From assembly GCA_012026835.1 (NCBI GenBank), contig VEPN01000005.1, positions 1 to 64,000 on the forward strand: a stretch of DNA of 64,000 nt. Reading direction: 5' to 3'. The notes beneath the pieces are model-generated. The model searched no databases. It was given only the letters and a program-made list of their open reading frames with translations, and had not been told where the DNA came from. Position 1 is the stretch's first letter. Each line of letters opens with the position of its first letter. This DNA is from Candidatus Methanoperedens sp. GTDB taxonomy: Archaea; Halobacteriota; Methanosarcinia; Methanosarcinales; Methanoperedenaceae. Position numbers and translations under genes: made by a program. Positions 1 through 64,000 of the stretch are shown here, in pieces.

Positions 1-2
1 AT

Positions 3-263
3 GGAAGGCAGGAACAGGTTGGAATGTATCTGAGAAACCAGAACCTCAAAGACAAAACCTTCCCAGACTCCTGTAAGCTCAGACAGGAATGTGAACGAAT
101 ACATGGCCATATTAAAAATACAGTAAAATTCGACGTCAGGCGAATCAGGGAAGAAAGCAGGGAATTGTATTCGAAGTTTAATTTTGTTGCATATCAATTG
201 CTACTGCTTACGAATTTGCAGAACGGTATTAGACCTGCTAACGCCTTCGAAAATTATATTTAA
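3..263 (+). CDS. C-terminal fragment of a probable transposase
   Basis: The reading frame is open from the left edge (base 3), so the true start lies outside the window; an internal ATG sits at base 24. The visible tail of about 86 residues is basic and contains ERIHGHIKN followed by a run ending in FNFVAYQLLLLTNLQNG. That looks like the last helix of DDE-type transposases, in which an E residue closes the catalytic triad and a hydrophobic segment follows. This is recognition by eye of a short tail, so the insertion-sequence family is not assigned. No terminal inverted repeat was identified between here and the next gene. Confidence 0.4.
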   Translation, partial: GRQEQVGMYLRNQNLKDKTFPDSCKLRQECERIHGHIKNTVKFDVRRIREESRELYSKFNFVAYQLLLLTNLQNGIRPANAFENYI

Positions 264-517
264 CTGATTGATATAAATATAATGGAGCCTTTTGAAAATA
301 GCTTTTGCCATCGATATTTTTTAATAAAATATATGTTATTATAGTTCCGTTGAACCACAGAGCGGTATTATTTGGATTCAATTAGCCATTTTTTATTAAC
401 TTGTAGCATGTTTTTTATACGTTCGAAAAACTGGTCAAAATAGAAAAAGGATTTTTTGAGTTAATTGGATTCTCTCCCCGACAGGTAAACTTATTACCCC
501 GGCCTATTAATATTGAT

Positions 518-976
518 ATGATGAATGGTACGATTTTACCTGTAACCATAAAAGGTGTATTCCTGATCGAGAAAACGGGGGGGCCGGTACCGCTTGTGCT
601 GCTTGAGGACGGTGCAAAACGCATAATGCCTATATATATTGGCCTGTCCGAGGCAATATCCATCAACTCCGCGTTGAACCATGAAGTTCCCCCAAGACCA
701 ATGACACATGACCTTTTTATCTCGCTTCTTGAACAGACGTGCTCTAAGATTGAAAGTATTCTTATTGACGAATTGAACGACGGGATTTATTTTGCACGGA
801 TGTCAATTTCAATGGATGGAAGGCAGTTTGAACTGGATGCAAGACCGAGTGATTGCATAGCAATCGCACTGCGGTGCAGCGCTCCCATCAATGTAAGGGA
901 AAGCGTGCTTTCAGAAACCGCAATTGGGAAAGATGAGCTTGAAGGTATCCAGTCGCTTGATAATTTTCTTTCCTGA
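518..976 (+). CDS. Bifunctional nuclease domain (DUF151) protein
   Basis: This 152-residue protein matches the DUF151/BFN fold: an N-terminal strand ending in VFLIEKTGG, a PIYIGLSEA segment near residues 33-41 and the signature LDARPSDCIAIALR near residues 107-120. Members have been described with RNase and DNase activity, and the DNA/RNA substrate here is unknown. The start has two consecutive ATGs and no clear Shine-Dalgarno, so a leaderless or short-leader mRNA is plausible. It precedes xseA by about 60 bases on the same strand, so it may be cotranscribed with the exonuclease VII genes. The family assignment is firm; the role is inferred. Confidence 0.85.
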   Translation: MMNGTILPVTIKGVFLIEKTGGPVPLVLLEDGAKRIMPIYIGLSEAISINSALNHEVPPRPMTHDLFISLLEQTCSKIESILIDELNDGIYFARMSISMDGRQFELDARPSDCIAIALRCSAPINVRESVLSETAIGKDELEGIQSLDNFLS

Positions 977-1034
977 CCAATACTTTCGCATTGCTATAGT
1001 AAAGCAAATATCCTGATGGATATATTGTATAGCT

Positions 1035-2258
1035 ATGGTTCTTGAGGAAAAAGGCATTTATGGTGTGTATGAATTCACCCTGGCTGTAAAGAGAACCCTT
1101 ACAAATGGCCAGTTCTGCGATGTCTGGATAAGGGGGGAAATATCCAATTTTACAAACCATGGCTCAGGTCATCGCTATTTTACCCTGAAAGATAAAAGCA
1201 GCCAGCTTCAGTGTGTTATGTTCAAATGGTACGGCTCAAAACTGAGGTTTGAACTTGAACGCGGAATGAAGGTGATTGTATTCGGGGATATAGACGTATA
1301 CGAGTCTAAAGGTCAGTACCAGCTAAAAGTGAGGGACATCAGACCTGACGGTATCGGGGAACTCTATAAGGCCTACGAGCAACTAAAGAACAAACTGGCA
1401 CTTGAGGGTTTATTCTCACCTGTCCATAAAAAGCCCCTTCCAAAATTCCCTTGTAAGATCGGTGTGGCAACATCGCCCACAGGAGCAGTTCTTCACGACA
1501 TATTAACTGTCTTGAAAAGGCGATGCCCCTTGAATGTACTGTTTATTCCAACAGTAGTGCAGGGAGAGCAGGCGGCCAGGAGCATCGTCTGCTCGATTGA
1601 GGCGCTTAATAAGGCTGATGTGGATTTAATTATTCTTGGAAGGGGCGGTGGTTCTATAGAAGACCTGTGGGCTTTCAATGAAGAACCTGTCGCAAGGGCT
1701 ATTTTCAATTCAAATATCCCGATTATATCAGCCGTCGGACATGAGACTGATTACACGATTGCTGATTTTGTGGCTGATGTCCGTGCCCCGACACCGTCGG
1801 CAGCAGCAGAGATCGCGGTTCCTGACAGGCAGGAACTGCTCAACCGGGTATGCAGGTCAAGAGATAGATTGATCCAGTATCAGGGACGCCGGATAAATGA
1901 TAATATATCTTGTCTTCTGGAACTAAAAAAAGGTATAGAGCCGCGTATATTATTTGATAGACTGGCCAATAACATGCAATACATAGATGAGATGACCCAG
2001 AGGCAGATATCGGGCATCAGGAGGATAATTGAGAGTAAAAATACTTTGTTCAAGGCCAATGCAGGAAGGCTTAATGCAGTCAGCCCGCTTGGGACTCTCT
2101 CAAGGGGTTACAGCATAGCAGTGAGAATGCCAGATAATATCGTTATCCGCAGCATCAACGATGTGAAGGAAAAGGATGTTATCCAGGTTATTGTAACGGA
2201 TGGAAAAATCAAATGCTGTGTAAGCGATAAAGAGGAGGGATATGGAAACCAGCTTTGA
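1035..2258 (+). CDS. xseA: Exodeoxyribonuclease VII large subunit
   Basis: XseA is the catalytic subunit of exonuclease VII, which degrades single-stranded DNA from both ends to oligonucleotides. An N-terminal OB fold (about residues 1-100, with the VWIRGEISNF segment) is followed by the catalytic domain with GRGGGSIEDLW (about 202-212), GHETDYTIADF (about 234-244) and APTPSAAAE (about 252-260). The 407-residue length is close to the usual 400-450. It overlaps xseB by 17 bases, so the two are translationally coupled. The enzyme is mainly bacterial, with copies in some methanogen-related archaea, so an ancient transfer is likely. Confidence 0.96.
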   Translation: MVLEEKGIYGVYEFTLAVKRTLTNGQFCDVWIRGEISNFTNHGSGHRYFTLKDKSSQLQCVMFKWYGSKLRFELERGMKVIVFGDIDVYESKGQYQLKVRDIRPDGIGELYKAYEQLKNKLALEGLFSPVHKKPLPKFPCKIGVATSPTGAVLHDILTVLKRRCPLNVLFIPTVVQGEQAARSIVCSIEALNKADVDLIILGRGGGSIEDLWAFNEEPVARAIFNSNIPIISAVGHETDYTIADFVADVRAPTPSAAAEIAVPDRQELLNRVCRSRDRLIQYQGRRINDNISCLLELKKGIEPRILFDRLANNMQYIDEMTQRQISGIRRIIESKNTLFKANAGRLNAVSPLGTLSRGYSIAVRMPDNIVIRSINDVKEKDVIQVIVTDGKIKCCVSDKEEGYGNQL

Positions 2259-2481
2259 AGAGACACTGTTGGAGCTTGAAAATATTGTAGAAAAACTTGA
2301 AAACGGACAGCTTCCCCTGGATGAAAGCCTTGTGCTTTTTGAGAGGGGAATAAAATTGGCAAGGGAATGTGAAATACAATTAAAGAATGCCCAACAGAGA
2401 GTGGAAATGTTGAAACAGGAGGATAATGAATTAAGACCAGAGCTTTTTGAGATAAAGGAAAACAGCACACTGGAAAAATAA
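2242..2481 (+). CDS. xseB: Exodeoxyribonuclease VII small subunit
   Basis: A 79-residue helical protein with the XseB pattern: FEETLLELENIVEKLENG followed by LPLDESLVLFERGIKLA. XseB binds the C-terminal region of XseA in several copies and is needed for nuclease activity. The ATG is inside the 3' end of xseA and is preceded by a strong GAGGAGG ribosome site (about 2232-2238), which fixes the start. The C-terminal tail after residue 60 is acidic and variable, as is usual for the family. Its pairing with xseA makes the assignment secure. Confidence 0.95.
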   Translation: METSFEETLLELENIVEKLENGQLPLDESLVLFERGIKLARECEIQLKNAQQRVEMLKQEDNELRPELFEIKENSTLEK

Positions 2482-2549
2482 AAAACCACTCGCAAACCCA
2501 GTGTTTTCAGTTATATTAGCAAAACTATAAATAAGGTACAAAACATATA

Positions 2550-3455
2550 ATGGAAACTGAGACAATGAAAAAGGGTCGCGTATCTACTGGTATTTATGGT
2601 CTTGATGAACTGATAAACGAAGGTTTCCGGGAAAATACTATTAATATTGTCCGCGGAGGTACAGGCGTCGGGAAAACAACCTTTGCATTACAATATTCCC
2701 TGTTCGGGCTCAATCGTGATGAAAAAGTGTTATATGTTTCTTTTGAGATGTCGCAGGAGCAGATTATCCGTGATTCCAGGGACATAGGATGGAAAGATAT
2801 TGAATATCATATCGAAAAAGGAAATCTAAAAGTAATCCATCTTTTTGGAGAGGATCTCACTTTCCCTTCCCTTGATATTGCAGAGATGGTCAGGAAAACA
2901 ATGCCTGATAAGGACATGAGAATAGTTATTGATCCTTTAACATACCCGACCTTTTATTCCGAGAAGGAGAAACGAAAATCCCTTAGCACCATATTCCAGG
3001 ATTTGCGTACACTGGGAACTGCTGTAATCGTGCTCGAAGAACCCGCAGACGGCAATCATGTAAATGAGGGATCGGCCATGCCACTTTATCTGGCTGATAC
3101 TGTAATACACCTCCAGAACCTTGGTTTTGGTGAGATGTATGACAGGACACTACGGATCATGAAACACCGCGGTTCAAAGCATGGCGAGGGGCTTTATCCA
3201 TATTCGATTGAGAACGGGCTTGGGATTGTGATCCATACCTCGGAAAAACAGGTGGAGAGGATAAGACCAAAAAATAAATTCGATGATAAATTCGTCGAAG
3301 CCATCGAGAAAACCAAACATATGGGAATTTCAGGCGAACGATTATCAGCGAGGATGGAATCTTTAAGGAAGAACTGGACTAGCGATGAGGACCCGTCACA
3401 GATCCTTAAGCTTGTTATAAAGGAAGAAACCAGAGGATATGGAAAAAAGACTTGA
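2550..3455 (+). CDS. Single-domain KaiC/RecA-like ATPase
   Basis: A 301-residue RecA-superfamily ATPase of the archaeal KaiC-like type. The N-terminal GIYGLDELINEGF segment precedes Walker A GGTGVGKTT (about residues 36-44) and Walker B near residues 126-131 (IVIDPL). There is one KaiC domain, unlike the double-domain cyanobacterial clock protein. The last 60 residues are charged and helical. Such proteins act as signalling or regulatory ATPases, and the target is unknown. Two ATGs (2550 and 2565) could be the start. The next gene, encoding a roadblock-like protein, overlaps its 3' end by 17 bases, so a physical partnership is likely. Confidence 0.85.
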   Translation: METETMKKGRVSTGIYGLDELINEGFRENTINIVRGGTGVGKTTFALQYSLFGLNRDEKVLYVSFEMSQEQIIRDSRDIGWKDIEYHIEKGNLKVIHLFGEDLTFPSLDIAEMVRKTMPDKDMRIVIDPLTYPTFYSEKEKRKSLSTIFQDLRTLGTAVIVLEEPADGNHVNEGSAMPLYLADTVIHLQNLGFGEMYDRTLRIMKHRGSKHGEGLYPYSIENGLGIVIHTSEKQVERIRPKNKFDDKFVEAIEKTKHMGISGERLSARMESLRKNWTSDEDPSQILKLVIKEETRGYGKKT

Positions 3456-3792
3456 TGAGACCCTGGATGAGTTATACCAGATAGAAGGGATCGAGGCTTG
3501 CATACTCTACAGGATAGATGGTGTTCCTGTTTCTCTCAGGGTGCCGGGATACAGGGAGCATCTCATGGAGACCATGTTCTGGCTTGAAAAGCATATCAGG
3601 CAGGTACTAAGGGAGATGAACAGGGAAGGATTGCAGGAGACGATTTTTTATTTCCGGAAGAACAGGATTATGATAGCCCCGTCATCAAAATCAACAGTGC
3701 TTGTGGCTATTACGGAGGCGGAATCAAACCAGCAGCTCACTTCGCTGGAAATGCGCCGTGCAACGAAGAATATCAGGGATTGTGTTGCATAG
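3439..3792 (+). CDS. Roadblock/LC7-like small protein
   Basis: This 117-residue alpha/beta protein starts with a helix (LDETLDELYQIEGIEACILY), then strand-turn patterns (DGVPVSLRVPG), a long amphipathic helix and C-terminal strands (RIMIAPSSKSTVLVAITEA). The arrangement fits the roadblock/LC7 fold used as a dimeric platform for GTPases and other NTPases. The ATG lies within the 3' end of the KaiC-like gene and has GAGGAT just upstream, so the two are probably cotranslated. By analogy with MglB-type partners it may regulate the KaiC-like ATPase. The fold assignment is by pattern only. Confidence 0.6.
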   Translation: MEKRLDETLDELYQIEGIEACILYRIDGVPVSLRVPGYREHLMETMFWLEKHIRQVLREMNREGLQETIFYFRKNRIMIAPSSKSTVLVAITEAESNQQLTSLEMRRATKNIRDCVA

Positions 3793-3890
3793 AGTGTAAT
3801 ATACATGATAATTATGTAGCGAAAAATATATATTCTTTCAGTAACATGTTTTTATAGTATATCGATGAATGAAGGATATAATGGAGGCAC

Positions 3891-5264
3891 ATGGAATCCA
3901 TCACTTTTTTTAGTAATAAAAAAGATCACAGACAGGCGGCAGAAGATATAATCCAGCAGGCGCACAAGCGCCTGGATTTTGAGCCAAACCTTGCCCTCTT
4001 TTACGCCACGTTAAAATATAATGGAAAATACCAGGCTATGCTTGATATGTTTAATGAGGAGTACGGGAATATTCCTCAGATTGGTGCTTCAGTGGACGGC
4101 ATGATTTATCCGGATGACATGAGAACGGACGGGGCAGCCCTTGTGCTATGCAGGGACGAAGATGCAAAGATACGGGTGGACGGGGTAAAAGAAAAAGGAG
4201 CAATTAATTCTGCAGAAAAGCTTGCAAAAAAGATAAAGTGTGAAAACGGTGCAGTTGTACTTCATTTTCCTTTGATGTATGTACCTGATGCCCTCAAATG
4301 TACTGAATCATTCGCAAAAGGATTGTATTACAGTAAAAGATGCAAGGGAGCGGATAAAGAAAAACAGAAAGGATATGCAGAGAAATTAGCTGACTATTGC
4401 GACAGGGAAAATATATTCTACCTTCCGCCGACTATCCTGAATATATTTGCAAAACAAACAAGCTACAAAGTCCCGATAATAGGGATTAACGTAATGCATA
4501 CCCAGGTCAGGTTCAATTCCCCCCGCATATTCTGTAATTTCAAAGATATTGATGGCGGCATTGCAGCTCTGACAATAGAGAAAAAGGGTGTGGGCGCTGT
4601 TTATGATGATATCTTCCCGGATAAGGGAAAAACCCTTGAGGAAACAAAGCGCATAGTGAACAGGGAATTCACTGTTATCAAGGAATTTAATGCGAATTTT
4701 GAGAAGAATATACTTGTCTCTCTGGATAATATGCCGCCATTAGAGGCTGTGAAGAACTTAATATACACATCTGAAAATAAAAATGACGACCTTCTAAAGC
4801 ATCTTGATAAAGGTGCATATAAACTATACAGGCCATATGTGCTTCTATTTTTTAATAAAAAAACAAATGGTGCTTTTGTTCTTGGAATAGGATCATATTA
4901 TCCATTTGATTTATTTCCTTTTTTTGTAGATATTTCAGATTATTCAGAAGATGTGGCCCTTGCATACGCATTGGTAGATGGTAAATTCAATGCATTTACT
5001 TCAAGTTTAGATAATCTTAGAAGTAGTAATGGAAAGTTTGTTTGTTTTTTCATTGATGTAGGTGTGGCATCAGCATTTGGAGAAAAAATTTTTGAATACA
5101 AGGATAAAACAAAAAAATTAGCAGGGAAAAATTATTTTGGGATTTTGTCAGCAACACCCTCAGCTTATATACCGCCTGAATTCCAGCTAAGGAATTACTT
5201 ATCCGAGTCATCGAATAATACATTTTTTATGACCGGCGGGACAAACGCTTGCCTGGAAATTTAA
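3891..5264 (+). CDS. FIST-domain sensor-like protein
   Basis: A 457-residue soluble protein that resembles FIST N and C domain proteins, which are small-ligand sensory modules. The first 250 residues carry the N-domain pattern (ALFYATLKYNG, then IPQIGASVDGMIYPD near residues 60-75), and the C domain follows with LYRPYVLLFFNKK and GILSATPSAYIPPEFQL near the end. A GGAGG at 3883-3887 supports the ATG at 3891. The 3' third (about 4790-5160) is more AT-rich than the 5' part. It follows the KaiC-like/roadblock pair on the same strand after about 100 bases and may be their input. It converges with the next gene with a 4-base overlap of stop codons. Confidence 0.7.
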   Translation: MESITFFSNKKDHRQAAEDIIQQAHKRLDFEPNLALFYATLKYNGKYQAMLDMFNEEYGNIPQIGASVDGMIYPDDMRTDGAALVLCRDEDAKIRVDGVKEKGAINSAEKLAKKIKCENGAVVLHFPLMYVPDALKCTESFAKGLYYSKRCKGADKEKQKGYAEKLADYCDRENIFYLPPTILNIFAKQTSYKVPIIGINVMHTQVRFNSPRIFCNFKDIDGGIAALTIEKKGVGAVYDDIFPDKGKTLEETKRIVNREFTVIKEFNANFEKNILVSLDNMPPLEAVKNLIYTSENKNDDLLKHLDKGAYKLYRPYVLLFFNKKTNGAFVLGIGSYYPFDLFPFFVDISDYSEDVALAYALVDGKFNAFTSSLDNLRSSNGKFVCFFIDVGVASAFGEKIFEYKDKTKKLAGKNYFGILSATPSAYIPPEFQLRNYLSESSNNTFFMTGGTNACLEI

Positions 5265-6262
5265 AAAAAGGCGCTAAGCCCCAATGATATTACAGAGAAT
5301 TTAATAGTTGTACCTATACCTTTAAGAGCTTTTAAATCTCCCATGTCTAAAATCCAGTTCTTTCTGTACATATGATGAAAAGTATTTTTCAAAAAATAGA
5401 GAAACGGAAGCACCATAACTAACAGCCCATAACCAAATAAACCCAATGTAAGAGGATTCAGCAGAACCAGATAAAATAGTATCATGAACCAGCAGGAGTA
5501 TCTTACAAGTTGTGAGGGTAAAAAAACCACACCAAGGGTTTTCAGACCTGCTTCCCTGTCTCCAGATATATCTTTTAAATCTTTTAATAATAATCCAGAA
5601 ATGCTAAAGAAAAAGAAAGCTATTGATATTATTACTCCGGTTAAATTAAGATCAGAATATATAAGCCATATACTTAATGTATAGAAAGGACATGCAATGC
5701 CATAAGTAATTAGTTCACTTATATAATGGTCTTTCAATCTAAATCCAATTACTTTTTTGAAAACTAAATTATCTGAATACCACCATGTAAGAAATGCCCA
5801 TATAGAAAAGAATATGTAAATTGGTTTATTGAATTCCAACGATAAATAATATGCCAGCAGTATTGAACATACATAAAGAAAGACCGAAATAATCTGAGCT
5901 ATCCTATATACATTGATATCCTGTGTTAGAATCGTTTTTTTTCCAGCAGCCATATCTTCTTTTAGATCATTGCAATGGTTCCATAAATTAGAACCAAAGC
6001 TTGATAAAAGCGTAAGAACTATTCCCGCAAATAGAAGATATATATCAAAATTATAAAAATTATTATTTGATATTAAAAACAGGGATATTGAAAAGATAGG
6101 TAGTGGTGAAACTATTGAAGGGGGTGTTGCACATAACTTTAATAGTTCCACATATTTCTTAAACCACATTTCAAAGCTATTAAGCGAACTGAAGATGTAC
6201 TTTCTTAAACATCTCTTCTGCTCTCTTTTCTTCTTCTTTTCTCTGTTTATTATTTCTCTCAT
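5261..6262 (-). CDS. UbiA-family membrane prenyltransferase, AT-rich
   Basis: A 333-residue integral membrane protein with about eight or nine hydrophobic segments and both aspartate motifs of the UbiA superfamily: NHCNDLKED (residues 95-103) and DLKDISGDREAG (about 228-239). These bind the Mg-pyrophosphate of an isoprenyl donor. The acceptor cannot be told; quinone, heme-like and archaeal lipid substrates are possible. The N-terminus is a lysine/arginine-rich extension of about 25 residues. The gene is visibly richer in A+T than its neighbours, which suggests transfer. It is distinct from the second UbiA gene at 20.8-21.7 kb. Confidence 0.8.
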   Translation of the reverse strand: MREIINREKKKKREQKRCLRKYIFSSLNSFEMWFKKYVELLKLCATPPSIVSPLPIFSISLFLISNNNFYNFDIYLLFAGIVLTLLSSFGSNLWNHCNDLKEDMAAGKKTILTQDINVYRIAQIISVFLYVCSILLAYYLSLEFNKPIYIFFSIWAFLTWWYSDNLVFKKVIGFRLKDHYISELITYGIACPFYTLSIWLIYSDLNLTGVIISIAFFFFSISGLLLKDLKDISGDREAGLKTLGVVFLPSQLVRYSCWFMILFYLVLLNPLTLGLFGYGLLVMVLPFLYFLKNTFHHMYRKNWILDMGDLKALKGIGTTIKFSVISLGLSAFF

Positions 6263-6426
6263 TCTTCATCTGTTTCACATCCTTTTATCCAGCCCTTAAA
6301 GGGCAAACACTCCTATGTTTTACGAGGATATAAAATATTAATAAATATAATTAATAAACAATATTTAGAAACGTTGTTAAGAAACTCCATACTGTATTAT
6401 TATTTATACGAATATTGACTTAATAC

Positions 6427-6639
6427 ATGCTCATGACAAAAATGGGTGAAGTAACAGATAAGATTCTTGAATACCTAAATGAGTCCGAAAACTTAACTTT
6501 AAAGGAAGTAAAGAAAAGGGTACCAGCAGCAAATAAGGATATCCTTGATTTCATGGAGATTTCCGGGCTGATTGAGCAAAAAAAAGGCGCGGCCAGCATA
6601 ACAAAGTTGGGAATTGAACTTTTAAAAGTAGAGCATTAG
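6427..6639 (+). CDS. Small winged-helix protein
   Basis: A 70-residue protein that fits one winged helix-turn-helix: helix KILEYLNESENLTLKEVKKR, recognition-helix region NKDILDFMEISGLIEQKKG and a wing (AASITKLGIELL). It is likely a DNA-binding regulator or a small partner protein. ATGs at 6427 and 6433 are both possible. A TATTATTTATA-like promoter lies about 25 bases upstream, which would give a nearly leaderless mRNA. It stands alone before ruvB, with about 70 bases between them. No target can be named. Confidence 0.6.
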   Translation: MLMTKMGEVTDKILEYLNESENLTLKEVKKRVPAANKDILDFMEISGLIEQKKGAASITKLGIELLKVEH

Positions 6640-6711
6640 GCCGCAGTACCAGGTTTTAAGGAAAGCTTTAAAGGAGTGGAGATTCTTTTATTGCTTGGAA
6701 TTAAATAAGTC

Positions 6712-7749
6712 ATGGAAGAAAAAATAATCAAACAGGAGCGGATAACATCGCCTGCTCCCCTCAAAGAAGAAAAACAGGACATTAACATCCGGCCAGGCAG
6801 GCTTGATGAATTTATAGGGCAGGATGCCCTCAAGGAATCGCTCAGGATATTTATCGAAGCCTCAAAGAAAAGGGGCGAACCCCTTGAACACATTTTATTT
6901 TCAGGGCCCCCGGGTCTTGGTAAAACAACGCTTGCGTATATCCTTGCAAATGAGATGGGGACTGCAATTAAAAGCACTTCAGGTCCTGTGCTTGAGAAGC
7001 CGGGAGACCTGGCTGCCATGCTTACAGCCTTAAAAAAAGGCGATGTGCTCTTTATAGATGAGATCCACCGACTTAATCCTGTCATCGAGGAAATCCTGTA
7101 CCCTGCAATGGAGGATTTCGAGATTGATGTCATGATTGGTGAAGGACCAAGCGCAAGGTCGATAAAACTAAATCTTGAACATTTTACGCTTGTGGGTGCT
7201 ACCACAAAAGTAGGTTTACTGGGTTCACCTTTCAGGGACAGGTTCGGCCTCATCGCCAGGCTTAACCTGTATGAAGTTTCGCAGCTTGTAGAGGTGGTAA
7301 AAAGGACGGCTTCCATCCTGCATGTACCTGTAACCCCGGATGGAGCAGAGGAAATAGCGAAACGCAGCCGCGGGACACCCAGGATCGCCAACAGACTGCT
7401 TCGGCGCATAAGGGATTTTGCAATTGTAAGAGCAAAGGGAGAGATAACGCGGGATGTTGCGGATGATGCCCTGGCGATCCTGGGAATCGATAAGCTGGGG
7501 CTTGATGATCTTGACAGGCGGATACTTGGGGTCATAGCTTTTGATTTCGGAGGCGGCCCTGTCGGTGTCAAGACGATTGCAATATCGGTAGGCGAAGAGG
7601 TCAGGACTATCGAGGAAGTCTACGAACCCTATCTCATCCAGGTGGGATTCATTAAAAGAACACCGCAGGGAAGGGAAACAACGCCTGCTGCCAAAATGCA
7701 TTTAAAAACAGGGGATAAATATGGAAAACCAAATACTCTGGCTGAATAA
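6712..7749 (+). CDS. ruvB: Holliday junction branch migration ATPase RuvB
   Basis: A full-length bacterial-type RuvB of 345 residues. In order: the [15 protein letters not shown] entry segment, Walker [10 protein letters not shown] (about residues 66-74), Walker B DEIHRLNP (about 117-124), sensor [20 protein letters not shown] (about 160-178) and the C-terminal winged-helix domain ending in [16 protein letters not shown]. In bacteria RuvB is a hexameric motor that moves Holliday junctions with RuvA, and RuvC cuts them. Archaea normally use Hjc/Hjm instead, so this copy was probably acquired. Neither ruvA nor ruvC is in the window. The 3' end overlaps the next gene by 29 bases. Confidence 0.96.
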
Positions 7750-8707
7750 AAAAGAAGTTGAATCGCTTCTGGACATGCGAGGGACTCTCAAGGCCGTGGA
7801 AGAAGCTTTCAGGCAGCACGGCCTTAAAAAAGTGCAGATACCTTCAAAACTGTATCTTTTTTTCAAAAAACACAACGGCGATCTTCGGACGATGCCTGCA
7901 TATCTTGAAGAACAGGACATTGCGGGTGTCAAGATAGTCAATGTCCATCCCGATAACCCGGGAATAGGTCTTCCCACGGTAATGGCCCTCGTGATCCTTA
8001 ATTCAACTACAACAGGTGCGCCTGTTGCAGTAATGGACGGCACTTTCCTGACAGACATGAGAACCGGGGCAGCAGGTGGGATAGCAGTCAAATATCTTGC
8101 GCGAAAAAATTCAAAGACAGTCGGATTCGTTGGAACCGGGAACCAGGCCAGGGCGCAGCTCCTTGCGATAAATGAAATAATCGAAATAGACCATATAAAA
8201 GCATTCAGCATATCTGAGAAAAGCAACATTGCTTTTAAGCAGGATATGGAAAAAAAGCTCAATTGCGAAATAAGCATAAAAAAAGGCATTAAGGAAGTCT
8301 GCGACTGCGATATCCTTGTTACGACAACCCCATCGAGAGGGCCTATTATAATGAACGAATGGGTGTCAGAAGGAACCCACATAAATGCGATAGGGGCCGA
8401 TGCTCCAGGGAAAGAAGAACTTGATCCGCTGATATTGAAGCGCGCAAAGATAATAGTTGATGACGTCCCGCAGGCCTCCCATTCGGGCGAGATTAATGTT
8501 CCTTTATCAGCAGGATTGATAACTGCAAAGGATATTCTTGGAGAACTGGGCGAGGTGATGACGGGCATGAAAAAAGCCAGGATAAAGGATTCCGACATCA
8601 CAATATTTGATTCAACAGGTCTTGCGATACAGGATGTTGCGACTGCGAATCTTGTGTACCAGAGAGCCCTTGAAGAAAATGTGGGTATCAAGTTGCAGCA
8701 ATTTTAA
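7721..8707 (+). CDS. Alanine dehydrogenase / ornithine cyclodeaminase family protein
   Basis: This 328-residue protein belongs to the mu-crystallin/ornithine cyclodeaminase family. Landmarks are [10 protein letters not shown] near residue 40, the lysine-bearing [12 protein letters not shown] (about residue 70), [17 protein letters not shown] (about 107-123) and the Rossmann motif [13 protein letters not shown] (about 136-148). In archaea this family includes an NAD-dependent alanine dehydrogenase, and that is the preferred reading. Ornithine cyclodeaminase, or a tauropine/imino-acid reductase activity, cannot be excluded. The start codon is inside ruvB with a GGGGAT site before it, so translation is coupled to ruvB although the functions look unrelated. 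Confidence 0.85.
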
Positions 8708-8717
8708 CTGACCCTTT

Positions 8718-9665
8718 TCATATCCCGTACCACCGCACAGACGTTACTTCCCTCAGAACCTGATCTACATTACCCTTTCCTATGGCATCCATGCTCTTCA
8801 TGATAACCGGGTAATTATATCCTTCCAGTATCATTTTTATCAATTTACTCTCGCCCCCGGCAATAACCTGCTGTATATCCCCATGTTTTTCAATCATCGA
8901 ATGAAGCGTAGCCCTTACCTTATCTGCATGGTGCTTTACATCTTCTTCGACCAGGCTCTGGAACCGCTTCTGGCTCCATCCGCCTTTTGAGTGTTTTCCC
9001 ATCACGCTGCTCCTTACGACCTCATGCTCAACAAATGTGCCTGCTTCCATTATCCCTATGAAAGTTTCGCCTGCATGGGTGTCGATGACAAGTGTTTTAT
9101 CGCCCCTGAGGCTCTTTTCCAAGGGTTCGATATTGAACCTCCGGTCAAGTGAATATTCGGAATGTGATAGCGGAAAGACAGGCAGCATCACTATTTTTAC
9201 TATCTGGTTCGTGTCATAAAAGATGGCCTTGCCGGTAGGGGATTCTATTTTTTCAATAAGGTATTGCGCACTACTATCTATATAGGTCAATATATCTGGC
9301 GCTACATCTTTAATAGCCTCATCTGTTGCAAGATAAACCGTAATTAAAGTGGAAGTTCTTGACTGGAACGAGCCAAGCATGAAAAGTACCTCATCAAGCT
9401 TGTGCCCTGACAAACTCTCAGAAAAACGGTAATTAGGTCCCGTAGGAGTCTCTTTTTTGATTTTTTGCAGTTCATTCGTAAGTGAAGAGATTTTCGCTCT
9501 TGCTTCGTTCAGCTCCCTGTCAGTTTCCTGTTTGGTAGCAACGGTTTTTTTTGTTTTTTCATCCTTTTTCTCAAGCTGCAACAGGAGTCTCCTGTTTTCC
9601 TCTTCAAGTTCGGCTATCCTTGCTTTCAGGGAATTCAATTCATCTTTCTTAAACAGGTCGAACAA
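8718..9665 (-). CDS. Archaeal Vms1/Ankzf1-like peptidyl-tRNA hydrolase
   Basis: A 315-residue protein with an N-terminal coiled coil (about residues 8-70) and an eRF1-related VLRF1 domain (about 85-315). The region GKHSKGGWSQKRF (223-235) corresponds to the GxxQ-type loop that in yeast Vms1 and human ANKZF1 releases nascent chains from tRNA on stalled 60S subunits; Gln232 is the candidate catalytic residue. It starts with TTG at 9665, 17 bases inside the upstream Brix gene, with GAGG eight bases before it. That coupling to ribosome-biogenesis genes supports a role in ribosome rescue or quality control. No zinc-finger or ankyrin part is present. Confidence 0.75.
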   Translation of the reverse strand: MFDLFKKDELNSLKARIAELEEENRRLLLQLEKKDEKTKKTVATKQETDRELNEARAKISSLTNELQKIKKETPTGPNYRFSESLSGHKLDEVLFMLGSFQSRTSTLITVYLATDEAIKDVAPDILTYIDSSAQYLIEKIESPTGKAIFYDTNQIVKIVMLPVFPLSHSEYSLDRRFNIEPLEKSLRGDKTLVIDTHAGETFIGIMEAGTFVEHEVVRSSVMGKHSKGGWSQKRFQSLVEEDVKHHADKVRATLHSMIEKHGDIQQVIAGGESKLIKMILEGYNYPVIMKSMDAIGKGNVDQVLREVTSVRWYGI

Positions 9666-10086
9666 TTCCTTCGCCTCTTACTGCCAGCACTGTTAATACG
9701 ATGTAAGATACCCCTTTATCGATAAATTCAATCCTGCCGTTCACATGGATCACTCTTTCCCCATTTCCCCCTGTAATAAGCCCTGTCACCCTGCCAAGAG
9801 CACGAGCTAACTCATTATTCCCTTCAAGAACAGGTTCTGCCCCGCAGCCAATTTCCTCATCCCTGGAAACACTCATGCGGATAGAAAGAACGCAGGTCCC
9901 GCCTGAATAAAAAACAAAACTTCCTGGATTCCCTTTATGTTCGCCCACCAGTAAAAAAGGTTCATCGCCGAATATGGAAAGGCTGGCTTTCCCGCGGGAA
10001 ATATATTTCCATCCTGTGAACCTGCTCAAATGCTTGCAAAAAGTCCGTATTTTTGATGAAGGTTTACGCGCCGTGGTGATAATCAT
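9649..10086 (-). CDS. Brix-domain ribosome biogenesis protein (Imp4-like)
   Basis: A 145-residue protein that opens with [21 protein letters not shown], the typical start of archaeal Brix/Imp4-like proteins. The sequence continues with strands around [17 protein letters not shown]. Archaeal members bind rRNA and are thought to assist rRNA processing, as eukaryotic Imp4 does. Its ATG overlaps the stop of rpoP (ATGA arrangement), and its 3' end overlaps the Vms1-like gene by 17 bases, so it is deep inside the superoperon. Its length is slightly below the 150-220 usual for archaeal members. The C-terminal half is weakly conserved. Confidence 0.8.
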
Positions 10087-10220
10087 TCGGCTTTAACGCG
10101 CTTTACAAGCACCGGCCTTTCCTTGACAAGGATTCTGTGGCCGCAATAGGGACAGCGGATACCGCTGTACTGGTAATCAATTTCTACTGCCCTCTTGCAG
10201 CGGGTGCATTTATATACCAT
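10083..10220 (-). CDS. rpoP: DNA-directed RNA polymerase subunit P (Rpb12-like)
   Basis: A 45-residue zinc-ribbon protein. Translation gives a CTRC pair (Cys5, Cys8) and a CPYC pair (Cys23, Cys26) with a basic C-terminus ending in KRVKAE, matching archaeal RpoP/Rpb12. It is a small structural subunit of RNA polymerase that docks at the Rpo3/Rpo10 platform. The ATG at 10220 lies three bases beyond the stop of rpl37ae, and its stop overlaps the Brix start. This placement between L37Ae and Brix is conserved in archaeal superoperons and supports the call. Confidence 0.93.
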
Positions 10221-10223
10221 ATA

Positions 10224-10526
10224 TTATTTTTCCTTAATAGCTTCGCTGACAGGGACTTTCTCACCTGCGACTGCCCTAAGGACGGTCAGGTGTGCGGAAG
10301 TCTGCAGAACGTACGAACCGCCTGTGAATGTGGCTTCGCACTTGGTACATTTCCATATGCCTGAAGCTATCCTTTTTACTTTTATGGCGCCGCATTTTGA
10401 GCACGTATAATCCGCGTGCATTTTCTCTTCAATATCGGCCACAAGCTTCCTGTTCTTGACACCATATCTTGTACCGAACCTGCCTGCGGATCTTGTTTTT
10501 CTTCCTTTCGCTTTGATTTCAACCAT
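10224..10526 (-). CDS. rpl37ae: Large ribosomal subunit protein eL43 (L37Ae)
   Basis: A 100-residue protein with the eL43 layout: basic start ([18 protein letters not shown]), then a zinc ribbon CSKC...CTKC (Cys42, Cys45, Cys60, Cys63) and a C-terminal [11 protein letters not shown] segment. It binds 23S rRNA in the large subunit. It sits two bases after the rrp42 stop and before rpoP, the standard archaeal order. The C-terminal extension after the zinc ribbon is about ten residues longer than in short homologues. Confidence 0.93.
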
Positions 10527-10528
10527 GA

Positions 10529-11308
10529 TTATATCACCAGGAATTTCTCTCTGATTTCTTTTGCCTTCTCAATTGCAATATCCACTATATAATTTATCTG
10601 TTCGGTCGTAAGCGGATGAACGCCGCTCTTTTGCATGGCTGATAACTCTCCGGCCTGATTGGATGTCACGGTCAGCTTGGTACCGGCAATGCTTTCCTCA
10701 TCCATCGAGGGGTCAAGCATTATAGAGCCGCCTATCTCCACAGCAGTTACTGAGACAGGTACATCCCTGAGCGGGACAACACTGTCATCACCGAGGCCAA
10801 AACGGCTGGCAGGCAGTTTTGCAGTCATCAGTGCAGCTATGGCACCAAGGGCGGATGCGTCCATAATATTCCCTCCATCATCAAGGACATGAACATCTAT
10901 GAAGACCATCCATACTTTCTCACCCGGCGTTATGCATAATTTGGAAAGATCAAGAGCCCCGGATTCCCGCACACCCCTGTCAGTTACTCTTGCCAGTTCG
11001 ATAGCATCCTCCCTGGGGGGACCTGCTTCAAATACAGGTGAAGCCAGAGGGATCAGTTCGAGATTTGTGATGATCACACCCTGGTCCGGCGTATCAGGGA
11101 AGGGTGTACCTGGCTGGATCTTTACGCCAACAACCACATGCGTATCACCCAGCTTTACGCGTGCAGAACCTTCTGCCTTATCGATGACATTTGTATCAAT
11201 GGTTATTTCCCTGTACTGGTTAAATGCCCGCCCATCCTCTCTCTCACCTTTGATCATGAGGTTGTAGATATAATCTTTGCGGAGTTCTGAAATTACCTCA
11301 TTACTCAT
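10529..11308 (-). CDS. rrp42: Exosome complex non-catalytic ring subunit Rrp42
   Basis: An RNase PH-like protein of 259 residues. The N-terminal [13 protein letters not shown] and the central [19 protein letters not shown] segments are typical of Rrp42. Rrp42 lacks the catalytic residues and forms the hexameric ring with Rrp41, completing the RNA-binding channel of the archaeal exosome. I place the start at the ATG at 11308; a GTG nine bases upstream is in frame. The ATG lies within the last codons of rrp41, with GGTGAT five bases before it, which gives an 8-base overlap and coupled translation. Confidence 0.95.
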
Positions 11309-12032
11309 TGTTATCACCTTCTATTTGTGAGGAATATTTCTCCATCAGGGCGGATTTTTGCATCTCGTATATCGCAGTGCAGCCTTTCTTTGCCATCTCA
11401 AGCGCCTCCCTGAATTCATCCCTGGAAAGGTGCCCGTCCATCTGCAACAGCGTGATATTCCCCTCAGGCGTCATGGCTATAGGCATATCGGCCTGGCCAT
11501 AATTATCTTCATCCTTGTTCAGGTCAAGCACAAGTGTATCATCTATCTTGCCAACGGCGCAGGACGAAACAAGGCTTTTCATAGGGATGCCTGCATCTGC
11601 CAGCGCTATCGAGGCGGCATTAATGCCTGCCGTCCTTGTACCTGCATCAGCCTGGAGTATCTCTACAAAAATATCGATAGCAGAGCGCGGGAAATATTCC
11701 TGGAATATTACAGGTTCCAATGCTTCCCTGCTGACCTTTGATACTTCGATGCTTCGCCTGTCAGGTCCTGGACGCTTTCGTTCCTCGACTGAGAACGATG
11801 CCATATTATACCTGTACCGCACGACCGCGCTTGTTGATTTCTGCATGTGGCGCGGATGGACTTCCCTCGGGCCGTACACGGCAGCTATCACTTTATTTCC
11901 ACCGAATTCAAAATAACACGAGCCATCTGCCCTGTTTAAAACGCCCACTTTTATTTTAATGGGTCTTAGCTCATCGGGTTTTCTGCCATCAAGGCGGACC
12001 CCGTCTGCAATCAGCTTTTCTGGTTTGCTCAT
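11301..12032 (-). CDS. rrp41: Exosome complex exonuclease Rrp41
   Basis: The catalytic RNase PH subunit of the archaeal exosome, 243 residues. It begins with the usual [13 protein letters not shown] and carries [19 protein letters not shown], the arginine-rich [18 protein letters not shown] and the active-site region of the catalytic Asp near [16 protein letters not shown]. The complex degrades RNA phosphorolytically in the 3' to 5' direction and can add A-rich tails. It is the middle of the rrp4-rrp41-rrp42 trio. A purine-rich 53-base gap separates it from rrp4 upstream. Confidence 0.96.
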
Positions 12033-12085
12033 AAAATTCCTCTTCTCTTTTCTTCCTCTTTCTTTACGTATTCATTAAAAGTAAT

Positions 12086-12901
12086 TTACCTGTCATCACC
12101 AAGGAGTTCATCAAGAATCCCTCCCTGTTTTTCTTCCTGGGCTTTTTCTTCCTCAGTAGATTCGGGTACTTCTTCCATCGTTTCTTTAAATTCTGTCTCT
12201 TCTTTTCCTTCTTCGGTTACTTCAGGATCTTTTTCTTTAGGTTTCTCACCTTTTTCTTCTTTAAGGAAGCCTGAGATTCTCTCTGTCAGGCCTGAGATAT
12301 GGGTTTCTCTTTCGATTTTGAGGACAGCCCTGACAGCCAGGTCCATACCTTTATCCTTACCTGATATCCATACCCTCCCATTCTGCCCGATAAAGATATT
12401 ACATTTCGTTTCGTTTTTCAGCATTGCTATCATCGAGCCGCCGCGACCTATCAGTCTTGGAACCTTGGAAGGCGTCACTTCGACGATACGCCCCTCTTTT
12501 ATGATTCTTGTCCGCTGATCACTAAGGGTCAACTCGACTTTCATCCTGGAATCAACATCCTTCACAATGGTCATTATCGAATCGCCGGTCTTGATAAACC
12601 TGGACATCTCCGTGCTCTCAATCCGCCGCGGGAATTCTGATATATGCAACAGCCCTTCATACGGGGAACGTATATCAACTATCCAGTTCGAAAAAGCCAC
12701 TTCAGTCACCGTGCCTATCACCAGGTCACCGGGCCTTGGTATATATTTTCCAGATAACGGGACTACCCTGATATGATTTTTAAGCGACGCTATGCCAAAG
12801 ACAGAAGAATATACTCTCCCTTCCTCAACATACGTACCTTCTTCAGCCAGTTTTACCTCATCAGACAGGAAATCACCCGGGATTACTAATTTTTTATCCA
12901 T
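12086..12901 (-). CDS. rrp4: Exosome RNA-binding cap protein Rrp4
   Basis: A 271-residue cap protein of the exosome. It has an N-terminal domain (VIPGDFLSDE...), an S1 domain (about residues 55-135, with IGTVTEVAFSNWIVDIRSPYEGLLHISEFP) and a KH domain (about 145-210, with VTPSKVPRLIGRGGSMIAML). The last 55 residues are a strongly acidic, glutamate-rich tail that is longer than in many homologues and probably disordered. Rrp4 recruits and orients substrates over the Rrp41-Rrp42 ring. It lies six bases after the sbds stop. Confidence 0.95.
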   Translation of the reverse strand: MDKKLVIPGDFLSDEVKLAEEGTYVEEGRVYSSVFGIASLKNHIRVVPLSGKYIPRPGDLVIGTVTEVAFSNWIVDIRSPYEGLLHISEFPRRIESTEMSRFIKTGDSIMTIVKDVDSRMKVELTLSDQRTRIIKEGRIVEVTPSKVPRLIGRGGSMIAMLKNETKCNIFIGQNGRVWISGKDKGMDLAVRAVLKIERETHISGLTERISGFLKEEKGEKPKEKDPEVTEEGKEETEFKETMEEVPESTEEEKAQEEKQGGILDELLGDDR

Positions 12902-12907
12902 TTTTCA

Positions 12908-13603
12908 TCACTTTATAAATTTTGTTTCTGCACTACCTCTGGTCATTCCGTTCAGGAGGCTATATAGTTCATCCTGCATCCCGGCAGGTATGGAGATAAC
13001 ACCTATCCAGGAACCATCGTTCTGCCATTCCTGTTTTATCAAATTTCCGAACTTTGCTATACTGCCATAAGTTTTTGCTGCATATTCCGCCGGGATCTTT
13101 ATTGCGATTTTTACTTCTTCAAACCGTATCGGGATGATTGGTCTTATCGCTTTCATTGTAAGGTTTACCATTTCATCCACGCTTTTCAGCGGGTCGATAT
13201 GAACTCCGGCTTCGTTCATCGCAGCTTCTATCCGTGCTGGCGGATGAGGGGATTTTGTCTGCGGGTTTATTGCATTCCTGGCAATAACAGCGATCACCTG
13301 CCTCTTTTTATCCTCCTGTATCTGTTTTCGCTGTTCTGTTGTTAGCTGGAGCTCGCCTTCAAGAATGATTTTTTGTGCAATCTTTATGGCATCTGTAGTA
13401 CCGAATGCATTGAGGACATCCTGCTCCGCAGGCCGATCGCCGTTCTTTGCATCTGAGAATACATCTTCCACTGCAAGGATGTTTTCAATCTTTGCCTGGT
13501 CGCCCCTTTTGAAAGCAAGGGCTGCATCCGGGTCCACAAAAACTTCAAATGTCTTGCCGTGTGTCTTGAGCCGTGCGATTATGGACTCGTCGAGTGCCAC
13601 CAT
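12908..13603 (-). CDS. Ribosome assembly factor SBDS (Sdo1 homologue)
   Basis: A 231-residue SBDS-family protein. The start VALDESIIARLKTHGKTFEVFVDPD and the FGTTD segment (about residues 68-72) are diagnostic, and the three-domain length matches the archaeal family. SBDS, together with a GTPase, releases the anti-association factor aIF6 from 50S subunits in the final maturation step. It lies between psmA and rrp4 with six-base gaps on both sides, as in many archaea. No unusual substitution was seen. Confidence 0.95.
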   Translation of the reverse strand: MVALDESIIARLKTHGKTFEVFVDPDAALAFKRGDQAKIENILAVEDVFSDAKNGDRPAEQDVLNAFGTTDAIKIAQKIILEGELQLTTEQRKQIQEDKKRQVIAVIARNAINPQTKSPHPPARIEAAMNEAGVHIDPLKSVDEMVNLTMKAIRPIIPIRFEEVKIAIKIPAEYAAKTYGSIAKFGNLIKQEWQNDGSWIGVISIPAGMQDELYSLLNGMTRGSAETKFIK

Positions 13604-13609
13604 ACAGAC

Positions 13610-14377
13610 TCACTCTTCTTTCTTTTTTCCCTTCCCTTTGCTGTCTGATGCATGCATCTTTATTACCTGCTCCACGTACCCTTCCACTTCAGCAGGGGTG
13701 AGTTTCCGGAACTTCCTGGTTGAGAGTTCAATTACACCGACTTCGATAGTCGATGCGTTGAACACTCCTTCAGTCGTGCTGTGAAGAGCATCAAGCCCAA
13801 GGATAACGGCATCTTCGAGTTTAATGTCATCGGTATATTTCTTCTCAAATACTTCCATAGTTTCAGTTCTTCCTGAACCTATACCTGTGGCCTTGTATTC
13901 CAGAAGGGCGCCGCTGGGGTCGGTTTCAAAAAGGCGGGCCTTGCTGTCATCAACACCTGCGATAAGAAGGGCAGTTCCAAATGGCCTCACGCCGCCGTAT
14001 TGAGTATATGTCTGCTTGAAGTCACAAATTTTCTTGGATAGTACCTCGACACCTATAGGCTCGTCGTAGGTGACTTTATTGACCTGCGCTTCCACCCTTG
14101 CGCGGTCTATAAGGGCTCTTGCATCTGCCACAAGCCCTGAAGTGGCAGCTCCGATATGGTCATCTATCTGGAATATTTTCTCAATAGATGCGGCCTCAAG
14201 AAGTTTACTTGTAACCCGCTTATCCACCAACAAAGCCACTCCGTCAGTAGCTTTCACTCCTACCGCTGTCGTTCCCCGTTTTACTGCTTCTCTTGCATAC
14301 TCTACCTGGAACAATCTTCCATCAGGGCTGAATACTGTGATCGCCCTGTCATATCCCATCTGGGGTGCCATTTGCAT
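13610..14377 (-). CDS. psmA: Proteasome alpha subunit
   Basis: The 255-residue alpha subunit of the archaeal 20S proteasome. It starts with [20 protein letters not shown], which is the typical Methanosarcinales N-terminus, and continues with [14 protein letters not shown] and the G-rich [13 protein letters not shown] region. Seven copies form the outer ring, which gates access and binds the PAN ATPase. The C-terminal tail is lysine-rich. The gene lies between rnp2 and sbds in the superoperon, with an 88-base gap upstream that could hold an internal promoter. Confidence 0.97.
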
Positions 14378-14465
14378 TATATCATCTCCGAAGTTTCAAA
14401 AATGTATCCATCTTGTTATTCATACAAATATATCAGATTCCCGCTGCCCGTCGAGTCGGGTATTT

Positions 14466-14834
14466 TTACTTATATTCTTTATCCGGTTCGGACTTATTTA
14501 TGAGTGTCTGCTGTATAAACTTTTCCATTGCTCCTTTAATAGTTCCCGAAATCCCGACTGCCAGTATTGAAATCCTGGTCCCCCGCACTTTAGTTATACA
14601 GGCAAGGGCGGCCCTCATTTCTTTGGTTTTTCCTCTCACACACCTGACTATCCCGTATTTCCCATCATATGATAAAAGGCTGAAGTTGATATCACTGCAT
14701 CCCGTGTCACCGAACAATGAACAGGCAGAAGCGAATATCTCATGCGACAGTTCAGCGCGCGAAATCACCTGTTCGGACATGACCTCAAAAGCCATGTATC
14801 GTTTCTTATCACGCAGGGTAGGAAGGGTTTTCAT
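14466..14834 (-). CDS. rnp2: Ribonuclease P protein component 2 (Pop5)
   Basis: A 122-residue protein of the Pop5/Rpp14 family. It starts with the LRDKKRYMAFEV segment and contains the conserved KYGIVRCVRGKTKEMRAAL block (about residues 61-79). Pop5 pairs with Rpp30 (component 3) and binds the catalytic domain of RNase P RNA in tRNA 5'-end processing. Its start overlaps the stop of rnp3 by four bases, consistent with equal synthesis of the two partners. Confidence 0.93.
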   Translation of the reverse strand: MKTLPTLRDKKRYMAFEVMSEQVISRAELSHEIFASACSLFGDTGCSDINFSLLSYDGKYGIVRCVRGKTKEMRAALACITKVRGTRISILAVGISGTIKGAMEKFIQQTLINKSEPDKEYK

Positions 14835-15508
14835 AATATCTCAATCCCTTCCTGCACATAATCCGGGCTTTTCTTTCTCAGTATTCCAAGAGGTGTCGTG
14901 CTCATGGCATCAAATGCTTCCTTTTCTGTCATGCCGATAAGGCCTGAAAGCGCGGCCATTTCCCTGGGAGAGCGAATATCGTAATGGGAATGAGAATCGC
15001 ATGTGAGGATCATCTGAATGCCGTATTTTCTTGCATGCTTCAGGTTGGCTCTCATCAGCACTAATTCCCTGACACGCGCTTCTCCCCGCGTATGTATGAT
15101 CGAACCTATATTAAAACCAAGAGTTACCGAGTTATCACTTGCGATCTTTGCAAGTACGTTGTTGAATTTCTGGGGTTGTAAAAGAATATCAAGTCCTTCA
15201 GTTTCGACAGCTTCGCGCGTCAGATACTCGTCAGCGCCTTTTACAATCAAAATACCAGCATCTTCTTTGTGTTTCTTTATTTCATCCCTGAGTTTTGCTC
15301 TCTTAGCCGGGATCTCAAACACCTGAAAAATAGAGAAATCCCCTGTTTTATCCGCTATATCCACTATATCCTGGTCATTTGCTGTCGGATTTGTAACCGC
15401 GATCCCGGAATAGCCGTATTTTTTTGCCACTGCTGCCATCAGGGCGACCCCGTTACCGGGAGCGGGATGAGTATAAAAATCATAAAATTTACCATCAAAT
15501 AGTGCCAT
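14831..15508 (-). CDS. rnp3: Ribonuclease P protein component 3 (Rpp30)
   Basis: A 225-residue TIM-barrel-like protein of the PHP-related Rpp30 family. The recognisable features are the N-terminal FYDFYTHPAPGNG segment, YGYSGIAVTNP, a central FNIGSIIHTRGEARVREL and the late LTCDSHSHYDIRSPREMAAL. It forms a heterotetramer with Pop5 in archaeal RNase P. It is the first gene of the minus-strand superoperon, so the promoter should lie in the 240 bases before it, where an inverted repeat is listed separately. Confidence 0.93.
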   Translation of the reverse strand: MALFDGKFYDFYTHPAPGNGVALMAAVAKKYGYSGIAVTNPTANDQDIVDIADKTGDFSIFQVFEIPAKRAKLRDEIKKHKEDAGILIVKGADEYLTREAVETEGLDILLQPQKFNNVLAKIASDNSVTLGFNIGSIIHTRGEARVRELVLMRANLKHARKYGIQMILTCDSHSHYDIRSPREMAALSGLIGMTEKEAFDAMSTTPLGILRKKSPDYVQEGIEIL

Positions 15509-15554
15509 TTTCTGGCATAATAATACTATAAAGTGATATACTTATGCGAAGTTT

Positions 15555-15579
15555 AAATATTCAGGCGGGAAGAATATTT
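15555..15579. promoter_or_regulatory. Perfect inverted repeat upstream of the superoperon
   Basis: AAATATTC (15555-15562) and GAATATTT (15572-15579) form perfect 8-base arms around a 9-base GC-rich spacer, 47 bases upstream of rnp3. Each arm contains a TATA-like AAATATT. The site could be an operator over the exosome-proteasome operon promoter, or just overlapping promoter elements. The rest of 15509-15750 is AT-rich and serves as the divergent promoter region for rnp3 and the helicase; TATA-like stretches for the plus strand are at about 15653 and 15692. Confidence 0.4.
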
Positions 15580-15750
15580 ATTCAAAACAGGCAAAAGTAT
15601 AAATGGGCGTCCACCATTATCAGCAGTAATAACTTTTAAGTGAATTAATCTAAACTTTTATAAAGTTGTGTTTTATAGCTCTTAATTGTTCTAAATATAT
15701 AAATTAAACGAGGTTAATTAGAAATTGCATTACGCTTTTTCAAAAAAATT

Positions 15751-16944
15751 ATGATAAGTTTTAAAAATCTGGGCATCAGTGAGCCAGTTTTGAGATCAAT
15801 AAATGACGAGAAATTCAAAATCCCAAGTGAAATACAGGAAAAATCAATTCCCCTGATTCTTGAAGGGAAAGATGTTATTGCAGGATCTGCAACTGGCTCG
15901 GGAAAGACGCTTGCATTCGCTGCCGGTATATTACAGAGTTCGGAACGGGGAAAAGGCATTCAGGCTTTAGTCCTGGTTCCCACAAGAGAACTGGCCGAGC
16001 AGGTAGCAAAGACCCTGTCAAAATTTTCAAAGTACAGGCCCATGGAGATAACTGCGGTCTATGGGGGTGCAGGGATATTCCAGCAAATCAGGGAATTGCG
16101 GACTGCTGATGTTGTAGTAGGGACACCAGGCAGGATACTTGACCATATAGGAAGAAACACCATTAGACTGGGCAAAGTAAAAACCCTTGTGCTTGATGAA
16201 GCAGACCGGATGTTTGATATGGGGTTTATTGAGGACGTCGAAAGAATAATTAAAAAATGCCCGCAGGAAAGGCAGACCTTACTATTCTCGGCAACTATCT
16301 CAAAAGATGTTGTCAGGCTTTCACGTAACTATATGAAAAAACCACTCCAGGTTTCAGTAGAGTCTTATGTTGACCCGAAAAAACTTATACAGGTTTATTA
16401 TGAAACTGGCGATGATATGAAGTTTTCATTACTTGTGCATCTCCTGAAGCATGAAAACTCGGGGCTTGTGATGGTTTTCTGTAATACTAAAAGAAATACG
16501 GACAAGGTTGCAAAAAACTTAAGATTTTCAGGCATCGATTCCCTGGCAATCCACGGCGGATTGACCCAGGGCAAGAGGAACAATGTAATGAGGCTATTCC
16601 ATTCCGGGAAAACCTGTGTCCTTGTATGTACGGATGTGGCTGCAAGAGGGCTTGATATCCAGGGTGTTTCCCATGTTTACAATTACGACATTCCACGGGA
16701 GAGCAAGCAGTACATCCACAGGATCGGAAGGACAGCAAGAGCCGGCGCAGAGGGCAAGGCAGTTAATATCCTTTCAAGAAATGACTACGATAATTTCTCA
16801 AGAGTATTGAAAGAAAATGATGTGGATATAAAGGAAGAGGCAATGCCTGTCATGGAGAAGGCTATAATCAGGAAGCCGGAGGGAAGGATGAATAAGCCTT
16901 CATTCAGAAGGGGACAGCAGCATAGCAGGCGCAGGCAACGATAG
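15751..16944 (+). CDS. DEAD-box ATP-dependent RNA helicase
   Basis: A 397-residue DEAD-box helicase. Visible motifs in order: Q motif PSEIQEKSIPLILEGKDVI, motif I GSATGSGKT (about residues 48-56), PTRELAEQ, GTPGR, motif II DEAD (about 149-152), motif III SAT, and motifs V-VI TDVAARGLD and HRIGRTARAG. The C-terminal 40 residues are basic (RRGQQHSRRRQR), probably for RNA binding. These proteins remodel RNA and in methanogens are often induced by cold. It is transcribed away from the superoperon, alone, and is followed by T-runs. Confidence 0.95.
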   Translation: MISFKNLGISEPVLRSINDEKFKIPSEIQEKSIPLILEGKDVIAGSATGSGKTLAFAAGILQSSERGKGIQALVLVPTRELAEQVAKTLSKFSKYRPMEITAVYGGAGIFQQIRELRTADVVVGTPGRILDHIGRNTIRLGKVKTLVLDEADRMFDMGFIEDVERIIKKCPQERQTLLFSATISKDVVRLSRNYMKKPLQVSVESYVDPKKLIQVYYETGDDMKFSLLVHLLKHENSGLVMVFCNTKRNTDKVAKNLRFSGIDSLAIHGGLTQGKRNNVMRLFHSGKTCVLVCTDVAARGLDIQGVSHVYNYDIPRESKQYIHRIGRTARAGAEGKAVNILSRNDYDNFSRVLKENDVDIKEEAMPVMEKAIIRKPEGRMNKPSFRRGQQHSRRRQR

Positions 16945-16963
16945 GTTTTTTTGGGACTTTTTA
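16945..16963 (+). terminator. T-run terminator after the helicase gene
   Basis: Two oligo-T runs (about 16946-16952 and 16958-16962) directly follow the helicase stop codon. Archaeal RNA polymerase terminates at such U-rich runs without a required hairpin. No strong stem-loop precedes them. Confidence 0.5.
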
Positions 16964-17073
16964 ATAAGCTTTTGGTCATCAAACCTTTTTTTATTTAAAA
17001 TAGCAGCAGAATAATCAAAATTTTTCCGAAATCTTTAAATAGGGGCAGCACAAATTAAGATTTAACTGAACAT

Positions 17074-17090
17074 TGTTAACTTAATTAACA
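17074..17090. promoter_or_regulatory. Palindromic operator candidate for the TetR regulator
   Basis: TGTTAA (17074-17079), a 5-base spacer and TTAACA (17085-17090) form a perfect inverted repeat that touches the ATG of the TetR gene. A TATA-like TTTAAATA is about 40 bases upstream. The position between the TATA box and the start codon is where a repressor would block transcription of its own operon. Autoregulation is inferred from this geometry and from the habits of the family. Confidence 0.5.
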
Positions 17091-17749
17091 TGGTTCAAAC
17101 AATTATGGGAATCAAAGAAAGGAAAGAACTCGAAAAACAGGAGATGCGAAAGCTCATCCTCGATACGGCGATGAAGCTGTTCCTTGAAAAAGGGCTCGAG
17201 AATGTCACTATACGCCACATCGCAGAAAAGATCGAATACAGCCCTGCGACGATTTACCTGTATTTCAAGGATAAGGATGACATCATTTACACCCTCCACC
17301 GTGAAGGGTTTGAACAGTTATACAAGTTGCAGCAAACAACGCTTTCCATCAGGGACCCCCTGGAGCGGCTCAGAAAACAGGGTGAAGTATATGTTTCATT
17401 TGCCATGGAAAATCCCGAATATTACGATTTAATGTTCATAATGAGAGGCCCTGTCAGGAAAATAAAAGAAATGAAGATAAAAGAAATGAAGGAATGGGAC
17501 ATAGGCTCCCGTTCTTTTGAATTCCTCAGGCAAAATATAAAAGAATGCATGGAAGCGGGATTGTTCCCGGAGGCGGATCTTGATGTTGCGGCGTTTTCCG
17601 TGTGGGCATATGCGCACGGAATAGTCTCACTCATCATCAGGGACAGGTGCATGATGTTCCCGGAAGATAAGATCAGGCATATCGTTGATGAAGCGCTTGA
17701 TTTTATGTTTGGTACTATGTTTGATGATAAGGTCAAAATTAAATTGTGA
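17090..17749 (+). CDS. TetR/AcrR family transcriptional regulator
   Basis: A 219-residue regulator. The N-terminal TetR helix-turn-helix is clear: ILDTAMKLFLEKGLENVTIR followed by HIAEKIEYSPATIYLYFKDKDD (about residues 20-65). The C-terminal ligand domain is all-helical with an unusual lysine/glutamate repeat (KIKEMKIKEMKEW, about 124-136). Starts at 17090 or 17105 are possible. It overlaps the next ORF by a few bases if that ORF's first ATG is used. It heads a cluster with an exported protein and an ABC transporter, so it probably represses an export operon in response to a small molecule. Confidence 0.9.
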   Translation: MVQTIMGIKERKELEKQEMRKLILDTAMKLFLEKGLENVTIRHIAEKIEYSPATIYLYFKDKDDIIYTLHREGFEQLYKLQQTTLSIRDPLERLRKQGEVYVSFAMENPEYYDLMFIMRGPVRKIKEMKIKEMKEWDIGSRSFEFLRQNIKECMEAGLFPEADLDVAAFSVWAYAHGIVSLIIRDRCMMFPEDKIRHIVDEALDFMFGTMFDDKVKIKL

Positions 17750-17778
17750 ATAAAGGGAGTTTAAAAATTGGAGAAAAT

Positions 17779-18990
17779 ATGAAAATCTATAAACTGGTTT
17801 TAATTGCAATGATGGTTCTGGCAGTAAATGTGCAGGCACAAACTGAACAGCCTCCTTTCAATGTTACAACTGTCATTTCGGTCCCGCATCTTGCGCCGGG
17901 TGACAGGAACATAGGTATAGAGTTCACAGTACAGAACAATAACGATGCTACCATCGAAAACATAAAAACATACCTGTATATGAGATATCCTTTTTCCGCA
18001 TCCATACCGCCTAACAATAAGCTTGGGGACCTCACCTACCCAGGGTATCTTATTTCAGCAGGAGGTTCAGGGGATGAATATACTCCGTACTTCAATCTCG
18101 GTCCAAAAACTTCGCACAGGATATTTTTCAGGATAGATGTTGACAGGAACGCAAATTACGGTCTCTATGACGTACCATATACCATCTTCTACGGCCAGAA
18201 CAGCCAGTACAGCGGCAAGATAATGCTGGCTGTCAAGGGAAATACTCTCATAGAGATAAAGAACGTTCAGGTCGCATCAAATAACTCGTTTGTGGAGCCG
18301 GGTGATGTTTTTAAGATAGGTGTTTCGTTCGAGAACGTTGGTGATAACAGCCTTAAATGGGTCAAGCTCACACTGAACCCGAGGGACAAGGTTCTTGTAC
18401 CCCTGTCCTCTGATTCGGAGCGCGTTTTCAAGGATATCCCGCAGGGATCGGTACAGGACACGGAATTCATGTTCTCACTTGAGAAAGATGCCCAGGCTAG
18501 GAACTATCCGATAGATATTTCACTTAATTACATGGACGAGAGAGGTGTAGAATACAATGAAACAAAACTCGTTGGCATAGTCGCAGCAGGCAGGGCAGGT
18601 CTTGAGATTGCAAAAAAGACAACTGAACCTGCAAGGATTAAAGAAAATGAACCTTTCTCGCTTACAGTAAAGATCGAGAATACCGGAACAGGAGACGCAA
18701 AAGGTGTTACTGCGCTTCTTGAATCGGAGTTTGAAGGTGATACGCTTGCATATCTTGGCGAGATCAAAAAAGATGATTATTCCAATGCCATATTTACGCT
18801 GGACGGGGGAAAGGGCGGAAAAAATTCCGGGATTTTGCGAATCAGTTATGAGGACGATTTTGGAAAACATGAAATACAGAAAGATCTGGCACTGATAGTC
18901 AATAATTCAGATTCTATTAACCTTCTTCCCCTTGTAATTGGAATAATAGCGATAGCTGCCATTGTATTCGTCTGGAAGCGAAGGAAATAG
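17779..18990 (+). CDS. Exported CARDB-like protein with C-terminal membrane anchor
   Basis: A 403-residue protein with a signal peptide (KIYKLVLIAMMVLAVNVQAQ) and a single C-terminal transmembrane helix followed by WKRRK, so most of it faces outside. The ectodomain has repeated beta-sandwich patterns such as FKIGVSFENVGDNSLKWVKL and FSLTVKIENTGTGDAKGVTA, typical of CARDB/COG1361 S-layer-like domains. The start at 17779 is chosen because of GGAGAA just upstream and because the signal peptide follows; an upstream in-frame ATG exists at 17746. Lying between tetR and an FtsX-like permease, it is likely the extracellular partner of the transporter. Confidence 0.75.
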   Translation: MKIYKLVLIAMMVLAVNVQAQTEQPPFNVTTVISVPHLAPGDRNIGIEFTVQNNNDATIENIKTYLYMRYPFSASIPPNNKLGDLTYPGYLISAGGSGDEYTPYFNLGPKTSHRIFFRIDVDRNANYGLYDVPYTIFYGQNSQYSGKIMLAVKGNTLIEIKNVQVASNNSFVEPGDVFKIGVSFENVGDNSLKWVKLTLNPRDKVLVPLSSDSERVFKDIPQGSVQDTEFMFSLEKDAQARNYPIDISLNYMDERGVEYNETKLVGIVAAGRAGLEIAKKTTEPARIKENEPFSLTVKIENTGTGDAKGVTALLESEFEGDTLAYLGEIKKDDYSNAIFTLDGGKGGKNSGILRISYEDDFGKHEIQKDLALIVNNSDSINLLPLVIGIIAIAAIVFVWKRRK

Positions 18991-18993
18991 GTT

Positions 18994-20163
18994 ATGAAGG
19001 CATGGCTGTTCCTTGCGATCAAGGATATGTCAAAACGGAGGCGCGAGACCCTGATGGTAATTCTTGCCATAACCATCGGGGTCGTTGGCCCTCTTTTCAC
19101 GACTGCGTTGAACAACGGGATGCAGAGCGCATTTGTGGGGAACACTGTGGATGTATTTCTCGGACATATGCAACTACAACCCAACACAGGCGACACTGTA
19201 ATCGCTAATTCCGAAAGTATAGTCTCAAAAGCAACTGGCATAAAAGGAATTATAGGAGTGGCTCCGCGGATTACCGGAGGTGTGGAAATAGAGTCCAAGA
19301 CCGAACGCATTGGAATTGCGATATTCGGTATCAAACCTTCCCTGGAAGAGAAAGCGTCCACGCTGTCTAAAACCGTGGAAAGAGGAGAATTCCTTGATGA
19401 TAAAGATAAGTATGAACTGCTGGTGGGAACATCCCTTGCAGAACTAATGAAAGTTGATGCCGGGGATACGGTTCTTATCCAGTACCAGGACAGGCAGCCC
19501 ATTGAGTTTCGGATCAAAGGGATTATCAGCACGGGCACATGGGAGCTTGACAGGTACGGCATAGTTGCGACGTATAATACGGTTAAAGAGGTGATTGAGA
19601 AAGACGAAGCCTCCACAATCCTGATACGGCTTGAAAATCCGGAGCAGTCATTAATGTATAAGACAATTCTCCAGAAGGAGACAACGCTTCCCAATGTAAA
19701 GACATGGCAGGAACTTTCAGCAGGTATGGCCGGGATGATACAAACCTTTGGCGCAATATCCCTTTTGACAGCCGCAATTTCCGTGTTCGTTGCCGCAATT
19801 GCCATAAGCCTGATAATATATACAACCGTGAAAAATAAAATCCGGGAGATCGGGGTGCTTAAGGCAATAGGCGCAAGAGGGTCAATGATACTTGGAATCT
19901 ATCTTACCGAAGCACTTTTCATCGGGATTGTAGGGACAACTTTTGGTACCGTGTTCGGTCTGTTCCTGATAAATATCATGCAGCAAAACCCGCTTATAAT
20001 GGAGCCTGAATATGGTATGAAGCTTATAATTACCCCCTGGATTTCGATTGATTCAATTCTTGCGACCGATCTGGCTATCCTCCTGACATGCATCATAGGC
20101 GGGATTTACCCCGCATCTGTGGCTGCTAAGACAAATATTATTAAAGCTATATGGGGGGGATAG
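18994..20163 (+). CDS. FtsX/MacB-like ABC transporter permease
   Basis: A 389-residue permease of the FtsX family. One transmembrane helix near residues 15-35 is followed by a large extracellular MacB-PCD-like domain (about 45-240) and three helices at the C-terminus, including IREIGVLKAIGARGSMILGIYLTEAL (split here across the helix-turn that contacts the ATPase). These transporters work by mechanotransmission on exported lipids, peptides or lipoproteins rather than by classical substrate import. It begins three bases after the exported CARDB-like gene and ends two bases before the ATPase gene. Confidence 0.88.
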   Translation: MKAWLFLAIKDMSKRRRETLMVILAITIGVVGPLFTTALNNGMQSAFVGNTVDVFLGHMQLQPNTGDTVIANSESIVSKATGIKGIIGVAPRITGGVEIESKTERIGIAIFGIKPSLEEKASTLSKTVERGEFLDDKDKYELLVGTSLAELMKVDAGDTVLIQYQDRQPIEFRIKGIISTGTWELDRYGIVATYNTVKEVIEKDEASTILIRLENPEQSLMYKTILQKETTLPNVKTWQELSAGMAGMIQTFGAISLLTAAISVFVAAIAISLIIYTTVKNKIREIGVLKAIGARGSMILGIYLTEALFIGIVGTTFGTVFGLFLINIMQQNPLIMEPEYGMKLIITPWISIDSILATDLAILLTCIIGGIYPASVAAKTNIIKAIWGG

Positions 20164-20164
20164 G

Positions 20165-20815
20165 TTGATACAGCTTGAAGGGATCAAGAAGATATATTAT
20201 ATGGGTAAGATAGAAGTACCTGCCCTGAGAGGTGTGGATATAAATATCAAAAACGGTGAGTTCGTGGCACTCATGGGCCCCTCAGGGAGCGGAAAGTCCA
20301 CGCTGCTTAACATGATGGGACTCCTGGATTCGCCCACAGCCGGGAAAATCGTAATTGACGGCATTGACGTATCTTCCCTGAACGAAAACGAGAGGGCGGA
20401 TTTCAGGCTGAAAAAACTTGGCTTTGTTTTCCAGTTCTTCAGCCTGCTTATGGAGTTGAATGCGCTTGAGAACGTCGCTCTCCCGATGATAATGGATGAT
20501 CGGAAATACGATAGGGCCGCGGCGTTACTGGAACTTGTCGGTGTGGGAGACAGGGCTACCCACACGCCAAATGAGCTATCAGGCGGGCAGCAGCAGCGGG
20601 TGGCCATCGCCCGCGCGCTTGCAAATGAGCCGGCGATACTCCTGGCTGATGAACCTACAGCCAACCTGGATACTGAATCATCGCACCAGATAGTTGGCCT
20701 GTTCAGGGAATTGAACAGCAGGGGGCAGACGATCATCATGGTAACACATGAGCCTGAACTCGGCGAGATGGCTGACAGGATAATAAGAATAAAAGATGGG
20801 AAAGTGATTACGTAA
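20165..20815 (+). CDS. ABC transporter ATPase, LolD/MacB-like
   Basis: A 216-residue ATP-binding subunit. Walker A GPSGSGKST (about residues 38-46), Q-loop FVFQFF, signature LSGGQQQRVAIARAL (about 139-153), Walker B ILLADEPTANLD and the H-loop MVTHEP are all present, so it should be active. The start is a TTG at 20165, right after the permease stop and behind a GGGGGGATAGG stretch that can serve as ribosome site. With the FtsX-like permease it forms a complete exporter. Confidence 0.92.
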   Translation: MIQLEGIKKIYYMGKIEVPALRGVDINIKNGEFVALMGPSGSGKSTLLNMMGLLDSPTAGKIVIDGIDVSSLNENERADFRLKKLGFVFQFFSLLMELNALENVALPMIMDDRKYDRAAALLELVGVGDRATHTPNELSGGQQQRVAIARALANEPAILLADEPTANLDTESSHQIVGLFRELNSRGQTIIMVTHEPELGEMADRIIRIKDGKVIT

Positions 20816-20839
20816 GTTACTTTATTTCTACCGATACTT

Positions 20840-21715
20840 TCAGGTTAAAAGCACATCCGCCACCGTAAAAACCAGCATGCTTAAACTCACGGCAGCATTC
20901 ACGTTGAAGAACGCCACGGGAATATTCATAAAATTATCTGCCCTGACAAGCGTATGCTCATACCATATCAGGGCCGCAATAATGACGAGGCCGACCTTAA
21001 ATATCACCCCAAGGTCAAGCACGTACATCAACCCTAACAAGAACACAAGCATCAAAACATGCGACACGAACGACAGCAGGAGCGCATTTTTTACGCCGAA
21101 AAAAGACGGTACTGAATAGAGCCTGTTCTTCCTGTCAAAATCCAGGTCAAGAAGGGAATATATGATATCAAATCCCGCGACCCATAAAGTGACCGCAAGC
21201 AGCAGCAACAGCATTGCAAATTCAGTCGTACCAAAGGGAAAATCGATTGCACCCCTGACTGCAAGCCATCCTCCCACAGGCGCATAACCAAGGTTGAGGC
21301 CGAGGGCAAAATGCGATATTGGGGTGAATCTTTTAAGATACGGGTAAATAACCGAAGTCAGCGGAATTATTGGCGCAAGTAACAGGCAGAGCCAGTTCAA
21401 CCTGTAAGATGAGTAGAAAAGCAGGAAATAAGATACAAGTATTATCCCCCATACTTCCCACAGCTTTATCCTCCCTGAGGGCAGTTCCCGGTCAGCGGTC
21501 CTCGGGTTCCCAGCATCGATGTCTTTATCAATAAGATTATTCAGCGCCATTGCAGCGCTCCTTGCCCCCAGGAATGCCAGGCCGACCCAGAATAATATTC
21601 TTAACTCAGGAATTCCCCTGCTTGCAAGAAAAGCGCCAAGGTAAGCAAAAGGGATTGCGAACACAGTATGCTTGAGGACTACAAAATCAGCATATAATCT
21701 CAATTTCCTGAACAT
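20840..21715 (-). CDS. UbiA-like prenyltransferase, probable menaquinone-pathway type (MqnP-like)
   Basis: A 291-residue membrane protein with about eight or nine hydrophobic segments and two aspartate motifs: NNLIDKDIDAGNPRTADR (about residues 59-76) and DIIYSLLDLDFDRKN (about 184-198). It resembles the putative 4-hydroxybenzoate polyprenyltransferase group, which includes MqnP of the futalosine menaquinone pathway. Methanoperedens is known to use menaquinone, so MqnP is the favoured role; the acceptor is not proven from sequence. It converges with the ABC operon and stands at the end of the tfs-nudix-DRG group without overlap. Confidence 0.7.
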   Translation of the reverse strand: MFRKLRLYADFVVLKHTVFAIPFAYLGAFLASRGIPELRILFWVGLAFLGARSAAMALNNLIDKDIDAGNPRTADRELPSGRIKLWEVWGIILVSYFLLFYSSYRLNWLCLLLAPIIPLTSVIYPYLKRFTPISHFALGLNLGYAPVGGWLAVRGAIDFPFGTTEFAMLLLLLAVTLWVAGFDIIYSLLDLDFDRKNRLYSVPSFFGVKNALLLSFVSHVLMLVFLLGLMYVLDLGVIFKVGLVIIAALIWYEHTLVRADNFMNIPVAFFNVNAAVSLSMLVFTVADVLLT

Positions 21716-21756
21716 ACCGTTCTCTTTAGGTCATAGATTCTTTTGCAATTCCAAAT

Positions 21757-22059
21757 TCAGTTATACTCTCTCCAGGTCTTCCCGCATTTTGTGCACCTGA
21801 AAAACCTTACCTCGCTTTCATCTGCTGACCTTAACTGCCGCAGCCACCAGTATGCGGTATCATTACCGCAATCCTCACATTTTGCACGGGTTGTCGGCAT
21901 TCCCATCTCCCGCTCTTCCAGTACTGTGACCTCGCGCTCCTTTCTTTCGGTCTTTGAGACAACACTTTTTTGGATTTCCTTTTCAAACCCGCATTTCCTG
22001 CATTTGAAAACATTTTTAGCGGGCATCATCATACTCTTGCATTTGGGACAAAATTCCAT
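21757..22059 (-). CDS. tfs: Transcription factor S (TFIIS-like RNA cleavage factor)
   Basis: A 100-residue two-zinc-ribbon protein. The N-ribbon has CPKC (Cys4, Cys7) and CRKC, and the C-ribbon has CEDC and CTKC. The usual catalytic RSADE acidic loop (residues 77-81) is intact. TFS stimulates transcript cleavage by backtracked RNA polymerase. Its 5' end overlaps the nudix gene by 44 bases in another frame, so the two are coupled. The start agrees with the usual N-terminal MEFCPKC. Confidence 0.95.
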   Translation of the reverse strand: MEFCPKCKSMMMPAKNVFKCRKCGFEKEIQKSVVSKTERKEREVTVLEEREMGMPTTRAKCEDCGNDTAYWWLRQLRSADESEVRFFRCTKCGKTWREYN

Positions 22060-22453
22060 TTATATCACTCCTGGCATCTTCTACTATCCTATTATGGTCA
22101 AACGCCAGTTCAGGTATTTCATTTAAGCTAAAAAGCCCTGTGTCTTTAGCATCAGAACCAGCTTTAATGTTTCCATTACCTTTTGCAAGAAAGCACACTG
22201 AAACTGTATGCCCGCGCGGGTCGCGCGAAGGGTCGGAATAGACGCCAATAAGCTTCATTATCTCTATATCAAGCCCGGTTTCCTCTTTTGCCTCGCGGGC
22301 GGCTGCGGTTTCAACTGTCTCTCCCACTTCAACAAAACCTCCCGGGAGCGCGAATTTGTCCTTGAACGGGGGATTTTTCCTTCTTATAAGGACAATTTTC
22401 CCTTTAAATATGACCAAAGCATCGACTGTCAAAAGCGGTGTTACTGGTCTCAT
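22016..22453 (-). CDS. Nudix hydrolase (ADP-ribose pyrophosphatase-like)
   Basis: A 145-residue protein with a full Nudix box, GGFVEVGETVETAAAREAKE followed by ETG (about residues 38-60), where the two glutamates bind Mg. The first part (RPVTPLLTVDALVIFKGK) matches archaeal and bacterial ADP-ribose pyrophosphatase-like enzymes that cleave nucleoside diphosphate derivatives. The exact substrate is uncertain. It abuts the DRG gene upstream and overlaps tfs downstream. Confidence 0.88.
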   Translation of the reverse strand: MRPVTPLLTVDALVIFKGKIVLIRRKNPPFKDKFALPGGFVEVGETVETAAAREAKEETGLDIEIMKLIGVYSDPSRDPRGHTVSVCFLAKGNGNIKAGSDAKDTGLFSLNEIPELAFDHNRIVEDARSDINGILSQMQEYDDAR

Positions 22454-23544
22454 TATTTCCTCAGGATTATCGTAAGTATATCATTATCGTAAAGCAGATG
22501 GTCTATGCCTGCACGCTGGCCTTTATGCTTTGCGGAATCGCCCCAGACCTGGGCGTACCTGAACCTGTTCCTGAAATCACGGTGGAGATGGTCGCAGATA
22601 TCGCCTATTGTCGAGCCGTACCTGACTATAAGGGGTTCATCCATATCAGCGGGTTTGCCCTGCGGTTTCAGGTAAATCCTGATAAATCCGAGTTCCTCAT
22701 ACAGCACTTCTTTAAGCTCTTCTATATGGACTTTTTTATCTGCCGAGATGAGAAGCGCATCCGGGAATTTTTCCCTGCATCTGCGCAGGGTATATTCATC
22801 TGCAAGGTCAATCTTATTTATAACAACTATAGCAGGGATGTATTTCCTGTTGCCAAGGATTGCATCTATCAACTGATCAATAGTAATGTTCTCGCGTATA
22901 ACCACGTTGGCATTATGTATCCTGTACTCTCCCAGAATGGATTTGATTGTATCCTCATCCAGGTCCAGCCCGACTGTACTGTTGACGCTGACGCCACCTT
23001 TAGGTTTCTTCCAGATTGTAACTTCAGGAGGCCTGGCATTGATGCGGATGCCTGCATAATTTAATTCCTCGACAAGCACTTCATAGTGGACAAGCTGGAA
23101 AACATCCAGCATTATCACTGCAAGGTCTGCGTTCCTTACAACAGCCAGGACTTCCTTTCCCCGTCCCCTTCCTGAAGCTGCTCCCTTCAGGATACCCGGC
23201 ACGTCCAGTATCTGGACTGTGGCCCCTTTATATTCCAGCGCGCCAGGCACAACATCAAGGGTGGTAAATTCATATGCTGCAACCTCGGACTCAGTCCCTG
23301 TAAGACTATTTAAAAGCGTGCTTTTTCCCACAGACGGGAACCCGACAAGTACAACCGATGCATCACCGGATTTTTTAACAGAAAAACCTTCACCGCCTGA
23401 TTTTGATGAGGCCCTTTTCTGGACTTCATCCTTTAGTCTGGCAACTTTTGCTTTCAGGCGGCCGATATGGCCTTCGGTAGCCTTATTATATTTCGTTTTT
23501 GAGATTTCATCTTCGACTGCCTTTATGTCATCTTCCAGCGTCAT
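22453..23544 (-). CDS. DRG-family GTP-binding protein
   Basis: A 363-residue GTPase of the Obg/DRG family. Motifs: GFPSVGKST (G1, about residue 65), TTLDVVPG (G2), DVPG (G3), NKID (G4) and a C-terminal TGS domain (IYLKPQGKPADMDEPLIVR onward). DRG proteins bind ribosomes and are thought to assist translation or assembly. The start at 23544 (MTLEDDIKAVEDEI) agrees with the family; an in-frame ATG nine codons upstream would add an atypical extension. It is divergent from the M20 peptidase gene. Confidence 0.93.
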   Translation of the reverse strand: MTLEDDIKAVEDEISKTKYNKATEGHIGRLKAKVARLKDEVQKRASSKSGGEGFSVKKSGDASVVLVGFPSVGKSTLLNSLTGTESEVAAYEFTTLDVVPGALEYKGATVQILDVPGILKGAASGRGRGKEVLAVVRNADLAVIMLDVFQLVHYEVLVEELNYAGIRINARPPEVTIWKKPKGGVSVNSTVGLDLDEDTIKSILGEYRIHNANVVIRENITIDQLIDAILGNRKYIPAIVVINKIDLADEYTLRRCREKFPDALLISADKKVHIEELKEVLYEELGFIRIYLKPQGKPADMDEPLIVRYGSTIGDICDHLHRDFRNRFRYAQVWGDSAKHKGQRAGIDHLLYDNDILTIILRK

Positions 23545-23607
23545 CGGCTCTAATAGATATAGGCAAGGCAAAAAGGATTTGGGTAGAAAAGACCATTTAA
23601 GATATGG

Positions 23608-24864
23608 ATGAAGGCACTATCAGAATATCTTGATTCAAAGATCGAAGAAACAATAAAGACGCTTGATGAACTTGTTCGCATTCCCACACATGTCCCGCCA
23701 GGTGAGAACTATGAAAAAGCCGTGGAGTTCATGGCAGAAAAACTGCACGAACTTGATTTTGATGTTGAGATGTTCATCATGCCGCGTGAATTATTCGAGA
23801 AAAAAAATCCCAGGCTTGTGCATCTTAAGGGGGAGAGGGTGAACTTATCCGCAAAATTGGATACCGGGGCCAGAAAAACCCTGTTGATAAACACTCATCT
23901 TGATGTAGTTCCTGTAAGTGACGGCTGGAGCGTGCCGCCTTTTGAATGTACTGTCAGGGACGGGCATATTTTCGGGCGCGGCGTCGCAGATTCAAAAGGA
24001 GGGCCGGCCGCGCTTTTAACAGTGCTTTCGGCCATGAAGGAACTTGGCATAAAACCAAAGTACAACCTGAATATTGCCCTGACCACTGATGAAGAAATGG
24101 GGCCGTATTCAGGTCTTTGTTACCTTGCAGACCTCGGGAAACTTGAAGCTGATTATTTCCTGAGCATGGACGGGGACAGCGATGATATCACGATTGCCTC
24201 GAACGGCAACGCGGACTGGCAGATAGACGTTTTCGGGAAATCTTACCACAGCGGGAGCAGTTTCCTTGGCGTGAACGCAATAGAGAAATCCGTACCTGTG
24301 ATGAGCGAACTGCTGGAACTGAAGGCCAGGGTCGAAAAGAGGCGCTCAAATGTGCCTGCCAGCAGTATAATTAGCCGGAAGACAGGGATCGATACCCTTG
24401 TGCCCGTTCTTAATATTACAGTAATTAACGGGGGAGTAAAACAGAATATTGTGCCTGACAGATGCACGCTGAAAGGTGACCGCAGGTTTATTCCCGAGGA
24501 AAAATACGATGAGGTATGCAGGGAATTCTCAGATGCTATCTCAAATATGAAGAATAAGAACCCGGATATAGACCTTGAATGGAGCTGCGATGAGATTTAC
24601 GGGCCGATGCTTACAGATATGGAACACCCCTGGGTCAGGGAAGTAAAGAGGGTAGCTTATGAAGTGACAGGAGAAGAAATGCAGCTTGCAGGAGCGCAGG
24701 GAAGTCTTGATGTTGCTTATGCCGTAAAGGTCACAGGACTGCCCGCATGCTGTTTTGGCATAGGGAGAAGAACCAAAAGCAATGCACATGCCAACGATGA
24801 GAACATCTCGATAGACGATCTTAAGATGTATACGAAGTTCCTGGGGAAATTGATCTGCGAGTGA
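23608..24864 (+). CDS. M20-family metallopeptidase/deacylase
   Basis: A 418-residue M20 enzyme related to acetylornithine deacetylase and succinyl-diaminopimelate desuccinylase. The metal-site motifs are present: THLDVVP (about residues 97-103), GRGVADSKGG (about 124-133) and TTDEEMG (about 159-165, with the general-base Glu). A dimerisation domain lies between residues 205 and 310. The substrate cannot be told; arginine or lysine biosynthesis genes are not adjacent. It is followed by a tiny ORF that overlaps its stop (GTGA) and by ku. Confidence 0.88.
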   Translation: MKALSEYLDSKIEETIKTLDELVRIPTHVPPGENYEKAVEFMAEKLHELDFDVEMFIMPRELFEKKNPRLVHLKGERVNLSAKLDTGARKTLLINTHLDVVPVSDGWSVPPFECTVRDGHIFGRGVADSKGGPAALLTVLSAMKELGIKPKYNLNIALTTDEEMGPYSGLCYLADLGKLEADYFLSMDGDSDDITIASNGNADWQIDVFGKSYHSGSSFLGVNAIEKSVPVMSELLELKARVEKRRSNVPASSIISRKTGIDTLVPVLNITVINGGVKQNIVPDRCTLKGDRRFIPEEKYDEVCREFSDAISNMKNKNPDIDLEWSCDEIYGPMLTDMEHPWVREVKRVAYEVTGEEMQLAGAQGSLDVAYAVKVTGLPACCFGIGRRTKSNAHANDENISIDDLKMYTKFLGKLICE

Positions 24865-25001
24865 AGGACAATGCAAATGAATGGAATGAGCTTAAGAAAG
24901 GATTAAGACCTGAGGAGTTCAACATATTCAGTGTCCTGAAAAGGAAAAACAATCCGTGGGAAGGGTTACTGGAAAATAAGCGGGAACTGGAAGTGGAATA
25001 A
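24861..25001 (+). CDS. Small 46-residue protein between M20 peptidase and ku
   Basis: A GTG-initiated ORF that overlaps the upstream stop codon in a GTGA arrangement and ends one base before the ku ATG. The product is charged and helical, with the segments ANEWNELKKGLRPEEFNIF and WEGLLENKRELEVE. I do not recognise the family. Its tight packing between two genes suggests that it is translated, perhaps as a coupling peptide or a Ku accessory. No ribosome site is clear other than sequences inside the upstream gene. Confidence 0.5.
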   Translation: MKDNANEWNELKKGLRPEEFNIFSVLKRKNNPWEGLLENKRELEVE

Positions 25002-25002
25002 A

Positions 25003-25803
25003 ATGGCAGAGAATCAGGAAACAACTAAACAGTCCTACAAGCCCATATGGGGCGGCAGTATCACTATCGGGCTTGTTAATGTACCGATCAAGATATATAC
25101 CATGATCCGTGATCAGGCATTTTCTTTCAGGCTTTTACATGATGATGACGGGCAGCCGCTGAAATATGAAAGGATTTGCACCGGGGATAATAAGGTGGTT
25201 GACTGGAAGGATACAGTAAAAGGATACGAGATACAAAAGAATGAGTTTATAGTTTTCAAGAAAGAGGAACTTGATGCCATAAGACCTGAATCCGACAGGA
25301 AGATCAAGCTCGATAAATTTGTTAGTTTACTCTCTATCGACCCGGTATATTTTAATAAGTCGTATCTTCTTGTTCCTGACGGAAGCGAAGAAGCCTATAG
25401 TCTTTTAATGTCAGCAATCCGGCAAATGGGAAAAGCGGGGTTGGGGAAGATCACTTTGAGAACAAAGGAATATCCCGTAGTTGTATATGAATACAAAGGG
25501 GTTTTAATAATGACAACCCTGCGTTATGCAAATGAGATTGTTATCCCGGAGAGTGTGGGAGAAGAACTTACAAAAATTAAAAAACCTTCACAAAAAGAGA
25601 TGGAACTTGCTGTGAAGATCATTAATGAACTTTCCGGGGAATTTGATATAACCAGGTACAGGGATGGCTACAGGGAAAAGATGGAAGAGCTCATAGAATC
25701 AAAGATAAAGGGAGAGGCTGTTGTTGTTAGGGAACCAGAGAAAGAAGAAATCAAAGAATTGATGGTGGCGCTCCAGGAGACTATTAAGAAACTTAAGAAA
25801 TGA
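25003..25803 (+). CDS. ku: Bacterial-type Ku protein (non-homologous end joining)
   Basis: A 266-residue Ku of the bacterial homodimer type. The sequence KPIWGGSITIGLVNVPIKIY at about residues 12-31 is the classical beginning of the Ku core, and the core continues to about residue 235, ending in a lysine-rich tail. Ku rings thread onto DNA ends and recruit LigD. Archaeal homologues are sporadic and were studied in Methanocella. No ligase, polymerase or phosphoesterase gene is nearby, so the partner must be elsewhere or missing. Confidence 0.95.
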   Translation: MAENQETTKQSYKPIWGGSITIGLVNVPIKIYTMIRDQAFSFRLLHDDDGQPLKYERICTGDNKVVDWKDTVKGYEIQKNEFIVFKKEELDAIRPESDRKIKLDKFVSLLSIDPVYFNKSYLLVPDGSEEAYSLLMSAIRQMGKAGLGKITLRTKEYPVVVYEYKGVLIMTTLRYANEIVIPESVGEELTKIKKPSQKEMELAVKIINELSGEFDITRYRDGYREKMEELIESKIKGEAVVVREPEKEEIKELMVALQETIKKLKK

Positions 25804-25853
25804 AGCAATATAGACCAAAGCCTGCTGAAGCACCATTTTAATTGCAATTGATT

Positions 25854-26078
25854 CTACTGTCTTCTTATGATTCTCTCTCTTATTATGTAAATACAGATCG
25901 CCAGTACCGACAGGCTGAAAAATACCTGGAATATTGGCCTGTATTTGTAATTGAACCAGCTTCCTATTATCTCTTCGATTGAGAAATACAGCCTGACCGT
26001 CGCTATCAATGCAAACAGCATCGTTATCAGGAAAATCCCGATATAAAAATAATCCTCGATTTTTTCCCTGTTGACCAT
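25854..26078 (-). CDS. Small two-helix membrane protein
   Basis: A 74-residue protein with two hydrophobic helices (about residues 12-30 and 47-64) and basic ends (ERIIRRQ at the C-terminus). It has no recognisable catalytic motif. Its start overlaps the stop codon of the larger PGF-CTERM protein gene by one base, so the two are cotranslated. A role as a membrane partner of that surface protein is only a suggestion. Confidence 0.6.
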   Translation of the reverse strand: MVNREKIEDYFYIGIFLITMLFALIATVRLYFSIEEIIGSWFNYKYRPIFQVFFSLSVLAICIYIIRERIIRRQ

Positions 26079-27091
26079 TATGACCTCCTCTTCAAGGCGA
26101 TTATAGCTATTATTGCTGTTATTGCTGCAAGCGCTTCAAACCCGGGCTCTTTCGGTGCTTGCTGGCTGGAAGGTGCGCCAGCTTCCTGTGGTTTTGCTGC
26201 ATCGTATGTTCCTCCTTCCCTTGCGAACTTTGAAACCTCGATCTCGACTTTTTTCTCAACGCTCGCATTTGGAACTGTTTTTGTCGGGGCAAGAAGCACG
26301 GGTTTCTCCCATGAGTTTATCAGCACTTCCTCTTTCCAGAGTTCTGCCATTACCATGTAGTTATATTCATCCGGCACTGTGAGCTCAACGCTTTTAATTA
26401 TGGTGGCTTCGCTTGGTATAACTCCGGTTTCAACGCTTGTCTTATCAGCCAGAAGGTTAGAGGCTCCTTCTCTTGCTTTTACAATAATTTTCAGGTTCTC
26501 GGAAGGTTCCGGCCCGTTGTTTTCAAGGTACATATCGGATTTTATGGAAACTTTCCCTGCCGATACACTCCCTACAGTGAAATCGATATTGTTCAACACG
26601 ATACCACTCGTCTTTGAAAACGGTGTTATGGCCTCAAGGCCGCGGATGTTCACAGAACCGCTATCCCTGATGCTGCCGTTGTCGAAAAGAAGAATTTTCA
26701 GGTCATATCCGCCTTTCCTTTCTACTTTTAATTTCTGGGAGACTAAAAGGGTTTCCCCATTTCTTGATTCATCTGCCTCGATGGGTGCAGAAACCTGCGT
26801 TGTAAGGAATCCTGTATCCCTGTTGATAGCCCTTATCAGCATGACTGCATCTCTTGTTTTTCCGCCATAGTGGTCTATATATGCTGAAACATTTACCTCT
26901 ATCTCGGCGCTTGTTACTTTTACAGGGCTGACATCCACTTCACGGATGGAAAGGAAAGCCGGGGGTTTTTCAGGCTCAGGCGCCAGGACATCTTTATTGG
27001 CCAATACTATAACAAGAGAAATGATTAGCATAGATGCCAGTAATATGGCAAGCATGTTCAAAGGTTTCATAATCCTGTCTATAAATAGCAT
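26078..27091 (-). CDS. PGF-CTERM surface protein with beta-sandwich repeats
   Basis: A 337-residue secreted protein. The N-terminus has one hydrophobic signal or anchor helix (MLAILLASMLIISLVIVLA), the middle consists of repeated beta-rich domains like those in archaeal DUF7490/CARDB proteins, and the C-terminus shows a PGF-CTERM signal: EPGFEALAAITAIIAIIAL and KRR. That tripartite signal is processed by archaeosortase A and anchors proteins to a lipid at the cell surface. A start at the internal Met (27070) is also possible. It is the first gene of a two-gene unit with a small membrane protein. Confidence 0.75.
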   Translation of the reverse strand: MLFIDRIMKPLNMLAILLASMLIISLVIVLANKDVLAPEPEKPPAFLSIREVDVSPVKVTSAEIEVNVSAYIDHYGGKTRDAVMLIRAINRDTGFLTTQVSAPIEADESRNGETLLVSQKLKVERKGGYDLKILLFDNGSIRDSGSVNIRGLEAITPFSKTSGIVLNNIDFTVGSVSAGKVSIKSDMYLENNGPEPSENLKIIVKAREGASNLLADKTSVETGVIPSEATIIKSVELTVPDEYNYMVMAELWKEEVLINSWEKPVLLAPTKTVPNASVEKKVEIEVSKFAREGGTYDAAKPQEAGAPSSQQAPKEPGFEALAAITAIIAIIALKRRS

Positions 27092-27146
27092 CTACTAATG
27101 TATATACTTTTCTCAAACATATATAATTTTACAAAAAAATAAGGCG

Positions 27147-28265
27147 TTACAGACAGATTGCCTTCATGAACCTCTGCTTGATCTCCCTTGCTGAGATAGG
27201 TATTTCTTTACATTTCGCATTCACAGGTTTCACGATCACATGGATAAAACCTGTTTTTTTCAATAAAGCTTCTTTTAATTCATCCTGTGTATGCACTTTT
27301 ACAGTGCCTGCAATCCCGCATGCTTTTGCCAGCAACTCAAGATCTATCTGGCTTCCGGTGGCTGTTTCCTGGTTTCCCGTGGAACCATATGCCGCATTAT
27401 CTATGGCAACAACTGTCAGGTTTTCAGGATTGTAAGAACCGATGGCAACAAGCGCGTTCGGGTTCATGAGGAGGCTTCCGTCACCGTCAATAACATAGAC
27501 ATGCCTTTTCAGTGCAAGCGCCACTCCGAGGCCGATAGAAGATGCCAGGCCCATTGAACCCAGCATATAAAAATTAAGCTCCCTATCCTTTATTTCATAT
27601 AACTCCTTGGCCGGGATTCCAAGGTTCGCAATTATGATATCATCATCCACAACTCCTGCAAGCACCTTTATAGCATCGTATCTTGCTATTTTGGGTTTTC
27701 TTATCACGGATTTAAAGTCCAATTCCGAAATCCTTGGTGTTATTTCTAAAGGTTCCGGGACATTGCATGATGAACTTTCCCATACAGCAGGAGAAACAAG
27801 TATAACATGCGGGCGCAAATTATCGAAAGCGTCCTTTATCGCTAAATCCATCCCGTCCAGCTCATCCCTCTTCTTGATGATAGTAAACTTGATACCCGCG
27901 GCATCAAGGATCGATGGAAGTTTTTTGCCAAACTCCCATTGGGCTTCTATTGATTCCTTATAGACTCCACGCCAGCTTGCAAGTACAGGTAGCGGTATCC
28001 CGTAAGTCTGGTTAAAGGAAAGAAGCGCATTTATCATATTGCCGATCCCTGTACTCTGGATGATCATGACCGGCCTTTTGCCCCCAAGGTAAGCACCGCC
28101 GCATATGCCGACACCGTTTTCTTCCCGTGTAAGTGGGATTGTATCGATACTCCCGCTAATTAGGGGGAGCAGTGCCTTTATCCTGTCGCAGGGAAGCGTG
28201 GCAGCGATATCGATCCTGTTATTTTTAAGGATTTCTACGACTTTTTCCTCAGGGCATTCAATCAA
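27147..28265 (-). CDS. comDE: Fused sulfopyruvate decarboxylase (coenzyme M biosynthesis)
   Basis: A 372-residue thiamin-diphosphate enzyme. The N-terminal half corresponds to ComD (PLTREENGVGICGGAYLGGK), the C-terminal half to ComE with the ThDP motif GDGSLLMNPNALVAIGSY. It decarboxylates sulfopyruvate to sulfoacetaldehyde. In Methanosarcinales the two subunits are fused as here, and the gene neighbours cysteate synthase, the other special enzyme of this route. The start overlaps the cysteate synthase stop by four bases. Confidence 0.88.
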   Translation of the reverse strand: MIECPEEKVVEILKNNRIDIAATLPCDRIKALLPLISGSIDTIPLTREENGVGICGGAYLGGKRPVMIIQSTGIGNMINALLSFNQTYGIPLPVLASWRGVYKESIEAQWEFGKKLPSILDAAGIKFTIIKKRDELDGMDLAIKDAFDNLRPHVILVSPAVWESSSCNVPEPLEITPRISELDFKSVIRKPKIARYDAIKVLAGVVDDDIIIANLGIPAKELYEIKDRELNFYMLGSMGLASSIGLGVALALKRHVYVIDGDGSLLMNPNALVAIGSYNPENLTVVAIDNAAYGSTGNQETATGSQIDLELLAKACGIAGTVKVHTQDELKEALLKKTGFIHVIVKPVNAKCKEIPISAREIKQRFMKAICL

Positions 28266-29587
28266 GCAAATACCTTTTTGTGGATTATTTCGGAAAGGGG
28301 CACATTTGCATTCTCAGCATATGCTGCAGGTTCTATCCTGTGCAGGCAGTAATCCATCTCAAGACGTTTCACCCCGCCCCCGGTTATGTTGAGCACAATA
28401 TGGTCGTCTGCATCCACATTGTGGTTTTCTACAGCCTGGAGCAATGATGCGACGGCAACCCCGGCAGGTGGGAAGATATCTATACCCTCAAAGCGCTCAA
28501 AGAATTCCTGTGCATCTTTTGCCTCGTTGTTTGTGATGCCATACATTGTTCCGTTGGTTGAACATAGTGCATCATAAACGCCGCCTGCCATAGAATATGG
28601 CGGTTCCCTGTTTGAGAGGATATCTGCATACATCTCATGTATGAGTTTCTTGGGATCCGGCATATCAGTATCCTTGATTATCTCACGTCTTCTGGCATTC
28701 CATGCATTGAACATGGGAGCAAAAGGCAGGTTCTGGGACAGGTGGAGCTGCGGCAGTCTCCTGCCGAACCTCCCATCATCAAGAAGACGCATCGAGGCCT
28801 CCCATGCCGCAATGCCTCCGGTCCCGCTCCCTATTGCCTGGAAATAATGGTCGGGCATCCTCTTCATATGGACTGATGCATCAAGCATGACAGTTCCCAT
28901 CCCGTCTCTGCGCGCCACATTCCGTGCCCCGCCTTCGGCCATCATGCCTGGAAGAGCTGAAATGCGCTCGGCAAGGTGTATGGAATCTGTATAATCACAA
29001 TTCTTTCCCATCTGGATAATATGGATTGAATCAGTGGGTTCCTCTGGAAGCCACATTCTTGAAACCCCGCTTGCCGGGACAACGATATATACTTTTACCC
29101 CGGTCATTGCAGAGACGTGTGCAAAAGCACGCGCCGTATTTCCTGCCGAAGCAAGGACAAGTGACTTCCCTGAATTCTTTAGCTTCTGTATGGTCGGGAA
29201 GGCTTCCAGTTCCTTGAAGCTGCATGTTTTTATATACGCCCCTTTTTCGGGCCAGTACCCGTTAAACGAAATGAACAGGTTTTTCAATCCCAGTTCACCA
29301 GCAAGTTCCGTGCTTTTATAGGTGACAGGACCTGAATCCGAAGTGATGACATCATGGACGGGCAGCCAGTCATGGAATCTTCCCATTCCGGGAACATCTT
29401 TTAATATTATCTGCCTGTTGTGGTATTTGGTCCTGAGGAGACCGCTATCATCCGGGCATTTCAGGCGGTCATCAAAATATACACCTGAACAGCCTGCGCA
29501 AACCAGGTTATACTTTGAACTACCATGTATTGATATAGTTGAACTATGAGAAATAGTCCTGCTACATGCTGATTCACTTTTTGTCAT
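28262..29587 (-). CDS. Cysteate synthase (PLP enzyme, coenzyme M biosynthesis)
   Basis: A 441-residue PLP-dependent enzyme derived from threonine synthase. An N-terminal zinc-like motif CAGC...C and the PLP lysine segment TYKSTELAGELG are visible; the SAGNTARAFAHV phosphate-binding loop follows (about residues 144-155). The Methanosarcina enzyme makes L-cysteate from O-phosphoserine and sulfite, which aspartate aminotransferase then turns into sulfopyruvate. Adjacent comDE makes the assignment strong. An aspartate-type aminotransferase is encoded at 47.5-48.7 kb and could supply the middle step. Divergent from acs. Confidence 0.88.
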   Translation of the reverse strand: MTKSESACSRTISHSSTISIHGSSKYNLVCAGCSGVYFDDRLKCPDDSGLLRTKYHNRQIILKDVPGMGRFHDWLPVHDVITSDSGPVTYKSTELAGELGLKNLFISFNGYWPEKGAYIKTCSFKELEAFPTIQKLKNSGKSLVLASAGNTARAFAHVSAMTGVKVYIVVPASGVSRMWLPEEPTDSIHIIQMGKNCDYTDSIHLAERISALPGMMAEGGARNVARRDGMGTVMLDASVHMKRMPDHYFQAIGSGTGGIAAWEASMRLLDDGRFGRRLPQLHLSQNLPFAPMFNAWNARRREIIKDTDMPDPKKLIHEMYADILSNREPPYSMAGGVYDALCSTNGTMYGITNNEAKDAQEFFERFEGIDIFPPAGVAVASLLQAVENHNVDADDHIVLNITGGGVKRLEMDYCLHRIEPAAYAENANVPLSEIIHKKVFA

Positions 29588-29780
29588 AATTAATGGTTTA
29601 ATTTAAGTGACTATTTATGTCTTTCCGTTTAAGAATAATTCTTTTCCTGAACAGGATAATAATATCTTATTAAAATACTATCGTACATTTATCAGACTAT
29701 CCCCCGGCCATCAGTGGCTAATCTATACCTTACATAAACTATTTTATTGATTATAATAATTAGTAATGTCAGGTGAGAAA

Positions 29781-31730
29781 ATGGCTGAGAATACTATTGA
29801 ATCCTTGCTTCTTGAAAAACGCATATTTTATCCGCCTGCGGAATTTAGCAAAAAGGCATACGTCAAAAGTATGGACGAATACAAACAGATTTACGAGGCT
29901 TCTATCAAAGACCCGGCTTCATTCTGGGCTGAAAAAGCGGATGACTTATCATGGTTTAAGAAATGGGACAAAGTATATTCATGGGATATCGGGAATGTGG
30001 TATGCAAATGGTTCGAAGGGGGAAAGCTGAATGCATCATACAACTGCCTTGACAGGCATCTCCAGAAGCGGGGCGAAAGGATTGCCATACTGTGGGAAGG
30101 CGACGGCGGGGAAACTACAAGTTATACCTACAGGCAGTTATACACCGAGGTCTGCAAATTCGCGAACGTCCTGAAGAATAATGGAATTAAAAAAGGCGAC
30201 AGGGTGGCGATTTACCTGCCCATGATTCCCCAGCTTGTGATATCAATGCTTGCGTGCGCAAGGATAGGGGCCATCCACAGCGTTGTATTCGCGGGATTCA
30301 GCGCCGACTCGCTCCGCGACCGCATTAAAGACAGCTCATGTAAAATGGTAATCACGGCGGATTGCGGAATGCGGGCTGGAAAGGTCATACCTTTAAAAGA
30401 AAGCGTTGATAAGGCGCTTAACGACACTGTGGAAAAAGTGATCGTTTTTAATCGCACGGGCACTGGCATTAGTATGAAGAGCGGCCGTGATTCCTGGTGG
30501 CATGAAGAGATGAAGAAAGCCACCGAAAAATGCGAGCCTGAAGTGATGGATGCCGAGGACCCGATTTTCATACTTTACACAAGCGGAAGTACAGGTAAGC
30601 CAAAAGGCGTGCTGCATACCACGGGCGGTTATTTATTATATACCATGCAGACTTTCAAATGGATTTTTGATTACCATGAAAAGGATTTATACTGGTGCAC
30701 GGCTGACATAGGCTGGATAACAGGGCACAGCTATACCGTTTACGGGCCGCTGGCAAGCGGGGCGACAAGCCTGATGTTCGAAGGTGTCCCGAATTATCCA
30801 AAACCTGACAGGTTCTGGGAACTTATTGAAAAATATAAAGTTACGATATTCTACACCGCGCCGACAGCAATAAGGGCCCTTGAGAGGAGCGGCAATGAAT
30901 GGCCAGAGGGAAGAGACCTGTCAAGCCTGCGGCTTCTGGGTACTGTGGGTGAGCCGATAAACCCCGAAGCATGGATGTGGTACTATAATATCATAGGGAA
31001 GGGGCATTGTCCTATTATGGATACATGGTGGCAGACAGAGACAGGCGGGATATTGATCACGCCTCTTCCGGGCGCCACGCCTCTTAAGCCTGGCTCTGCG
31101 ACATTTCCCTTTCCTGGCATTGAACCTATGGTTGTAAAGCAGGATGGGACAGAGGCGGCAATCAACGAAGGCGGGCAGCTTGTTATTAAAAGACCCTGGC
31201 CCGGCATGATGCGGACTGTTTACGGTAACCATGCGCGGTTTAAGGAAACCTATTTCTCACAGTTCCCCGGTCTTTACCAGACAGGCGACAGCGCAAGGAA
31301 AGATGAGGATGGCTATTTCTGGATAATGGGACGGATAGACGATGTGATAAAAGTCTCCGGGCACAGGCTTGGGACTGCTGAGATCGAAAGCTCTCTTGTT
31401 TCACATCCCACTGTTGCAGAGTCGGCTGTTGTGGGGTATCCGCATGATATAAAAGGCGAGGCTATCTATGCTTTTGTGACACTCAAGGAAGGGGTGGATA
31501 AAAGCGAGAATCTGAAATCCGAACTCATAACCCATGTCAGGAATACTATCGGTCCTATCGCAAAACCTGAGAAATTGCAATTTGCCGACGCACTCCCCAA
31601 GACACGCTCAGGCAAGATAATGAGGCGGATACTTAGGAAAATAGCATCCGGGAAAATAGATGAACTGGGGGACACGACTACGCTTGCAGATCCATCTGTC
31701 GTGGATACGCTTGTGAAGGAAAGGGAATGA
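29781..31730 (+). CDS. acs: Acetyl-CoA synthetase (AMP-forming)
   Basis: A 649-residue adenylate-forming enzyme. The motifs are [11 protein letters not shown] (P-loop, about residues 263-273), [29 protein letters not shown] and the catalytic lysine in [11 protein letters not shown]. It converts acetate, ATP and CoA to acetyl-CoA. I choose the ATG at 29781 because AGGTGA precedes it by four bases; an in-frame ATG at 29766 would add five residues. Acetate use or acetate recycling is consistent with Methanoperedens, which also has CODH/ACS. The Lys in the last motif is a usual acetylation site. Confidence 0.94.
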
Positions 31731-31804
31731 AATACCATATGAAAATAACTTTTCAGGAATCAAGGAGCCGAAAGATAATATAATCTTTCATCACAGCAGG
31801 ACAC

Positions 31805-32659
31805 ATGCAAGGTGAGATATACGCCCTCGCTGCTGCAATTTGCTGGTCGGTTGCAGCCGTTTTCTATAAAAAAGGTATAGGTGCCGGGGCGATACCTGCG
31901 GTTCTTATCCGCACCTTTTTTGCGATGCTTTTTCTTCTAATAATGTTCCTGATACTCAGGGGCGGGCGTTTTGATTTTACGCTTGTCGGGTTTATGTTCC
32001 TGAACATCGGGGGTCTTCTCAGGCTTATTATCGGGGGAGCTGCATATATGAAAGGACTTGAGAACATCTCGGTTTCAAGATTCATCCCTATCCTGTTTAC
32101 ATTTCCCCTCCTGACAATACTTTTAAGCGGGCTGTTGTTGAATGAGAATATTCATAAGGAGGTGGTGGCAGGGACTTTCTTGATAGTCACAGGGATATGG
32201 ATACTCAGCATGGGAAAAGGATCCGCAGGTGAAAAAAATATAAAACTCGGGGTTACGGTGGCTGTTATTGCGGCATTTTTATATGCGTTTTCAATTGTTG
32301 CAACAAAGACTGGCCTGGAATACGTGGACCCTTTCCAGTCCGCCCTTATCAGTATGCCGATACCGCTTGCCCTTTTATATATTTTTTATTCCATGAACAA
32401 CGGGGCAAAGACCATCTTTAAATTCAGGAAGGAGGCGTACATACTGCTGGGGCTTGGCGGGATCGCAGGTATGGGATTCGGGAGCTACTTTTTCTTTGTA
32501 AGCCTTACGTTGATTGGCGCCGCCAAAGCCACAAGTCTTGCAGCGATAACTCCATTTCTCTCAAGCCTGCTTGCCCTTGTGACTTTGAAGGAAACGGTCA
32601 CTCCTGCCCTCATCCTGGGTACGGCGGCGACGGTGGCAGGGATATGGGTGATAATTTAG
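31805..32659 (+). CDS. EamA/DMT-superfamily permease
   Basis: A 284-residue protein with ten predicted transmembrane helices arranged as two EamA repeats (about residues 1-135 and 145-284). Conserved glycine/alanine-rich and proline-bearing segments such as RFIPILFTFPLLTILLSG and the second-repeat GAAKATSLAAITPFLSSL match the family. Substrates of DMT transporters range from amino acids to nucleotide sugars, and none can be chosen here. It follows acs after about 75 bases. Confidence 0.85.
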   Translation: MQGEIYALAAAICWSVAAVFYKKGIGAGAIPAVLIRTFFAMLFLLIMFLILRGGRFDFTLVGFMFLNIGGLLRLIIGGAAYMKGLENISVSRFIPILFTFPLLTILLSGLLLNENIHKEVVAGTFLIVTGIWILSMGKGSAGEKNIKLGVTVAVIAAFLYAFSIVATKTGLEYVDPFQSALISMPIPLALLYIFYSMNNGAKTIFKFRKEAYILLGLGGIAGMGFGSYFFFVSLTLIGAAKATSLAAITPFLSSLLALVTLKETVTPALILGTAATVAGIWVII

Positions 32660-32725
32660 CAACAACAGAGGACATTTCGAAAAGATATTAGCTTGACTTC
32701 GCCAGTTAACCATCAAGGTGCGAAG

Positions 32726-33039
32726 TCAGGTTAACACAGACATCAAATCGCCATAAAATGCGGCCATAAAAAACCCCACGGTTATGGGAATCATAAACGG
32801 CAGGCCCGGTGTAACCCAGATTTCATCTTTAATTAAGCTTTTTTCCGACAGGGCTTTAAGCTCCCTGATTTTTTTCTCATTAATATCTACACCGCCCCAT
32901 TTAAAACGGGATTTAACCCTGCTATCTACCACTTCAAAATCCTGTACCGACCGGATATGTTTACCTGCGAGTTTTGAAATGCGACGATTGTCAGCAGGGC
33001 TGCGTTGCCTAATATGCTAAGGGCAAAAATATCATACAT
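32726..33039 (-). pseudogene. Decayed A24 prepilin/preflagellin peptidase
   Basis: Two fragments in different frames belong to one archaeal A24 peptidase (FlaK/EppA type). The 5' fragment (33039 to a TAG at 32926-32928) reads FALSILGNAALLTIVAFQN, a transmembrane helix. The 3' fragment (from about 32932) ends with EIWVTPGLPFMIPITVGFF, the typical last helix of FlaK-like enzymes. The frame changes near 32930. The first half of the protein and the catalytic GxGD aspartate region are missing. Such an enzyme would process archaellin or pilin signal peptides. No related pilin gene is nearby. Confidence 0.65.
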
Positions 33040-33043
33040 AGAA

Positions 33044-33463
33044 CTATTTTAACTGGGGAGCGATTTCTTTCGCTTTTTCAAGTATCATTTTTCCTCTGTC
33101 AGTTGTTAAGTATTTGTCCTGCCTGTTCTCCACAAATCCATTTTTCATGAGTAAAACAAGATATTTTTCTGCGACCGTGAAGTTCAGATTCGCTCCATAG
33201 ACAATACCTGTTTTATTTACTTCCTTTTTCGCAATTTCAAGAATATCGATAATAATATCAAGCTTTCCGCGCATATTTACCCCTGTATTTTCCGATACAT
33301 GCCTTAAGATCCTTTTTTCAGGAACTCTATATGCCCACCTGTCAGAACCATTTATATACAATACGTTCTCATGCTGCCTGCTTTCGATAAAGAGAACAGC
33401 TCCTTCCAGCATCTCACCTGATTTCAGTTTGAATTTTACAGTATCTCCTGAAGAATATTTCAT
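33044..33463 (-). CDS. Winged-helix protein with N-terminal SH3-like domain
   Basis: A 139-residue protein. The first 60 residues form small beta strands (SGDTVKFKLKSGEMLEGAVL), resembling an Sm/SH3-like barrel. From about residue 66 there is an archaeal winged helix (KLDIIIDILEIAKKEVNKTG, then FTVAEKYLVLLMKNGFVE and YLTTDRGKMILEKA), the HTH_45-like domain seen in archaeal regulators. It is likely a DNA-binding regulator. Its stop lies four bases before the decayed A24 gene on the same strand. The regulated target is unknown. Confidence 0.7.
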   Translation of the reverse strand: MKYSSGDTVKFKLKSGEMLEGAVLFIESRQHENVLYINGSDRWAYRVPEKRILRHVSENTGVNMRGKLDIIIDILEIAKKEVNKTGIVYGANLNFTVAEKYLVLLMKNGFVENRQDKYLTTDRGKMILEKAKEIAPQLK

Positions 33464-33620
33464 ATCAACAATGCAGGAATGCTTTTATTCCTTTAGTATT
33501 TTTCATTTTGTTTCTCCATTCTATTTCTGGTGATGCCGACCGGTATTGCCTCTTTTATATCATCATTTTCCAATTCGAAGCATGGCGGATACGGATTTAT
33601 AGCATCACCAGCATATACTA

Positions 33621-33684
33621 ATTTCATAAACTATTTTAGGATAATCACCATAAACTATATAGAGTTATATAGTCTATTTTTATC
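33621..33684 (+). repeat. AT-rich direct repeat, copy A
   Basis: One of three imperfect copies of a roughly 55-60 base element: AAACTATTTTA, about 11-13 bases, then TAAACTATATAGAG and TTATATAGT. The copies are spaced 289 and 215 bases apart and each lies before a GC-richer, hairpin-forming stretch. The AT-rich composition suits a promoter or operator. Confidence 0.7.
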
Positions 33685-33760
33685 CTGAAAAATACAGGCT
33701 CTCCGCCTGAAAAAATAGAAAAAATAGAACTATATAGAAACTGTCCGTTTTTTATATTAC

Positions 33761-33890
33761 ATGGAACCGGCGCCCTGTTGTGCGACCGGGAGCGCCGTTC
33801 CATGGATAATGAAGCCCGGTACTAAGCAGAAATAGGATGTTATTTTGTGGGCTTCGTACTCCCCTTACTGTGGGCAGGTTTGGCGGTATT
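33761..33890 (+). ncRNA. Candidate structured RNA unit 1
   Basis: A GC-rich island in AT-rich DNA. It opens with a long stem: ATGGAAC at 33761-33767 pairs with GTTCCAT at 33797-33803, with inner CGGCGC/GCGCCG pairing. A second stem follows: GAAGCCC (33811-33817) with GGGCTTC (33849-33855). Unit 2 has the same second stem, with shared GCTAAG/CTAAG and CAGAAA inside and TACTC after it. Reading frames through the two units are not conserved, so RNA rather than a peptide is favoured. The strand is not proven; the ends are approximate. Confidence 0.45.
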
Positions 33891-33914
33891 TAACCACCAC
33901 ATTACTTTAATCCC

Positions 33915-33973
33915 ACAAACTATTTTATTGTAATCATAGTAAACTATAGAGAATTATATAGTTTTTTTGTTCC
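33915..33973 (+). repeat. AT-rich direct repeat, copy B
   Basis: Second copy of the element: AAACTATTTTA at 33917, then TAAACTATAGAGAATTATA and TAGT, followed by a T-run. It lies between candidate RNA units 1 and 2 and would be the promoter region of unit 2 if units are transcribed on the plus strand. Confidence 0.7.
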
Positions 33974-33979
33974 CGGCGA

Positions 33980-34120
33980 ATGGCGCTTCTGACGGACATT
34001 GGGTGGCACTGTTACAGGATTAATGAAGCCCTGCTAAGGCAGAAAAGGGGAAGCAAATTGAGGGCTTCATACTCATGTGAAATGTTGTGTTGAGCGGCCC
34101 GGTTTGTGCCGCCGGGTTAT
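33980..34120 (+). ncRNA. Candidate structured RNA unit 2
   Basis: Homologous in layout to unit 1. The shared stem is GAAGCCC (34025-34031) with GGGCTTC (34062-34068), preceded by GGATTAAT (GGATAAT in unit 1) and followed by ATACTC. A further stem GCGGC (34094-34098) with GCCGC (34108-34112) lies near its 3' end, then TTATTTTGG. Apart from the stem and flanks the sequence differs from unit 1, which suggests that structure rather than sequence is conserved. Ends are approximate and transcription is unproven. Confidence 0.45.
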
Positions 34121-34127
34121 TTTGGTT

Positions 34128-34190
34128 TCATAAACTATTTTAAGATACTCTTCATAAACTATAGAGAATATATAGTCGATTCTTATAGCT
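34128..34190 (+). repeat. AT-rich direct repeat, copy C
   Basis: Third copy: AAACTATTTTA at 34132, then TAAACTATAGAGAATATATA and GTCGATTC. It is followed not by a third hairpin unit but by about 80 bases leading to the stop of the PhoU-AbrB gene on the other strand. Confidence 0.7.
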
Positions 34191-34272
34191 ATGCAATAGA
34201 TAAAAATTTGCATTAAAAGCTTTCTCTGTGCCCGGAAAATAGTATTGGGTTCTTTTGTATATAATATATAAT

Positions 34273-35268
34273 CTATATACTTTTAGAGAAGTCAATGGCC
34301 AGCTCGGCGATATTTGCGGCATAATCCCCTATTCTTTTCACGCTGTCTGCCATGAGCCCTATGGACATGACTGCATCGGGATTCAGGGTCGTTCCCGGAC
34401 GCCTGGTTCTGCGCAGTTCCTCGCCTGTTTTTTTATGTTCTTCGATAACCTTGTTTGCAAGCTCTACATTGCATTTTGTAAATGAATTGACCGAGTCATT
34501 AACAAGCATATGAGAGATGGTGCATATTCTCACCATCTCATCGAGAATATCATGTGGGATCTTTTCATGTGATTCCAGCATTATGCCCGCAATCTTGCCC
34601 GCATGGTCAGATACGCGCTCTAACCGGTCGCTTGCCAGCCTGTAGTAGAAGGCACCTGTCAATCCCAGTTCACTCTTTTCGGATATCTTTGAATGGAGCA
34701 GTATATCCATGAACTGTTTTGAAATCAATAGATGGAGACGGTCTATATCATCGTCCTGCCGTATGATCTCTCCAGAAAGGGAAATATCTCCCGTCTTCAT
34801 CGCCCTGATAGTGTTGTCAAGCATCCACTGCGTTTTAATATGCATGCGCCGGAAGCTCACGTCTATAGGCATATCTCCCGGGTTCAGGATATCCTGGATA
34901 ACTATCTTCTCTTGTGTTTCTTCTATAATCTCAATACCTATCAATTTCTTGACTACGGATGTTATGTCTTTTCTCTGCTCTGGTGTTATATTTTTGGCTT
35001 TAAGTTCGGTTAAACGATACCCTGCAACGTATGTGGCTATTATATCCCTTATAAGCGGCTCGCCCGCTCTTCCATCTATGTTCATACCTTTTTGACACTG
35101 GGGTGCAGAACCGCCGTTTGAAGTTAAGAGAAGAGTACCGTCCTCCTGTGGATACATGTGGATAAGGGAACCTGAGGTTATCCCTGCATTGATAGCCCAC
35201 TTCTTGGGAAGAGATACAACAAACGTTGATTTACCTGTCACCTGGACTTTTCTTATTTCTGCGTTCAA
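34273..35268 (-). CDS. PhoU-like regulator with N-terminal AbrB domain
   Basis: A 331-residue fusion. Residues 1-45 form an AbrB/SpoVT-type swapped-hairpin DNA-binding domain (RKVQVTGKSTFVVSLPKKWA). Two PhoU helical repeats follow (about residues 110-330), with conserved DDDIDRL and RLERVSDHAGKI, the metal-binding pattern of PhoU. Related archaeal proteins regulate phosphate uptake. No pst transporter gene is in the window. The AbrB domain suggests direct DNA binding; the AT-rich promoter region resembles the repeats downstream (see findings). Confidence 0.85.
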   Translation of the reverse strand: MNAEIRKVQVTGKSTFVVSLPKKWAINAGITSGSLIHMYPQEDGTLLLTSNGGSAPQCQKGMNIDGRAGEPLIRDIIATYVAGYRLTELKAKNITPEQRKDITSVVKKLIGIEIIEETQEKIVIQDILNPGDMPIDVSFRRMHIKTQWMLDNTIRAMKTGDISLSGEIIRQDDDIDRLHLLISKQFMDILLHSKISEKSELGLTGAFYYRLASDRLERVSDHAGKIAGIMLESHEKIPHDILDEMVRICTISHMLVNDSVNSFTKCNVELANKVIEEHKKTGEELRRTRRPGTTLNPDAVMSIGLMADSVKRIGDYAANIAELAIDFSKSI

Positions 35269-35449
35269 TATGAGTTTTCAGGATAGTTGATAATATATAT
35301 TTTTTCCCAAGACTCTATATATTCTATATAAAATCAGTATTACACGTCGCTTGAATATAATGAAAACAATGTTTTGAGGCTTTAACAACAGCACTTTGAT
35401 TCTGGGCACTCAGATAGGTTAAAATATCTTCCATCCAGAATATACATTA

Positions 35450-35821
35450 ATGCCGCCCGGAAAAGTCTCAAAAGTACTTTTGTTCCTCAAGAATATGGTG
35501 TACGAGAGCACAAGCCCGATGGAGACACTTCGCTTTGCAAAATATTACCGCAAGAAAGGACTGGACGTGGTGGTCGTCTTATGGGGCCCGATGGGGGTCA
35601 TCCTTGCAAAAAAAGGGAAGCACGGCACTCCTCCCTATGATGAGCGCGTCAGGGAATGTATAGACCTGGGTGTCAGGTTCAAATGCTGTGAGCTGGCCTC
35701 ATCCATGATAGGTTTTGAGTGCGATGAGCTTATAGAAGGCGTTGAGATGATACACTCGTTCGAGGTGGCAGACCTGATGCTCCAGTACTGCGAGGAAGGA
35801 CAGCTTGTGATCACCCTCTGA
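35450..35821 (+). CDS. DsrE/DsrF-like sulfur-relay family protein
   Basis: A 123-residue alpha/beta protein of the DsrE/F family (predicted peroxiredoxin-like). It shows KVLLFLKNMVYESTSPMETL, then LDVVVVLWGPMGVILAKKG, and a cysteine pair FKCCELAS near residues 83-90. Family members carry sulfur as persulfide in tRNA thiolation or sulfur metabolism. The cysteine position agrees with the active-site Cys of many members. It lies 36 bases before hmgA but the functional link is unclear. Confidence 0.75.
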   Translation: MPPGKVSKVLLFLKNMVYESTSPMETLRFAKYYRKKGLDVVVVLWGPMGVILAKKGKHGTPPYDERVRECIDLGVRFKCCELASSMIGFECDELIEGVEMIHSFEVADLMLQYCEEGQLVITL

Positions 35822-35857
35822 TATCTTTTTAACCATTGGAATTAATTACGCTTCCCT

Positions 35858-37072
35858 ATGGACAGGAAACTCCTTGAAAAAATCAAAACCGGTGAGCTGG
35901 GTTTTCACGGGATTGACGGGATGCTCGGCATCGGCAAGGCCGTCGAACTCAGGCGTTCTGCGGTTTCAGAGATGACGGGAACAAAACTCGATCACATAAG
36001 TAAATTTTCACTTGATGTCGAAACAGTTACAAAACGCAATATAGAGAATATGATCGGGGCTGTGCAGATACCCCTTGGGGTCGCAGGACCGCTCAGGGTT
36101 AATGGCGAATATGCCGGCGGCAATTACTGCATCCCGCTTGCCACTACAGAAGGCGCGCTCGTTGCAAGCGTGGACAGGGGATGCTCTGTCATCACCGCAT
36201 GCGGGGGGGCAAATGTCAGGATTTTCAGGGATGAAATGACGCGGGCCCCGGTCTTTCGGGCAAAAGATGTCATCGGCGCAAAAAGCCTTGTTGACTGGGT
36301 GAGTGAGCCTGCAAATTTCCTGCGCCTTAAAGAGAAAGCTGAGGAGACCACGAATTTTGGCACTTTGCTCAGGATCGAACCTTTTGTTGCAGGAAAGAGC
36401 GTGTTCCTGCGTTTTTCATATGATACCGGGGATGCGATGGGTATGAACATGGTCACTATCGCCACAGATGTAGCTATCGATATTATTCTTTCGGAAAATG
36501 ATGTCGAACTTGTCGCCCTGTCAGGCAATATGTGCACTGACAAGAAACCCGCTGGCATCAATGCCGTAAACGGCAGGGGGAAATCAGTAACATCCGATGT
36601 GATCATCAAAAAGGAAATTATTGTTGAAAAACTAAAAACCACAGCAGAAAAGATGATAGAGGTGAATTACAGGAAAAATCTTATCGGTTCTGCGCGCGCA
36701 GCATCACTCGGGTTCAATGCCCATGTGGCGAATGTGGCTGCGGCGATGTTCATTGCATGCGGGCAGGATGCAGCCCATGCAGTGGAGGCAAGCAACGCCA
36801 TGACAACGATGGAGCCTGCCGGGAATGGTATTTATTGTTCTGTAACCCTGCCTTCGCTTGCCGTAGGCACAGTAGGCGGGGGAACACGTGGAGCTACCCA
36901 GCAGGAATGTCTGGGTATGCTGGGTGTAGCAGGGTCTGGCAATCCACCTGGTACAAACTCAAGGAAACTTGCCGAGATAATAGCCGCTGCCGTACTTGCT
37001 GGTGAGATCTCGCTTATCGGGGCACTGGCAGCCAGGCACCTGGCAAAAGCCCATGCAGAACTGGGTAGATGA
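35858..37072 (+). CDS. hmgA: Hydroxymethylglutaryl-CoA reductase (NADPH)
   Basis: A class I HMG-CoA reductase of 404 residues. Typical blocks are IGAVQIPLGVAGPLRVNG (about residues 67-84), ATTEGALVASVDRGC (about 93-107, with the catalytic Glu), TDKKPAGINAVNGRGKSV (catalytic Lys), and the C-terminal GTVGGGTR and HLAKAHAELGR with the catalytic His. It makes mevalonate for archaeal isoprenoid lipids and quinone tails. The modified mevalonate pathway is also represented by the phosphomevalonate dehydratase subunit at 49.1 kb. Confidence 0.97.
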   Translation: MDRKLLEKIKTGELGFHGIDGMLGIGKAVELRRSAVSEMTGTKLDHISKFSLDVETVTKRNIENMIGAVQIPLGVAGPLRVNGEYAGGNYCIPLATTEGALVASVDRGCSVITACGGANVRIFRDEMTRAPVFRAKDVIGAKSLVDWVSEPANFLRLKEKAEETTNFGTLLRIEPFVAGKSVFLRFSYDTGDAMGMNMVTIATDVAIDIILSENDVELVALSGNMCTDKKPAGINAVNGRGKSVTSDVIIKKEIIVEKLKTTAEKMIEVNYRKNLIGSARAASLGFNAHVANVAAAMFIACGQDAAHAVEASNAMTTMEPAGNGIYCSVTLPSLAVGTVGGGTRGATQQECLGMLGVAGSGNPPGTNSRKLAEIIAAAVLAGEISLIGALAARHLAKAHAELGR

Positions 37073-37081
37073 TGCTGTTTC

Positions 37082-37789
37082 TTATTTTCTTTCGCCTCTG
37101 ATCGTTATCACTGTCTGCCTTATTGGAAGGACCTTGCCTGCTCTTTGTACAGCCCCTTCAACGATCCTTTGCAACCCGAAGCAGCATGGCACTTCCATGT
37201 TGACAAGAGTAATGCTTTTGATGTTGTTTTCCTTTAGGATTTCTGTGAGTTTATCTATGTAGAACTCGGCATCATCCAGTTTCGGACAGCCTATAATCAA
37301 TGATTTCCCTGCAAGGAAATCAGAATGGAAATCCGGGTAGGCAAAAGGGACACAGTCTGCTGCCACAAGCAGTTCGGCGTCCTTGAAATAAGGTGCCTGT
37401 GGAGAAACGAGCATGAGCTGCACAGGCCACTGGCTCAGTTCAGAGCCCTGCCGCGCAGAAGGTTTTCCGGCAGTTTTCTTCTCCCCTCTATAATCCACCG
37501 CCATGCTCCCGGGGCATGCATGAGGTATTGAGTGCTGTTTTGCAGGCTTCTTTATATTGAGATGTTCTTTTACGGCTTCCTCGTCAAAATCCGGGGCATC
37601 TCTTTCGATTATCGTTATGGCGTCCTGCGGACAGTGCCCGAGGCATGCCCCAAGGCCATCGCAGAACCTGTCATCTGCAAGTTTTGCCTTCCCGTTTATG
37701 ATCCTTATCGCGCCTTCGGCGCAGTTCGGTATGCATAGGCCGCATCCGTTACATTTCTCATCGTCTATCGACACTATCTTTCTTTTCAT
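37082..37789 (-). CDS. 4Fe-4S ferredoxin-domain protein with C-terminal iron-sulfur-like domain
   Basis: A 235-residue protein. It begins with two 4Fe-4S motifs, CNGCGLCIPNC (about residues 14-24) and CDGLGACLGHC (about 43-53). The C-terminal part (about 120-235) contains AADCVPFAYPDFH, IIGCPKLDD and VNMEVPCCFGLQ, cysteines that could bind another cluster. Similar proteins are widespread in anaerobes as electron carriers of unknown partner. It is divergent from an Lrp-like gene with a cysteine-rich tail, which may regulate it. A gap of 123 AT-rich bases between them would hold both promoters. Confidence 0.75.
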   Translation of the reverse strand: MKRKIVSIDDEKCNGCGLCIPNCAEGAIRIINGKAKLADDRFCDGLGACLGHCPQDAITIIERDAPDFDEEAVKEHLNIKKPAKQHSIPHACPGSMAVDYRGEKKTAGKPSARQGSELSQWPVQLMLVSPQAPYFKDAELLVAADCVPFAYPDFHSDFLAGKSLIIGCPKLDDAEFYIDKLTEILKENNIKSITLVNMEVPCCFGLQRIVEGAVQRAGKVLPIRQTVITIRGERK

Positions 37790-37912
37790 GATACATCACT
37801 GTTATATTGATTTTATATTTTATAAGCCTATTGGTTGTATATTATAAGTTATATAAGTTAATGCCTTTGAGTTATAGGTTAATTATTTATATATATGTGA
37901 GAATCAGGTAAT

Positions 37913-38491
37913 ATGCGAGAATTTCTTGACCTTGATAAAAGAGACAGGGAACTTCTATCCCTGCTTGAGCAGAACCCTGAAATATCCCAGAGCGACATGG
38001 CTGAAAAGCTAAAAATATCACAGCCTTCCGTCAGCGCCAGGATACATAAACTCAAACAAAAAGGAGCGCTTGCCCATGTCGTGGGAATGAACCTTAAAAA
38101 AGTCAATCTTTATATGGCAAAGGTCGATGCAATAGCAAGCAATACCTCATCGGTCCTTGATATATTCAAGGATTGCCCCTATTTCCTGAACGGTCTTATC
38201 GTTTCAGGAAGGCACAACCTCTGCCTCTTTTTCATCGGGGAGGATATCGCAACCCTTGAAGCCATCGTGGACGGGCACCTGCGGAACAATCCTCTTGTCA
38301 AAAGTGCAGAGGTTAGTATAGTGATAACGCCTATGAAAGACCTGATAATGCCTTTGAGGATGAACTTTAATAACAGCAACCTGCCGCCGTGCGGCAACGG
38401 GTGCAACTGCAAGGACTGCCATCACCACATATCGAACAGGTGTCTTGGATGTCCGGTGACGGATAGTTATAACGGGAAGATATGGAAGTGA
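37913..38491 (+). CDS. Lrp/AsnC regulator with cysteine-rich C-terminal tail
   Basis: A 192-residue protein. The N-terminal AsnC-type helix-turn-helix (LLSLLEQNPEISQSDMAEKL and ISQPSVSARIHKLK, about residues 13-50) is followed by a ligand-type alpha/beta domain (about 60-145). The last 35 residues add an unusual cluster of six cysteines (160, 164, 166, 169, 177, 180) with three histidines (170-172), ending in CLGCP. This could bind Fe-S or zinc and act as a redox or metal sensor. The divergent ferredoxin gene is the obvious target. A TATTTATATATATG promoter precedes the gene. Confidence 0.8.
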   Translation: MREFLDLDKRDRELLSLLEQNPEISQSDMAEKLKISQPSVSARIHKLKQKGALAHVVGMNLKKVNLYMAKVDAIASNTSSVLDIFKDCPYFLNGLIVSGRHNLCLFFIGEDIATLEAIVDGHLRNNPLVKSAEVSIVITPMKDLIMPLRMNFNNSNLPPCGNGCNCKDCHHHISNRCLGCPVTDSYNGKIWK

Positions 38492-38571
38492 TTACGTTAA
38501 ATTCCACCAAACACTGATTAAGAGTCCGTGGAATCATAACCTTTATCCGTTACAAAACTAATCCGCCGTTC

Positions 38572-39030
38572 ATGCTCACAGTAATGGAGCTTTACCAGCT
38601 TCTGCCAAAAACCAACTGCAAGAAATGCGGGGAATCCACATGCATGGCATTTGCGGTCGCACTGTTATCAAGAAAAAGGAAAGTCCCGGAATGTACGCCT
38701 CTACTTGAGGAAAATTTTAAAAAACAGAGGGAGAAACTGGAAGCCCTTCTTTTGCCAACAGCAGGCGCGGAGGAAACCGGGCTGATTGTACATACCGAAT
38801 TGTGTACAGGCTGCGGCAACTGCGTGGTCGCCTGCCCGGTGGATGTGGCGAACGACCCGAAAGGGGCAGCCATAGGGCGTGCTCCTTCTAACGATAAAGT
38901 AATCTTCAAAGTAGTGGAAGGAAAAGTAGTGGCTTCAAACATCAAGGAATGCAGGCGCTTCGGGAAGAGCAAGGTTCTGTGCTACGCCTGTATCGACCCC
39001 TGCCCCACAGGTGCTATCGAATTCGTATAG
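38572..39030 (+). CDS. Iron-sulfur protein of a formylmethanofuran dehydrogenase operon
   Basis: A 152-residue protein with three cluster sites. The N-terminal region TNCKKCGESTCMAFAVAL, with a fourth Cys in PECTPL, matches the 4Fe-4S domain found in CODH/ACS and similar proteins. Then comes CTGCGNCVVACPVD (about residues 79-92) and a last cluster with CRRFGKSKVLCYACIDPCP. It lies ten bases before fwdB, so it probably delivers electrons to or from that enzyme, in the manner of FwdF/FwdG. It is not a close match to a single named Fwd subunit. Confidence 0.75.
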   Translation: MLTVMELYQLLPKTNCKKCGESTCMAFAVALLSRKRKVPECTPLLEENFKKQREKLEALLLPTAGAEETGLIVHTELCTGCGNCVVACPVDVANDPKGAAIGRAPSNDKVIFKVVEGKVVASNIKECRRFGKSKVLCYACIDPCPTGAIEFV

Positions 39031-39040
39031 GTGATAAATT

Positions 39041-40252
39041 ATGGTTACATGCACCGGATGTGCACTGCTATGCGACGATATTGAGATCGTTGTTGAGAAC
39101 GGCAGGATAAAAGAAATACGGAACGCATGCAGACGCGGTACTTCAAGGATGAAGGGCTGTGTTAACAGGTTAATACCGTCCATATACCAAAAACCATCCG
39201 ACATCGACAGCGCAATCAGGAAGGCGGCTGAAATATTAAAAAGTGCAAAGTCGCCCATGCTGTTTGGCTTTAGCAACTCGACATGCGAGGCCCAGGTAAG
39301 AGGCATAGGTCTTGCCAGGAAATTGAACGCCATGATTGACGATACATCTTCTTTCTGCCAGGGGATGCTGATCGAGAAGGTTCTCCAGAAAAAGTTCAGG
39401 ACGTGTTCACTTGAAGATGCCAGGAACAGGGCAGACGTACTTATATACTGGGGTTCGGACGCACAGGACTCCCAGCCGCGACATCTATCGCGTTTCTCGT
39501 ATTTCCCGCGCGGAGAATCAAGACAGCGCGGATATGAGGAAGACAGAATCGCCATTGCCATAGATGTGAGGGAGTCAAATACTGCGAAGATATGCAAAGG
39601 CCATTTCTACAGGATACCGCTAAAAGGCGACAGGGAATTCATACTTGCCCTTATCGATGCGCTTTCAGGGAAAGTGCCTTCCTATGATACCAAAAAAATA
39701 CTGGAACTTGCAGGCATATTGAAAAAAGCCGAATTCGGGATGGTCTTTGCAGGCATAGGGCTAACGTATTCGATAAAAGAGGATACCGGTGTCCTCCTGA
39801 CCCTGGGAGATTTACTCCCTAATTTCCATATCATGCCAATGGTCGGCCATTATAACATGCGCGGGTTCAATGAGAGCTTATTCAGGGAGACGGGCTTTGT
39901 GAACAGGGTAAAATTTAACGGAAATGTAATCCACGAAGATAAATATTCCATTCTGGAGATTTTAAAAGAAAAACGGACAGATGCGCTTCTTGTTATAGGT
40001 GCAGACCCGCTCTTGAGCCTTCCCGGTACTGTGGTAAAGCACCTTTCTGCTATACCTGTTATCTGCATTGATCCATGCACTACCCTGACATCAAAAATAG
40101 CGGCTGTGACCATCCCATGTGCGGTGTCGGGAGTAGAATCGGATGGCACTGCCGTAAGGATGGATGGGGAAGTTATAAAACTATCAAAGGTCGTGGAAAA
40201 TAATTACGCAAGCGATGAAATAATCCTTAATAGATTGATGGAGGCGGTCTGA
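39041..40252 (+). CDS. fwdB: Formylmethanofuran dehydrogenase subunit B (divergent)
   Basis: A 403-residue molybdopterin/tungstopterin enzyme of the FwdB/FmdB type. Cys4, Cys7, Cys11 and Cys40 form the N-terminal 4Fe-4S site. The metal ligand is Cys106 in DTSSFCQGM; the residue after it is Gln, where most FwdB proteins have His. The C-terminal VIGADPLLSLPG and VESDGTAVRMDGE segments are typical. The enzyme interconverts CO2 and formylmethanofuran, the last step of reverse methanogenesis. FwdA and FwdC are not in the window. Its stop overlaps the fwdD start. Confidence 0.85.
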   Translation: MVTCTGCALLCDDIEIVVENGRIKEIRNACRRGTSRMKGCVNRLIPSIYQKPSDIDSAIRKAAEILKSAKSPMLFGFSNSTCEAQVRGIGLARKLNAMIDDTSSFCQGMLIEKVLQKKFRTCSLEDARNRADVLIYWGSDAQDSQPRHLSRFSYFPRGESRQRGYEEDRIAIAIDVRESNTAKICKGHFYRIPLKGDREFILALIDALSGKVPSYDTKKILELAGILKKAEFGMVFAGIGLTYSIKEDTGVLLTLGDLLPNFHIMPMVGHYNMRGFNESLFRETGFVNRVKFNGNVIHEDKYSILEILKEKRTDALLVIGADPLLSLPGTVVKHLSAIPVICIDPCTTLTSKIAAVTIPCAVSGVESDGTAVRMDGEVIKLSKVVENNYASDEIILNRLMEAV

Positions 40253-40671
40253 TGGGAATGGATCTTGGCAGGTTTATAAAAAGTCCTGATTTTGAAATCA
40301 GAATCACAACGTACAGGGACATTTTCCAGGTGGAAGCGCTTGAGCATGACAGGTTCGGGGAGGAATACAAGAAGCTTTCAGCAGCTATCACGATGAGTAA
40401 AAGTGACCTGGGGAAAATGGGATTAAAATCCGGGGACAGGGTAAGGCTGACCAGCAATTCAGGCAGCGTCGTGGTGGAAGTAAAGGAGAGCAAAAGAGAT
40501 GAGCCAGGGGGAATCGCCTTTATGGTGAATAGCCCCTGGTCAAATGCCATTATATCGGGTGAAACAGGGGGAAAAGGAATACCTGAATTCAAGAATATAG
40601 CTGCAAAAATATCCCTCGCAAAAGAAGAGATTACCCCGCTTGAAAAGTTAGTGCCAGGGATGCAAGCGTAA
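40252..40671 (+). CDS. fwdD: Formylmethanofuran dehydrogenase subunit D
   Basis: A 139-residue molybdopterin dinucleotide-binding domain protein. It contains SKSDLGKMGLKSGDRVRLTSN and a later FMVNSPWSNAIISGE segment, which fit the FwdD/FmdD barrel that covers the cofactor in FwdB. Its ATG overlaps the fwdB stop (TGATG-type), so equal synthesis is expected. With the upstream iron-sulfur protein and FwdB it makes a three-gene unit; the other subunits (A, C, F, G) must be encoded elsewhere. Confidence 0.85.
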   Translation: MGMDLGRFIKSPDFEIRITTYRDIFQVEALEHDRFGEEYKKLSAAITMSKSDLGKMGLKSGDRVRLTSNSGSVVVEVKESKRDEPGGIAFMVNSPWSNAIISGETGGKGIPEFKNIAAKISLAKEEITPLEKLVPGMQA

Positions 40672-40711
40672 AAATTATTAGTAATAGTTGTGTTATGGCT
40701 GGTGTGATCTT

Positions 40712-41737
40712 ATGATAGCCAAAAAAATGATCTTTTTTTCCCTGGCAATGCTGCTGGCCATATATCCGGCATCAGCAGGCGAAGTAACCCTTAACAGATG
40801 GGCACTTAACGTTATAATTCATGATAATGGAACTGTTGAAGAAATAATACAAACTGAGATCGAAAATGGCGGCTCTTCCCCGCTTGATGGTTTTTCGTTT
40901 GTGGTCCCGCCGTCAAAAATAACAGAGCCGGTAATTTCGACATTCTCTCCGAACGGGCAGAAGGTTCAACTGCAACCAGTCACAGGAGGGACAAAGGTAA
41001 CTATTAATTTCAATTCAAAGCTTGAAACCGGAAAAAAATGGGATGGGCGCATCGAATTTAATGCAGATAACTGGGCAGAAAAAGTGGGGCAGGATTACTC
41101 CATTAATATTCCTGTTGAAGCGCCGCAGGCCATCATCTCAGGAAAAGATACAAGGATATCTATTCCTGCCGAGCCTGAAATCAGGAGCCAGGTATTCCTC
41201 CCGAAATCGGTGAATCCAACCTTCGTTGAACCGTCAATTGACCCGGCAACTAAAAAACCTGCCTACAAGAAATTGTTACAGTATAATAAATTCACAGGGG
41301 CAGACACAGGGGCAGACCTTATAGTGCTTACGTGGTTCAAATTGAACATCGGGGATGTGATGAGCATAAAAGCTTCTTATTCAGATGAACTGAACAGGAT
41401 AGTTGAAGCAAATGGAAGATTCAAGAGGCTATCAGACAGCATTAAAACTGAGAAGACAAAAGGAAAGGACGTATCAGCTGCTGAGGCACATCTTTCAAAT
41501 GCAAAGGATTACAATAACCAGGCACTTGATGAATTCTGGGGAAAAAAAGACGCTACTGCTTCGCTGGATTCTGCAAACAATGAAATGAATCAGGCGGAAA
41601 AAAGCCTTCAGGCCTCTGATAGAACTGCCACCGGACAGACGACAAAAACGCCTGAAAGCCAAAAAACCCCTGCATCAGGGGCATTACCGGTTATCGGGAT
41701 ATTGCTCTTCATAACACTTTTAAGAAGGAAAAAATGA
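40712..41737 (+). CDS. Secreted protein with C-terminal membrane anchor
   Basis: A 341-residue protein with a signal peptide (KKMIFFSLAMLLAIYPASAG) and a C-terminal hydrophobic helix (PVIGILLFITLL) before RRKK. The outer part is beta-rich up to about residue 230, followed by a coiled-coil stretch (about 235-300, IVEANGRFKRLSDSIKTEK and alternating A/D residues) and a threonine/proline linker. The ATG at 40712 is chosen because a GGTGTGAT site and the signal peptide fit it; an in-frame TTG lies upstream. I do not recognise a named family. It is 40 bases after fwdD but is probably unrelated in function. Confidence 0.65.
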   Translation: MIAKKMIFFSLAMLLAIYPASAGEVTLNRWALNVIIHDNGTVEEIIQTEIENGGSSPLDGFSFVVPPSKITEPVISTFSPNGQKVQLQPVTGGTKVTINFNSKLETGKKWDGRIEFNADNWAEKVGQDYSINIPVEAPQAIISGKDTRISIPAEPEIRSQVFLPKSVNPTFVEPSIDPATKKPAYKKLLQYNKFTGADTGADLIVLTWFKLNIGDVMSIKASYSDELNRIVEANGRFKRLSDSIKTEKTKGKDVSAAEAHLSNAKDYNNQALDEFWGKKDATASLDSANNEMNQAEKSLQASDRTATGQTTKTPESQKTPASGALPVIGILLFITLLRRKK

Positions 41738-41820
41738 ACTATAATTGATGTTCAATTATTATTTATGATACTGTTTCGCAATGTTTAAATAGAGTCATCA
41801 TCATCATAGCATTCAACAAG

Positions 41821-41859
41821 GGGACAACTGCAATATAACATACTGTAGTGTCCCTTTTT
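41821..41859 (+). promoter_or_regulatory. Stem-loop with T-run in the leader of the DUF5371-like gene
   Basis: GGGACA (41821-41826) pairs with TGTCCC (41849-41854), extended inward by CTGCA with TGTAG (one G-U pair), around an AT-rich loop. TTTTT follows at once, then AAGGAG at about 41863 and the ATG at 41876. It could be an attenuator-like terminator, a 5' stability element or a regulator's RNA site. Confidence 0.55.
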
Positions 41860-41875
41860 GATAAGGAGTAAAAAT

Positions 41876-42085
41876 ATGGCAAAAATAATGCATGCACAGA
41901 CGGTTCTTACAATGGAAGATATTGAAGCTTTGAAACAGAAGACCGGGGAGAGCAGCACCAAAGATGCTCTTGCCAAGGCGGTCACGCATTTTCTTGAATG
42001 CGAATATACGCAGGTCGAGGATATGTGGGCTAAGAAACTTGAGAAGGTAGTAAAGCGCAAGAGGAAAGAAGAAGAGGAAATTTAA
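41876..42085 (+). CDS. Small helical protein, DUF5371-like
   Basis: A 69-residue protein. The core, TMEDIEALKQKTGESSTKDA then LAKAVTHFLEC, followed by a lysine/glutamate-rich tail (KRKRKEEEEI), resembles small conserved Methanosarcinales proteins of the DUF5371 type. The function is unknown; the ribbon-helix-helix-like pattern hints at nucleic-acid binding. The ATG at 41876 is supported by AAGGAG seven bases before it, and an upstream in-frame ATG at 41858 is inside the hairpin's T-run. A stem-loop precedes it. Confidence 0.65.
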   Translation: MAKIMHAQTVLTMEDIEALKQKTGESSTKDALAKAVTHFLECEYTQVEDMWAKKLEKVVKRKRKEEEEI

Positions 42086-42120
42086 AAAACGGGTAAGGGG
42101 TTATTACATCATAGCAGCAG

Positions 42121-43176
42121 TCAAAGTCGCATTCTTCCTATTATAAAAAAATAGATCTTTGTATTGACTGCTGCATAAATCATTTCTTTTCTGACACTGT
42201 TGGCAAGCCTTACGGCGCGGGATAATTGTTGCAAGGAAAAGACGTGGTTTTTGTCTATAGCGTGGACAAGATAATCCGAATGTGATACATTTGCGCCTGT
42301 TTCAAGCTTTTTATAGACCCTGAAATGCGTACCAAATTTGAACCCTGTCTTTGGAACAAGCCCTCTGTTGCGCAACTCTTCATAAACCCTGTATTTTATC
42401 AAGAAATCTGATTCAATCCTGGAAGCAAGCCCTGAAAAACCAGCGAAATCCAGTTTTTCGCGATCCCGGTTTTCGATTTTCAGAATCCCGTTATTTAAAA
42501 GGTAGCATGATTCAACAAGCGATAGCTGCAGATGTCCCTCATCCATCAGTTTCCCGAAAAACCCGCTTTGCTTTAGAATTCCGGAGACTTCCGGGTCCCA
42601 GACCATACATCTGTCCTCAAGGAGAGTTGCCACTGATAATGAAGTGCCAAGTTCTAATTCGTATGAGCCCTTCGGGATAATTTTCCTGATTTCGTAGTAT
42701 GTGATATCGCTTTCTTCATCCACTATTGCAAGTACAAGGCGTTTCTTCAGGTTATCGATGGTATCAAGATGTCGGTTAAGGTCGGAAAGTAAAAACGGGA
42801 TTCTCTCAGAAGTCACAAGCATAAAGAACTCAGAAGGCGTCTTTCCAGGATGACCTCCCCGGGGATATATTCTGAAACCAGTTACCGAGGGCTGTATATA
42901 ATAACCCCGTTCCCTCATGTCTTTATAAACAATATAAAACAGCTCAAAATTGTTAGCAAGAGCCGAGGCTTTCAGGAAAAAACGTTTAAAATCAAGTTCT
43001 TTCCCATCAAATATAACTGCTATCTTTTCCATATAGATAAGATACGCACTCTCGGCCAGGGAAAGCTCAAGGCCATCCCCCCGCGGGCGGCCGTAGAAAC
43101 TTGTATTATGTAATTCCTCGGTTGCCTGCCTGCCAAGCGTTACTATATTTCCGGTCAATTCTCCCTGTAATAACAT
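42121..43176 (-). CDS. endA: tRNA-splicing endonuclease
   Basis: A 351-residue archaeal tRNA-intron endonuclease of the fused, two-repeat (alpha-prime 2) type. Both halves carry the N-terminal LSLAESAYLI/LSLVESCYLL pattern. The catalytic triad of the second repeat is visible: Tyr in FRVYKK, His in DYLVHAI and Lys in SVRKEMIYA. It cuts introns at the bulge-helix-bulge motif in tRNA and rRNA precursors. The ATG at 43176 follows GAGG; an in-frame TTG is 12 bases upstream. It starts just inside or after the DUF192 gene end. Confidence 0.92.
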   Translation of the reverse strand: MLLQGELTGNIVTLGRQATEELHNTSFYGRPRGDGLELSLAESAYLIYMEKIAVIFDGKELDFKRFFLKASALANNFELFYIVYKDMRERGYYIQPSVTGFRIYPRGGHPGKTPSEFFMLVTSERIPFLLSDLNRHLDTIDNLKKRLVLAIVDEESDITYYEIRKIIPKGSYELELGTSLSVATLLEDRCMVWDPEVSGILKQSGFFGKLMDEGHLQLSLVESCYLLNNGILKIENRDREKLDFAGFSGLASRIESDFLIKYRVYEELRNRGLVPKTGFKFGTHFRVYKKLETGANVSHSDYLVHAIDKNHVFSLQQLSRAVRLANSVRKEMIYAAVNTKIYFFIIGRMRL

Positions 43177-43184
43177 GTTTATCC

Positions 43185-43541
43185 TCAAAAGTCCTCGAAT
43201 TCCATCTGTCCGCCGACTGAAAGATTATGCCTCCCGATCGTTCCTGATTCCATTTCAATTACATATTTGATATTTTTCATACCCTTGAATCCTGTCCAGG
43301 GATTTAACCTGAAAAGGCCTGAAATCCTCTTTTTTTCATCTAGGAAAAGAACATCAATGGGAAAACGCATGAAAAGCATGTGAATATTAACTGGAGACGG
43401 CTTGTCCAGTACGAATATCATTGCATAGTCAGGCATGATACTTTTTCGGAACATCAAACCTGAAATTTTAGCTTTTATAGAGCGGGCAAAGTCAATGTTT
43501 TTCGCTATCTCCAAACCATTATATTTTAATACGTGAAGCAT
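43185..43541 (-). CDS. DUF192 family protein
   Basis: A 118-residue protein with the DUF192 pattern: [12 protein letters not shown] near residues 26-37, the [17 protein letters not shown] block and [16 protein letters not shown] at the end. The role of DUF192 is unknown; secreted bacterial members exist, but this one lacks a signal peptide. The longer upstream reading frame runs into the divergent promoter of aIF1, so the ATG at 43541 is preferred. It lies nine bases before endA and is likely in the same transcript. Confidence 0.8.
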
Positions 43542-43597
43542 TAAGAAGCTATATAACACTCTTGTGTAATATAAGAATGGAGGTATTAACCCAACAA

Positions 43598-43906
43598 ATG
43601 AGTTCAGAAATGTGTACTGTCTGCGGACTGCCAAAAGAGCTTTGCATATGCGAAGAAGTGGCAAAAGAACAGCAGAGAATCGTCATCAAGGTAGACACGC
43701 GAAAATATAAGAAAGAAGTGACAGTGATAGAGGGTCTTAACCCGAGTGAGATAAACCTGCAGGAGCTAACAAGTTATCTCAAGTCCAAGTTCGCGTGCGG
43801 CGGTACGATAAAAGAGAATGTTATTGAACTTCAGGGAAATCATAAGAATAGGATGAAAGCTGTCCTTATCCAGAAAGGTTTCCAACCTGAACAAATAAAG
43901 GTGTAA
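43598..43906 (+). CDS. Translation initiation factor aIF1 (SUI1 family)
   Basis: A 102-residue SUI1/eIF1 homologue. It starts with [19 protein letters not shown], a cysteine-bearing head that archaeal aIF1 often has, and continues with the SUI1 domain ([20 protein letters not shown] and [19 protein letters not shown]). It monitors start-codon selection on the 30S subunit. I use the ATG at 43598, which follows GGAGGT (43579-43584) and matches homologues; in-frame upstream starts exist at 43562 (TTG) and 43577 (ATG). Confidence 0.93.
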
Positions 43907-44004
43907 TCCTTTTTTTAATATGATCTGATAGATCTTTTTCGAGTTATTAATTTGGCTGTAAAAGAAAACAAAGGAAGTGAAGGCCACTTCCTTTAAATAC
44001 TTTA

Positions 44005-44832
44005 TTACTGGGGTTTCTCCAGCAATTTTGTCTTGGTGAGCAGTCTTCCGTCCTTTGCATGAGGCTTCCTGAGAACAGAGTCGTTCGCCTTCTCCATCTC
44101 GCGGGCTTCATCTGCAAGCCTGGCGGCTGCGCGCATGGCTTCGTGCCCGGCTGCCGCAGTAGTTGCTATCTGGTCAACCTCTTTTAATACAAAGCATGCA
44201 GGGAAATCTATCTCTGCTACTTTGGTGGCGATATGGAGGGCTGCAAGTGCTTTAGCCTTTGCATAAGGATTTACGAATCCCGCGCTTTCCACGCATTTCT
44301 CCGGTTTTCCAAGAATCTTGGGTAATGCCGGGGGCTTTGTGCCTGCTGCGACCTGGTCTATGACCATATCCATCTCGGTCTGGACAAGCCTGATAGGGCC
44401 GCATACCGATAGTACTTTGGCAGCATCGCTATTGAATGACACCATCTCAACAGGGTCGAGGAACTCCCTTTTTGCACCGATTAACGGGTCAACCGGTAGT
44501 ATGATGTAGCCGAATCCTGCCTGTTCCAGCTTCTCCCTGTCTTCCTTTTTAGTCGGGCCATCTGAAACCACAATTGTCGGCGTGCCTTTCCAGACATCCC
44601 TCGCCGCTGTCGGGCCTGGTGCCATTGAATTGGGACTGATCATGACCACAAAATCCGGCCCCCATTTCTTAAAGGATTCTGTCTCGGCGGCCTCATCCTT
44701 TCCCATCTTTGCCCCTGTTCCGAATACACGTACTGCAATTCCTTCTCTTGCTGCAATCTCATCCAGTAATAAGTCTATTACCTGTGAGGTGCCAAGATTT
44801 CCAAGTTTTATAACTCCTATCTTAACGACCAT
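44005..44832 (-). CDS. mtd: F420-dependent methylene-tetrahydromethanopterin dehydrogenase
   Basis: A 275-residue Mtd. The N-terminal IGVIKLGNLGTSQVIDLLLD and the internal PGPTAARDV and PTIVVSDGPTKK segments are typical. It catalyses reversible reduction of methenyl- to methylene-H4MPT with reduced F420; in methane oxidation it runs in the oxidative direction. The C-terminal helix has KANDSVLRKPHAKDGRLLTK, which is usual for the family. It stands alone on the minus strand, 110 bases after the next upstream start. It identifies the host as a C1-metabolising archaeon with H4MPT. Confidence 0.97.
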   Translation of the reverse strand: MVVKIGVIKLGNLGTSQVIDLLLDEIAAREGIAVRVFGTGAKMGKDEAAETESFKKWGPDFVVMISPNSMAPGPTAARDVWKGTPTIVVSDGPTKKEDREKLEQAGFGYIILPVDPLIGAKREFLDPVEMVSFNSDAAKVLSVCGPIRLVQTEMDMVIDQVAAGTKPPALPKILGKPEKCVESAGFVNPYAKAKALAALHIATKVAEIDFPACFVLKEVDQIATTAAAGHEAMRAAARLADEAREMEKANDSVLRKPHAKDGRLLTKTKLLEKPQ

Positions 44833-44944
44833 ATTTTATCACATGGGAGAGAATCGCATGTGTTATTTATAAGGTTTTTGAAATTGTTCTGCTATTTTGG
44901 AAGATAACAAAAATAGATTGCAAATTTTACTGCTGAATGTTTAA

Positions 44945-45265
44945 TCAACCGTAAATCCGCACACCACGTATCATACTTTTAATTCGCGGCAGTTCAGCAC
45001 GCGGCACATCAACAAGTACACGATCTTCTTGTAATTTGGTTTTCAGTATGTCAAGGAGAGTCTCTTTTTCTGGTACTTCGACTATGTTATTATTCTGATC
45101 TAGACGCATTTCTCCTAATATCAACATTCCGTGTGGGGTTTTTGCAATTATTTTAACGTTCCATGTGTTCTGTTGTGCATCAAAGTAAATATCGCCTGCT
45201 GATACTAATTCACCCATATTCTCGATAAGATATTCTTTTGCCTTTTCATAGATTTCTTTATACAT
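44945..45265 (-). CDS. Small protein following a C39-like peptidase gene
   Basis: A 106-residue protein with an alpha-beta pattern: an N-terminal helix (KEIYEKAKEYLIENMG), central strands (NTWNVKIIAKTPHGMLILGE) and a C-terminal helix with VDVPRAELPRIKSMIRG. I do not recognise the family. The ATG at 45265 overlaps the stop codon of the upstream C39-like gene, so the two are cotranslated and may act together. A regulatory subunit or inhibitor of the peptidase is a possible role. Confidence 0.55.
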   Translation of the reverse strand: MYKEIYEKAKEYLIENMGELVSAGDIYFDAQQNTWNVKIIAKTPHGMLILGEMRLDQNNNIVEVPEKETLLDILKTKLQEDRVLVDVPRAELPRIKSMIRGVRIYG

Positions 45266-45266
45266 A

Positions 45267-45725
45267 TTACTCCTTCTCAATCTTGATCATCCAACAGCGA
45301 GTGGCATTCCATGCTGCATTGAATGTTTCGAGTTTGCACTTCATGAATTTTCCTTCAGATACATCAGGGTCGTGATAAACGAGTTCTTCGTCTGTAAAGC
45401 CAAGTATTACGATGAAATGACCAAAGCCACTTACGCCACCGTAAAGGTAACTTGAGTCAACCAATGCGATTACAGGCTTTCCTTCTTTTATTTCCTGTTT
45501 GAGGTCATCAATGTTTGCATTCTTAACCGATGTAGATTTCAGACCGGATTTTTGGGCGGCTGCTGATATTTGCATCGGCGTTGTACCGAGTTCAGTAGTA
45601 CCGCAAGCTGCCTTTACTTCTGATTCCGTTCTTGTGACTCCAAAGAAAGCAAGAACCATGCGTAAACAAGCTGGTCCGCAGGTGTACCAATTTTCCTGCT
45701 TAAAGTATGGGAGCCTGATGTTCAA
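45267..45725 (-). CDS. C39-like cysteine peptidase domain protein
   Basis: A 152-residue protein with a C39-type papain-like fold: QENWYTCGPACLRMVLAFFG (Cys16), GGVSGFGHFIVILGF (His103) and YHDPDV (Asp119). The three catalytic residues are all present, so activity is possible. C39 domains usually cleave double-glycine leader peptides and are fused to ABC transporters; here the domain stands alone without a membrane segment. The target peptide is unknown. It heads a two-gene unit. Confidence 0.75.
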   Translation of the reverse strand: MNIRLPYFKQENWYTCGPACLRMVLAFFGVTRTESEVKAACGTTELGTTPMQISAAAQKSGLKSTSVKNANIDDLKQEIKEGKPVIALVDSSYLYGGVSGFGHFIVILGFTDEELVYHDPDVSEGKFMKCKLETFNAAWNATRCWMIKIEKE

Positions 45726-45908
45726 ATAATCACTGAATTTAAGAAGTCACAGCAGATATTAAAACTTGTTGTATAACCTGACTTAAACTAAGTGTAATGC
45801 CCATAAACATATTGTGGCATGTTTCATGTAACAAATATTTTCTATGCAGTTAACGGGCACTAAATTTAATATGTAAATAACGTGTTTAAAGGAAATTAAG
45901 AAAGAGAA

Positions 45909-46013
45909 ATGGAATTTAGAGATATTGCTAACTGGGATGAAAATTATATTAATGAGCTAATCGACAAAAAAGAGAAAGAAAGCGTTCAAGGCTATAAAAT
46001 CAAAATTGAATAA
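45909..46013 (+). pseudogene. Short remnant resembling the start of an AlbA_2/Schlafen-type protein
   Basis: A 34-residue ORF starting EFRDIANWDENYINELIDKK and ending after about ten more residues. The opening resembles the N-terminus of archaeal AlbA_2 (Schlafen-like) DNA-binding proteins, which normally continue for several hundred residues. Here the frame stops, so it may be a decayed gene. It could also be a true small protein. The area 45726-46057 is AT-rich and shows no other ORF. Confidence 0.3.
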
Positions 46014-46057
46014 AAGTTACACCTTATTAAATTCTATTGATAAAAAGCTGAAATGAC

Positions 46058-46594
46058 ATGATAAAACCCGACTCAATCCTGGAAATAAGTTGCGGAGACC
46101 ACTCAAAGCTGTATGAGACAAAAGGCAGCGAGTGGGAGCTGTTCGTGGGCATAGACATCAATATGGATCTTTGCAGGAAGGCAAAGAAACAGGGATTTGA
46201 AGTGGTTTGCTGTGATGCATTCAATCTTCCCTTCAAGCCCAAATCTTTCCAGGAAGTATATATACAATGCTTTACTGCGCTTCTTGAGAAAGAAGACCTG
46301 AGTGATGCATTCCAGAAAAGCGATTATGATGAGTTCTGTGAATTCATGGGGCATGAGATAGATTATGCCTGGCAGGTGATAGACCCGTTCTATGAATTGC
46401 TGCTTGAGTGCAAGCAGGCCAGCGACCATATAATCTGCCTCCCGTCATGCAATCTTGAAATGAACAAGTACCTTGTAAATGCTGTGAAGAACCTTCCCAG
46501 CGTTACAATAGATGTAGATTTCTCAAAACACTGGGGGGGTAGGAAAAAGGCTTGCGTGATGTATCTGGACATTGATTGCACTATATACGTATGA
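46058..46594 (+). CDS. SAM-dependent methyltransferase-like protein
   Basis: A 178-residue protein with a Rossmann-type methyltransferase core. LEISCGDHSKL (about residues 8-18) is motif I, VGIDINMDLCRKAKKQG is the acidic loop after strand 2, and VVCCDAFNLPFKPKSF is motif II/III. After residue 80 the sequence is unusual, with a cysteine-rich helical region and no typical motif IV. The substrate is unknown. There is no strong ribosome site before the ATG. Confidence 0.65.
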   Translation: MIKPDSILEISCGDHSKLYETKGSEWELFVGIDINMDLCRKAKKQGFEVVCCDAFNLPFKPKSFQEVYIQCFTALLEKEDLSDAFQKSDYDEFCEFMGHEIDYAWQVIDPFYELLLECKQASDHIICLPSCNLEMNKYLVNAVKNLPSVTIDVDFSKHWGGRKKACVMYLDIDCTIYV

Positions 46595-46630
46595 TTTTGA
46601 AAATAAATTTTTAATGTTAAGACCTAATAA

Positions 46631-46786
46631 TTAACATGACATTCCTTCAAGCCCGCTGTACTTGCCGACCACAGGACAGTTATAATAATTCTCAGTGCCG
46701 CAGTAGCTTTCGATCTCGGATTGCGCCGGCTTATGATACTTCGGGTCAAGCATGCAGCGTGCGTTTTTAAAGTGCTGGCATCCCAT
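46631..46786 (-). CDS. Small cysteine-rich protein (51 residues)
   Basis: A 51-residue protein that carries Cys3, Cys11, Cys29, Cys37 and Cys51. The pattern, C-x7-C, then an 18-residue gap, then C-x7-C, is regular enough to suggest a bound metal, zinc or Fe-S. The start ATG at 46786 has a strong GGAGGT six bases before it. It is divergent from the FAD synthase gene and does not show in longer ORF searches. I do not know the family. Similar small cysteine proteins exist in methanogens. Confidence 0.6.
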   Translation of the reverse strand: MGCQHFKNARCMLDPKYHKPAQSEIESYCGTENYYNCPVVGKYSGLEGMSC

Positions 46787-46866
46787 GATTTACCTCCGAA
46801 TCAGGTATTGTCTGGCCGATAAATAAGCTTATTTACAAACGTTTTTACCAGTTAAAAATAATCTGG

Positions 46867-47298
46867 ATGTCCATGGTCAGAGTCCTTGCAACCGGTACGT
46901 TCGATATCCTTCATCCAGGCCACCTGCTATTTCTTTCAGAAGCAAAGGCGCTGGGAGATGAGCTTTATGTGATAGTGGCCCGCGAGTCGATGATAAAACA
47001 CAAGCCAAAGCCAATAGTTCCCGAAACTCAGAGGCTTGCCATGGTCCAGGCTCTGAGCATCGTGGATAAGGCAATGCTCGGAAGCGAAAAGGATATGTTC
47101 GAACCCCTTTACCAGATAAAACCCGATATTATAGTACTCGGTAAAAACCAGTTTTTCAACGAGAAGGAGCTTGAAGCCAGCCTTAGAAACCATAGCATAG
47201 AAGCAAAGGTGGTAAGAATACAGTCTTTTCAGGAATGCGAGCTTTGCAGCAGTGCGGCAATTATACGAAAGATACTTAAAAGGAACGGACGGGGCTGA
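46867..47298 (+). CDS. ribL: FAD synthase, archaeal nucleotidyltransferase type
   Basis: A 143-residue cytidylyltransferase-like protein. The nucleotide-binding HPGH (residues 16-19) follows TGTFDILH, and the second part has KPDIIVLGKNQFF. Archaeal RibL transfers AMP to FMN to make FAD; the C-terminal ECELCSSAAIIRKIL segment contains the cysteines seen in archaeal FAD synthases. An alternative is a glycerol-phosphate cytidylyltransferase, but the size and the archaeal host favour RibL. Its 3' end overlaps the next gene on the other strand by 23 bases. Confidence 0.85.
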   Translation: MSMVRVLATGTFDILHPGHLLFLSEAKALGDELYVIVARESMIKHKPKPIVPETQRLAMVQALSIVDKAMLGSEKDMFEPLYQIKPDIIVLGKNQFFNEKELEASLRNHSIEAKVVRIQSFQECELCSSAAIIRKILKRNGRG

Positions 47299-47482
47299 TG
47301 CAGGAATCTTTCAAGTTAAAAAAAGGTAATCCCTTCTCAGAAAGGTACTTTGCCATCTGTTGTATAGAAACGCCTGTAAACTCTGCCGCTCTGCACAGGG
47401 AAAACTCATCATCAATATATTTGTCCATAGCTATTTTCATTCGCAAGTTTTCATCATTAATTCTTACCTGCATACTTTCCAT
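47276..47482 (-). CDS. UPF0175-like small protein (possible antitoxin)
   Basis: A 68-residue protein. The helix pattern IAMDKYIDDEFSLCRAAEFT, then GVSIQQMAKYLSEKGLPFF, fits UPF0175, whose members occur as antitoxin-like partners of PIN-domain toxins. No toxin gene is next to it. The start is preceded by a perfect 8-base palindrome, as expected for a self-regulated operator. It is convergent with ribL, overlapping its 3' end. Confidence 0.55.
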   Translation of the reverse strand: MESMQVRINDENLRMKIAMDKYIDDEFSLCRAAEFTGVSIQQMAKYLSEKGLPFFNLKDSCISPVRSF

Positions 47483-47486
47483 ATTG

Positions 47487-47509
47487 ATTACATTGTGACC
47501 AAATGTAAT
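47487..47509. promoter_or_regulatory. Perfect palindrome upstream of the UPF0175-like gene
   Basis: ATTACATT (47487-47494) and AATGTAAT (47502-47509) are perfect 8-base arms around GTGACCA, five bases before the ATG of the UPF0175-like gene (minus strand) and just after the aminotransferase stop. It could be an operator bound by the small protein itself. No T-run follows on the minus strand, so a terminator role is less likely. Confidence 0.5.
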
Positions 47510-47514
47510 TAATC

Positions 47515-48654
47515 TTATAGCACCGCTTCCATGCGCCTCAGCGCTTCCCTGATACGCTCCTGCGATGTGGCGTATGAGAGCCTGATAAAATCATTTCCCG
47601 CTTTACCGAACGCCGAGCCAGGCGTAGCTGCAACGAACGCTTTATTTAGCAGGAGTTCAGCCACCTCTTCGCCGCTTCCATAACCGCTAACATCTGCAAA
47701 GGCGTAGAATGCGCCGTCCGGCATGGCACATTTGATACCGATTTTATTTAACCCTCTAACAAGCAAATCTCTTCTTGCCCTGAATTCCTTTACCATATCA
47801 TCAATACATTTTTGATCGCCCTGAAGCGCTGCCAGCCCTGCATACTGGACAAAAGAAGTCGCCTGGCTCACAGAATGCGAGTGGAGCTTGAGCATCTGTT
47901 CGTAAACTTCCTTTGGAGCGCTCACGTACCCGAGCCGCCATCCTGTCATTGCATACGCTTTGGAGAAGCCATTAACTGTTATTGTTAAATCCTGCATCCC
48001 GTCAAATGAACCGATGCTAATATGTTCCCTGCCATAGATTATTTTCTCATAAATCTCATCTGATAATACCATGATATTATTATCAATAGCAAGATCCGCG
48101 ATCTCTTTTAATGTCTCTTTTCCGTACACACCGCCTGTAGGATTGCACGGACTGTTAATCACTATAAGCTTTGTCTTTTTCGTTATGTATTTTCCGGGTT
48201 CAACAGGCGCAAAACCGTCATCCCTGGCAGTTTGTGCCCAGATGGTTCTTGCACCTGCAAGGTTTATGCACGGGTCATACGACACCCATGCCGGGTCAAA
48301 TAATACTGCTTCATCGCCCTCCTGAAGCATTGAGAGCATGACTTCAAAAATGGCCTGTTTGGCTCCGGGAGTAATGATTATATTGCCTGGTTTAGCTTCA
48401 ATATTGTTCTCTTTTTGTAATTTCTCGGCTATGGCCTTCCTCAGTTCAGGTATCCCGGGCGAAGGCGTGTAATGAGTCTCGCCGCGGTCAAGGGAGGCCT
48501 TTGCAGCGTCAATAATATGGCCAGGGGTTGTAAAATCGGGTTCACCAAGGCTGAAGCTTATTATATCCTTTCCTTTGCTTTTTAATTCGCTGGCAAGGTT
48601 TGATATCCGCAGAGTCGCCGACTCTGTGATGTTTTGCAGTCGTTTTGCGGTCAT
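47515..48654 (-). CDS. Class I/II aminotransferase (aspartate aminotransferase-like)
   Basis: A 379-residue fold-type I PLP enzyme. It begins with LKSKGKDIISFSLGEPDFTTP (about residues 24-44), has NSPCNPTGGVYG (about 170-181) and the PLP lysine in NGFSKAYAMTGWRLGYVSAP; the last conserved arginine is in FIRLSYATS. The pattern matches archaeal aspartate/broad-specificity aminotransferases. Besides amino-acid metabolism, it could provide the cysteate-to-sulfopyruvate step of coenzyme M biosynthesis. It is separated from the next upstream gene by a candidate small RNA region. Confidence 0.88.
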   Translation of the reverse strand: MTAKRLQNITESATLRISNLASELKSKGKDIISFSLGEPDFTTPGHIIDAAKASLDRGETHYTPSPGIPELRKAIAEKLQKENNIEAKPGNIIITPGAKQAIFEVMLSMLQEGDEAVLFDPAWVSYDPCINLAGARTIWAQTARDDGFAPVEPGKYITKKTKLIVINSPCNPTGGVYGKETLKEIADLAIDNNIMVLSDEIYEKIIYGREHISIGSFDGMQDLTITVNGFSKAYAMTGWRLGYVSAPKEVYEQMLKLHSHSVSQATSFVQYAGLAALQGDQKCIDDMVKEFRARRDLLVRGLNKIGIKCAMPDGAFYAFADVSGYGSGEEVAELLLNKAFVAATPGSAFGKAGNDFIRLSYATSQERIREALRRMEAVL

Positions 48655-48764
48655 AAAGAATAATCCACAGACTCTTTCCTGATATTTAAGCCATTCTGAA
48701 AATTGATTTGGATATAATTTGGGTGTAATCTTGGAAAAACAATATTTAACGAGAACGTCTATTT

Positions 48765-48854
48765 AGAGTTGTAGAGGAAAATTATTTTAATTTTCAAGAT
48801 TCACCACCTATCCTATCCATAAAAATCTTGTAATCCTCTACAAACTCTTTTTTT
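48765..48854 (+). ncRNA. Candidate small RNA with nested stems and U-run
   Basis: AGAGTTGTAGAGGA (48765-48778) pairs with TCCTCTACAAACTCT (48834-48848; one bulged A). Inside, CAAGATT (48795-48801) pairs with AATCTTG (48824-48830). The inner loop (48802-48823) is C-rich, CACCACCTATCCTATCC, which is complementary to Shine-Dalgarno-like sequences. Seven T residues follow at 48848-48854. A TATA-like AATATTTAA at 48741-48749 lies about 20-25 bases before the first arm. This looks like a plus-strand sRNA of about 90 bases with its own promoter and terminator. It may also be a mobile inverted-repeat element. It lies between two minus-strand genes. Confidence 0.55.
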
Positions 48855-49071
48855 AAAGACTATTTTCATCCGCGAACTTCACAAGAGCCTCGCCAAGGGC
48901 TCTCACATATTTGGGATTAAGGTTGAACCTTCCGCGCTTCTGGCCGCTTCTTTCCTTTGCTATCTCGACATACTCCTTTTCTTCATCGAACCTGTCGCTT
49001 TTCTGCATCGATATGGTCATGAACCATCCTGAGCTCATTTTTATTTCCATGAATCCTTTTTCATCGTTCAT
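48853..49071 (-). CDS. Conserved small protein beside phosphomevalonate dehydratase subunit
   Basis: A 72-residue protein (NDEKGFMEIKMSSGWFMTIS, then RGRFNLNPKYVRALGEALVKFADE). I do not recognise a family. The pattern, a strand-rich first half and a C-terminal helix, resembles single-stranded nucleic-acid or PC4-like small proteins, but this is speculative. The ATG at 49071 overlaps the last codons of the DUF126 gene upstream by 11 bases; an in-frame GTG at 49083 also exists. It is cotranslated with that gene. Confidence 0.55.
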   Translation of the reverse strand: MNDEKGFMEIKMSSGWFMTISMQKSDRFDEEKEYVEIAKERSGQKRGRFNLNPKYVRALGEALVKFADENSL

Positions 49072-49468
49072 AAATCTCGACACATCCTACAATCGCATCC
49101 ACTAAAACCTTATCCCCGGTCTTTATCGTCCTCAGAGGGTCGTTCTCAACCCTGTCCACAAGCGGGATATCCGAGATTATTGCACCCACAGCAACAATTG
49201 GCTCGGCTTTTATATTAATTATTGCAGAGGGAGCAGCGCCGTTCTTCTTAAGCTGGTAAATCACGTATGAGCCTACGGTCGAACCTTTTCCACCCGGGAA
49301 CACGAGGACTTTATCTTTAATGCTTTTCCCGGCAAGCTCATGGTCTTTTTCAATTACAATTCCTGTTTGTGGATCAACACTGCCAAGGAATGACAGGGGC
49401 TGGGAAGTGACAAGAGCCTCGCCTTCCGCGCATCCGCGGGAAACAATATGGGCACAAAGTTTGATCAT
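49061..49468 (-). CDS. Phosphomevalonate dehydratase small subunit (AcnX-type, DUF126)
   Basis: A 135-residue protein of the DUF126/AcnX small-subunit type. It has ISRGCAEGEALVTSQPLSFLG-like start features (RGCAEGEALVTSQPLSFLG, about residues 11-29), DPQTGIV and PGGKGSTVGSYVIYQL with the conserved Ser (about 58-73). In archaea the AcnX pair dehydrates mevalonate 5-phosphate to an anhydro form in the modified mevalonate pathway. The large subunit is not in the window. It complements hmgA of the same pathway. Confidence 0.85.
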   Translation of the reverse strand: MIKLCAHIVSRGCAEGEALVTSQPLSFLGSVDPQTGIVIEKDHELAGKSIKDKVLVFPGGKGSTVGSYVIYQLKKNGAAPSAIINIKAEPIVAVGAIISDIPLVDRVENDPLRTIKTGDKVLVDAIVGCVEIYER

Positions 49469-49600
49469 TCAATTCAATCTCCTTATTTAAAATCTCTTTC
49501 AACTTTCGAAGGTAAATATTACACCACAAATAATACGACGAAAACATTTTTAATAGATAAGTTTATATAGAAAAACAAGGTAAAAGGCATCCTGTTGGTT

Positions 49601-50947
49601 ATGAGGTATACTATATATTATCTAATTACTCTGGCTTTTTTTATTACCCCCGTAAGAGCGGCTGACTTTTCGAACAATGACTTTGCCCAATCTATTAACT
49701 TTACGTGGCTGCTGGTAGCGGCTTTTCTGGTATTTTTCATGCAGGTCGGGTTCGCCATGCTCGGGGCAGGTATAATACGCGTGAAGAATTCATTAAATTT
49801 TTTTACAATGATCTTTATGGATTTTTCACTCGGCGCGCTTGCGTTCTGGGCTGTTGGTTTTGCTTTGATGTTCGGGGGTTCGAACCCTTCAATCGGCCTT
49901 GACCTGGGAAATACTCTTGTGGGATACAGCGGTTTTTTGCTATCAGGCCAGGCAAATGATAACTATTCTGCCGGCTTTTTACTTTTCCAGATAATGTTTG
50001 CAGCGGCAGCCGTCTCGATAGTCGCCTGTGCTGTTGTTGAACGCCTGAAATTCAGGGCATACCTCATGTACACGCTGGCGGTAACTATGATAATTTATCC
50101 GATCTACGGGCACTGGATATGGGGAGGAGGCTGGCTTTCACAGATTGGGGTCAGGGATTTTGCAGGATCGGGCGCCGTGCATGCCGTGGGGGGGTTTGTA
50201 GCTCTTGCCGGGGCGTACCTTATCGGACCGCGCCTGGGCAAATACGATAAGGACGGGAAGCCAAATGTCATTCCGGGGCACGACATAACATACATCGTCA
50301 TCGGGACTTTCATTTTGATTTTTGGATGGTTCGGCTTCAACGCGGGAAGCACGCTTGCCGCAACCGATCTCCGCATCTCTGTTATAGCCCTCAACACGTT
50401 CATGGCCGCAGCCGCGGGCGCTACTTCAGCATGCTTCCTGCTAATGAGCAAATCAGGCAAGGCTGACATCACAATGATCTGCAACGGCGCTCTTGGCGGG
50501 CTTGTTGCAATAACCGGCCCGAGCGCATATGTCGCTCCGTGGGCTGCGGTATTGATTGGATTGATCGGTGGAATAATATTCGTAAAAGCTTACTGGTTCG
50601 TGGAATGGAAGCTCAGGATAGATGACCCCGTAGGCGCTATCGCATGCCACGCGGCTAACGGCATCTGGGGGCTGCTGGCTGTAGGGATATTTGCAGACGG
50701 AACCTACCAGGGGGTAACAGGATTGATCGCCGGCAACACCAACCAGCTTTATGTCCAGTCGATCGGCGCTATAACCGCTATCGTCTGGGCGTTTGGCACA
50801 GGTTACATATTATTTTCGTTCATTGACCACACCATCGGCCTCCGGGTCAAGCCTGAACAGGAGCTCCAGGGACTCGATATTAGTGAGCACGGTATTTCGG
50901 CATATCCTGAATTTACCTCAAATACCAGAGACGGAAGGCAGCAATGA
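49601..50947 (+). CDS. amtB: Ammonium transporter AmtB (copy 1)
   Basis: A 448-residue Amt/Rh-family protein with a signal peptide-like start (TIYYLITLAFFITPVRAADF) and eleven transmembrane helices. The channel histidines are in GAVHAVGGFVAL and ACHAANGIWGL, and GIIRVKNSLNFF is the typical first-loop segment. It carries ammonium into the cell and is blocked by GlnK. The ATG at 49601 is preferred over an in-frame TTG at 49595. The stop overlaps the glnK start (ATGA). It is expected to be induced by nitrogen limitation. Confidence 0.95.
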   Translation: MRYTIYYLITLAFFITPVRAADFSNNDFAQSINFTWLLVAAFLVFFMQVGFAMLGAGIIRVKNSLNFFTMIFMDFSLGALAFWAVGFALMFGGSNPSIGLDLGNTLVGYSGFLLSGQANDNYSAGFLLFQIMFAAAAVSIVACAVVERLKFRAYLMYTLAVTMIIYPIYGHWIWGGGWLSQIGVRDFAGSGAVHAVGGFVALAGAYLIGPRLGKYDKDGKPNVIPGHDITYIVIGTFILIFGWFGFNAGSTLAATDLRISVIALNTFMAAAAGATSACFLLMSKSGKADITMICNGALGGLVAITGPSAYVAPWAAVLIGLIGGIIFVKAYWFVEWKLRIDDPVGAIACHAANGIWGLLAVGIFADGTYQGVTGLIAGNTNQLYVQSIGAITAIVWAFGTGYILFSFIDHTIGLRVKPEQELQGLDISEHGISAYPEFTSNTRDGRQQ

Positions 50948-51282
50948 AGAAGATTGAAGCGATAATCAGGAGCGAAAAACTGGAGGCAGTAAAACAGGCT
51001 TTAGACTTGAAGGGCTTTGGAAGCATGACAGTGATAGAGGTCAAAGGCCGTGGCCAGCAGAAAGGCATCAAACAAATATGGCGCGGCAGGGAATACACTG
51101 TGGACTTCATTCCGAAAGTCAAGATCGAAATATTCACATCAAGCGATACAGCGGACGAAATTATGAAGATAATCAGGGAAAAAGCTTATTCAGGGAATAT
51201 CGGAGATGGAAAGATATTCATACTTCCAGTGGAAAAAGCCGTCAGGATAAGGACAGGCGAACTTGACAGAAAAGCCCTCTGA
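50944..51282 (+). CDS. glnK: Nitrogen regulatory protein P-II, GlnK (copy 1)
   Basis: A 112-residue PII protein. It shows KKIEAIIRSEKLEAVKQALD, the T-loop region VKGRGQQKGIKQIWRGREYT (with Tyr51 in REYTVDF) and the C-terminal GDGKIFILPVEKAVRIRTGE. GlnK senses ATP/ADP and 2-oxoglutarate and plugs AmtB. It overlaps amtB copy 1 by four bases, the classical arrangement. Archaeal PII proteins usually are not uridylylated despite the tyrosine. Confidence 0.96.
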   Translation: MKKIEAIIRSEKLEAVKQALDLKGFGSMTVIEVKGRGQQKGIKQIWRGREYTVDFIPKVKIEIFTSSDTADEIMKIIREKAYSGNIGDGKIFILPVEKAVRIRTGELDRKAL

Positions 51283-51287
51283 CAGTT

Positions 51288-52136
51288 TTATCCGAGCGGC
51301 CTTGGCTGCTTATGCCCCGGCAGCACAGGCAATTCCGCCGTATTTATCAGAAGTGGCGAATCAACTTCTTTTGCCCTTTCAAGAAGAAGTTCTTTCCCTT
51401 TCTGCGTTATGGCAAACATTGGTACCGAAGCACCGGCCTGGAGAACCGGCTTTACCAGATCACGCACTGTCCTTGAGGCGCAGCCAGTCACAATGTCCAG
51501 TAAACCAATGAATTCGCGCGCTTCATCGCACCGTATTCCCGTGAGATGCGCACCTATTAGGATCAAACTGATGTCATGTTCTTTCTCGATGTCGCGAAGT
51601 TTTCTGGCTTCATGGTGAGCCACAACGCTGACAGCGATATTCTTATATCCGAGTTCGCAGGCTTTTACGATACCCCTTGTCTGGTCGATCATTGCATTTC
51701 CCTTATCAAGAACAATGCCTCTACGCAATTCAATCCCTTTGATGATTTCACATATCGGCTCTGTCTCTATAAGCCCAGACATCAAAGCGCCCATACCCTG
51801 CACAAGTTGTGGATTGCTCGTGATCACAGTACCTGCGCCATCGCATACTGTTACTGTGGTATCGATAAGACCACGCCGAAGGGCGGTCATCATTATCTCA
51901 CTTACACCAAAATTAACAAAAACGCCGTGGTCGAACTTCCTTTGCGGCGTGAACATACCGAGCTCGCGTATCCTGTATTCCATGTTCTTTTTTGCCTCCA
52001 GGGAAGTGAGTTTCTGGACATTTGCAACCTTGCTGAACACAGGGCACCAGTCTGCGACCGGCTCACCCACCTCTACTACTTTTCCGTCTTTTACCACGAC
52101 ACGCGTTTTTCCGAACAGTTCCATTACATGGGGCAT
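51288..52136 (-). CDS. Methanogenesis marker protein 8-like (DUF2099)
   Basis: A 282-residue protein that I assign to the DUF2099/methanogenesis marker 8 family, based on DWCPVFSKVANVQKL, FGVSEIMMTALRRGLIDTTV, VCDGAGTVITSNPQLVQGMG and AHHEARKLRDIEKEHDISLI. Members occur almost only in methanogens and relatives, and their role is unknown. Two cysteines, in VCDGAG and TGCASRT, could bind a metal or nucleotide. It is convergent with glnK by a five-base gap. Family recall is from memory, so confidence is moderate. Confidence 0.75.
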   Translation of the reverse strand: MPHVMELFGKTRVVVKDGKVVEVGEPVADWCPVFSKVANVQKLTSLEAKKNMEYRIRELGMFTPQRKFDHGVFVNFGVSEIMMTALRRGLIDTTVTVCDGAGTVITSNPQLVQGMGALMSGLIETEPICEIIKGIELRRGIVLDKGNAMIDQTRGIVKACELGYKNIAVSVVAHHEARKLRDIEKEHDISLILIGAHLTGIRCDEAREFIGLLDIVTGCASRTVRDLVKPVLQAGASVPMFAITQKGKELLLERAKEVDSPLLINTAELPVLPGHKQPRPLG

Positions 52137-52270
52137 TTGATCTCCAACTTTCTCAACATTGGAGGTATATTTGTAAACATTTCTAATAATATTTCCCCTC
52201 CATCAAGGCAAAAATCTAAACCTATTTATATTCACAGGTATAATTGTTAACAAACTTCAGAGGTGGATGA

Positions 52271-52588
52271 ATGGATGCAAAATATATCAGTCTTGCTGTC
52301 GTAATGATAGTATCTTCACTGGTGTTGACATATAAATGGCTCACAAGGCTTGGAGATTCTGATCCTGTTATTGTCATATCAGCTATGATCCTCGCCGGTT
52401 CTCTTGCTGTTATGATACTGTTACTTGATACAAGATTAAGCAACCTTGAGGAAGCAATTAATGCAAAAGAGCGTTCCCTCAGGATCAATATCAAAGGTGT
52501 CGAGGAGAATCTTGAGAAAAAGATGGATGCAATGGCAGAGAGTACCAGTAATTCGATAGGTGAATTTTCTAAGAGGATATACCGCTAA
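52271..52588 (+). CDS. Small membrane protein with coiled coil
   Basis: A 105-residue protein. Two transmembrane helices (about residues 6-22 and 32-52) precede a coiled coil (about 52-95: TRLSNLEEAINAKERSLRIN and onward) rich in Lys/Glu and hydrophobic heptads. I do not recognise the family. A GAGGTGG ribosome site lies before the ATG. It converges with the next minus-strand gene with a 4-base overlap. It could be a scaffold or a phage-shock-like helper, but nothing proves that. Confidence 0.6.
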   Translation: MDAKYISLAVVMIVSSLVLTYKWLTRLGDSDPVIVISAMILAGSLAVMILLLDTRLSNLEEAINAKERSLRINIKGVEENLEKKMDAMAESTSNSIGEFSKRIYR

Positions 52589-52872
52589 AGTGCATTCTCT
52601 ATTAATCGGATTATCCGATTCATCATATCGCTGGCCTCATCTGTGGTTCGTATCCTTCTGATATCCACGCGTCCGCTCTGGTATATCATCACGCTTCTTC
52701 CTTCCAGTTCAAAACGTGCAACACCGAGATTTATTGAACATTTCAGCTCTTTTGCGTTGATATTTCGCAGAATGCCACATAGTTTCTCTATGCTCACTTT
52801 TTTTCCGATATGGCATTCAGCTATATACCTTGTCGGGTCTTCGATGCATGGGCGGGATAGCCTGATGTCCAT
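52585..52872 (-). CDS. Conserved small alpha/beta protein of unknown function
   Basis: A 95-residue protein with two alpha-beta units: IAECHIGKKVSIEKLCGILR, then VARFELEGRSVMIYQSGRVD, and a C-terminal helix MMNRIIRLIENAL. The layout resembles TBP-fold-like or ferredoxin-like small domains, in which a strand-turn-strand with 'YQSGRVDIRRI' lies before the helix. Three cysteines occur (9, 20, 32). No specific family is recognised. It is separated from the TauE gene by 35 bases. Confidence 0.55.
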   Translation of the reverse strand: MDIRLSRPCIEDPTRYIAECHIGKKVSIEKLCGILRNINAKELKCSINLGVARFELEGRSVMIYQSGRVDIRRIRTTDEASDMMNRIIRLIENAL

Positions 52873-52907
52873 GATGCTAATATGAGATATAAGAACTAAA
52901 GGTTTCT

Positions 52908-53642
52908 TTACACAAGCATGAATTTTACGCCGGCAATGACAAGAACTACTGCAAGCAGGCTGTACAGGGTGGAATTCGCAAATCCCTGGCTGCCCAGCCT
53001 TGAGCCGATTATGCCCCCGAGTATTGCGGCAAATGCCAACGGATAGATGGCATCAGGCAGGGATTTCACGCTTGCCAGATGCCCTGCAATGCCTGCCATT
53101 GAGTTCACGAGGATAAAAGCAGCAGAGACCCCGGCGGTCTGCTTCGTCTTTGTCCAGCCCATGAACAGGAGCAGAGGGCTCAGGAAGATACCCCCTCCCA
53201 CGCCGACCGCTCCCGATAATAGTCCGATCCCCGCCCCGGAAAAAACAGCACATGGGATAGAAAGAGGTTTGACTGGATCTATGACTGCCGATTGCCTGCT
53301 TTGAAAAAGCCGATACGCTGCGAACAACAGAATAATGCCAACGGCCTGTCTGTAGAAAGAGCCCGGTATGGATAAAGTCCCTCCGATAAATGCAAAAGGA
53401 ATCGAACTCACAGCAAAAGGCCAGAAGATATTCCACGAGAAATACCCGGCCCGGTGGAATTGCACGGCGGCGATGGATGCGACAAGAATGTTAAGCATGA
53501 GAGCTGCAGGTTTCATTACTTCAGGGGCAAGTCCGAATAATGCCATTGCCGCCAGATAACCTGAAGCTCCGGCATGTCCAACTGATGAGTAGAGCAGCCC
53601 TGCCACGAATATAAGGATGAATAGAAAAATTATGTCATCCAT
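52908..53642 (-). CDS. TauE/SafE-family permease (sulfite/anion exporter)
   Basis: A 244-residue protein with seven or eight transmembrane helices. The TauE repeats are visible as AGASGYLAAMALFGLAPEVM and the SGAVGVGGGIFLSPLLLFMG (about residues 135-154) signature. Members export sulfite, sulfoacetate or other organosulfonates. A link to sulfonate metabolism (coenzyme M) is possible but not supported by position. It starts eight bases after the glutamine amidotransferase stop. Confidence 0.88.
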   Translation of the reverse strand: MDDIIFLFILIFVAGLLYSSVGHAGASGYLAAMALFGLAPEVMKPAALMLNILVASIAAVQFHRAGYFSWNIFWPFAVSSIPFAFIGGTLSIPGSFYRQAVGIILLFAAYRLFQSRQSAVIDPVKPLSIPCAVFSGAGIGLLSGAVGVGGGIFLSPLLLFMGWTKTKQTAGVSAAFILVNSMAGIAGHLASVKSLPDAIYPLAFAAILGGIIGSRLGSQGFANSTLYSLLAVVLVIAGVKFMLV

Positions 53643-53650
53643 ATAGCCGG

Positions 53651-54346
53651 CTAAGCGAACTCCCTTTCGATATTGTCCAGCAATAAATTTAAAAGAGCTT
53701 GCGTTTTCGCAACGTTGCTTCTCTGCGATACGATTTCCTCAGGTTTCTGAATGTATTTCCCGTCCACGATATCATCTTTGCAATTCCGGAGCATGCTGTT
53801 GATGCTCTCAATAGAATATTCGATATGGAATTGCAATCCTATTACGCGCCCATACTCAAATGCCTGATTTGCGCATCCCTCGCTTTCGGCTGTTCGTATA
53901 GCGCCGGGAGGTATCCTGAATGTATCGCCATGCCACTGGAAAACAATGAATTTTTCCGGAAAGCTGTGAAAGACAGGGGAGCTTCTTGCTTCTTCTGTGA
54001 GTTTCACGGGGTGCCACCCGATTTCCTTGTATTTGTTTTTGCTGACCCTGCCTCCAAGGACATCGGCGGCCAGTTGGGAGCCAAGGCATACTCCCAGGAC
54101 AATTTTTTTGCCAGCAATAGCCTCGGCGATAAAATCCTTCTCAGGCGCAAGCCAGGGATATTTTTCTTCTTCGTAGATGTTCATCGAGCCGCCCATAATG
54201 ACCAGCCAGTCAAAATCGTCAATATCGGGGAGTTCTTCTTTGTTGAAGAGCAATGTTCTTGTGATGCTGTGGCCTCTGTTCTTTGCCCATACTTCGATGT
54301 TTGCTAGGCCTTCGAAGGGTTCGTGTTCAAGGGAATGGAGCCTCAT
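53651..54346 (-). CDS. Class I glutamine amidotransferase-like protein
   Basis: A 231-residue protein with the triad Cys87 (VLGVCLGSQLAA), His174 and Glu176 (LQFHIEYSIE), so it should be catalytically competent. The family is the stand-alone GMP-synthase-like group (COG0518). No partner synthetase is adjacent, so a free peptidase/amidase or gamma-glutamyl hydrolase role is possible. It precedes tauE by eight bases. Confidence 0.85.
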   Translation of the reverse strand: MRLHSLEHEPFEGLANIEVWAKNRGHSITRTLLFNKEELPDIDDFDWLVIMGGSMNIYEEEKYPWLAPEKDFIAEAIAGKKIVLGVCLGSQLAADVLGGRVSKNKYKEIGWHPVKLTEEARSSPVFHSFPEKFIVFQWHGDTFRIPPGAIRTAESEGCANQAFEYGRVIGLQFHIEYSIESINSMLRNCKDDIVDGKYIQKPEEIVSQRSNVAKTQALLNLLLDNIEREFA

Positions 54347-54349
54347 TTT

Positions 54350-55003
54350 CTACATGTCCTCCGATTGAGGGTGATATTTGTCCAAAAATTGACCAAAAGC
54401 AAAAAGTGCATTATCTATTTCTTTCAATCGTGATACAATATCTGATGTATCATTTTTATTTTCCGGGTTAATTTCTGCGGATTTAACGATATCGAAAAAG
54501 AATTCCTTATATTTAGTGTAACCATTCCAACCCTCTAAAACTTTGTTTTTCTCATTTAGAACTGTGAATGCGCGATAAACATACCTATCTGCAATAGGAT
54601 ATTCAACTGGGCGAGCAATATGAAAAAGAAATACTTGCCAAACGAATCCTGTTGGAAAAATATCACGCGTTTTTTTAAAAAAATCGCTTTCAGAGATTTT
54701 CCTTTTCCTGAAGTTATTAATATCGCCCATTTTTTCCAAAACACGCAAGACTTTTTCATTTTCTCTTCTTGTATTGCCAATTTTTTCTGTTAACCGCAAT
54801 GGATCTTTCCAGCGTAACAGTCTTTTTACATTATCTTCAGTCAAATCGTTTTTAAGATTTAACTCATTGATATAAGAAATTTTATTATCAGAATCAAAAA
54901 TCTTCACATTATCACCCGGATAAAATTGTTTCCAAAACTTGATAAATTCCTTGACGTTATTTAAATTGAACTCACAAAACTTGCTTTTATCTAAAATGAA
55001 CAT
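54350..55003 (-). CDS. AT-rich gene of unknown function
   Basis: A 217-residue charged protein (LDKSKFCEFNLNNVKEFIKF at the N-terminus). It is helical, rich in Lys, Asn, Phe and Ile, and contains FVWQVFLFHIARPVEYPIAD near residue 130 and LLRWKDPLRLTEKIG near residue 65. I do not recognise a family. The base composition is clearly more AT-rich than in the neighbours, which suggests a recent acquisition. Its 3' end is three bases before the amidotransferase start. The ATG at 55003 is chosen; two more upstream in-frame ATGs exist. Confidence 0.6.
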   Translation of the reverse strand: MFILDKSKFCEFNLNNVKEFIKFWKQFYPGDNVKIFDSDNKISYINELNLKNDLTEDNVKRLLRWKDPLRLTEKIGNTRRENEKVLRVLEKMGDINNFRKRKISESDFFKKTRDIFPTGFVWQVFLFHIARPVEYPIADRYVYRAFTVLNEKNKVLEGWNGYTKYKEFFFDIVKSAEINPENKNDTSDIVSRLKEIDNALFAFGQFLDKYHPQSEDM

Positions 55004-55071
55004 CAACATCACCATTATTTCATACCATTTTTTTCCCTAATAATTTTTGACCAGCACTTCCAGAGACTTTT

Positions 55072-55224
55072 TTATGCCAAGCCATTTGCAAAAGATGCCT
55101 CTGCAATATTTTTATAGCATGCAATCTTCTTTGCTTCTTCATAACCCAGGATGTCCGCAAGCTCATCAAACGAAAGTTTTCCTTCAATATAGCATTTTGC
55201 TATTAACTTCTGAATCTCATTCAT
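55072..55224 (-). CDS. Small 50-residue protein, UPF0175-like helical pattern
   Basis: An ORF (NEIQKLIAKCYIEGKLSFDE and LADILGYEEAKKIACYKNIA) with a helix-turn-helix-like order. 'EGKLSFDELADILGY' resembles the segment that UPF0175 and other small antitoxins use, but the protein is shorter. No clear ribosome site; GGT precedes the ATG by three bases. It may be the remains of a toxin-antitoxin locus in the AT-rich patch at 54.3-55.2 kb. The stretch 55025-55071 after it holds nothing recognisable. Confidence 0.4.
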   Translation of the reverse strand: MNEIQKLIAKCYIEGKLSFDELADILGYEEAKKIACYKNIAEASFANGLA

Positions 55225-55247
55225 ACCAATTCAAATATAGTCAGATA

Positions 55248-55625
55248 TCATTCTTTATTAAACCTATACGTATGAAGTATATCCTCAGCCCTCATAATGC
55301 CTATTTTCTCGCCATTCTCAATCACTGCTATATGGGAAACTTTGCAGCGCTCGAACATCGCAATGGCATCCATAAGCCACTTATCCGAATCTATTGTTAT
55401 CTCTGGTGAGTGCATTACTTCTTCTGCTGCAATGTCAATGCTGACTTCGGCAGCCACTCTGCCCATGATATCTTCCACTGAGATAATGCCAGCAATCCTG
55501 CCATTTTTCGTGATCAGTACGCTTGATATTTTATTCTTCTTCATGAGCTTCGCAGCCTCAATGAGTTTTGTTCCGGCGGGAACTACCACCGGATTTTTCA
55601 GGAGGATATGACTTATTTTGGACAT
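55248..55625 (-). CDS. CBS-domain pair protein
   Basis: A 125-residue protein that consists of two CBS motifs (residues about 8-60 and 70-122). Typical elements are EAAKLMKKNKISSVLITKNG followed by IAGIISVEDIM, and AIAMFERCKVSHIAVIENGE followed by KIGIMRAEDIL. Such stand-alone pairs bind adenosine nucleotides and sense energy state. It lies downstream of the nif genes, separated by a repeat element, so a nif function is not assured. Confidence 0.88.
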   Translation of the reverse strand: MSKISHILLKNPVVVPAGTKLIEAAKLMKKNKISSVLITKNGRIAGIISVEDIMGRVAAEVSIDIAAEEVMHSPEITIDSDKWLMDAIAMFERCKVSHIAVIENGEKIGIMRAEDILHTYRFNKE

Positions 55626-55649
55626 TATTATGTAACCTCTTTATCATCA

Positions 55650-55745
55650 GTAAAAACCGCGAGAACACGGATGGCACGGATGCGCACAGATTTTCACGGT
55701 ATTTTTAATCCATGTCGATCCGTGTAATCCGCGCCATCTGTGTTC
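55650..55745. repeat. Repeats of ATCCGTG/CACGGAT type in inverted arrangement
   Basis: On the plus strand the left half holds CACGGAT and CACAGAT copies (ACACGGATGGCACGGATGCG, then GCACAGATTTTCACGG) and the right half holds the complementary orientation (AATCCATGTCGATCCGTGTA, then ATCCGCGCCATCTGTG). The two halves form an imperfect inverted repeat around about 55702-55708. Elements of this look, with short ATCCGTG-like words, are dispersed in many prokaryotic genomes. The mobile-element class is unknown. Confidence 0.6.
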
Positions 55746-55764
55746 CACTTCAAGTTACTGCTTC

Positions 55765-56040
55765 TCACCTGACCCTGGCCTTCGGCTCGCATACAATATT
55801 CTTCTTCGGGCATCCCCGCGCGCATGCGCCGCAGCCGATGCAGTTCTCCGGATGTGCCACTGTCATTACCTTTGCCCCGCAAAGGTCATCGGCATTCGGA
55901 TGATCTATGTACTCGAAAACGCCGCGGCCGCATGTCTTGAAACATTTTCCGCAGCAACCGCAGTCGTTGATATTGCTTCTTACCACAAAGGCGGGCGTCC
56001 AGCTTCCGCCAGATGCGGTTATCCCGGTTATGTATTCCAT
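55765..56040 (-). CDS. fdxB: Nif-associated ferredoxin (FdxB-like, ferredoxin III)
   Basis: A 91-residue 2x4Fe-4S protein. The start EYITGITASGGSWTPAFV is the typical beginning of ferredoxin III of nif clusters. Cluster 1 uses Cys27, Cys30, Cys33 and Cys37 (an extra Cys29 lies inside; Gly instead of Pro follows the last Cys), cluster 2 Cys67, Cys70, Cys73 and Cys77 (CIGCGACARGCPKK). It probably donates electrons to nitrogenase reductase or assembly. It begins nine bases after the nifK stop, so it is in the nif operon. Confidence 0.85.
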   Translation of the reverse strand: MEYITGITASGGSWTPAFVVRSNINDCGCCGKCFKTCGRGVFEYIDHPNADDLCGAKVMTVAHPENCIGCGACARGCPKKNIVCEPKARVR

Positions 56041-56049
56041 GTTTCAACC

Positions 56050-57369
56050 TCACTGGTGAAGCTTGTCGGGGTCATACTTATGCCCGAGGATCGCGTTCGT
56101 CATCTGGTCAAGCAGGTATATCGAGCCTTTGTAGCCCATGATGGAATATCTGTAAACTCCGACACGATCATACACAGGGAACCCGAAGCGCACAAGCGGA
56201 ACACCTTCATCATCCGCTATGTCCTTGCCCTTTGAATTTCCAAGTATCAGTTCTGCACGGTAGGTTTTTATAGATTCATGGAATTCATACAGGTCAGTGC
56301 CTTCAAGGATCTGCGTATCTGTCTTATATTCGGTATTTACCGCCTTTATATCAGGCGCAAAGTCCTTTTGCTTCGTGGCTGTCATCGCAACTGTAGGATT
56401 CATTCCTGCTTCCGCGCAGAACCGCACGATTGCAGACACAAGATCAGGGTCTCCGAATATCGCGACCTTGCGGCCGAACATATAGTGATGTACATCAACA
56501 ATACTATCTATCAGGCGCCCGCGCTCCCTGATAATCTCATCCGGGATCGAAGCGCCGCTTAACATACCAATGTTCTGCACGAACCTGTCAGTGTTTGCAA
56601 TGCCTATGGGTGCTGGAGCAATCACAGCAGGCACATTGAACTTGTTCTGGAGATACGTTGCGGCAGAACCTGCTGCCCTGCATATTGCGATAGTTCCCAG
56701 TGAATTTGCCGAATCGATGATATCAGAAGGCTGCGCTCCACCATCAGGAAGCAGGGGCTTGTGACCGCCTGGCATGATAGGTGTATCAAGGGTCTCCGAA
56801 ATATCGGACAGGAATATGTTCTTCACTTTCATGATGCGAAGCATGTTCTTTATCTCCCTGATATCCCCAGGGTTTATTATGCCTGTGATAAAATTTATTT
56901 TTTTATTGGGTTCACCCTTTACAGCCAGTGTTTCCACAAGAGTCCGCATCGCATTATCATATCCTGTGAGATGGGTTCCAACATAGCTTGGAGTGGATGC
57001 GGGGATTATCTTCACGGCATCGCCCGGGGGAAGAGCCTTCTTTGAGATAAGCTTCACATCATCGCCTATTGTCTCGCTCATGCAGGTTGTGCATATGCCG
57101 ATAAGGGCTGGATTCATACGCGACTTCACGTTCTTTATCGCCTCTGTCAGGTTCTTTGCCCCACCATAGACGGCAGCATCTTCTGCAAGAGAGGAAACTG
57201 CTACTTCCGCTGATTCCCTGAAATGCCGTGCGATATTGTAGCGGGGGTACGTGCTGCATCCCTGGGAACCGTGGACAAGCGGAACGCAACCGTGAACTCC
57301 CATGTAGGCGAGAATGGCGCCCATTGGCTGACACATCTTGGGTGGGTTGATAGCTACATTTCGTGCCAT
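56050..57369 (-). CDS. nifK: Nitrogenase molybdenum-iron protein beta chain
   Basis: A 439-residue NifK. The P-cluster cysteines are Cys13 (PPKMCQPMGA), Cys38 (HGSQGCSTYPRY) and Cys96 (CTTCMSETIGDD). The Ser in ASTPSYVGTHLTGYDNA corresponds to the P-cluster serine. The N-terminal extension of about 50 residues known from Azotobacter NifK is absent, as in other archaeal-type proteins. The start follows directly after the nifD stop codon. With NifD it forms the alpha2-beta2 dinitrogenase. Confidence 0.96.
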   Translation of the reverse strand: MARNVAINPPKMCQPMGAILAYMGVHGCVPLVHGSQGCSTYPRYNIARHFRESAEVAVSSLAEDAAVYGGAKNLTEAIKNVKSRMNPALIGICTTCMSETIGDDVKLISKKALPPGDAVKIIPASTPSYVGTHLTGYDNAMRTLVETLAVKGEPNKKINFITGIINPGDIREIKNMLRIMKVKNIFLSDISETLDTPIMPGGHKPLLPDGGAQPSDIIDSANSLGTIAICRAAGSAATYLQNKFNVPAVIAPAPIGIANTDRFVQNIGMLSGASIPDEIIRERGRLIDSIVDVHHYMFGRKVAIFGDPDLVSAIVRFCAEAGMNPTVAMTATKQKDFAPDIKAVNTEYKTDTQILEGTDLYEFHESIKTYRAELILGNSKGKDIADDEGVPLVRFGFPVYDRVGVYRYSIMGYKGSIYLLDQMTNAILGHKYDPDKLHQ

Positions 57370-58740
57370 TTACTTCGCCTCCAGAGGCTGGTTAATAAAT
57401 TTCCACACAGGGCTGTTCACCGCAACATCAATGTCCTTTGCGAAATTCACGAATCCCTCAAAGCCTGCATATGGTCCTTCTTCGTAAGAATGACCGTTGA
57501 TAAAGGGAATGCCAAGCTTGTATGTCAGGTATTTCTCTTTCAGGCCGCCTATAAAGAAATCAGGCTTAAGTTTGATAAGGTATTCTTCGATCTCAAGCGC
57601 ATTGGGATTATCTATGCAGACATGCCCTGGGTTTGCCTTTTCCATTATTTTTTCATAGTCGTCCTTGTGACCAAACGTTGTAGCCGTAAGGATCGTTTCG
57701 ATTCCAAGCTCCCGCATTGGCCCCATCCAGTGCCAGGCGCGCGGAGCTCCCTGATATATGAAGCACTTCTTATCTTCAAGCTTCTTTCTATATTGATCGA
57801 TCTTGGACTGGTACTTCGCAAGCTCTTCTGCTATTACCTTTTCTGCATTCTCTTCAAGGTGGAAGAATTTCCCCACGTCGCGAAGCGCTTGTGCAGTTTG
57901 AGCCATGCCAAACAGGGACACGTTGATATACGGGACACCGTACTTGTCCTGTATCATCTTTGCAATATAGGTTGATGATCTCTGGCACTGCACAATATTC
58001 AGCTTCGCCCTGTGCATGGGGGGTATGTCATGATAAGAGGCATTTCCTGTAAATACCGAGAGAACTCTTATGCCCATTCTCTCAAACAGCGGTTTGACTA
58101 TCCATGCATCCCCGTCAATATTGAATTCACCAATTATGCACATATCATAGGGCGTAGTTGTTCCGGGTTCCTCAGTTCCCACCACCTTCTCGAACAGCGT
58201 GCGGTTGGCAATATGATGCCCAAGAGACTGGCTCACGCCCCTGAAACCTTCGCAGTGGAAGGGAACTACGGGTATCCCGATTTTTTCCTGCGCCTGTCTG
58301 CATATCGCCTCTGTATCATCACCAATAAGCCCAACCACGCATGTTGAATAAACGAACACGGCTTTGCCTTCGGGGAATAGTTCATGCGATTCAATTATCG
58401 AGTTGTAGAGCTTTTTTGCCCCTCCGTATATCACGCTGTCTTCGGCCAAGTCTGTACTGAAGCAGTATTTCCTGTGGAGCTTCACATCCGAAAGATTCCT
58501 GCGCGTACCCCATGTATAATAGGCGCATCCTATGGGGCCGTGTATAAGCTGGATGACGTCCTTCACGGGACCGCCTACCACACCCCTGCACCCCGCGAAC
58601 GTACAGCCGCGCTCGGTCAAGTCTCCCGGCACTGTCTGGACATTGCACATTGGCAATATCATGTTGCCGGGTTCATGACATACGATGTGCGGCTGGCGCT
58701 GCGGTATCGGTATATCGCATTCCGGTAATATTGTCGTCAT
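57370..58740 (-). CDS. nifD: Nitrogenase molybdenum-iron protein alpha chain
   Basis: A 456-residue NifD. The P-cluster ligands are Cys46, Cys72 (GPIGCAYYTWGTRRN) and Cys134 (STCVVGLIGDD). Near the active site are Gln171 and His175 (GVSQSLGHHIAN), the cofactor ligand Cys252 (NIVQCQRSSTYIA) and His417 (NGHSYEEGPYAGFEGF). These are the residues of Mo-type, not of V- or Fe-only, nitrogenase. The protein is shorter than the 480-540 residues usual for bacterial NifD. The order H-I1-I2-D-K agrees with methanogens. Confidence 0.96.
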   Translation of the reverse strand: MTTILPECDIPIPQRQPHIVCHEPGNMILPMCNVQTVPGDLTERGCTFAGCRGVVGGPVKDVIQLIHGPIGCAYYTWGTRRNLSDVKLHRKYCFSTDLAEDSVIYGGAKKLYNSIIESHELFPEGKAVFVYSTCVVGLIGDDTEAICRQAQEKIGIPVVPFHCEGFRGVSQSLGHHIANRTLFEKVVGTEEPGTTTPYDMCIIGEFNIDGDAWIVKPLFERMGIRVLSVFTGNASYHDIPPMHRAKLNIVQCQRSSTYIAKMIQDKYGVPYINVSLFGMAQTAQALRDVGKFFHLEENAEKVIAEELAKYQSKIDQYRKKLEDKKCFIYQGAPRAWHWMGPMRELGIETILTATTFGHKDDYEKIMEKANPGHVCIDNPNALEIEEYLIKLKPDFFIGGLKEKYLTYKLGIPFINGHSYEEGPYAGFEGFVNFAKDIDVAVNSPVWKFINQPLEAK

Positions 58741-58754
58741 TTTATACTCCGTTA

Positions 58755-59132
58755 TTACTTAATTGCCTGTTCTCCGTTCTCGCCTGTTCTAACTCTCACG
58801 GCATCTTCCACGGGGCATACGAAAATCCTGCCATCCCCAATGTGGCCGCTCTGATTTGTCCTGATTATGGTCTCAACCACTTTCGGAACATCCTCATCCT
58901 CGGCCACTACATATATTATCCTCTTCGGGACAAAGCGCATGCGTGTGCCTGTATTTTTTTCTTCCACCTCTGTAAGTGCCGGATCAAGTTCATAATTCCA
59001 GCCCGGCAGCCCCTTTTGCTTGCCTCTGCCTTCCACACTTACCATTGTAATGGCAGGGATACCAATCCCCAGAAGACCCGCCTTGGTCTCCTGTAACCTG
59101 TGTCTTCGTATTATGGCGATAACTTCCTTCAT
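58755..59132 (-). CDS. nifI2: PII-like nitrogenase regulator NifI2
   Basis: A 125-residue PII-family protein (KEVIAIIRRHRLQETKAGLL; later GHIGDGRIFVCPVEDAVRVR). The T-loop is longer and different from GlnK (ELDPALTEVEEKNTGTRMRF), which is typical of NifI2. With NifI1 it binds dinitrogenase and switches it off when ammonium is added; 2-oxoglutarate reverses this. It lies between nifI1 and nifD, with 14 bases before nifD. Confidence 0.94.
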   Translation of the reverse strand: MKEVIAIIRRHRLQETKAGLLGIGIPAITMVSVEGRGKQKGLPGWNYELDPALTEVEEKNTGTRMRFVPKRIIYVVAEDEDVPKVVETIIRTNQSGHIGDGRIFVCPVEDAVRVRTGENGEQAIK

Positions 59133-59140
59133 GATATCTC

Positions 59141-59458
59141 CTATAATCCCGGCGCGCCTGTCCTTACGGTGTAAGCTTCTGAAACATCGGTAACGAATAT
59201 CTTGCCGTCGCCGATATTCCCGGTGCGTGCGCTGTTCTGGATGACGTTCACGGCCTTTGGGACGTCCGTGTCCTCCACGACCAGCATCAGCATCACCTTG
59301 GGCAGTTCATCGTAACATACCGTCCCTACCCTGATGCCCTTCTGCTTGCCGCGCCCGAAAACGTTCATTTTCGTGAGTGAATAGAAACCCTCTTTTTCCA
59401 GACGTTCTACGACCTTCTCTTCCTTATTTGGCCTGATTATTGCACGAATCATCTTCAT
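59141..59458 (-). CDS. nifI1: PII-like nitrogenase regulator NifI1
   Basis: A 105-residue PII-family protein (KMIRAIIRPNKEEKVVERLE; T-loop FGRGKQKGIRVGTVCYDELP; GNIGDGKIFVTDVSEAYTVR). It is the first of the two nif-specific PII proteins of methanogens. The ATG at 59458 is preferred; GGTGA, which includes the nifH stop codon region, serves as ribosome site. The four-base distance to the nifH end indicates coupled translation. Confidence 0.94.
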   Translation of the reverse strand: MKMIRAIIRPNKEEKVVERLEKEGFYSLTKMNVFGRGKQKGIRVGTVCYDELPKVMLMLVVEDTDVPKAVNVIQNSARTGNIGDGKIFVTDVSEAYTVRTGAPGL

Positions 59459-59462
59459 GTTC

Positions 59463-60296
<834 letters not shown>

Positions 60297-60299
60297 TTA

Positions 60300-60408
60300 T
60301 AAGGTAAACGACAGCCTACTGGAGGTTTAATAATATATAAACTTTATCAATAGATAAAAGTTTTTTACGATAATTTTAAATAATATTAAATCGCCAGTAG
60401 ATAGCCGT
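60300..60408. promoter_or_regulatory. Divergent nifH/amtB2 control region with inverted repeats
   Basis: CTACTGG (60316-60322) and CCAGTAG (60394-60400) are perfect mirror-image copies, each read as CCAGTAG in the direction of the gene it precedes. Between them lies a near-perfect palindrome ACTTTATC...GATAAAAGT (60341-60361) with TATC/GATA cores. AT-rich promoter-like stretches (TAATATATAA at 60331, TTTTAAATAATATTAAA at 60374) lie on both sides. The layout suggests joint nitrogen control of both operons, by an NrpR-like or other repressor. Protein identity is unknown. Confidence 0.55.
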
Positions 60409-60441
60409 ATGCCTATATGGCAAAACAGGAGGAAAAATCAG

Positions 60442-61743
60442 ATGATATCAAGAAATTCGATGTACTGGTCAGTGATAATGCTTCTCTTGCTGCTTCCTGC
60501 AACTGCTCTGGCAGCAGAAGAATCCAGGGTAGATTCAGGCGACACTGCATGGATTCTTATAAGCTCAGCGCTCGTAATGATAATGACCCCTGCACTGGGC
60601 TTATTCTATGGCGGCATGGTGAGAAAGAAAAATGCGCTCTCGACTATAATGTTCAGCTTTGCGATCCTTGCATTAATAAGCGTTCAGTGGGTGCTTTACG
60701 GCTACAGCCTTGCTTTTGGACCTGATATCGGAGGCGTAATCGGGAACCTCAACTGGCTCGGACTTAACGGCGTAGGCCAGGAGCCCAATGCAGGTTACGC
60801 AGCGACCATTCCTGCACTGGCATACATGATATTCCAGGCGATGTTTGCCATAATCACGGTTGCGCTCATTTCAGGTGCATTCGTGGAGCGTATAAACTTC
60901 AAGGCCTTCATGGTGTTCTCCCTGCTATGGGCGACTCTTGTATATGACCCGATAGCGCACTGGGTCTGGGGTACAGGGGGCTGGCTTCGCAATCTTGGTG
61001 CGCTGGATTTTGCAGGTGGAACCGTTGTACACATAAGCTCAGGCGTATCAGCTCTTGCAATCGCCTTTGTGATTGGCAAACGCAGGGGATTCGGGAAACA
61101 GGCCATGGAACCGCACAACATACCCATGGTCGTTCTTGGCGCAGCCCTTCTCTGGTTTGGCTGGTTCGGGTTCAACGGCGGAAGCGCAGTGGCAAGCAAT
61201 GGGCTTGCAGCAAGCGCCTTTGTCGTAACCAACACAGCCGCAGCCGCAGCAGCGCTGATGTGGACACTGCTAAGCTGGTACCATAAGAGACCAAGCGTTC
61301 TCGGTGCAGCGACAGGCGGTGTCGTGGGCCTTGTAGCAATCACGCCTGCTTCTGGTTTCGTTACCCCGCTGGCTGCGATAGTAATAGGTGCGGTGGCAGC
61401 GGTCATCAGTTACTATGCCATGCTCTTTCGAAGCAGGCAGAACGTGGATGATTCCCTTGATGTCTGGGCATGTCACGGCCTGGGCGGGACCTGGGGTGCC
61501 ATAGCCACAGGTATATTTGCTACTGTTGCAGTAAATCCTGCAGGTGCGAACGGCCTGCTCTATGGCAACCCGGGACAGTTCGTAACACAGATAATTGCAG
61601 TTGGTGTGATATGGATATACGCTTTTGTCGTGACATTCGTACTGGCAAAGCTCATAGATGCAACAATCGGTTTGAGAGTACACGACGAGGAAGAAGCGGT
61701 CGGGCTGGATATTTCCCAGCATGCTGAGAAAGCTTACGCGTGA
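60442..61743 (+). CDS. amtB: Ammonium transporter AmtB (copy 2)
   Basis: A 433-residue Amt protein with a signal peptide ([18 protein letters not shown]) and eleven transmembrane helices. [18 protein letters not shown] near the first loop, [13 protein letters not shown] and [15 protein letters not shown] (channel histidines) and [20 protein letters not shown] at the C-terminus are diagnostic. I choose the ATG at 60442 because AGGAGG (60427-60432) is nine bases before it; an ATG at 60409 is in frame. It is only partly similar to copy 1, so the copies may differ in affinity or regulation. Confidence 0.95.
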
Positions 61744-61753
61744 GGTGAACAGG

Positions 61754-62092
61754 ATGAAGAAGATAGAGGCAATAATAAGACCTGAAGACCTTGACGGGGT
61801 TAGAGTGTCCCTTCAAGAGAAAGGTATCGTTGGTATGACGGTCGAAGAAGTGCAGGGACGCGGACGCCAGAAAGGCGTCTGCCTGCAGTGGCGTGCAGGC
61901 GAATACTGTGTAGAGTTCCTGCCAAAGGTCAGGATGGATATAATCGTGGACGATAAAGATGTAGACATCGCGATAGACGCTGTCATCAGGGCCGCGAGAA
62001 CAGGCAAGAACGGTGATGGTAAGATATTCATATATCCTGTTGAAGATATCGTGCGTATCAGCACAGGAGAGCGCGGGAAGGAGGCTATCTAA
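61754..62092 (+). CDS. glnK: Nitrogen regulatory protein P-II, GlnK (copy 2)
   Basis: A 112-residue PII protein (KKIEAIIRPEDLDGVRVSLQ; T-loop VQGRGRQKGVCLQWRAGEYC with the tyrosine; GDGKIFIYPVEDIVRISTGE). It follows amtB copy 2 by ten bases. The start is the ATG at 61754, preceded by AGGTGA; an upstream in-frame start inside amtB is unlikely. It should control this AmtB. Confidence 0.95.
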   Translation: MKKIEAIIRPEDLDGVRVSLQEKGIVGMTVEEVQGRGRQKGVCLQWRAGEYCVEFLPKVRMDIIVDDKDVDIAIDAVIRAARTGKNGDGKIFIYPVEDIVRISTGERGKEAI

Positions 62093-62129
62093 ATTTTTTG
62101 ATGAATAGATAAAAACTTTTTTATTTCAC

Positions 62130-62179
62130 AAATTATTTATAGAACCACAAACACTTAGAATTACCTTTACATTGGAGGT
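62130..62179 (+). promoter_or_regulatory. Promoter and ribosome site of the thermosome gene
   Basis: A TATA-like TTATTTATA lies at 62133-62141, which predicts a transcription start near 62160. GGAGGT at 62174-62179 is eight bases before the ATG at 62188. The strong ribosome site fits a highly expressed chaperonin. An upstream AATAGATAAAAA (62104-62115) resembles AATAGATAA motifs before amtB copy 1 (49552) and nifH (60350). Confidence 0.5.
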
Positions 62180-62187
62180 AATTCATT

Positions 62188-63831
62188 ATGGCAGGGCAAT
62201 TAAGTGGACAGCCTATTATTATATTAGATAAAGACAAAACAAGGACGCAGGGAAGAGAAGCGCTCAATTTCAATATCACGGCGGCAAAAGCAATAGCAGA
62301 TGCAGTAAGGACAACGCTCGGCCCGAGAGGCATGGACAAGATGCTTGTAAATCCTGTCGGAGACATGGTCATTACAAATGATGGTGCAACAATTTTAAGG
62401 GAAATGGATATAAAACACCCGGCTGCCAAGATGATGGTTGAGATTTCCCGTACGCAGGAAGATAAAGCCGGGGACGGAACCACAAGCGCAGTCGTTCTTG
62501 CGGGAGAGCTTCTCAACAAAGCCAGGATGCTGATAGAGCAGGATGTCCATCCGACAACGATTACGAGGGGCTACAGTCTTGCTTCGGTAAAAGCTCTTGA
62601 GATTCTTGATGAACTGGCCATTGATGCCACAGATGACGTTCTTGAAAATATCGCAAGGACTGCACTCACAGGAAAAAGCGCAGATCTCGCGCTTGAACCG
62701 CTTGTCCAATTATGCGTAAAGACCGCCCAGTCTATCAAAGAAGGCGGAAAGGTGAATGTAAAGGACAATATCAACATCATCCACCAGCGCGGTGGAAGCA
62801 TCAAAGATACAAAATTCATTCATGGGATCGTGATAGATAAGTCAAGGGCCCATAAAAACATGCCCAAGAAAGTCGAGAACGCAAAGATCGCGATACTCGA
62901 TACCGGCATCGAAGTCGAGAAAACAAAATCCAAGTCCAAGCTCCAGATATCATCGGCTGATATGCTTACAGAAGCACGGCTTGAGGAGAGCAAGCTTGTG
63001 GAGGAGAAGGTGGAAGCGCTTGCAAAAAGCGGCGTAAACGTCATATTCACGGAAAAAGGCATAGACGACATAGGGATGCATTACCTTACAAAGAAAGGCC
63101 TGTTTGCAGTGCGAAGATGCAAGGACGAAGAAATCAAGAAACTGGTAAAAGCAACAGGCGCCCGCGTCGTATCAAAAGTTGACGGCGTGGAAGAAGAAGA
63201 CCTCGGCAAAGCGGAACTTGTCGAGGAGCGCGGTGTTGGCAACTACAAGATGGTTTATGTGGAAGGCTGTGCAAATCCCAAAGCCGTATCCATACTGATC
63301 TACAGCGGTGCAGAGCACGTAGCAGAAGAAGTCGAGCGTGCGCTTGATGATGCGCTGCGCGTGGTAGGTGATGTAATAGAGGACCGCAAGATAGTGGCAG
63401 GTGGCGGCTCACCAGAAATCGAGCTTGCAATGAGATTACGGAATTATGCGACCACGCTTTCGGGGAGGGAACAGCTTGCAGTATCGGCCTATGCAGATGC
63501 GCTTGAGGAAATACCCAAAGGCATTGCTGAGAATGCGGGACTTGATACCATTAACACCATTGTGGATTTGCGGAAAATACACAGCGAAGGAAAGACAACC
63601 GAGGGCCTGAATGTTTTCACAGGTAGAACCGATGATATGCTGGAGCTGGGAATAGTCGAGCCATTACGTGTAAAGACACAGATCATAAAATCAGCAACAG
63701 ATGCGGCCAATATGATATTGCGTATCGATGATATCCTGATGGCGAAAGAAACAGGCATGATGGACGTCAAACCCGAACATACGGCAAATTATTATGACGG
63801 AATGGCCCCTCCTGAACACGATGATGAATGA
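62188..63831 (+). CDS. Thermosome (group II chaperonin) subunit
   Basis: A 547-residue chaperonin subunit. The N-terminal [23 protein letters not shown] region (split here) and the ATP-site [15 protein letters not shown] (about residues 93-107), the [20 protein letters not shown] segment and the C-terminal acidic tail are typical of archaeal thermosomes. The protein folds client proteins in a two-ring complex. The tail ends with a DDE-type acidic end rather than a GGM repeat. It has its own promoter and a strong ribosome site, and is followed by a hairpin. Confidence 0.96.
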
Positions 63832-63850
63832 TCAATAGATCAAAATGCAA

Positions 63851-63870
63851 AACCCGGCGCCTGCCGGGTT
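63851..63870 (+). terminator. Perfect stem-loop after the thermosome gene
   Basis: AACCCGGC (63851-63858), loop GCCT, GCCGGGTT (63863-63870): an 8-base perfect GC-rich stem 20 bases after the thermosome stop. No long T-run follows (GTTAATTC), so its role as terminator is uncertain; it may protect the mRNA end. Confidence 0.5.
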
Positions 63871-63922
63871 GTTAATTCAGCATTTCAGATATTTATTCGG
63901 AATTTAATCATGGGGTTATCTG

Positions 63923-64000
63923 ATGGCAAATAAACAAGGTAAAAATCTGGAAGAAGCGCAAACTAAGGAAAGTGAAACTTCCGATCATGAAGGTGAAGAG
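63923..64000 (+). CDS. Start of an acidic protein, possibly GrpE (runs off the right edge)
   Basis: The first 26 codons give ANKQGKNLEEAQTKESETSD and more acidic residues (HEGEE). An acidic, low-complexity N-terminus is common in GrpE, and a chaperone gene after a thermosome gene would be sensible, but the diagnostic part is outside the window. The start is the ATG at 63923; a weak GGGG lies before it. The gene is incomplete here. Confidence 0.4.
   Translation, partial: MANKQGKNLEEAQTKESETSDHEGEE

Follow-up and report, generated by a model that had tools for sequence, protein, structure and literature searches.

Candidate Tandem Array of Sibling Noncoding RNA Genes at a Phosphate-Related Locus of Candidatus Methanoperedens

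INTRODUCTION

The 64,000-nucleotide stretch of Candidatus Methanoperedens DNA that was analyzed in full (the window) contains, between the genes for an HTH_45 winged-helix protein and a PhoU-domain protein, a series of AT-rich repeats and hairpins (Table 1). What do these elements do? The first-pass annotation of this DNA had proposed either a duplicated small RNA locus or a duplicated mobile structured element; it contained no link to phosphate, no PstS remnant, and no second type of hairpin unit. This DNA corresponds to contig 64 in a genome of 3.3 Mb, whose nearest named relatives include Candidatus Methanoperedens BLZ2, STD1_19, and nzgw23, among others. Our analysis of these genomes leads us to propose, with moderate confidence, that the region contains tandem sibling noncoding RNA genes (two here and one to four in relatives) under the control of a Pho-type promoter element.

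RESULTS AND DISCUSSION

Repeats and Hairpin Units

The three imperfect AT-rich copies reported earlier were recovered as a 74-nt repeat, R, with identities to the first copy of 100, 74, and 65% for R1, R2, and R3, respectively. An alignment of 23 R copies defines a 69-nt R with 20 invariant columns, and the symmetric dyad CTATA-N5-8-TATAG is present in each R.

The two hairpin units that were described as having a common GAAGCCC/GGGCTTC stem, flanks, and loop words are also found in the sequence, with the stem following each of the first two copies of R. Using a covariance model built from hp1 and hp2, unit A scored 84.5 bits at 33759-33865 and unit B scored 59.7 bits at 33962-34078. When both units were folded, as had been suggested, unit A folded well on both strands (z-scores relative to shuffles of -3.2 on the plus strand and -3.8 on the minus strand), whereas unit B folds weakly or no better than shuffles (-0.4 and -1.2) because its hp1 is degenerate.

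A type I unit is composed of hp1 (GAAACCGGYGCCC...GGGCRCCGTTTC) and hp2 (ATGAAGCCC...GGGCTTCAT, whose loop is rich in A), followed by a pyrimidine-rich stretch and then by hp3, which lies directly against the next R. The type II unit has a similar hp2 and an hp1 unlike that of type I (CAGGCTTTC/GAAAGCCTG). Type II units are followed by a conserved stretch of about 60 nt, with the inverted AT element AATAGGACTATATAG, which resembles a promoter pointing back into the array. Between R1 and unit A, both a type II unit and the inverted AT element survive as remnants.

An additional GAAGCCC...GGGCTTC hairpin at about 4165-4220 of locus L023 (G005:C95:45665-45719) points away from the gene for a second PstS paralogue, and a separate dyad lies between the two; this hairpin was missed by the covariance model. 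A GAAGCCC...GGGCTTC match in G006 was rejected as a unit, since it falls inside a coding sequence. A pseudoknot or kissing interaction involving GGAG of the hp1 loop, the hp2 loop, and CUCC of the tail was also rejected, the pairs within a unit being no better than those with other units or shuffles.

Table 1. Features of the Window and Related Loci
Feature	Coordinates	Strand	Basis or remark
HTH_45 winged-helix protein gene, left neighbor	33044..33463	-	
First 13 codons and stop of lost pstS-like gene, MKNTKGIKAFLHC*	33465..33506	-	relatives' loci
Leader hairpin GGTGATGC...GCATCACC of lost pstS-like gene	33529..33609	-	relatives' loci
R1, AT-rich candidate promoter/operator repeat	33606..33684	.	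left arm AAACTATTTTA; dyad CTATATAGAGTTATATAG at 33655-33672, with variants in other R copies
Remnants of type II unit (CAGGCTCTCCGCC) and inverted AT element (ACTATATAG)	about 33691..33745	.	comparison with relatives
Unit A, type I	33759..33899	.	fold, covariance model, alignment
Unit A hairpins	hp1 33760-33804; hp2 33811-33855; hp3 about 33881-33899		
R2, second repeat	33895..33973	.	dyad 33944-33961
Unit B, type I	33962..34112	.	covariance model, alignment
Unit B hairpins	hp2 34025-34068; hp3 about 34093-34112		hp1 degenerate
R3, third repeat	34110..34187	.	dyad 34159-34175; nothing unit-like on right
PhoU-domain protein gene, right neighbor, candidate regulator	34273..35268	-	weak AbrB/MazE-like N-terminal match
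Type II units	L021 6047-6207; L023 6282-6420; L024 6538-6740; L027 6227-6427		
PstS-like proteins with type IV pilin-like N-terminus	L021 4519-5637; L021 7222-8157; L023 2869-3993		
Dyad sites upstream of alkaline phosphatase, pstS, and polyphosphate kinase genes	G000:C39:26944 (L125 3945); G000:C53:5211 (L126 3712); G005 contig C95		

Distribution among Relatives

A search with the repeat-and-hairpin region itself matched ten further genomes within the genus, with a best E value of 8e-26 and with two to four tandem hits in several of them. The covariance-model search that had been suggested at the outset located units in 9 of the 34 genomes of the family, all within one genus. The same nine were recovered from the 186 genomes of the order, together with one weak match (G171, 31 bits) that was treated as chance. 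The nine Candidatus Methanoperedens genomes carry syntenic arrays of one to four units, and the covariance model detected no second unit locus in any array-bearing genome. The aligned loci suggest an ancestral plan in which R and a type I unit occur together one to three times, often followed by R, a type II unit, and the inverted AT element.

The array and the PhoU orthologue are patchy between close sisters: G000 has the array and G011 does not, and G005 and G008 also differ. The part of the window that G011 matches ends at 35408, immediately ahead of a DsrE gene, and other genes lie beyond. The array-bearers are scattered among non-bearers in a tree built from a single marker (HMG-CoA reductase), and this was counted against the array reading. 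The proteins of array-bearing genomes are 77-84% (PhoU) and 73-79% (HMG-CoA reductase) identical to those of the window. Since these values are close, old inheritance with repeated loss would fit better than recent transfer, as judged from this one marker.

A tandem-duplicated mobile structured element could account for the variable copy number and the patchy distribution. However, no copy was found elsewhere in the genomes searched, no R was found in the viral contigs searched, and the Pho neighborhood is constant. Because only this kind of locus has copies in the genomes searched, this part of the original proposal is unsupported, and we consider a mobile element to be highly improbable.

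Conserved Structure and Coding Potential

In an alignment of 15 units, the structure pairs 87.7% of the cells, compared with 34-48% when it is slid along the alignment. Changes on both sides of a pair were found in 14 cells versus 6.2 in shuffles, and none of 500 shuffles reached that value. Of the eight double-change pairs, hp1 accounts for seven, altering its sequence yet keeping its pairing; the hp2 stem is near-invariant and is thus uninformative on covariation. The conserved pairing of hp1 is backed by compensatory changes. The loops and linkers contain words that are common between genomes. No match to Rfam was found for the region at the gathering threshold or at E ≤ 5, and the region contains no tRNA genes or tandem-repeat arrays.

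GU pairs are not clearly more common than AC mismatches in the stems of the units. This counts against an RNA, in which, if it is read from a single strand, GU pairs should be tolerated. The retention of Watson-Crick pairs with no preference for GU, together with the conserved sequence of the hp2 arms and the clustering of several dyads beside the PhoU gene, would suit a DNA-level decoy in which the repeated operators titrate a phosphate regulator and the hairpins act as cruciforms or barriers with no functional RNA. A decoy, however, would not need the pairing that hp1 has kept through sequence change or the loop and linker words found in different genomes, and we regard it as improbable.

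No conserved reading frame was found on either strand across the units. Reading from ATGAAGCCC on either strand gives frames of unequal length and register that encode different residues, and the gap lengths in the unit alignment are not multiples of three. On the minus strand, a stop follows the third codon in one unit, and the start is missing from two. Many units do have an ATG and a Shine-Dalgarno-like stretch on this strand, as would be expected for decayed small coding genes or leader peptides beginning at ATGAAGCCC, but these differences make such an origin very unlikely. The units are predicted not to encode protein, in agreement with the earlier argument that a peptide explanation fails.

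The Dyad as a Candidate Pho Box

On other contigs of the window's genome, the dyad is found 116 nt upstream of an alkaline phosphatase gene and 60 nt upstream of pstS. Dyad sites in G005 precede two PstS-like genes, an HTH_45 gene, pstS, PPK2, and the PPK1 cluster. The pattern CTATA-N5-8-TATAG occurs at 15-27 sites in each of four genomes, fewer than the reversed control pattern. At least 2 of the 20 non-array dyads in the window's genome are at Pho promoters (p of about 4e-5 if there are taken to be 10 Pho promoters of 150 nt). With the array sites left out, the dyads on the Pho contig number 8 of 26 for G005 (p = 1.7e-8), 3 of at least 12 for G015 (p = 4e-4), and 2 of 13 for G020 (p = 0.016). 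In the window's genome, a stricter form of the dyad pattern, with mismatches, was not in excess of its control, and most of the dyads inspected there outside the loci named above are away from Pho genes. This last observation counts against the assignment and leaves the candidate Pho box probable, not proven. From its position and enrichment, CTATA-N5-8-TATAG is probably the Pho box of Methanoperedens.

The whole-R model gave strong matches at arrays only, and a weaker match (E value of 2e-4) adjoining a pstS-like gene of G019. Since dyads also precede Pho genes, the dyad is common to the array and the Pho genes, and the full R is specific to the array. The array is thus predicted to carry the same operator as the pst and phosphatase genes, with a different strength of the full motif.

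Gene Neighborhood

The gene to the left of the array in relatives is usually PstS-like with a pilin-like N-terminus, and genes for alkaline phosphatase, PstSCAB, PPK1, PPK2, Ppx/GppA, and PhoU are found near the arrays. The pstS-like gene is intact in several relatives and has been deleted from the window. Its leader hairpin of about 80 nt is conserved in L021, L022, and L024-L027, and this leader could be regulatory. Pilus-type ATPase and TadC-like genes lie near the pilin-like PstS genes in L021 and L023, and a 68-residue remnant of the C-terminal part of an archaeal prepilin peptidase lies beside the HTH_45 gene (window 32726-33463). The window holds one rearranged piece of a larger phosphate/type IV pilus locus.

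Of the 34 genomes, 13 encode a protein orthologous to the window's PhoU at over 75% identity: all nine array-bearers and 4 of the 25 others (Fisher p = 1.4e-5, uncorrected for relatedness). This orthologue is on the contig of the array in seven of the nine, and the array contigs of G026 and G028 end soon after the array. Three of the four PhoU-containing genomes with no detected array have contigs that end close by; in G013 and G022, the contig runs out about 220 nt or less from PhoU, on the side where an array would lie.

Direction of Transcription

The duplicated arrangement of promoter and structured RNA that was first proposed is well supported, but the assumed plus-strand direction is not, because the dyad of R is symmetric and, on the minus strand, R1 also faces the pstS-like gene or its remnant. 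The anatomy of the array points slightly to the minus strand. Right-end copies of R persist even though no unit comes after them (window, L022, L026, and L028). In L028, the PstS-like gene is gone together with the left half of R1. The hp3-R junction is rigid, with a minus-strand end that resembles the start of the PstS leader. Favoring the plus strand, hp1 starts about 27-32 nt past the dyad center (measured by hand for three units) and the AAACTATATAG arm faces hp1. A first count of GU/AC asymmetry in hp2 favored the plus strand, and this signal disappeared after trimming and a shuffle control. Fold z-scores were mixed, and a Pho-promoter matrix gave no difference between the strands. We give the minus strand slightly better than even odds and the plus strand slightly less; either is plausible. 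Predicted transcript starts, each about 27 nt away from an arm resembling a TATA box, would fall near 33685-33696, about 33760, and 33974-33985 on the plus strand or near 33607, about 33895, and about 34111 on the minus strand, and the predicted RNAs would be 130-170 nt long.

A minus-strand direction also allows for tandem leader or attenuator modules, with each R transcribing leftward through the unit on its left. R1 would serve the pstS-like gene, and the hairpins would be duplicated 5'-UTR elements that act in cis rather than trans-acting RNAs. R1 is indeed just upstream of the pstS-like gene, the leader hairpin begins at that border of R, right-end copies of R are kept without a following unit, and many units have a purine-rich GGAGG-like stretch before ATGAAGCCC on the minus strand. 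However, the arrays persist despite loss of the pstS-like gene (window and L028), complete promoter elements separate the units, and the frames after ATGAAGCCC are not conserved. We consider leader modules unlikely, though the most credible of the alternatives.

Proposed Function of the Array

The array consists of several related units in tandem, each with its own copy of the predicted promoter. The original suggestion of a duplicated small RNA locus is largely supported by the syntenic arrays, the covariation of hp1, the lack of coding conservation, and the dyad common to the Pho genes. The decayed hp1 of unit B and the loss of the pstS-like gene from the window were counted against the array. 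Each unit lies beside its own copy of R, a candidate promoter/operator of about 70 bp carrying the Pho-type dyad. In the mechanism that we consider most likely, all of the copies, along with the transporter genes, would be controlled by a regulator that senses phosphate, for which the adjacent PhoU-domain protein is a plausible candidate. The unit RNAs would act post-transcriptionally on phosphate-related mRNAs, with those for Pst, phosphatase, or polyphosphate kinase as the predicted targets. Array copy number would set the dose, and the divergent hairpins would set the range of targets. The transcription of the array, its control by phosphate, its regulator, and its action on targets are what we infer from these patterns. 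More tentatively, the array may represent a new RNA family, an archaeal phosphate-controlled sibling array that was amplified from the divergent Pho promoter of a phosphate-binding protein gene and is possibly read on both strands.

Comparison with Known Systems

The closest layout is that of NsiR1 from Nostoc sp. PCC 7120, an RNA of about 60 nt with 12 copies, for which nitrogen/heterocyst control by HetR was shown experimentally (PMC9045159). Its tandem, partly divergent copies lie upstream of a regulated gene and have their own promoters with a stress-regulon motif (PMC9045159), a plan that is predicted for the array as well. The Methanoperedens array differs in being archaeal, with three hairpins per unit, one to four copies, a Pho-type motif, and predicted transcription; the likeness is one of layout, and no homology is claimed. 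In Haloferax volcanii, sRNA132 is a single-copy, Haloferax-restricted RNA characterized by deletion and Northern blot, and it was not reported to be adjacent to its target operon (PMC6560208). Like the candidate RNAs of the array, it is encoded between genes in an archaeon and is linked to phosphate starvation and to Pst transporters (PMC6560208), a likeness of physiology by description for which no homology is claimed. The pairs OmrA/OmrB, PrrF1/PrrF2, and AbcR1/AbcR2 are also adjacent related RNAs with common and divergent parts, but they are bacterial and respond to other stimuli (PMC4211561). The text of this review of tandem sibling sRNAs makes no mention of archaea (PMC4211561). According to work cited in PMC6560208, Halobacterium salinarum has PhoU-type regulators and pho-boxes before phosphate transporter genes; the dyad, which is inferred from position and enrichment, is likened to these by description only. 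No paper describing a Methanoperedens small RNA with a known stimulus was found in the literature searched.

CONCLUSIONS

A stimulus is known for few archaeal small RNAs. The array described here would link an RNA family that is not listed in Rfam to a concrete stimulus and operator, and it would be the archaeal equivalent of NsiR1 and similar tandem sibling arrays. The dyad provides a candidate Pho box for this anaerobic methane-oxidizing lineage. If the array does represent a new family, its copy number would tune phosphate-starvation regulation in anaerobic methane oxidizers.
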